From a virus, in IMG/VR virus record IMGVR_UViG_3300033146_004322, positions 1 through 21,396 of that record: DNA of 21,396 bases; one strand, given 5' to 3'. This document shows, piece by piece, positions 1 through 21,396 of this stretch. The stretch's first letter is position 1. Each line of letters opens with the position of its first letter. The translations under genes were made by a program, and so were the position numbers. Below the pieces are notes generated by a model. The model was not told where the DNA came from. It ran no database searches and worked only from the letters and a program-made list of their open reading frames with translations.

Positions 1-1602
1 CCAGTAAAACATTCTGTTTTTACAGAACATTATGCTTTATCTTCTTCTTACATAAGAAAAGGATTAGGAAATTTAAGTGCAAGCACCAAAACAGCCAAAA
101 TAAAATCAATTATTTTTAATTATTTTTATACTGAAGTTTATAAAGGAAATTCTTATAAAAATGTAAGTTCTGCTTTTGAAAAGAAGACAATGGAGTTCTT
201 TTTTGTTAAAGAATCTGACTTTGATAAAAATCCTGATTTAAGTGTTATATATAAAAAACCAAAAGAAATAAAATCTATAATTGAATCCAAACTTGTATCC
301 GAAATAAAACCAGATAAACCTAAAGTACTCAAGAGTATTTTAGATGACCCTTTAAGTGATAAAGGTTATGTTAAATTATTTTTTACAGATGATGAAGTGC
401 TTTCATTTTCCAATGAAATACAAGATATTTTATTGAATGCTGAAATTCATACTACTTCATCTAGTAAAAAAGAATACAGATTTCATTTTACTAAACAAAC
501 TTATGGTAGATTAAATTACATATTTGGATACCTTAACAAAACTATTAGAAATGAAATTACTAAAAATTGGATTTCAATAGACATAGAATCTTCGGCACAG
601 CAATTTGCTTATATGAGAGCGTCTGCTATTGCCAAAGAAAAATTTAATAAAAATCCTTTTGTAAAAAAGTACATTAAAGATTTAACTCAAAGAGGACTTC
701 CTTTAGACTATGCGAAAAAACGTGCTTCCAATCTTAAATGTATAAAGAGTTTTCCTTACCTTGAATTGTATTCTAACCCCTTTCATAAAAAAGACATAAG
801 GGAAATAAATGATGTTGCTATAAATGAAATTATTACTTTACATGGCGGTACTCCTCTTAACAATATTACAAAAAATATAATTAATCGATGTACCAATGGA
901 GGAAGAATATCTTCTTATTTTAAAGAAAAAGGGTTTAAACCAAATAATCTGACTTCAATAATTAAGGCTATTCCAGAATCAAAACGTGCCTTTGATTTGG
1001 TTAAAAATGTTATAAAAGACACTAAAGAGGCTATCAAGTACATATTTGATTATGATACTTATGCACCTGAAGATATTCCTACAAAAGCAAAACTATCATG
1101 GATATATCATTCACATGAAACTTTGTTTACTAATAGATTAGTGTACTTTTTTAATGAATTAGGTTACAGTTCTTTTTCTGTTTATGATGGTGTTTATGTT
1201 GAACAAGATGCTAGTGAATACATTGAAAAGGCTATTGAATACGCTAACATTCCATTTGTAAAAGAATATGATAGGAAAGTTAGTGTTTCTATTGAAACTT
1301 CTGTAACACAGGAATATGATAGTTGTTTATTTGAAGTGATGAAAGAAAATAAAGTAAGTAAAAAGTCTTTTCCTCAAGAATACAAATTTAAATATGAATA
1401 CATACATAAAAAAAGTTTTAATAATTCTATGATAGAAAGAGAAGAAAATATATCTTTGAAAGAAGATGATGTGATAGTTTCTGAGTTTTTAAAATCATAC
1501 CTATACTATACCATTAGTTGTACAGTTTTTGCAAATACAAATCAAATAAATGTGAAAAAAAGTACAGAATTATATTTTTATAGAAATTTATCACCACCTT
1601 AG
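1..1602 (+). CDS. Large phage protein with polymerase-like motifs, 5'-truncated by window edge
   Basis: The frame is open from base 1 with no in-frame start before the ATG at 190, so the gene begins upstream of the window; 533 codons are visible. Numbering from the ATG at 190, three stretches appear in the order seen in family A DNA polymerases and single-subunit RNA polymerases. The first is IDIESSAQQF (D131), like motif A (D-x-x-S-x-x-Q). The second is a basic NIINRCTNGGRISSY stretch (about 230-243), where motif B would lie. The third is SVYDGVYVE (D333), like motif C (HDS/HDE) but with Tyr for His. The last 100 residues are charged and unremarkable. The match rests on motif order and spacing only, and both motifs A and C are degenerate. 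It could equally be a replication-associated protein of unknown type. The reading frame is certain; the function is a weak inference. Confidence 0.6.
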   Translation, partial: PVKHSVFTEHYALSSSYIRKGLGNLSASTKTAKIKSIIFNYFYTEVYKGNSYKNVSSAFEKKTMEFFFVKESDFDKNPDLSVIYKKPKEIKSIIESKLVSEIKPDKPKVLKSILDDPLSDKGYVKLFFTDDEVLSFSNEIQDILLNAEIHTTSSSKKEYRFHFTKQTYGRLNYIFGYLNKTIRNEITKNWISIDIESSAQQFAYMRASAIAKEKFNKNPFVKKYIKDLTQRGLPLDYAKKRASNLKCIKSFPYLELYSNPFHKKDIREINDVAINEIITLHGGTPLNNITKNIINRCTNGGRISSYFKEKGFKPNNLTSIIKAIPESKRAFDLVKNVIKDTKEAIKYIFDYDTYAPEDIPTKAKLSWIYHSHETLFTNRLVYFFNELGYSSFSVYDGVYVEQDASEYIEKAIEYANIPFVKEYDRKVSVSIETSVTQEYDSCLFEVMKENKVSKKSFPQEYKFKYEYIHKKSFNNSMIEREENISLKEDDVIVSEFLKSYLYYTISCTVFANTNQINVKKSTELYFYRNLSPP

Positions 1603-1636
1603 TACATAAAATAACATTTAGAACTAATTTTTTGAA

Positions 1637-1673
1637 ATATCCAATTTTCGGAGGATATCTTGTTGTCTTTTTT
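1637..1673 (+). terminator. Possible weak intrinsic terminator
   Basis: ATATCC (1637-1642) pairs with GGATAT (1653-1658) around a 10-base loop. A T-rich tail with TTTTTT at about 1668-1673 follows. It lies between the end of the first gene and the next promoter, where a terminator is expected. The stem is only 6 bp. Confidence 0.35.
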
Positions 1674-1681
1674 AAACTTAT

Positions 1682-1727
1682 TTTAAGGTTATTATGTTAT
1701 AATATAAGTAACAAAAGACATAAAGGA
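1682..1727 (+). promoter_or_regulatory. Promoter module, copy 1 of the 46-nt repeat
   Basis: TTTAAGGTTATTATG is followed directly by TATAAT (1698-1703), a conserved AAAAGACA box and the AAAGGA ribosome binding site of the next gene. The 46 bases are identical to 6827-6872 and almost identical to 7444-7489. There is no -35 hexamer at the usual 17-bp spacing; the conserved upstream element sits 9-10 bases from the -10 box, a style I associate with Campylobacterota sigma-70 promoters. The transcription start has not been mapped. Confidence 0.75.
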
Positions 1728-1736
1728 ACTTAAAAA

Positions 1737-2438
1737 ATGAGTACAAGAGCATACATAGCATACATTAACAAAGAAGATAACAAAATTCATGTAGTTTATA
1801 ATCACTTTGATGGTTATCTTAAAGGTTTGGGTGACAAACTTTATAGAAAATACAATTCTTATGATTTGATTAAAGATTTGGTAGAAAAAGGCGATATGAG
1901 TTCTCCAGGTGACCATTATGCTGACAAAGGTGGAAACTTTGAAAATGTGAAACCTCACATTTTTGATAAAAGTGAAATTGATACCATTATTGGTTGGGGT
2001 GAGTATATTTATTTGTTTGAAGAAGATGAATACAAATATTATAGTCAATCAACAAGTGAATGGACTTCTTTGAAATCAGAATTTATTGAAGATGATACTG
2101 TTATAGATGAACCAATAGAAATGAATTTAACAAATTATGTACTTGTTTTTAAAGATTCTGAAAATAACAAAGTTCTATGTAAAAATGATGGTACTGCAGT
2201 AGATATTTCAGATAAACCTTTTTATAAAACAAAAGAAAATGCTGAAAAGGGTATTATTAAAATTCTTAATAAATTACCAATAGTTCTTGAACAAAGAAAA
2301 TATTGGCATGACAAAGCAATAAAAGAAAATACTACAGATATTTATCAATTAAAATTGAAAAAAGAATATTTGGATACTTTACTTATTATAGAAAATGGAC
2401 TTGAAATTGTTCCTGTAAATATTTCAATTAATTGGTAA
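1737..2438 (+). CDS. Phage protein of the MSTRxYI family, function unknown
   Basis: This 233-residue protein starts MSTRAYIAYI and continues with a VVYNHFDGYLKGLG stretch and a DMSSPGDHY turn. From memory, this pattern is typical of a widespread uncharacterised phage family whose members begin MSTRSxI and carry H-x-DGYP. I know of no assigned function. There is no signal peptide or membrane segment, and no catalytic motif I can name. It has its own promoter module and an AAAGGA ribosome binding site, which fits early expression. The C-terminal half (from about residue 130) looks like a separate, less conserved region rich in Lys and Glu. Confidence 0.8.
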   Translation: MSTRAYIAYINKEDNKIHVVYNHFDGYLKGLGDKLYRKYNSYDLIKDLVEKGDMSSPGDHYADKGGNFENVKPHIFDKSEIDTIIGWGEYIYLFEEDEYKYYSQSTSEWTSLKSEFIEDDTVIDEPIEMNLTNYVLVFKDSENNKVLCKNDGTAVDISDKPFYKTKENAEKGIIKILNKLPIVLEQRKYWHDKAIKENTTDIYQLKLKKEYLDTLLIIENGLEIVPVNISINW

Positions 2439-2449
2439 TTTAAGTTTAC

Positions 2450-2496
2450 TTTAAGTTTATTATGTTATAATTATACTAAGAAAAGACATTAAAGGA
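2450..2496 (+). promoter_or_regulatory. Promoter module, variant with TTTAAGT
   Basis: TTTAAGTTTATTATGT precedes TATAAT (2466-2471), then AAAAGACA and AAAGGA. It has the same architecture as the 46-nt repeat but diverges after the -10 box. It sits in the 65-base gap before the 76-codon gene at 2504. Confidence 0.7.
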
Positions 2497-2503
2497 CAAA
2501 CAA

Positions 2504-2734
2504 ATGTACTATACAGTTTTATATTATGTTATTATTGGTTTTATTATTGCTACAATGAATGGCAATTTGGATTCAAAATATGATCAAACATACAAAACAA
2601 AATCAGTTTTGTATTGGCCTGTTTATGCTATTAATTATTTCAATGCCACTTCAAATATTAATCAAGTAGATGTTGAAAAAGTTAAAAGAGAATTGATTGA
2701 AAGACGTTTGAAAGATAGTTCTCAAAACTTTTAA
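2504..2734 (+). CDS. Small predicted membrane protein
   Basis: This 76-residue protein has an N-terminal hydrophobic stretch (about residues 3-18, YTVLYYVIIGFIIATM) that could be one membrane-spanning segment or an uncleaved signal anchor. A Tyr-rich second apolar patch (about 36-46, LYWPVYAINYF) and a charged C-terminus follow. No cysteines or lipobox are visible, so it is not an obvious lipoprotein. It is the sole gene between two promoter modules, which suggests it is controlled separately. I do not recognise a family. A role at the host envelope early in infection is possible but is inference only. Confidence 0.75.
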   Translation: MYYTVLYYVIIGFIIATMNGNLDSKYDQTYKTKSVLYWPVYAINYFNATSNINQVDVEKVKRELIERRLKDSSQNF

Positions 2735-2740
2735 TTTAAG

Positions 2741-2787
2741 ATTAAGTTTATTATGTTATAATTATATTAATAAAAAGACAAATGAGG
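2741..2787 (+). promoter_or_regulatory. Promoter module, variant
   Basis: ATTAAGTTTATTATGT precedes TATAAT (2757-2762), then AAAAGACA and a GAGG ribosome binding site. It drives the run of small overlapping genes from 2796 to 4111. Confidence 0.7.
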
Positions 2788-2795
2788 TAAAATAA

Positions 2796-3047
2796 ATGTT
2801 GAATGAAAATACAACCACTAAAGAACTAATTAAATTAGTAGAAGGCAAAACAGTAACATTTTTTTCTTATTACAAATATGTATTCACATATATGCGTGAT
2901 GAAAAAGATTATAAAATCAAAATAAATTTTGATGTTCAAGATGATCCTTATAGAACAAATATGGAACAGTCAGAAACTTGGTATTATGAAGAAGGTGATG
3001 ATATTTGGTACGCTGATGAGACTATTTATGTAACACAAAAGGCATAA
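2796..3047 (+). CDS. Hypothetical protein, 83 aa
   Basis: This is a small soluble acidic protein rich in Tyr, Asp and Glu, with an N-terminal helix-like segment (TTKELIKLVEGK) followed by alternating residues suggesting beta strands. No known motif, cysteine pair or membrane segment is visible. It is the first gene of a tightly packed group: the next start is 3 bases beyond its stop. It begins 9 bases after the GAGG of the promoter module. Its size and position fit a phage early accessory protein; I cannot assign a function. Confidence 0.8.
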   Translation: MLNENTTTKELIKLVEGKTVTFFSYYKYVFTYMRDEKDYKIKINFDVQDDPYRTNMEQSETWYYEEGDDIWYADETIYVTQKA

Positions 3048-3050
3048 AAA

Positions 3051-3236
3051 ATGACACTTAATGAATTATTAAAAGAATTAGAAAAATATAAAGAATTGTA
3101 TGGTGACAAAGAAGTTACTCTTTTTGCTGAAGGAAATACCTATCCTGTTTTGGCCACACAATATTTTGAAGGTGAAGTAGAAATGGGTGGTGGTTGGGAA
3201 CCATTAGAATACAAGGAAGAAAATGATGAAAATTAA
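3051..3236 (+). CDS. Hypothetical acidic protein, 61 aa
   Basis: It starts MTLNELLKELEKY, an amphipathic helix, followed by GDKEVTLF and a Gly-rich EMGGGWEPLEY patch. This shape resembles a common class of small phage proteins that begin with a helix plus an xxEVxx strand, but no function is attached to that class. Its end overlaps the next gene by 14 bases, indicating translational coupling. No strong ribosome binding site precedes it, so it may depend on translation of the gene before it. Confidence 0.75.
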   Translation: MTLNELLKELEKYKELYGDKEVTLFAEGNTYPVLATQYFEGEVEMGGGWEPLEYKEENDEN

Positions 3237-3672
3237 AATTTATAAAAAACAAAAAGAAGTTGAAAATTATTTCAATGAACATAATTATGGTTTTAGTGGT
3301 AGACACAAAGTAGATTATGCTAGGTATAAAATTTATAAAATTTTTGATAAATGGTATTTTGAACCAAATGCTGAATTGAATTTTGATAAATTTATTGATG
3401 ATTTGATTGCTCATAAAGATTATTTGAAAATGGTGAAAAATCATTTTGTTAAAGAAACAGAAAAAGAAAATAGAAATTTGCTTAGAAAAACAGGTAAGAA
3501 TTATCCATCAAAACCAAAAAGAGGTTGGGATACTTATGGTTTTAAAAACTTACAAGGTGATTTTGCTTACATTAATGATAGATGGACAAGTGCAGACAGA
3601 ATTCAATGGATGATTGATGCCATTCATTATTATAATGTTGAAAGAAGTATTGTACCACATAAAGGAAAATAA
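3223..3672 (+). CDS. Hypothetical basic protein, 149 aa
   Basis: This is a Lys- and Tyr-rich basic protein without recognisable motifs. A central helical part (FDKFIDDLIAHKDYLKMV, about 46-63) is followed by a basic linker and a Trp-containing region. Starts at 3223 and 3226 are both possible, since the sequence reads ATGATG; AAGGA at 3213-3217 gives 5 or 8 bases of spacing. It overlaps the previous gene by 14 bases, and its stop overlaps the next start by one base, as in a translationally coupled operon. Nucleic-acid binding is possible from its charge, but this is not supported by a motif. Confidence 0.8.
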   Translation: MMKIKIYKKQKEVENYFNEHNYGFSGRHKVDYARYKIYKIFDKWYFEPNAELNFDKFIDDLIAHKDYLKMVKNHFVKETEKENRNLLRKTGKNYPSKPKRGWDTYGFKNLQGDFAYINDRWTSADRIQWMIDAIHYYNVERSIVPHKGK

Positions 3673-3902
3673 TGAAAACAATTTACGCTGATTTACTATT
3701 TGATGATGAAATTAGATGTGATTATAAAGACATTGAAATTTTTAAAAAAGCAGGTTTAGATCCGGACAAAATAACCATTAAAGATTTATTATGGTGTGGT
3801 TCTGAAATTGCTAATAATAGAAATACAATGGAAGGTGTTGAATTAATGAACACTATTATAAATGTAGCAAGTTATTATGCTAATGAAAAAGGTCATTTAT
3901 GA
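3672..3902 (+). CDS. Hypothetical protein, 76 aa
   Basis: It starts on the last base of the preceding stop codon (TAATG). It is acidic and probably helical, with an IFKKAGLDPDKITIKDLL segment that looks like a small helix-turn region. Two cysteines are widely separated and do not form a zinc motif. Its end overlaps the following gene by four bases (ATGA). Unknown function; it belongs to the same coupled group of small early genes. Confidence 0.8.
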   Translation: MKTIYADLLFDDEIRCDYKDIEIFKKAGLDPDKITIKDLLWCGSEIANNRNTMEGVELMNTIINVASYYANEKGHL

Positions 3903-4111
3903 AAGATTCAAGTTATATATCTTATGGTTGTAATGGAAAATTTTATCCAAAATTTGATAAAAATAATTTTAAGTGGTGTTATTTGTTTGGTAAAATGGTT
4001 AAAGTAACCATTAATGATACTTATTATAAAAAAGGTGAAGGTAAAATACATTTTGTTAGAACAGAACATGGAAATTTAAGACAAGTTCCGGCATATAAAT
4101 TAAAAAATTAA
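3899..4111 (+). CDS. Hypothetical protein, 70 aa
   Basis: It starts in an ATGA overlap with the previous gene. This is a small basic protein rich in Lys, Tyr and Phe, with alternating apolar and polar residues in GKMVKVTINDTYYKKGEGKI that suggest a small beta-barrel. It is the last gene of the 2796-4111 group; a new promoter begins at its stop codon. No family is recognised. Confidence 0.75.
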   Translation: MKDSSYISYGCNGKFYPKFDKNNFKWCYLFGKMVKVTINDTYYKKGEGKIHFVRTEHGNLRQVPAYKLKN

Positions 4112-4129
4112 ATACTTTTGGAGTATAAT
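4111..4129 (+). promoter_or_regulatory. Promoter of the GNAT/ABC/MBL cassette
   Basis: ACTTTTGGAG precedes TATAAT (4124-4129), 29 bases before the TTG start of the next gene. It differs from the repeated modules, having a T-rich stretch ending in G before the -10 box, and resembles the element at 18691-18703. The cassette therefore appears to be controlled differently from the early modules. Confidence 0.55.
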
Positions 4130-4157
4130 ATAATAAATATATAAAAAAGGAAATTAA

Positions 4158-5078
4158 TTGTTTAATATCAATAATTTTAAAGAAGGTGATGAAATTGAAA
4201 AATATGATTTTAAAAAAAATGTATTTTTTGAATGTTATTCTTCTGCTATAAATGGTGAAAAAGAAAAAGCCATAAACATTATTAAAAATCAAGATTTTTT
4301 ACAATATCATTATTTTGCTCAAGATTATGCTGCTGTAAAAAGTGCTTCATATATAATATTCATGTGTATAAAATATAATGATATTAAAACTTATGTTGGT
4401 TTTTTATCTATAGCTAGTCCCACATTAAATAAAATTTTAAGAAACAGATATTTTGGAAAAACATTTTTAAAAAAATATTATTCACATGATAAACGAAGTT
4501 TTTATAATATAACTAGAGTAGTTTTATTGCCTAGCTATAGAGGTTTAAGTCTTGGAAAATATTTTGTAGATTATACTTTAACAACCGTTATGGAAGAAAA
4601 AAATATAAATTTTCTTGAAATGTCTTCTAATATGTTACACACTTATGATTTTTCAGGAAATATATTCAATAAATTCTTCATTGATTCCAAAAACATTTTA
4701 AATAAAACACAATATGAATATTTGTTCAAAGGTCAAAAAGGAACAATGGAAGAAAAAAAGAAAAGAATTAAAGGATATAAAGGTGAATCAAAATTAATAG
4801 CTAATTATGTGTTTCATTTTAATCCAAAATTGTCTGATTTTTTTGTTTCTTTTTATAAAAAAGAATATGGAGTAAATATTGATTTTAACATAAATAATGA
4901 AATATCTGCAGAATATATTATAAAAGGTTATGATGAAAATGTTCCTTATATTTTATTAAAACATTCCAATAAATCTTATGATGAACTAAAAATTATAGTA
5001 GATGAAATGGAAAAAAATGAAAAATTGTTAAAAGAAGAAATCAAAAATGAAAAAGAAAAGGATTTTTTAGATGAATAA
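4158..5078 (+). CDS. GNAT-fold acyltransferase, possibly Mom-like
   Basis: In this 306-residue protein the segment YNITRVVLLPSYRGLSLG (about residues 116-133) carries the acyl-CoA-binding signature R128-G-x-S-x-G133 after a strand. This is motif A of the GNAT superfamily, with Ser in place of the middle Gly. A preceding strand with VGFLSIA (80-86) would form the core sheet. The TR-V-x-LP-x-YRG pattern is what I associate with Mom-type proteins, which modify adenine in phage Mu DNA, rather than with ordinary acetyltransferases; this is from memory and needs a profile search. The C-terminus is a charged coiled-coil-like tail (about 265-306). The start is TTG at 4158, with AAGGAA 5-10 bases upstream; no nearby in-frame ATG exists. 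It overlaps the ABC ATPase gene by 8 bases, so the two are probably made together. Confidence 0.7.
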   Translation: MFNINNFKEGDEIEKYDFKKNVFFECYSSAINGEKEKAINIIKNQDFLQYHYFAQDYAAVKSASYIIFMCIKYNDIKTYVGFLSIASPTLNKILRNRYFGKTFLKKYYSHDKRSFYNITRVVLLPSYRGLSLGKYFVDYTLTTVMEEKNINFLEMSSNMLHTYDFSGNIFNKFFIDSKNILNKTQYEYLFKGQKGTMEEKKKRIKGYKGESKLIANYVFHFNPKLSDFFVSFYKKEYGVNIDFNINNEISAEYIIKGYDENVPYILLKHSNKSYDELKIIVDEMEKNEKLLKEEIKNEKEKDFLDE

Positions 5079-5844
5079 AAAATATACATTTAATATCAAT
5101 GTTAAAAAAAATAAAGAAGAATATACTGAAAATGAAATTGATATTATCAATAATATTTTTGGAATGTTTGTTAAAAATATTTATTTTTCTTTTAATTGTA
5201 AAGTAATAGTAGAAAATGAAAAAATTATCAATTTTTCTGGTATATCAGGTTCTGGTAAAACAATTATTAAAAATGAAATTAAATATGCTTTAGAACAAGA
5301 AAATGATGAAAATTACAATATTTTAGATTTTGATGATTTGGAAAATTTTGAAAAATATTATGATAACACAATATTAGAATTGTTTGATATAACAAATAAA
5401 AATGATGAAATTTTAAAATTAATTAGTGGATTTGGTTTATTTGAAATGAGACTTTTGACTATGAAAATAAAAAATTTATCAAATGGTCAAAAAACAAGAT
5501 TGAAATATATTTTATTAATGAAACAAATAAATGAATCAAAAAAGAATTTTATTTTTATAGATGAATTTTTAACTTTTGTTGATGATTTAAGTGCTATTTC
5601 TTTTGCTAGATCAATGGAAGTTTTTCTTAAAACAAAGAAAAATGTTAAAATGTTTTGTTTTGGAGTTAACATGAATTTGATAGGTCAATTTGAAGATGTT
5701 ACTTATGTATTAGGAAATTCTTCAATTACAGCAATAGTTGAAAAAAATGTGGTAAAATATTTAGTAGATCAAGAACAAACTGAAATTTGTTTTTATAGAA
5801 ACATGGAAGAAAAAGAAGTAATATTAGATGAAGATGAATGGTAA
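5071..5844 (+). CDS. ABC-type ATPase, soluble and non-transport
   Basis: This 257-residue protein has the nucleotide-binding motifs in order. They are Walker A GISGSGKT (residues 57-64), the ABC signature LSNGQ (136-140) and Walker B FIFIDEF with D164 and E165 as metal-binding and catalytic residues. There are no membrane segments and no transporter permease nearby, so it is more like DNA- or RNA-associated ABC ATPases. The His of the H-loop is not evident: the equivalent stretch reads MFCFGVNM. The helical region between Walker A and the signature is short. It overlaps the GNAT gene by 8 bases and ends 3 bases before the MBL-fold gene. I infer that it powers or gates the acyltransferase, perhaps as a dimer on nucleic acid; the partner relationship rests on gene order only. 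Confidence 0.8.
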   Translation: MNKKYTFNINVKKNKEEYTENEIDIINNIFGMFVKNIYFSFNCKVIVENEKIINFSGISGSGKTIIKNEIKYALEQENDENYNILDFDDLENFEKYYDNTILELFDITNKNDEILKLISGFGLFEMRLLTMKIKNLSNGQKTRLKYILLMKQINESKKNFIFIDEFLTFVDDLSAISFARSMEVFLKTKKNVKMFCFGVNMNLIGQFEDVTYVLGNSSITAIVEKNVVKYLVDQEQTEICFYRNMEEKEVILDEDEW

Positions 5845-5847
5845 ATA

Positions 5848-6612
5848 ATGATTGAAAATGTACAAGTAATAGGTTCGGGTGGAGCATTTGATGATGAAAC
5901 AAATTCATCATTTTTGATTAATTTAAGTGGTACTTCTGTATTATATGATTGTGGATACAATGTTTTTAGTGAATTAAAAAGACTTGAAAAAGATGATGAA
6001 AACATTATTATAAAAATAAATCACATCATTATTTCACACATGGATGATGATCACATGGGTTCATTAAAAAGTTTATTATATTATAGATATTTTATGTTTG
6101 GTTTAACAACAGAAGTTTATATTGATGATGAAGAATATATCAAAGATATTAATTATGAAATAAAAGGTTCTCAAAAAGTTCCAGCAAATATTGTTAATTC
6201 ACAAAGATTTAAAACATTTAGTATAATGTATAATAATTTCACATTTATTGAAGGAAATCATCATATTCCTACCAAAGGCTTGATTGTTTATAATAATAAA
6301 CAAATTGTTCTTATTTCAGGTGACACTAAAGCAAAACCAGAAATAGAAAAAAAATATTGGAAAATTTATAATGAAATAGATGCTAAAAATGTTTGTACAA
6401 AATCATTAATATTTCATGATTTTAGTTTTTGGAATGCTCCATCAAGACAAGTTCACGCTTGTAAAGGTGATGTTGAGGTTGAATATACTATTGAATTTTT
6501 AGAAAAAGCAATTATGTATCATAACAATCAATCAAACTTAAAAGGTAATGTTTACACTTTAAAAACAAATGAATTAATTGGAAATGAAACCACTTTGAAA
6601 GAAGTCATATAG
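5848..6612 (+). CDS. Metallo-beta-lactamase-fold hydrolase
   Basis: In this 254-residue protein the metal-binding loop reads SHMDDDHMG. H64, D66, D68 and H69 form an HxDxDH motif, a variant of HxHxDH that I associate with ComEC-type nuclease domains. Other likely ligands are H138 or H139 (EGNHH), D159 (ISGDT) and H190 (FHDFSF). The N-terminal strand block with VLYDCGYN (D34) fits the fold. Candidate activities are nuclease, phosphodiesterase or thioesterase-like hydrolysis. It is the third gene of the promoter-to-terminator cassette, 3 bases after the ABC ATPase, and ends two bases before a strong terminator stem. The fold is well supported; the substrate is unknown. Confidence 0.85.
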   Translation: MIENVQVIGSGGAFDDETNSSFLINLSGTSVLYDCGYNVFSELKRLEKDDENIIIKINHIIISHMDDDHMGSLKSLLYYRYFMFGLTTEVYIDDEEYIKDINYEIKGSQKVPANIVNSQRFKTFSIMYNNFTFIEGNHHIPTKGLIVYNNKQIVLISGDTKAKPEIEKKYWKIYNEIDAKNVCTKSLIFHDFSFWNAPSRQVHACKGDVEVEYTIEFLEKAIMYHNNQSNLKGNVYTLKTNELIGNETTLKEVI

Positions 6613-6613
6613 T

Positions 6614-6644
6614 AAAGAATTCACATTTAAGTGAATTCTTTTTT
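6614..6644 (+). terminator. Strong intrinsic terminator closing the cassette
   Basis: AAAGAATTCAC (6614-6624) and GTGAATTCTTT (6631-6641) form a perfect 11-bp stem with a 6-base loop. A run of T (6639-6644) ends the structure. It starts one base after the MBL-fold gene stop codon. Confidence 0.9.
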
Positions 6645-6789
6645 AATTATATAAAATCTTTAAATGAAAGTGTTTATTGATGTTTTTATACATTTTTATT
6701 TTTTATGTTTATAGTAAAATCTACCTTACCAGAACTTGTTGAAAGTAAAATTCTTTTCCAAGAATGTCAATCTCTATCATGTTTTGTTA

Positions 6790-6814
6790 AATTTATATTA
6801 CTTTGTTATTATAT
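6790..6814 (+). repeat. 25-nt direct repeat, copy 1
   Basis: These 25 bases, beginning AATTTATATTACTTTG, recur exactly at 10641-10665. Here the repeat lies just upstream of a complete promoter module, in the 266-base gap 6613-6878. That gap holds only the terminator, this repeat and the promoter. Confidence 0.85.
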
Positions 6815-6826
6815 ATTTAATGTTAC

Positions 6827-6872
6827 TTTAAGGTTATTATGTTATAATATAAGTAACAAAAGACATAAAGGA
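6827..6872 (+). promoter_or_regulatory. Promoter module, copy 2 of the 46-nt repeat
   Basis: It is identical to 1682-1727: TTTAAGGTTATTATG, TATAAT at 6843-6848, the AAAAGACA box and AAAGGA. It precedes the gene at 6879. Confidence 0.75.
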
Positions 6873-6878
6873 CTTAAA

Positions 6879-7235
6879 ATGACAATTAAAATTCAAAAAC
6901 ACAAAGATTTAAGCACTCAAAATTGGTATGGTACAAAATTAGATTCACAAATGACTTTTGAAAAAAGTTGGTATGGACTTTCTGATGAAATTAAATCTTA
7001 TTTTGAAATTGGACATAATGGTGGTTCTTATGCTTTGAATTTTGATTCTAAAAATTTAAATGTAATTTTAAAACTTCTAAAAAAATTGGGTAAATTAGAA
7101 GTTTCTTATGTAAAAGAAAAAAATATGTTCTCAACAGAAGAAATTACAAAAAAAGAATATCTTTCAATGAAAGTAAAAGACGAAAGAGATGATTATACTG
7201 ATATGCTAACTCCTTATTTTCATAATGCATTTTAA
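6879..7235 (+). CDS. Hypothetical protein, 118 aa
   Basis: The frame is open further upstream (an ATG at 6705), but that part would run through the promoter, so I take the ATG at 6879, seven bases after AAAGGA. The protein is soluble, with a Trp/Tyr-rich N-terminal region (NWYGTKLDS, KSWYGLSDEIKSYFEIG) and a basic helical segment around residues 60-75. A Gly-rich GHNGGSYAL loop is visible, but no catalytic motif I can name. It shares its promoter type with the ligase unit that follows. Unknown function. Confidence 0.8.
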   Translation: MTIKIQKHKDLSTQNWYGTKLDSQMTFEKSWYGLSDEIKSYFEIGHNGGSYALNFDSKNLNVILKLLKKLGKLEVSYVKEKNMFSTEEITKKEYLSMKVKDERDDYTDMLTPYFHNAF

Positions 7236-7245
7236 AGAAAAAGAA

Positions 7246-7437
7246 ATGACTGTTTTAGAAATATACAAAGATTATCGAATTTTTAAACCTCGTGAAAATG
7301 GACTTAAAAATAAAAGAATATATATTGATGGTTCAGGTATTAATTGTAATCAGTATTGGTACAACATTCAAAAGGCTAGAGAATGGATTGATTTTACACT
7401 TATGGTAAAAAACTTAGAAAAACAAATTAAAAATTAA
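7246..7437 (+). CDS. Small hypothetical protein, 63 aa
   Basis: I prefer the ATG at 7246, preceded by a purine-rich stretch; the upstream in-frame ATG at 7225 overlaps the previous gene and lacks any ribosome binding site. The protein reads as a short beta-rich unit (YKDYRIF, KRIYIDG) followed by a helix with AREWIDF. This shape is common among small phage proteins of unknown function that end in an AKxWID helix. It sits directly before the ligase promoter. Confidence 0.7.
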   Translation: MTVLEIYKDYRIFKPRENGLKNKRIYIDGSGINCNQYWYNIQKAREWIDFTLMVKNLEKQIKN

Positions 7438-7443
7438 GTTTTT

Positions 7444-7489
7444 TTTAAGGTTATTATGGTATAATATAAGTAACAAAAGACATAAAAGG
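7444..7489 (+). promoter_or_regulatory. Promoter module, copy 3 of the 46-nt repeat
   Basis: It is the same as the other two copies except ATGGTATAAT for ATGTTATAAT and one extra A before AGG. TATAAT lies at 7460-7465. It drives the DNA ligase gene; the ATG is six bases after AAAAGG. Confidence 0.75.
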
Positions 7490-7495
7490 TTTAAA

Positions 7496-8809
7496 ATGAC
7501 AAATGTAACAATTCCACAAATTATTAATGAATTAAATGAAGAAAATGGTTCTAACTACAAAATGGATGTATTGAAAAAATATAAAAATAATACATTACTT
7601 CAAAAAGTTTTAAAAATGACTTATGATAAAGTTAGTCATAATTTTGGAATTAGTATGAAAAATATATCTGAAATTAATAAACATAATGATGATATGAGTC
7701 TTGAAACAGCACTTAAAATTATTGAAGAAGAATTTGTAACAAGAAATGAAACTGGTAATGCTGCCAGAGATCACCTTCATAGTATTTTAATTTCACTTTC
7801 AAAAGAAAATGCTGATATTGTTACTAAAATTATTAATAGAGACCTTAGAATTAATATGGGTAGAAGTAATATCAATAAAGTGTTTAAAAATCTTATTGTT
7901 AAACCTCCTTATATGCGTTGTGGAATTTACAATGAAAAAACAGCAAAGAAAATTAATTTTCCTGCTATGGTTCAAGTTAAATGTGATGGTATGTTTCAAG
8001 CAGTAACAGTTGACCAAAAACAAGTAACATTTACATCAAGATCAGGTGAAGAACGTGAACTTCCAGAACTTGAAAAACACTTTAAAAACTTTGAAGATGG
8101 TGTTTATATTGGTGAATTGCTTGTTCATGGACTTGATAATAGATCTGAAAGTAATGGTATTATTAATTCTGATAATCCAGAAAATGTTTATATTCAACTT
8201 TGGGATTATATAACACTTGAAGAGTATAGTAGACCTAAAAATAAAACTAATAAAACATTCTATATTGATAGATTTAACCAACTTGAAAAAATTGTTAAAC
8301 AAAGTAAAGATGTCATGATTGTCCAAACTCAAACTGTAACTAATATTCAAGAAGCATTGAAATATACACAAAAATGGATGAATGAAGGTCAAGAAGGTTC
8401 TATTCTTAAAGACAGTAAAAATATTTTTGTTGACCATACCAGTCCAACACAACTAAAATTGAAACTTGTTATTGATGCTGAGGTTAGAGTAATAGGATTC
8501 CAGGAAGGTAAAAAAGGAACTAAAAGAGAAGAAACTTTTGGTGCTATGATTTTTGAAAATGATGAAGGAACCATTAAAGGACGAACTTCTGGTTTTACAG
8601 ATAAACAATTAGAAGATTTCAATTCAAGACGTGATGAATTAATAGGTAAAGTAATGACAGTTGAATTTAATGATGTTACAAAAGGTAGAGACAATGAACA
8701 TTATGCTTTAAGTCACCCTAGATTTGTAGAATTCAGGAATGATAAAAATACTACTGATACTTTAGAAAGAGTTTTAGAAATGAAAGAAATGGCAATGAAT
8801 CTAAGTTAA
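7496..8809 (+). CDS. ATP-dependent DNA ligase, T4 gp30 type
   Basis: It seals nicks in duplex DNA with ATP through a lysyl-AMP intermediate, in phage replication, recombination and repair. At 437 residues it is somewhat shorter than T4 ligase (487). Nucleotidyltransferase motifs are in order: motif I VKCDG with catalytic K162; SRSGEE (181-186) where the T4 enzyme has SRAGNE; E207 in GELLV; motif IV EGSILK (300-305); motif V LKLKL with K321 and K323. The N-terminal helical domain carries ETGNAARD (85-92), matching the T4 LTGNAA stretch. The C-terminal OB domain includes EVRVIGFQEGK. It has its own promoter module, and a small unknown gene follows 8 bases later. Identification is firm. Confidence 0.95.
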   Translation: MTNVTIPQIINELNEENGSNYKMDVLKKYKNNTLLQKVLKMTYDKVSHNFGISMKNISEINKHNDDMSLETALKIIEEEFVTRNETGNAARDHLHSILISLSKENADIVTKIINRDLRINMGRSNINKVFKNLIVKPPYMRCGIYNEKTAKKINFPAMVQVKCDGMFQAVTVDQKQVTFTSRSGEERELPELEKHFKNFEDGVYIGELLVHGLDNRSESNGIINSDNPENVYIQLWDYITLEEYSRPKNKTNKTFYIDRFNQLEKIVKQSKDVMIVQTQTVTNIQEALKYTQKWMNEGQEGSILKDSKNIFVDHTSPTQLKLKLVIDAEVRVIGFQEGKKGTKREETFGAMIFENDEGTIKGRTSGFTDKQLEDFNSRRDELIGKVMTVEFNDVTKGRDNEHYALSHPRFVEFRNDKNTTDTLERVLEMKEMAMNLS

Positions 8810-8817
8810 GGTTTAAT

Positions 8818-9027
8818 ATGAATGATTTGATAAAAATAAAAATAAAAAATGTTCCGGGTATTCCTTTTGATTTTGAAGTAATTAAAATGAATGATGAAAA
8901 TTATGAAGTACCTTCTATTTTGGTAGGAAATTCTGATGAAATAAAAGAAAGAATAAGCAATTTAAGAGGATGGGCTAGAATGCTTTTATCTAAAGAAGTT
9001 TTAATTAGGAGAAAAATTGATGAGTGA
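8818..9027 (+). CDS. Hypothetical protein, 69 aa
   Basis: This small protein has a beta-like N-terminal half (IKIKIKNVPGIPFDFEVIKM) and a basic helical C-terminal half (ERISNLRGWARMLLSKEVLIRRK). The helix could contact nucleic acid, but no known fold is recognised. It starts 8 bases after the ligase stop and ends overlapping the next gene by 8 bases, so it is part of the ligase transcription unit. Confidence 0.75.
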   Translation: MNDLIKIKIKNVPGIPFDFEVIKMNDENYEVPSILVGNSDEIKERISNLRGWARMLLSKEVLIRRKIDE

Positions 9028-9472
9028 TGTATATGATACTATCAACAAAATAAAAAAATTAAAAGAAGAATACAAAAAAATAAGTTCTCAAGATAATTTT
9101 ACTTATACTTATCTTGAACAATTTAATGATTTGTCTGGATATGGTTACAAAGTTATAGATATATCAGATAGAAAAGAATTTGAGGAATTTAAAAAAACTC
9201 ATAAAGTTGATGTTGGACATGAAATATTGAGAAAAGTAACAGGAGTTGGTTCTTGTGTCTATGTCATTGAAAATAGTTCTGGTTTATATAATGCTAAAAA
9301 TGAAAAAATTAATGAAATGAAAAAAGTAATATATGATTATTTAGATGTTAAAGACAAAAGAAGTTTTGATTGTTATTTTTACACTTATGTTATGGAAGAT
9401 TATGTATTCTTTTTAGAAGAGTACAATGAAAACAAAGAATTTCATTTGTTGATAGATAAAATTAAGGGTTAA
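9020..9472 (+). CDS. Hypothetical protein, 150 aa
   Basis: The ATG at 9020 follows AGGAG at 9007-9011; a TTG three bases earlier is less likely. The protein is acidic and probably alpha/beta, with an N-terminal helix rich in Lys and a central VTGVGSCVYVIEN segment. No membrane segment or catalytic motif is evident. It ends one base before the next gene start, suggesting coupled translation. Function unknown. Confidence 0.8.
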   Translation: MSDVYDTINKIKKLKEEYKKISSQDNFTYTYLEQFNDLSGYGYKVIDISDRKEFEEFKKTHKVDVGHEILRKVTGVGSCVYVIENSSGLYNAKNEKINEMKKVIYDYLDVKDKRSFDCYFYTYVMEDYVFFLEEYNENKEFHLLIDKIKG

Positions 9473-9473
9473 A

Positions 9474-9716
9474 ATGAAAATATTAAGATTTAAATATGAT
9501 GGTGAAAAAACAATGAAACCTTATTGTTTATTTTTGGAAGATGGCACCAAGTTGTCTGCTGATTCTAATGATTTGTTTGTTAAAATAAAAGAAAATGAAA
9601 CAGTCCAAATAGAACGATTTGGACAAGGTAGAAAATTTCATACAGAAGTTGTTACCATAGATAAGGTGTATCAAAAGGAAGATGGTATTTGGACAATAGA
9701 ATATGACAGGAAATAA
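9474..9716 (+). CDS. Hypothetical protein, 80 aa
   Basis: This is a small, probably all-beta protein with many alternating polar and apolar residues (MKILRFKYDGE, ETVQIERFGQGRKFHTEVVTI). The pattern suggests a small barrel such as an SH3- or OB-like fold, but I see no signature. It lies in an unbroken series of small genes, 1 base after the previous stop and 2 bases before the next start. Function unknown. Confidence 0.75.
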   Translation: MKILRFKYDGEKTMKPYCLFLEDGTKLSADSNDLFVKIKENETVQIERFGQGRKFHTEVVTIDKVYQKEDGIWTIEYDRK

Positions 9717-9718
9717 AT

Positions 9719-9958
9719 ATGTTCAAAAATAAAGAAGAAATTATGTATGATATAATGAATCAAATACAAAATTTAAAAAAATATAACATTAAACCAACAT
9801 ATTTAAATGTATCATATGATGTAATGTATCAAATACAAACTTTATTTGTTGAATATAATCCTACTTTATCTGGTATATGGAAACTATATGGTTTGACCGT
9901 TTCATTGGTTGAAACAGATGAATATATTTTAGAAGTATCTGGCACTTTACAAAAATAA
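9719..9958 (+). CDS. Hypothetical protein, 79 aa
   Basis: The protein contains a repeated phrase, MYDIMNQIQNLKKYN and MYQIQTLFVEYN, separated by about 25 residues, which may be a structural repeat or chance. It is otherwise helical with a beta-like C-terminus (LTVSLVETDEYILEVSG). The ATG follows AGGAAATAA. The final gene pair of this group follows after 25 bases. No function is assigned. Confidence 0.75.
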   Translation: MFKNKEEIMYDIMNQIQNLKKYNIKPTYLNVSYDVMYQIQTLFVEYNPTLSGIWKLYGLTVSLVETDEYILEVSGTLQK

Positions 9959-9983
9959 CAAATTATTATTTAAAAGGAATATT

Positions 9984-10235
9984 ATGATTAAATATGAAGA
10001 AAAAACAGTTACAGAAACCAGACAAATACCTGTTTCAAAAGTATGTGATAGATGTGAAAGAGATATTAAAGATTTTGAAGAACTTGTAGAAATTAGACAT
10101 GAATTTGGATATGGTACTCATAGAGATGGTGATTATTTTGAAGTAGATATTTGTGAAGATTGTATATTAGAAGTATTAAAAAATTCTTATGTAAAAGTAA
10201 GATACTTTAAAAAGGATTTCAAATGGCAGGAATAG
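9984..10235 (+). CDS. Small zinc-ribbon protein, 83 aa
   Basis: Two CxxC pairs, CDRC (20-23) and CEDC (about 57-60), flank a beta-like region, which is the usual layout of a four-cysteine zinc-binding ribbon. The N-terminal part KTVTETRQIPVSKVCDRC is typical of small regulator-like phage proteins. It starts after AAAAGGAA and overlaps the next gene, also a CxxC protein, by 13 bases. Zinc binding is a sound inference; the partner (DNA, RNA or protein) is unknown. Confidence 0.8.
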   Translation: MIKYEEKTVTETRQIPVSKVCDRCERDIKDFEELVEIRHEFGYGTHRDGDYFEVDICEDCILEVLKNSYVKVRYFKKDFKWQE

Positions 10236-10627
10236 AAAAAATATGTGAAGTTTGTGGTACTCATAAAGGTGATGAAATGTGGTACATCAAACATAATGAT
10301 ATCCAAGTGTGTAATGATTGTAGAAAAGTGTTTAAAGGTAAAAATGCTGATTTATTTTACTCAAAAGAAACAAGTACAAAATCAAAATACCTAAAAGGTT
10401 ATTTTGAATATGAAGATGGTACTTTAAGAGATACAGCAGTACATTTTAATTATTTTTTACATGTTGAAGGTTTGGATACTTTTTGGAATTATTCAGGTGA
10501 CATTAAAGCAGTTAAATATCATATGAGAAAATTAACCAAAAAACCAATAAAAATATATAAAGTTCCAGTTGAAAACTTATATGGTTTATATAAAAATTTT
10601 AAGGGTATTGTAAGTAGGTTTGAATGA
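10223..10627 (+). CDS. Zinc-finger protein, 134 aa
   Basis: The N-terminal CEVC (8-11) and CNDC (about 31-34) pairs form a compact treble-clef or ribbon-type zinc site. A 100-residue domain follows, with aromatic-rich strands (YLKGYFEYEDG, FNYFLHVEGLDTFWNY) and a basic helix-strand end (YHMRKLTKKPIKIYKV). It overlaps the preceding four-cysteine protein by 13 bases, and the two may act together. This is the last gene before a non-coding gap and a new promoter-like element. Specific function unknown. Confidence 0.8.
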   Translation: MAGIEKICEVCGTHKGDEMWYIKHNDIQVCNDCRKVFKGKNADLFYSKETSTKSKYLKGYFEYEDGTLRDTAVHFNYFLHVEGLDTFWNYSGDIKAVKYHMRKLTKKPIKIYKVPVENLYGLYKNFKGIVSRFE

Positions 10628-10640
10628 AAACAAAAAAATG

Positions 10641-10666
10641 AATTTATATTACTTTGTTATTATATT
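10641..10666 (+). promoter_or_regulatory. 25-nt direct repeat, copy 2, with degenerate promoter
   Basis: The 25 bases 10641-10665 are identical to 6790-6814. The stretch ACTTTGTTATTATATTAAGTAAC resembles the 46-nt promoter module with a gap and with TATATT (10661-10666) in place of TATAAT. It stands 42 bases before the next ATG, which has its own AAAGGA. Promoter activity is probable but weaker than for the complete modules. Confidence 0.5.
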
Positions 10667-10708
10667 AAGTAACACTTTGTTAAAATAAGATTGATTAAAG
10701 GATAATAA

Positions 10709-11140
10709 ATGATTTTAAGAAAAAATGAAATTGAACAAACAGATTTAACAAATATTGATTTAGCTGGATATATTGAAGATGGCATCATTATGGTAGTTAA
10801 AAATAGAATTGATGGTATTTTGGGACCTATGACTTTGAAACAATTCAAAATGTATGAAGACAAATTAAAAAAGCATTATGAAAATAATAACATTAATGGA
10901 GTAGAAATAAAATTTGAAGATATTTTAGATAATTTATCAAATGAAGTATCTGAAACAATTACAACATTTTTGAATGACACCATTATTCCGACAGTAGAAC
11001 AAACAAAAAATACTTTTGCAACCAAAAGTTCTATTTCTGAATTAAAAAAACTCAAACAAACTGCTGTTAAATACAATGTTGAAACACCCAAATTTATCAA
11101 AAATATCAATAAAAAAATTAAAGAATTGGAAAAAAATTGA
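10709..11140 (+). CDS. Hypothetical protein, 143 aa, helical C-terminus
   Basis: The N-terminal 50 residues read as a beta-rich unit (TNIDLAGYIEDGIIMVVKNRIDGILG). The remainder is predicted helical with Lys/Glu-rich heptad-like stretches (ISELKKLKQTAVKYN, NINKKIKELEKN) suggesting a coiled coil and oligomerisation. No catalytic motif is visible. ATG follows AAAGGA by seven bases. Its stop overlaps the next start by one base, linking it to the following gene and then clpP-like in one operon. Confidence 0.8.
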   Translation: MILRKNEIEQTDLTNIDLAGYIEDGIIMVVKNRIDGILGPMTLKQFKMYEDKLKKHYENNNINGVEIKFEDILDNLSNEVSETITTFLNDTIIPTVEQTKNTFATKSSISELKKLKQTAVKYNVETPKFIKNINKKIKELEKN

Positions 11141-11346
11141 TGTGGTATATAATCATATTTGATGATGATTTCAATATAAAGCATGTTTTTAAAACAGAGT
11201 TTTTTCCTTATTTGGATCAAATAGCAGCTGTTTTAAAAGATTTAGAAGATTTATATGAATCAAATGAAATAAAAAAATTAAAACTAAACATAATAGATTC
11301 ACAAACATACACAAACATATTAAAAGAAAATAAAGGAAAAAAATGA
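11140..11346 (+). CDS. Small hypothetical protein, 68 aa
   Basis: The ATG at 11140 shares its first base with the preceding TGA stop. A TTG one codon earlier is also in frame but unlikely. The protein begins with a strand (MWYIIIFDDDFNIKHVF) and continues with an amphipathic helix. It overlaps the protease gene by four bases (ATGA), so the two are translationally coupled; a role as a protease partner or adaptor is speculation from position only. Confidence 0.75.
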   Translation: MWYIIIFDDDFNIKHVFKTEFFPYLDQIAAVLKDLEDLYESNEIKKLKLNIIDSQTYTNILKENKGKK

Positions 11347-11918
11347 TTTTAATGCCTAGTATTATTGAAAATGATGGAAGAACTAACAAACAATTTGATT
11401 TGCCAAGTAAATTATTTGAACAAAATATAATTACTTGTTTTGGAGATATTAATAATGAAATGGCATATTCTATTATTTCTCAATTATTGTATTTAGATAG
11501 TAATTCTAAAACAGAAGAAATTAATTTATACATTAATTCAGGTGGAGGTTCTGTATATGATGGAAATGCTATTATTGATGTTATTAGAAATATAAACACA
11601 AAAGTTAATACTGTTTGTGTAGGAATTGCTATGAGCATGGGCAATCAAATATTAACGGCTGGTACAGGAGAAAGAAGATCTTTACCAAATTCAAGAATAA
11701 TGATTCATTCTGTTTCAAGTGGCACACAAGGTAAAGTACAAGATATGGAAATTGATTATAATGAAACAAAATATCTTCATGATAAACTTATGAAACAAAT
11801 GGCTGATTTTACTAAAGGTAAAACTTCTTATGAAGATATTTTGAAATTAACAGAAAGAGACAAATTTTTGAGTCCTGAAGAAGCTTTGAAAATTGGACTC
11901 ATTGATAAAATAGTATAA
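11343..11918 (+). CDS. ClpP-like serine protease
   Basis: At 191 residues, the length of bacterial ClpP (about 195-207), this protein keeps the whole catalytic set. S98 lies in GIAMSMG, H122 in SRIMIHSVSSG and D173 in ERDKFLSPEEA. The NSGGGSVYDGNAI block (65-77) matches the ClpP oxyanion loop (NSPGGSVxxG), with Gly for Pro. ClpP normally forms a barrel of two heptamers that degrades proteins fed by a Clp ATPase; none is encoded here, so it would rely on a host unfoldase or act on phage assembly proteins. It overlaps the 68-codon gene before it. The N-terminus is cytosolic with no signal peptide. Family assignment is firm, its use to the phage unknown. Confidence 0.9.
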   Translation: MILMPSIIENDGRTNKQFDLPSKLFEQNIITCFGDINNEMAYSIISQLLYLDSNSKTEEINLYINSGGGSVYDGNAIIDVIRNINTKVNTVCVGIAMSMGNQILTAGTGERRSLPNSRIMIHSVSSGTQGKVQDMEIDYNETKYLHDKLMKQMADFTKGKTSYEDILKLTERDKFLSPEEALKIGLIDKIV

Positions 11919-11921
11919 ATA
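11914..11921 (+). promoter_or_regulatory. Possible T4-type late promoter
   Basis: TATAAATA matches the T4 late consensus. It overlaps the clpP-like stop codon and lies 16 bases before the next ATG, leaving a very short leader. The sequence composition is AT-rich, so a chance match is possible. Confidence 0.4.
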
Positions 11922-11937
11922 TTATAAAAGGTATAAA

Positions 11938-12330
11938 ATGTTTTTTGTCAACAAACGTGACAACAAAGATGTAATAGAATTAATATATAATGGCGTAGGT
12001 TTTTGTATAGTGATAGATCAAGAAATGACTTTAGAAAGCGGAAATCCAGTAGGACGTATTCTTAAATATGGTAAAAAAGAACTTAAAAAACACTATAAAA
12101 AATTAAAAAATGGACACAAATCAATATTGATGCCTGAAGTGTCTGAAGAAAATAAAGAAATGATAATTGAAGAATTTGAAACAGACAAAATAGGTATCAT
12201 GCAATATACAGAAGAATATATAGAAAATAAAAAATATTTGGATAGACAAGAAGAAATAAAAAAACAAACAGAAGCCGAACGTAGAAGAATGATGAAACAA
12301 TTAGCTGATGATTTTGATCCAAATAAATAA
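11938..12330 (+). CDS. Hypothetical protein, 130 aa
   Basis: It has a beta-like N-terminal part (VIELIYNGVGFCIVIDQEMTLE) and a long charged C-terminal helix (ENKKYLDRQEEIKKQTEAER), a likely coiled coil, ending in an acidic DDFDPNK tail. It starts after AAAAGG and lies between the protease and nrdB, 9 bases from the latter. Nothing in it suggests a role in nucleotide metabolism. Function unknown. Confidence 0.8.
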   Translation: MFFVNKRDNKDVIELIYNGVGFCIVIDQEMTLESGNPVGRILKYGKKELKKHYKKLKNGHKSILMPEVSEENKEMIIEEFETDKIGIMQYTEEYIENKKYLDRQEEIKKQTEAERRRMMKQLADDFDPNK

Positions 12331-12339
12331 AGGAAATTA

Positions 12340-13494
12340 ATGAATAATACTTCAGTATCAATATATAACTCTAATAAAATTGATTTCTCAAAAGAAAAAA
12401 TGTTTTTTGGAGAAGGTAAAAATAGTCAAAGATTTGATGTTTTAAAATATCCAATTTTAGACAAAAGCAATGATACACAACAAGGTTTTGATTGGAAACA
12501 TGATGAGATTCCACTTATAAAAGATTCAAAAGACCATAAAACTCAATCATCAAAATCACAATACTTTGTTATTGAAAAAACATTTCAAAAACTTATTTTC
12601 TTGGATTCAGTACAAGGTAGAGGTCCTGTTATGATTTTTGGACAAATAGCAACATTGCCTGAATTGGAAAATGTTATAAATGTATGGCAATATTTTGAAG
12701 GTAATAAACATTCAAGAACATATACAGAAATTTTGAGGTCATTATATAATAATCCTGATGAAATTTTTGATGAAGCATTTGATGTACAAGAACTACAAAA
12801 TGTTGCTAATAAGATTGGATCTGTATATGAAAAAACATATCAATCAGTTATAGAGTACATTTATAAAACACAAAGAAATATTGAATATACAGAAAATGAT
12901 AAATTCAGTTTAAAACAAGATTTGTTAAGATGTTTATTTGAAATTAATGCTTTGGAAGGTATAAGATTTTATAGTTCATTTGCTGCTATTTGGGCTATGG
13001 ATAAGGCACAAGGTTTGTATCCTGGATGTTCCGAAAATCTCCAATTTATTTGTAGGGATGAAAACGAACATTTAGCATTAACACAAAATATGCTTAAATT
13101 CCTTAGAAAAAATGAAGATGAAGAATTTATTGAAGCATATGAAAACATTAAGCAAGAACTTGAAGATAGATATTATGAAATTTATTTTGAAGAAATTGAG
13201 TGGATTAAATTTTTATTTAGTAAAGGTTCTTATATAGGAATGAATGAAGATATTTTAATTAACTATTTGAATTACATTACTATAAGAAGAATGAAATCAT
13301 TAGGTATTAATCCAACTAAAGAAAAATTAAGTGGTAAATATATCATAAAAAATCCACTACCTTGGATTGATAATTATATTAATATGGATAAAAATGAGAA
13401 GTTACCACAAGAGGAAAAAATCCTCAACTATATTACTGGTGGTGTTGAACAAGATGATTATGACAAAACCACTTTAAAAAACAAATACTTATAA
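12340..13494 (+). CDS. nrdB: Class Ia ribonucleotide reductase beta (radical) subunit
   Basis: It holds the di-iron tyrosyl-radical cofactor that starts ribonucleotide reduction on NrdA. At 384 residues it is the usual length. Recognisable parts are FLDSVQGRGP with ligand D89; HSRTYTE with H124 and the probable radical Tyr Y128; ALEGIRFYSSF with E206; and RDENEHLALTQNML with E241 and H244. One feature is odd: the first helix reads FEGNKH, so E120 and H124 are four apart rather than the usual ExxH spacing. The C-terminal KNKYL tail probably docks on NrdA. The ATG follows AAAGGAAATTA. nrdA begins 9 bases downstream in the same unit, so the two subunits are made together to feed phage DNA synthesis. 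Confidence 0.93.
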   Translation: MNNTSVSIYNSNKIDFSKEKMFFGEGKNSQRFDVLKYPILDKSNDTQQGFDWKHDEIPLIKDSKDHKTQSSKSQYFVIEKTFQKLIFLDSVQGRGPVMIFGQIATLPELENVINVWQYFEGNKHSRTYTEILRSLYNNPDEIFDEAFDVQELQNVANKIGSVYEKTYQSVIEYIYKTQRNIEYTENDKFSLKQDLLRCLFEINALEGIRFYSSFAAIWAMDKAQGLYPGCSENLQFICRDENEHLALTQNMLKFLRKNEDEEFIEAYENIKQELEDRYYEIYFEEIEWIKFLFSKGSYIGMNEDILINYLNYITIRRMKSLGINPTKEKLSGKYIIKNPLPWIDNYINMDKNEKLPQEEKILNYITGGVEQDDYDKTTLKNKYL

Positions 13495-13503
13495 AGGAAA
13501 AAA

Positions 13504-14502
13504 GTGAAAAAACCTATAAAAATTAAAAAATCAAATGGTAGTTTTGAAGACTATAATCCTCAAAAATTTCATAATAAAGTATTTTATGCTATTGATGGTT
13601 TGAAGACATTGTCTGCTTCTGAAATTGAAATGAATGCAGCTTCAATGATTATAAATGGTAGTTCAAGTAAAGATATTCAAAAAGCACTCATTGAATCTAC
13701 TGCTGATATGATAAGTGAAAAATTACCTGAAGCAGAAATAGCCGCAGCTAGACTACTAAATCAAAGCATAAGAAAAACAGTATATAAACAATATAAACCA
13801 AAGTCATTAATGGAAACAATCAATAAAAATATTGAATTAGGAATTTATGATGATGAATATTTGTTTGATAATTATAGTTTAGAGGAGTTAGAAGAGTATT
13901 CAAATTATTTAAAATATGAAAGAGATGATGATTTTGTATATAGTGGTTTGAAAAAAATAAAAGATAGTTATTTAGTTAAACAACATGGAGAAATTAAAGA
14001 AACTCCTCAAGAAATGTTTATGTTAATTAATATTTTTGCTTTTGCTAAATACAAAGGTGAATTAAGAAAAAAATGGGTAAAAGAAGGTTATGATATTCTA
14101 AGTAAATTTGAAGCAAGTTTACCTACACCTGTTATGATTCAATTAAGAACCATGTTTCGTAAATATGTTTCTTGTAATATCATTCCTTTTGGAGATTCAA
14201 GAGAGTCTTTAGCAAATGGGATTAAATCTATGTACACTTTGGTATCTGCTGGAGCAGGACTTGGATTAAGTGCTGGAGATATTAGAGGACTTGATGCTGA
14301 TATTGATAATGGACGTATTAAACATACAGGTTTGCAACCTTTAATGAAGTCCTTTGAAAAAGCAAGTAAAGCATTTGTGCAACCGGATAGGGATGGCTGT
14401 CATTTTTTGGGAACTGAAGTAGAAATTCTGGAAAGTTTTGAAGTAGATGGTGTATTATATGAAGCAACAATTGATAATTTAAAAAAGTTCAACCTCTATT
14501 AG
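13504..14502 (+). CDS. nrdA: Ribonucleotide reductase alpha, N-terminal half, ending in a probable N-intein
   Basis: This 332-residue piece starts at GTG (after AAAGGA). Residues 1-298 are NrdA: an ATP-cone-like regulatory domain (about 4-92) and the start of the catalytic barrel, with C224 in KYVSCNIIPFGDS matching the active-site disulfide Cys225 of E. coli. The GLGLSAGDIRGL stretch (252-263) is the conserved loop. NrdA similarity stops at QPDRDG (293-298). C299 begins a 34-residue tail whose CHFLGTEVEIL matches intein block A (C-x-x-x-G-T-x-V). The stop TAG at 14500 lies at the start of the second arm of a stem-loop. Without splicing, the product lacks most of the catalytic barrel, so it should be inactive. 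The joining partner is encoded from 14531. Confidence 0.9.
   Translation: MKKPIKIKKSNGSFEDYNPQKFHNKVFYAIDGLKTLSASEIEMNAASMIINGSSSKDIQKALIESTADMISEKLPEAEIAAARLLNQSIRKTVYKQYKPKSLMETINKNIELGIYDDEYLFDNYSLEELEEYSNYLKYERDDDFVYSGLKKIKDSYLVKQHGEIKETPQEMFMLINIFAFAKYKGELRKKWVKEGYDILSKFEASLPTPVMIQLRTMFRKYVSCNIIPFGDSRESLANGIKSMYTLVSAGAGLGLSAGDIRGLDADIDNGRIKHTGLQPLMKSFEKASKAFVQPDRDGCHFLGTEVEILESFEVDGVLYEATIDNLKKFNLY
14398..14499 (+). other. Probable split-intein N-fragment, 34 residues
   Basis: The codons from C299 of the first NrdA piece to its stop encode a fragment with the intein first-residue Cys and block A. NrdA sequence stops immediately before Cys, at a position aligning to the GVRGG/AATLFYP region of E. 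coli NrdA. Block B is not here but in the downstream fragment, so the break lies between blocks A and B rather than at the common site between B and F. Confidence 0.8.
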
Positions 14503-14509
14503 GTTGAAC
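14487..14509 (+). other. Perfect 9-bp stem-loop at the NrdA break
   Basis: GTTCAACCT (14487-14495) pairs with AGGTTGAAC (14501-14509) around a CTATT loop. The last two bases of the loop and the first base of the second arm bracket the TAG stop of the first NrdA piece (14500-14502). A run of six A (14481-14486) abuts the stem on its left. Read on the minus strand, the stem is followed by TTTTTT and would look like an intrinsic terminator, but no minus-strand gene lies here. Confidence 0.85.
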
Positions 14510-14530
14510 AAAAATACAAAAAGGAACAAA

Positions 14531-14932
14531 ATGAAAATTAAATTCAATTATAAAAGAACAACCATTGAAAATGTAAATGAAGGTGATTATATTAAGAGTT
14601 TCAACATCAAAACTAATACAATAGAACCCAAAAGAGTAAAACAAACACTTAGGCCTATTGTAGAAACAGATAATCAACTAAAAATAGAAACAAAGAATGG
14701 TTATATTATTAATTCCAAAAAACACCCTGTACTAATATACAAAAATGAAGAATACAGATATATTAATGCTGAAGAATTAAGAATTGGTGATTTACTTTTA
14801 TCCACAAATAATAGGTTGGAATCTGTTATAAAAATTTCAAATCCTAATCTTGATACCCAATTTTATGATTTAAGTGTGGATGAGAATGAAAACTTTTTCG
14901 CAGGATATGATACATTATATTTAGGACATAAC
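14531..14932 (+). other. Probable split-intein C-fragment, 134 residues
   Basis: ENVNEGDYIKSFN (13-25) is a typical HINT strand. NGYIINSKKHPVLIY (56-70) is block B with S-x-x-H65 in place of T-x-x-H. ELRIGDLLLS (82-91) follows. FYDLSVDENENFFAG (111-125) is block F, and LYLGHN (129-134) before Ser is block G with the penultimate His and terminal Asn. With the 34-residue upstream fragment the total is 168 residues, the size of a mini-intein with no homing endonuclease. Confidence 0.85.
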
Positions 14933-16498
14933 AGTTCTACAGCATATTATCCTTTTTATCATACTGAAATAGAACATATTATGGTTATGGGTAATAATAA
15001 AGGTACTGAAAATTCAAGAGTAAGAGATGTTGATCATTGTATCATTTTTAATAAATTGTTTTTTGAAAGATACAAAAATGATGAAGACATTACTTTATTT
15101 TTTATGAATGATGTACCCGATTTACAATCATATAATGGTTTTTATGATGAGTTCAAAACTAAATATGAATATTATGAGAAAACAATTCCAAAATATAAAC
15201 AGAAAAAAATATCTGCTGATAAATTGTTTAATAGATTTTTAGATGAAAGATTTTTACAAGCAAGAGAATATGTGCTGTTTGCCGATGAATTTCAACATCA
15301 TAGTGCTTTTGATATTCCAGTTAAAACTTCAAATTTATGTTTGGAAATAGAAGTCCCGCATTATCCTATGCAAGAAAATATTAATATTAAAAGAAATATT
15401 GTATTTAAAAATACAGAAGCAAGAAAAGAATATTATGAATTAAGAAAACAAACATATTTTCATCAAACAAATGAAAAAGAAGCAAACAAATTAAAACAAA
15501 AAATGAGAACAACATATAATTTTGCTTATGTTGATTTAAATGCTGAAGTAGATGAAACTAATGATTGGGATTATTTTGATTTAAATGGTTATGTTAATTT
15601 GAGTGAAATTGGTGTATGTATTTTAGGTGGTGTCAATGTAGGACATTGTAAAAATAATAAAAGATTGAAAATTGTATCAGAATATTTAGTAAGATTATTA
15701 GAAGAACTAATAGATTATAATGATTGGGATTTACCTGAAACTGAAAAAGCCGCTAAAATGAGAAGAACATTGGGTATTGGTTTTAGTGATGTATTTCATG
15801 ATTTGGCTATTAATAAAACTTTTTATAACACTAAAGAAGGAAGACAACATATAGCAGATAAAATTGAAATATGTTCTTATTCAATGATTAAAACTTCAGT
15901 TGAATTAGCAAAAGAAAAAGGAAAATGTCAATTATTTTCAGATACCAAATATTCTAAAGGAATTTTACCTATTGACACATATAATAAAAATGTAGATGAA
16001 CTTATTGATGATGTAAAATTGGATTGGGAATCTTTGAGAAAAGATGTTATTGAATATGGTATGAGACACAGTACACTTATGGCAAATGCACCGTTTGGGA
16101 GCTCGTCTCAAGTTTCTAATTCAACTCCAGGAATTGAACCACCAAGAGATATTGCTAATACCAAAAAAGGTGTTACTAAATTGGTACCTGATATTAAATT
16201 TAAAAATTATTATACAACTACTTGGGGTGATGATTTTAATAATATTGATTATTTCAAATTTGTGGCTGTTCTTCAAAAATTTATGGACCAAACAATAAGC
16301 ACTAATCAATATGTAAATCTTTTGAAAACTTCTAATGGAAAAGTAAAGAAGTCAACATTAATTGATGAAACATTATCAGCAATGTATTATGGACTTAAAA
16401 CATTGTATTATTTGAATATAAGAAGTACCAATACAAAAGATGGTGAAGACTTAGAAGAGGAAACAACATCATGTGATAGTGGTGGATGTGAAGTATAA
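14531..16498 (+). CDS. nrdA: Ribonucleotide reductase alpha, C-terminal half, preceded by a probable C-intein
   Basis: I take the ATG at 14531, behind AAAAAGGAAC, over the TTG at 14504. Of 655 residues, 1-134 are intein-like and S135 onward is NrdA: YYPFYHTEIEHI and SRVRDVDH continue exactly where the first piece stopped. Active-site residues are N268, C270 and E272 (NLCLE), C363 (IGVCIL), the radical-relay pair Y626-Y627 (LYYLN) and the C-terminal redox pair C648 and C653 (CDSGGC). The distance C270 to C363 is 93 residues against 23 in E. coli, so about 70 extra charged residues are inserted there. It is 35 bases before the Acb2-like gene's ribosome binding region. With the N-terminal piece it would make a complete reductase of about 819 residues after splicing. 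Confidence 0.92.
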   Translation: MKIKFNYKRTTIENVNEGDYIKSFNIKTNTIEPKRVKQTLRPIVETDNQLKIETKNGYIINSKKHPVLIYKNEEYRYINAEELRIGDLLLSTNNRLESVIKISNPNLDTQFYDLSVDENENFFAGYDTLYLGHNSSTAYYPFYHTEIEHIMVMGNNKGTENSRVRDVDHCIIFNKLFFERYKNDEDITLFFMNDVPDLQSYNGFYDEFKTKYEYYEKTIPKYKQKKISADKLFNRFLDERFLQAREYVLFADEFQHHSAFDIPVKTSNLCLEIEVPHYPMQENINIKRNIVFKNTEARKEYYELRKQTYFHQTNEKEANKLKQKMRTTYNFAYVDLNAEVDETNDWDYFDLNGYVNLSEIGVCILGGVNVGHCKNNKRLKIVSEYLVRLLEELIDYNDWDLPETEKAAKMRRTLGIGFSDVFHDLAINKTFYNTKEGRQHIADKIEICSYSMIKTSVELAKEKGKCQLFSDTKYSKGILPIDTYNKNVDELIDDVKLDWESLRKDVIEYGMRHSTLMANAPFGSSSQVSNSTPGIEPPRDIANTKKGVTKLVPDIKFKNYYTTTWGDDFNNIDYFKFVAVLQKFMDQTISTNQYVNLLKTSNGKVKKSTLIDETLSAMYYGLKTLYYLNIRSTNTKDGEDLEEETTSCDSGGCEV

Positions 16499-16524
16499 AT
16501 GCCATAAAAATATAAAGGAATAAA

Positions 16525-16749
16525 ATGGATAATCAACATAAAAAAATTAAAGGTTATAGGGATTTAACACAAGAAGAAATTGATATGATGAATGAAGCCA
16601 AAGAATTGGCTTCAAAAGTGGGTAAACTTTGTGATAAATTAAATAAGATTGATACTTTAGATCAACAATGGATTAATATTGGAAAAACAGATTTACAAAA
16701 AGGATTTATGTCTTTGATTAGAGGAATAGCACAACCAAATTCTTTTTAA
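16525..16749 (+). CDS. acb2: Acb2-like anti-CBASS cyclic-nucleotide sponge
   Basis: This 74-residue protein reads [20 protein letters not shown] (5-24) at its N-terminus. The C-terminal half has [19 protein letters not shown] and ends IAQPNSF. This matches the pattern of the Acb2 (T4 Vs.4)/Tad1 hairpin family, small phage proteins that sequester cyclic di- and trinucleotides and so block CBASS defence. Y11 and K26 are at positions I recall as ligand-contacting in the Pseudomonas phage protein. Two helices with a turn (about 38-47) fit the hairpin that forms hexamers. ATG follows AAAGGAATAAA. The next gene resembles Acb1, a second anti-CBASS protein. Identified by pattern from memory, not by search. 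Confidence 0.85.
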
Positions 16750-16757
16750 TATAAATA
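16750..16757 (+). promoter_or_regulatory. Possible T4-type late promoter
   Basis: TATAAATA begins one base after the stop of the Acb2-like gene and lies 30 bases before the ATG of the 2H phosphoesterase gene, a normal distance for a late promoter with a short leader. Confidence 0.45.
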
Positions 16758-16787
16758 TTAAAAAGAATAAAATACAAGGTTTATTAA

Positions 16788-17360
16788 ATGATTAGTTTTA
16801 AAAAATTCATAACAGAATTAAAAGACACAGAAGATGATGACATAATGTATGAAAATGGAGTATATATTTCTACTTCTCTCACCATTGATACAGAAGTAAA
16901 TTTAATAAATTATATTAAAAAACACATAAGTATTATAAAAAATGTAGAACTAAATTATAATTCATTACACAATACTTTAATTTATTCTAAAGCAAAATTA
17001 AAAGAAAAAGTAATAGTTAAGGATTATACATATATAGCTACTCCATTAAAATTGTCATTATTTGGTGAAAATAATGATATTCTTGTATTGGAATTAGATT
17101 CTCCAGAATTAATAAAAAGAAATAATGAATTGGTGGAACAATATAATTTTATTAGTGATTATGATGAATATAAACCTCATATAACATTAGCTTATAAAGT
17201 AGAGTTGACAAATGTTGATTCTATACCATTGCCTAATTTTGTTTTATTTTTAACAAATGAACAAGTTGAAAAATTAAATACTAATTGGAGTGCCAATTCA
17301 GATGAAGAAAATGAAGAAGACAAATCTTTAAATTTAAGTTTTTTAAAATTAAAGAAATGA
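16788..17360 (+). CDS. 2H phosphoesterase, T4 57B/Acb1-like
   Basis: The two H-x-T motifs that define the 2H phosphoesterase superfamily are H61-N-T63 (SLHNTLIYSK) and H131-I-T133 (YKPHITLAYK), 70 residues apart. The segment LSLFGENNDILVLELDSPELI between them, and NGVYIS near the start, follow the layout of T4 57B. That protein, renamed Acb1, hydrolyses the cyclic nucleotide messengers of CBASS. The protein is 190 residues against about 150 for T4 57B, with an acidic tail (EENEEDKS) extra at the C-terminus. The N-terminus MISFKKFITE resembles the starts of several T4-like virion or late proteins. It is 38 bases from the Acb2-like gene, and a TATAAATA box lies between. The catalytic fold is well supported; cyclic-nucleotide specificity is inferred from resemblance and context. 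Confidence 0.8.
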   Translation: MISFKKFITELKDTEDDDIMYENGVYISTSLTIDTEVNLINYIKKHISIIKNVELNYNSLHNTLIYSKAKLKEKVIVKDYTYIATPLKLSLFGENNDILVLELDSPELIKRNNELVEQYNFISDYDEYKPHITLAYKVELTNVDSIPLPNFVLFLTNEQVEKLNTNWSANSDEENEEDKSLNLSFLKLKK

Positions 17361-17361
17361 T

Positions 17362-17964
17362 ATGGAAATATTGTTAGATACTTCAAAATTTAGATTTAAT
17401 TTATCAGATAAAGCTTGTAAACTTTATAATGAAATTAATAATATTGATTTTAATGATTTTAATTTTTTAACAAATGCTTCAGGTAAAGCTTATGATTTGT
17501 CTAGAAATGATAAAGTTTTAATTGGAGTAATAAAAGAATTAAAAGAAAAAGCTGTGCCTTATTATTATAATAATATAAAAATAATAAATATAGATGAAGA
17601 TTATAGAATAATAACAGATGAAAACAATGTTGAACATATAGAAACCAAAAAAGATATAAAATGGATAAAAACAAAAGAAAAATATATAGTTATAAATACT
17701 TCTTATGAACCAATAATTATAGCTGATGAAGTTTTAGAAGATTATACTTATTTAAAAATTTATGTTGATGAAAATAATTTATTAAACAATTCTTTAAATA
17801 GAACTGATAAAACTTTTGTAAATATGGTTAAAAAATATAAAAATAAAGCAACAAAAAATGATTCTATTTTGAGCATAATAGTTTTGCCAGAAAATGAATA
17901 TAGAATAAATAAATATTTCAATTATGAAAATATAGAAACTCCATCTACTATAAAATGGAATTAA
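17362..17964 (+). CDS. Phage protein of unknown function, 200 aa
   Basis: The first 110 residues follow a pattern I recognise from a widespread uncharacterised phage family: an LSDKACKLYNE segment, then RNDKVLIGVIKELKEKA, then NNIKIINIDEDYRIITDENN. In that family the core reads roughly R-D-P-x-L-xx-V-V-E-E-L-G-E-K-A. No function is known to me. The C-terminal 90 residues are less typical and include an ADEVLEDYTYLKIYVDE stretch. It begins one base after the stop of the 2H phosphoesterase gene, with only a weak purine-rich leader, so its translation is probably coupled. Confidence 0.75.
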   Translation: MEILLDTSKFRFNLSDKACKLYNEINNIDFNDFNFLTNASGKAYDLSRNDKVLIGVIKELKEKAVPYYYNNIKIINIDEDYRIITDENNVEHIETKKDIKWIKTKEKYIVINTSYEPIIIADEVLEDYTYLKIYVDENNLLNNSLNRTDKTFVNMVKKYKNKATKNDSILSIIVLPENEYRINKYFNYENIETPSTIKWN

Positions 17965-17976
17965 AAGGATAAAAAA

Positions 17977-18282
17977 ATGGAAAAAACAAAACAAAATAAA
18001 ACTAATAAAAACACAAATAAAAATGGTTTTAAAAAAACAGCAGTAATAAAAAATGATAAATTTGTAAGTAAAATATTAAATGATGTAACAGGTATTAATT
18101 TAAGTGATGAAGAAATAGCTAAATTGAAAGTTTTTTTGAGATATGCTAATAAAAATTCTTTGTTTAGTTCTATCGATGAAATTTATAGAACAATAGGAGC
18201 TAATTTTGATAAACCAAGCAGATTTTTGATAATTCCATTTATTAATGAAGGTTCTGAACATATAAACATACAAAAAATTTAA
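17977..18282 (+). CDS. Hypothetical basic protein, 101 aa
   Basis: The first 20 residues are Lys/Asn-rich and probably disordered (KTKQNKTNKNTNKNGFKK). They are followed by a helical domain with NLSDEEIAKLKVFLRYANKN and SIDEIYRTIGANFDKPSRF. The short helices could form a small DNA- or protein-binding domain, but I see no known signature. It follows AAAAGG by 7 bases and is 13 bases from the next gene. Confidence 0.75.
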   Translation: MEKTKQNKTNKNTNKNGFKKTAVIKNDKFVSKILNDVTGINLSDEEIAKLKVFLRYANKNSLFSSIDEIYRTIGANFDKPSRFLIIPFINEGSEHINIQKI

Positions 18283-18295
18283 TAAAAGGTTACCG

Positions 18296-18685
18296 ATGAA
18301 TGATCTTGAAATAAAAGCTTGGGTTATATTGAGAGAAGATTTGTCATATTCTTTTAACAGAATGTTGATGTTAGGAATAAACATTTCTAACATAATATCC
18401 AAAAGACCCAAACTTTTTGAAAAGTGGAAAAAAGATGGAAATAAAATATATACATACATGTGTTTTAATATAGGATTTATGGATATTATAGAAAAAGAAT
18501 TGATATTAAATGGAATAAAATATGATTGGTTATATGATAAAAAAACTTTCATTGGTATTGTAGTTTATCCAACCACTGAATATTTAAGATATGACATATT
18601 AAAAAATAATATAACTTTACAAGCTTTTTCCAAACACAGAATGGAATTATTTACATATGAAACAGAAGAAAACATTGAAAATTAA
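18296..18685 (+). CDS. Hypothetical protein, possibly degenerate PTH2-like
   Basis: This 129-residue protein begins LEIKAWVILREDLSYSFNRM, then a helix, KLFEKWKKDGNKIYTYM, a helix with IIEKELILNGIKYDWLYD, and TFIGIVVYPTTEYL. The order of strands and helices resembles peptidyl-tRNA hydrolase type 2, whose members begin xxxVVRxDLxMxxGKxxAQ. However, the GK and AQ...HA residues of active enzymes are not evident, so it is either an inactive homologue or a false resemblance. It starts after AAAAGG. A new promoter-like element starts six bases after its stop. Confidence 0.6.
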   Translation: MNDLEIKAWVILREDLSYSFNRMLMLGINISNIISKRPKLFEKWKKDGNKIYTYMCFNIGFMDIIEKELILNGIKYDWLYDKKTFIGIVVYPTTEYLRYDILKNNITLQAFSKHRMELFTYETEENIEN

Positions 18686-18690
18686 GTGAT

Positions 18691-18703
18691 TTTTCAGTAT
18701 AAT
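18691..18703 (+). promoter_or_regulatory. Promoter-like element
   Basis: ATTTTTTCAG-type T-rich sequence precedes TATAAT (18698-18703), 29 bases before the next ATG. It has the same T-rich-then-G layout as the cassette promoter at 4111-4129 and lacks the long repeated module. Confidence 0.5.
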
Positions 18704-18731
18704 ATTATATTAAAATAAACAAAGGATAAAA

Positions 18732-18992
18732 ATGGAACAAGAAAGAAAAGTAGTAAATATTGATGATGTAAAATATTATTATGATAGTTTGAGTGATGAT
18801 GCAAAAAGAGCAGCAACTGATATTTCTATGATTGATACTCAAATTGGAAATATCAATATGGAACTTAGAATTAATAGTATTGCTAGAGAAAGTTTAGTGA
18901 AAGTATTATTGGAAGAAATTGGTTCAGCTGAAAAAGTGCCGGAACAAGAACAAGAACAAGAAAATACTGAAAATATTACTTTTGAAAATTAA
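18732..18992 (+). CDS. Small helical phage protein (DUF6447-like), 86 aa
   Basis: It carries the pattern VNIDDVKYYYDSLSDDAKRAA, a short strand pair then a helix, followed by a long helix (DTQIGNINMELRINSIARESLVKVLL). This is the layout of a small, widespread phage family which I recall as DUF6447; its function is not known. The C-terminal tail is acidic (EQEQEQENTENITFEN). It is the last plus-strand gene, and its stop overlaps the stop of the convergent terminase gene by four bases. Confidence 0.75.
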   Translation: MEQERKVVNIDDVKYYYDSLSDDAKRAATDISMIDTQIGNINMELRINSIARESLVKVLLEEIGSAEKVPEQEQEQENTENITFEN

Positions 18993-19594
18993 TTATTTTT
19001 TAAACTCTCCAGCAATTCAGCTGGAGTACCTGTAAAATTAATAGTGTTATTCACTGTACCAATTTTACCATTTTCTTCATTTTCAATATCTTTAGCTTCA
19101 GAAGCAATTTTTTTAACCTGTACTAAAGTTTCAGCGGCAGTTTTATGAATATCTATTAACAATTTCATTGAAGTTGTATGAGATTTAACTAATTCAGAAT
19201 ATCCCATTAACACACTTCCAGAAACATCATCAGCATGTGTAGCAATTAAATCACTTCCAAATTTACCCAAAATAGTACCTATAGCTTTAACATTATTTCT
19301 TAAATTATCTCTAATAATTTTAATATCATCTTTCAAATTATCCGTACTAATTACATCCAACAAACTATCTACTGTAGAATTATCTTGATATTGATCTACT
19401 AACACTGCTACTTCTTCTTCTTTTACTTTTTCTATATTTGCTTCCATGTTTCCAGCGTCTATTTCAAATGCTTCACAAAGAGACATAAATTTGGAAGAAT
19501 TTCTAACCATTTCTTCAGGAGTTTCCTTCAAAATTTCTCCAGTTATTTTATCATATATATCAACTCTTTCTTCTAAGGAAGGTTCATTATTCAT
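18989..19594 (-). CDS. Small terminase subunit, T4 gp16-like
   Basis: It recognises DNA and regulates the large terminase during packaging of phage DNA into the prohead. At 201 residues it is longer than T4 gp16 (164). The N-terminal TGEILKETPEEMVRNSSKFM, the central DDIKIIRDNLRNNVKAIGTI and the helical VLMGYSELVKSHTTSMKLLI, followed by the C-terminal NNTINFTGTPAELLESLK, reproduce the layout of gp16-like proteins. In those, two long helices form the oligomerisation core and a xxFxGTxxEL tail follows. The minus-strand ATG follows AGGAATA. In T4, gene 17 (large terminase) follows directly; here the next gene is convergent, so the large subunit is elsewhere. The family assignment is from pattern recall, moderately firm. 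Confidence 0.75.
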   Translation of the reverse strand: MNNEPSLEERVDIYDKITGEILKETPEEMVRNSSKFMSLCEAFEIDAGNMEANIEKVKEEEVAVLVDQYQDNSTVDSLLDVISTDNLKDDIKIIRDNLRNNVKAIGTILGKFGSDLIATHADDVSGSVLMGYSELVKSHTTSMKLLIDIHKTAAETLVQVKKIASEAKDIENEENGKIGTVNNTINFTGTPAELLESLKNN

Positions 19595-19654
19595 TTTTAA
19601 TATTCCTATTTTAATATTTTATTTTAAATGTTTTAATATAAAGATTTTAATTTT

Positions 19655-20476
19655 TTAATCAAAATGTTCTACATCTACAACAGCATTTATTCTAGCTTCA
19701 TTTACTTTTGAAATAGCTGGAGCAGATTCTTCTGATTCAGCTGTAATTATTGAAGCCAAATCCGCAACTTCAGTAGGATATTGTAAATCAACTTCATAAA
19801 TTTCTTCTTTTTCATCTCTTTCATCTGTTACTATAATAGTATTAACTTCTAATTTAGAAATAACATTAGAATCTTTTATAGGTGGATATAGTGTGCCCTT
19901 AACTGTAACATTTAATTCTGCTTCTATTATCCTTATTTCTGTTTCATCCAAATCTTCTGGCAAAGTTATTGAAAATTCTCCCAAAGCTACAGGCACAGAA
20001 GTGGGTTCATTTTGAATATCTAATTCTCTTATTTTTAATGTTATATCAGGATTAAACATAGGAGCTATTTGTTCTATTATAATTGTAGCATCAGTAAATG
20101 TTCTTGTAGCTATGTATATTACAAAATCAAAATCATATGCTACACCATTTAAATGATATGTATATAATAATGAATCTTCATTTTTTTGAATTTTATTAAT
20201 TCTATTCATTTTGCCTGTATTTCTGTCTTGAGCTTTGTTCATAGACAGAAAACTTAAAACTAATCTTGGAAAGGCATTTACATTTCCTGAATGTAAATTT
20301 TCTATATCATGCTTAGATAAACTATAAGCTTTATCTTTACTACCAAATACAATAGGCACTTTAAAATCACTTATTTTTTCACCATCCGAATTATATCTTG
20401 GTATTTGAATATGACTAAACATATCTAATAATGAAATTGTATAAGTTTTTATTGAATTGTGATAAAAAAAGTCCAT
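19655..20476 (-). CDS. Tail completion and sheath stabilizer protein, T4 gp15-like
   Basis: At 273 residues it is the same length as T4 gp15 (272), which caps the tail tube and sheath and joins the tail to the head. It matches in order: YHNSIKTYTISLLDMFSHIQ near the N-terminus (T4 YNSSFRRYATLMGDLFSNIQ); FKVPIVFGSKDK; FPRLVLSFLSM; FDFVIYIATRTFTDATIIIE; IAPMFNPD; and VTVKGTLYPPI. The last 60 residues are acidic and variable. The minus-strand ATG follows AAAGGAATATTA, with a TATAAATA box upstream. It lies directly before the gp16-like gene, as 15 precedes 16 in T4. Confidence 0.92.
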   Translation of the reverse strand: MDFFYHNSIKTYTISLLDMFSHIQIPRYNSDGEKISDFKVPIVFGSKDKAYSLSKHDIENLHSGNVNAFPRLVLSFLSMNKAQDRNTGKMNRINKIQKNEDSLLYTYHLNGVAYDFDFVIYIATRTFTDATIIIEQIAPMFNPDITLKIRELDIQNEPTSVPVALGEFSITLPEDLDETEIRIIEAELNVTVKGTLYPPIKDSNVISKLEVNTIIVTDERDEKEEIYEVDLQYPTEVADLASIITAESEESAPAISKVNEARINAVVDVEHFD

Positions 20477-20493
20477 TAATATTCCTTTAAAAA

Positions 20494-20501
20494 TATTTAT
20501 A
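20494..20501 (-). promoter_or_regulatory. Possible T4-type late promoter for the gp15-like gene
   Basis: On the minus strand the sequence reads TATAAATA, 17 bases before the ATG at 20476. This agrees with late expression of a virion gene, though the leader would be very short. Confidence 0.5.
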
Positions 20502-20535
20502 GTTTATATAAGAAAATATCAAATATATATATATG

Positions 20536-20560
20536 TTTCTGAGGAATAAATCCTCAGAAA
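20536..20560 (-). terminator. Perfect 10-bp stem-loop after the tail tube gene
   Basis: TTTCTGAGGA (20536-20545) and TCCTCAGAAA (20551-20560) pair perfectly around an ATAAA loop. It sits six bases beyond the tail tube stop codon. No U run follows on the minus strand (the tail reads CATATATATA), so it may be a 3'-end-protecting or partly terminating structure rather than a strong terminator. Confidence 0.6.
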
Positions 20561-20566
20561 AGAAAT

Positions 20567-21088
20567 TTATGCAGTTCTTACCCAGTGAGAATAAGCAAAA
20601 TCTACACTAAATTCAGAAATAGTATCATTACTATCATCTGCCATATCAATAGCAGAAATATTAGTAGGCCATAAGTTATAAAAGTTATATTTAGCTTTTA
20701 CTGAATTATCTATAGTACTTAATTGCCAAATTTGTGCTCCATCAGTCATATAATCAGTGTGACCTGATGCTCCTCTTGAATGTGTATCCATATTGTCAAT
20801 AAATAACATCCAAGTATCAAATGCTTTTCTCAATGCTAGGTCTTCTGTATTCCAGAATGTTAATGACCAAGTATTTTCAAATGTAGCATCTCCAGCTACA
20901 ACTAATTTTCTACCTTGAGTATGTATATCTATTGTTCCTATACTTTTTGAAGGGATTGCTCCACCTTTTCCTACTGTATCAATTAAAAAATCATTAGTAG
21001 GTCCAATAGGCGCTGCCAACATAATTTTATATTTGTTTGTTCTAGCACCCATGCTAAGCGTGGTTTTTAATTCTTGTAAAACACTCAT
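20567..21088 (-). CDS. Tail tube protein, T4 gp19-like
   Basis: At 173 residues it is close to T4 gp19 (163). It forms the hexameric rings of the inner tail tube. Shared features are an N-terminal ALPxxxx-like region (GKGGAIPSKSIGTIDIHTQGRKLVVAGDATF), which recalls the KINVAGDRTF strand of T4, and near the end YNLWPTNISAIDM (T4 GLWPTNVGELQL) followed by ISEFSVDFAYSHW (T4 IQTFEVTLALDYW). It has a TATAAATA box 55 bases upstream. A second paralogue lies beyond the window edge. Family certain. Confidence 0.92.
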   Translation of the reverse strand: MSVLQELKTTLSMGARTNKYKIMLAAPIGPTNDFLIDTVGKGGAIPSKSIGTIDIHTQGRKLVVAGDATFENTWSLTFWNTEDLALRKAFDTWMLFIDNMDTHSRGASGHTDYMTDGAQIWQLSTIDNSVKAKYNFYNLWPTNISAIDMADDSNDTISEFSVDFAYSHWVRTA

Positions 21089-21142
21089 ATTTGTTCTCCT
21101 TGTTTTTGTTTAAATATTTTTCAAAATACTTAGTATTTTAAT

Positions 21143-21150
21143 TATTTATA
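21143..21150 (-). promoter_or_regulatory. Possible T4-type late promoter for the tail tube gene
   Basis: Minus-strand TATAAATA, 54 bases before the ATG of the tail tube gene, lies in the 100-base gap between the two tube paralogues. Confidence 0.5.
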
Positions 21151-21188
21151 CAATTTAAAATATAGATAGTTAAAATACCAAGATTTTA

Positions 21189-21396
21189 TTAAATTTTGGA
21201 CCAGGTAGTGTAATTAAACTCTACACTAAACTCTACCATATCAGTACCATCATCAGACAAATTAGAGTCAGATATACTCTTAGGCCATAAATCAGAAAAT
21301 CTGTATTTAGCAGTCACACTATTATTTATAGTGCTTAATTGATGTAATTCTCCAGTAGTCATATAAGAACCATGAGAATTAGCTGTACTTTTATGA
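21189..21396 (-). CDS. Second tail tube protein, C-terminal part only
   Basis: The minus-strand frame is open from the window edge to a TAA at 21191-21189. The visible 68 residues read SYMTTGELHQLSTINNSVTA and then KYRFSDLWPKSI, with VEFSVEFNYTTWSKI at the C-terminus. They parallel the last 68 residues of the gene at 20567 (YMTDGAQIWQLSTIDNSV, YNLWPTNI, FSVDFAYSHW), so this is a diverged paralogue. The N-terminal part and start are outside the window. It has no conspicuous 3' stem-loop, unlike its neighbour. Confidence 0.85.
   Translation of the reverse strand, partial: HKSTANSHGSYMTTGELHQLSTINNSVTAKYRFSDLWPKSISDSNLSDDGTDMVEFSVEFNYTTWSKI

What the first reader, a model, noticed from the sequence alone, without database searches (positions are those of the whole stretch)
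14398..14932. NrdA encoded by two genes joined by an unusually placed split intein
The first NrdA piece ends in 34 residues with intein block A starting at C299. The second piece starts with 134 residues holding block B, block F and a terminal GHN before Ser. NrdA sequence resumes exactly there. The split lies between blocks A and B. Most natural split inteins break after block B, and only a few (such as AceL-TerL, about 25/104 residues) break this early. A working trans-splicing intein of this type in phage reductase would be a useful addition to a small class.
Basis: partly seen in the sequence, partly recalled or inferred. Interest (0 to 1): 0.9.

Follow-up and report, generated by a model that had tools for sequence, protein, structure and literature searches.

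The report
Early-broken split intein in phage NrdA
A T4-like phage encodes the large subunit of its DNA-building-block enzyme (NrdA) as two genes whose products very probably stitch themselves together through a self-splicing 'split intein' broken unusually close to its front end, an addition to a class of which the literature read here names four natural examples.

Summary
NrdA-N (13504-14502) ends in a 34-residue intein-N. NrdA-C (14531-16498) starts with a 134-residue intein-C ending GHN, and NrdA resumes at Ser. Without the intein the product is a complete 819-aa NrdA reading QPDRDG|SSTAYY. An uncultured relative carries exactly that uninterrupted sequence. Joined in silico, the two fragments model as a HINT fold (pLDDT 91; Z about 20 to solved inteins). 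Campylobacter phage IBB_35 carries a contiguous 169-aa relative of the same intein at the same site (40% identical), so the window holds a split form of a known contiguous one. The break follows the first helix, the position described for AceL-TerL and GOS-TerL. The second gene has its own strong ribosome-binding site. Searching outward, I found other early-split NrdA inteins at a site about 9 residues upstream (Acinetobacter phage KARL-1 and three IMG/VR contigs). KARL-1 has a homing-endonuclease gene in the break, and 97%-identical sister phages lack the whole insert. The window has only a 28-bp gap. The tree separates its split from the others, so splitting changed at least twice. Trans-splicing is inferred, not shown. 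The main rival is a one-base assembly error in an A6 run.

The parts
13504..14502 (+). nrdA-N gene: NrdA residues 1-298 followed by the 34-residue intein-N (GTG start, TAG stop)
   Evidence: ATP-cone, Ribonuc_red_lgN and Ribonuc_red_lgC 1-72; E. coli NrdA match to residue 293
14398..14499 (+). intein-N fragment, 34 aa, Cys1 and block A, then a short helix
14487..14509 (+). perfect 9-bp hairpin GTTCAACCT-ctatt-AGGTTGAAC overlapping the stop codon; terminator-like on the minus strand only
   Evidence: fold energy -11.9 kcal/mol, z -2.75
14520..14525 (+). Shine-Dalgarno AAAGGA, 5 nt before the second ATG
   Evidence: 12 of 28 mapped ATG starts versus 3 of 569 other ATGs have AAGGA at this distance
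14531..14932 (+). intein-C fragment, 134 aa: N2 region, block B (NSKKH), block F (YDLSVDENENFFAG), block G (LGHN)
14531..16498 (+). nrdA-C gene: intein-C followed by NrdA residues 299-819 (radical and active-site Cys, Tyr pair, C-terminal Cys pair)
12340..13494 (+). nrdB, small subunit, directly upstream in the same orientation
   Evidence: phrog_86 E 9e-95

Best explanation
The phage nrdA gene carries a class 1 mini-intein at NrdA G298|S299 that has been broken into two genes after the first helix of its HINT fold. Shown by sequence: two ORFs, a complete set of catalytic residues, the empty site in a relative, a contiguous relative of the intein at the same site, and a ribosome-binding site on the second gene. 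Inferred: both precursors are translated from one mRNA and the 34-residue intein-N docks onto the 134-residue intein-C. Cys1 then forms a thioester, the chain transfers to Ser+1, and the last Asn cyclises. This releases the intein pieces and ligates QPDRDG to SSTAYY in an 819-aa NrdA. The break most likely arose after the contiguous intein entered this site, by gain of a stop and a new ribosome-binding site in a surface loop. No endonuclease gene remains in the gap.
For: Empty site in L005, 75-76% identical NrdA. Contiguous relative in IBB_35 at the same site. Intein profiles above cut-off. HINT model pLDDT 91 and Z up to 20.4 at rmsd 1.5 over 131 residues; the low-confidence stretch is the join. 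Cys1, block-B His, block-F Asp, GHN and Ser+1 are present. NrdA catalytic residues are shared between the two pieces (C225 equivalent in N; C439, C462, Tyr pair and C-terminal Cys pair in C), so neither piece alone can be a reductase. SD plus ATG at 14531. Other NrdA inteins split early by the same logic: KARL-1, L022, L025, L026. KARL-1's sisters lack the whole insert.
Against: No splicing was measured. The intein-N gives no match of its own to TIGR01445 at E<=1; its assignment rests on IBB_35, on position and on the joined model. Block F has Glu where IBB_35 has His; PI-PkoII shows the same NENF motif. Removing one A from the A6 run at 14481-14486 would give one continuous ORF. The fold model joins the halves with an artificial 10-11 residue linker, so it tests the fold, not fragment association.
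Confidence: 0.83

Rival explanations
1. The intein is contiguous in nature and a one-base insertion error in the A6 run of the assembly makes it look split.
For: In the +1 frame the sequence is open from just before the stop through the second gene (SSTSIRLNKNTKRNK-MKIKF). The relative in IBB_35 is contiguous. The window is a single metagenomic contig and no second copy was found.
Against: The would-be linker contains AAAGGA five bases before an ATG, a signal present at 12 of 28 gene starts but only 3 of 569 other ATGs. It also contains a perfect 9-bp hairpin over the stop; five shuffles of the whole window gave none of that size. A fused intein would be 178 aa against 169 in IBB_35, whereas the split halves sum to 168. 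Related NrdA inteins are split in the same region in KARL-1, an isolate, and in three other contigs.
Confidence: 0.1
2. NrdA works as two non-covalently associated chains, as reported for phage Aeh1 (genes in pieces), and the intein halves are dead tails.
For: A split phage NrdA that functions without splicing is known in Aeh1 (PMC3653736).
Against: All intein catalytic residues are kept, the intein-C stays conserved to IBB_35 (44% identical), and the tails would sit inside the barrel at a conserved loop.
Confidence: 0.05
3. The locus is decaying: a degenerate nrdA in which an intein is falling apart.
For: Published reading of the interrupted Campylobacter phage nrdA genes as degenerating (PMC3653736).
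Against: Both exteins are intact and 75-76% identical to the uninterrupted relative. First and second codon positions are much better kept than third (0.78-0.86 against 0.52-0.53), and all catalytic residues are present.
Confidence: 0.02

Closest known systems
[quoted passage not shown]
   Same: Same NrdA insertion site (RGG|SSN against RDG|SST), same length (169 against 34+134), 40% identical, Cys1/Ser+1, HN end
   Different: Contiguous in IBB_35, split into two genes here
AceL-TerL and GOS-TerL naturally split inteins
   Same: Natural split after the first helix (S2 position); intein-N 25 and 37 aa, here 34
   Different: Different host protein (terminase); their activity has been shown in the laboratory, this one's has not; sequence relationship not tested here
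VidaL (intein-N 16 aa) and PolB16 OarG (15/168) split inteins
   Same: [quoted passage not shown] VidaL has the same fold (Z 17.2)
   Different: They break earlier, after the second strand (S1); KARL-1, L022, L025 and L026 found here resemble them more in intein-N length
AceL NrdHF class 3 split intein
   Same: Split intein in a phage-like ribonucleotide reductase gene; fractured-gene layout
   Different: 98/48 canonical split, class 3 chemistry, beta subunit, GIY-YIG endonuclease gene in the break (PMC7891396)
KARL-1 nrdA split intein (Acinetobacter phage; recognised here)
   Same: Related intein-C (28% identical over the joined intein), NrdA, early split
   Different: Site about 9 residues upstream (S|CSQGG); intein-N 12 aa; 299-aa homing-endonuclease gene in the break
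Aeh1 NrdA genes-in-pieces
   Same: Phage NrdA encoded by two genes
   Different: No intein; non-covalent assembly (PMC3653736)

Membership tests
Class 1 intein (HINT protein-splicing domain) | Nucleophile at position 1 with block A | tested here: met
   Cys at 14398; aligned with block A of IBB_35, 1 of 2,000 shuffles as good
Class 1 intein (HINT protein-splicing domain) | Block B T/S-x-x-H | tested here: met
   SKKH aligned with SKDH/STNH of relatives
Class 1 intein (HINT protein-splicing domain) | Block F Asp and block G His-Asn followed by Cys/Ser/Thr | tested here: met
   YDLSV..., LGHN|S; TIGR01443 above cut-off
Class 1 intein (HINT protein-splicing domain) | HINT fold | tested here: met
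   Model pLDDT 91; Z up to 20.4 to solved inteins; modelled with an artificial linker
Class 1 intein (HINT protein-splicing domain) | Precise in-frame insertion in a host protein with a known empty site | tested here: met
   L005 QPDRDGSSTAYY uninterrupted
Naturally split intein | Halves encoded by two separate genes | tested here: met
   Stop 14500-14502, new SD and ATG 14531; one-base error not excluded
Naturally split intein | Trans-splicing activity | not testable with these tools
   Needs co-expression
Atypically split intein, S2 type (AceL-TerL, GOS-TerL) | Intein-N of 15-37 aa, break after the first helix | tested here: met
   34 aa; helix 25-30 then break at 34 in the model; definition from PMC13014065
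Atypically split intein, S2 type (AceL-TerL, GOS-TerL) | Common descent with the TerL inteins | not tested
   Their sequences were not compared; nearest kin found is IBB_35 NrdA
Fractured-gene arrangement (split intein with a homing-endonuclease gene in the break) | Endonuclease ORF between the halves | tested here: not met
   Only 28 bp in the window; met in KARL-1 (phrog_3339 homing endonuclease); uncharacterised ORFs in the break in L022 and L025
Group I intron-split gene | Intron RNA in the gap | tested here: not met
   No Rfam match in the window at gathering thresholds; gap of 28 bp

The most novel reading that the evidence does not exclude
Phage NrdA hosts a family of related inteins at two nearby sites in which early splitting changed at least twice. 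Where the break holds an endonuclease-type gene (KARL-1), intein-N + gene + intein-C moves as one unit; the window's split, without any gene in the break, arose separately by gain of a stop and ribosome-binding site in the alpha1 loop. Contiguous and split forms at one site would allow the step from cis to trans splicing to be tested directly.
Probability: 0.5. Interest if true: 0.65.

Novelty: new member of a known kind. Interest (0 to 1): 0.55.

Why it matters
Naturally split inteins with a short N-part are few; the papers read here name four (AceL-TerL, GOS-TerL, VidaL, PolB16 OarG). They are prized because the short piece can be synthesised and used to label proteins. This one adds an S2-type split in NrdA. 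A contiguous relative at the same protein site (IBB_35) gives a natural pair for asking how an intein becomes split and what the split costs. The KARL-1 comparison suggests that early-split inteins with an endonuclease gene in the break can move as units.

Tried and rejected
Single-sequence AlphaFold of the joined intein gave pLDDT 36 and was discarded; a 12-row alignment gave pLDDT 91. Programmed -1 frameshifting at A AAA AAG before the hairpin was considered and rejected: the -1 frame stops within 7 codons (VQPLLG*) and the second gene lies in the +1 frame. Group I intron: no Rfam match. Close relatives of the window's intein-C alone, of the window/IBB_35 pair, or of the IBB_35 intein were not found in IMG/VR (L015 is a chance match inside another protein) or in GTDB genomes. 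An exact search for the hairpin found no second copy. A remnant of an endonuclease gene in the window gap was looked for and not found; in L026 the 140-bp gap shows only a weak resemblance (blastx E 0.11) to the end of the L022 ORF.

Full report
OBSERVATION. The window is a 21.4-kb virus record from IMG/VR. Phage structural and replication genes surround the locus: tail tube, tail sheath stabiliser, head maturation protease, DNA ligase, RNA ligase and nrdB, which fits a T4-like myovirus. NrdA-N (13504-14502) and NrdA-C (14531-16498) translate as described. The NrdA profile runs to position 72 in the first ORF and resumes at 79/80 in the second. Joining residues 1-298 to the 521 residues after GHN gives 819 aa with the junction QPDRDG|SSTAYY.

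EMPTY SITE AND CONTIGUOUS RELATIVE. Uncultured relative L005 carries an uninterrupted NrdA reading KAFVQPDRDGSSTAYYPFYH. L004 and L008 are also uninterrupted at this point. Campylobacter phage IBB_35 has a contiguous 169-aa intein at the homologous site, annotated as an intein in its record. The window's 34+134 residues align to it end to end at 40% identity, and the intein-C part at 44%. The 34-residue N part alone beats 1,999 of 2,000 shuffles.

INTEIN ANATOMY. PF14890 (E 3e-10) and TIGR01443 score above their cut-offs. Cys1, the block-B S-x-x-H, the block-F Asp, GHN and Ser+1 are present, so the expected chemistry is class 1 with thioester then oxoester. The block-F His is Glu here, as in PI-PkoII (alignment). 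The joined intein was modelled with a 12-row alignment whose other rows come from loci fetched here, using a reading of TAGG as Arg to bridge the gap in silico. pLDDT is 91.0 and pTM 0.83, with low confidence only at the join. Foldseek and VIA-align 2 place it among solved inteins: NpuDnaB Z 20.4, rmsd 1.5 over 131; NrdJ-1 19.3; gp41-1 18.8; VidaL 17.2. The break comes after helix 25-30. That is the S2 position of AceL-TerL and GOS-TerL, as defined in PMC13014065.

IS THE SPLIT REAL? The second gene has AAAGGA five bases before ATG 14531. AAGGA at that distance precedes 12 of 28 mapped ATG starts but only 3 of 569 other ATGs. A perfect 9-bp hairpin covers the stop codon. Against this, removal of one A in the A6 run would yield a continuous ORF, and no second copy of the locus was found. 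I give assembly error 10%.

WHY SPLICING AND NOT TWO CHAINS. By alignment to E. coli NrdA, the C225 equivalent lies in the first product. The C439 and C462 equivalents, the Tyr730/731 pair and the C-terminal Cys pair lie in the second (residue numbers of E. coli from general knowledge). Neither product can be a reductase alone. Aeh1 shows that non-covalent NrdA halves can work, but there no intein is present (PMC3653736).

RELATED EARLY-SPLIT INTEINS. A search with the IBB_35 intein found inteins in NrdA of KARL-1, Thanatos-1/2, SUMAE and VPALA. They sit about 9 residues upstream, at S|CSQGG or SC|SQGG. KARL-1 nrdA is split: intein-N CLTPDTKVEILV* (12 aa), a 299-aa ORF matching homing-endonuclease PHROGs, then intein-C. 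Sister phages Konradin and Apostate, 97% identical, match only the two flanks of the same query: 793 record bases against 2,101 query bases, a difference of 1,308. So intein-N, endonuclease gene and intein-C appear to enter as one insert. IMG/VR contigs L022 and L025 have the same layout with ORFs homologous to each other (37% identical, E 4e-59) and weakly similar to KARL-1's; these two ORFs match no Pfam or PHROG family. L026 is split with only a 140-bp gap. L023, L024 and L027 are contiguous at the upstream break. In a tree of 12 inteins the window pairs with contiguous IBB_35 (99/97) and apart from the other site's inteins (99/97), which forces at least two changes between split and contiguous. 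The window's end branch is long (2.88), so branch lengths should be read with caution. Fusion of a split form, rather than repeated splitting, is not excluded.

MECHANISM. Shown: gene anatomy, conserved residues, empty site, contiguous relative. Inferred: co-translation, docking of the 34-residue piece, the splicing steps, formation of full NrdA. Also inferred: the break in this lineage came from a stop plus a new ribosome-binding site rather than an endonuclease gene, since none is in the gap and no trace of one was found.

NOVELTY. It is a new member of the naturally, atypically split inteins, a class with intein-N parts of 15-37 aa. No paper found here reports an early-split intein in NrdA, but the library lacks several key papers (Dassa 2009, Burton 2020, Aranko 2014). 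Sequence relationship to AceL-TerL or VidaL was not tested.

Noticed in passing
window 16525-16749 (+): A 74-aa ORF directly downstream of nrdA-C matches the Acb2/Tad1 hairpin domain (PF24729, E 5.5e-15), a family described as nucleotide-signal sponges against CBASS and Thoeris defence (function from general knowledge).
   Followed up: no
L046 3998-5605 (IMGVR_UViG_3300044298_002042): One 538-aa ORF beside phage structural genes begins with a C-intein-like piece (ending NHN before Lys) and ends with a block-A-like piece CLEGNVKIAMGDKDGE*: halves in reversed order on one chain, as in protein-cyclising constructs. The +1 residue is not Cys/Ser/Thr.
   Followed up: partly
L016 3127-4026 (Acinetobacter phage KARL-1): Homing-endonuclease-type ORF lying inside an early-split NrdA intein with a 12-residue intein-N; the whole insert is absent from 97%-identical sister phages.
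   Followed up: yes
L004 about 5290-5920: The relative without the window's intein carries another NrdA intein, at SNL|CTEIS, split at the usual late position into two ORFs.
   Followed up: no
L027 4838-6050: The same NrdA carries a second intein (CLVGETS...) interrupted by a separate 270-aa ORF resembling a GIY-YIG nuclease by eye, with the C part resuming at DVFDITVEDNHNFYANGILVHN.
   Followed up: no
L013/L014 (Campylobacter phages CPt10, CC_R7): nrdA called disrupted or a pseudogene in the record and in PMC3653736 looks like a split intein with small ORFs in the break plus a further contiguous intein, so the gene may be functional after splicing.
   Followed up: partly
window 14487-14509: The hairpin over the stop codon is terminator-like on the minus strand (followed by TTTTTT); its role at the gene junction is unexplained.
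   Followed up: partly
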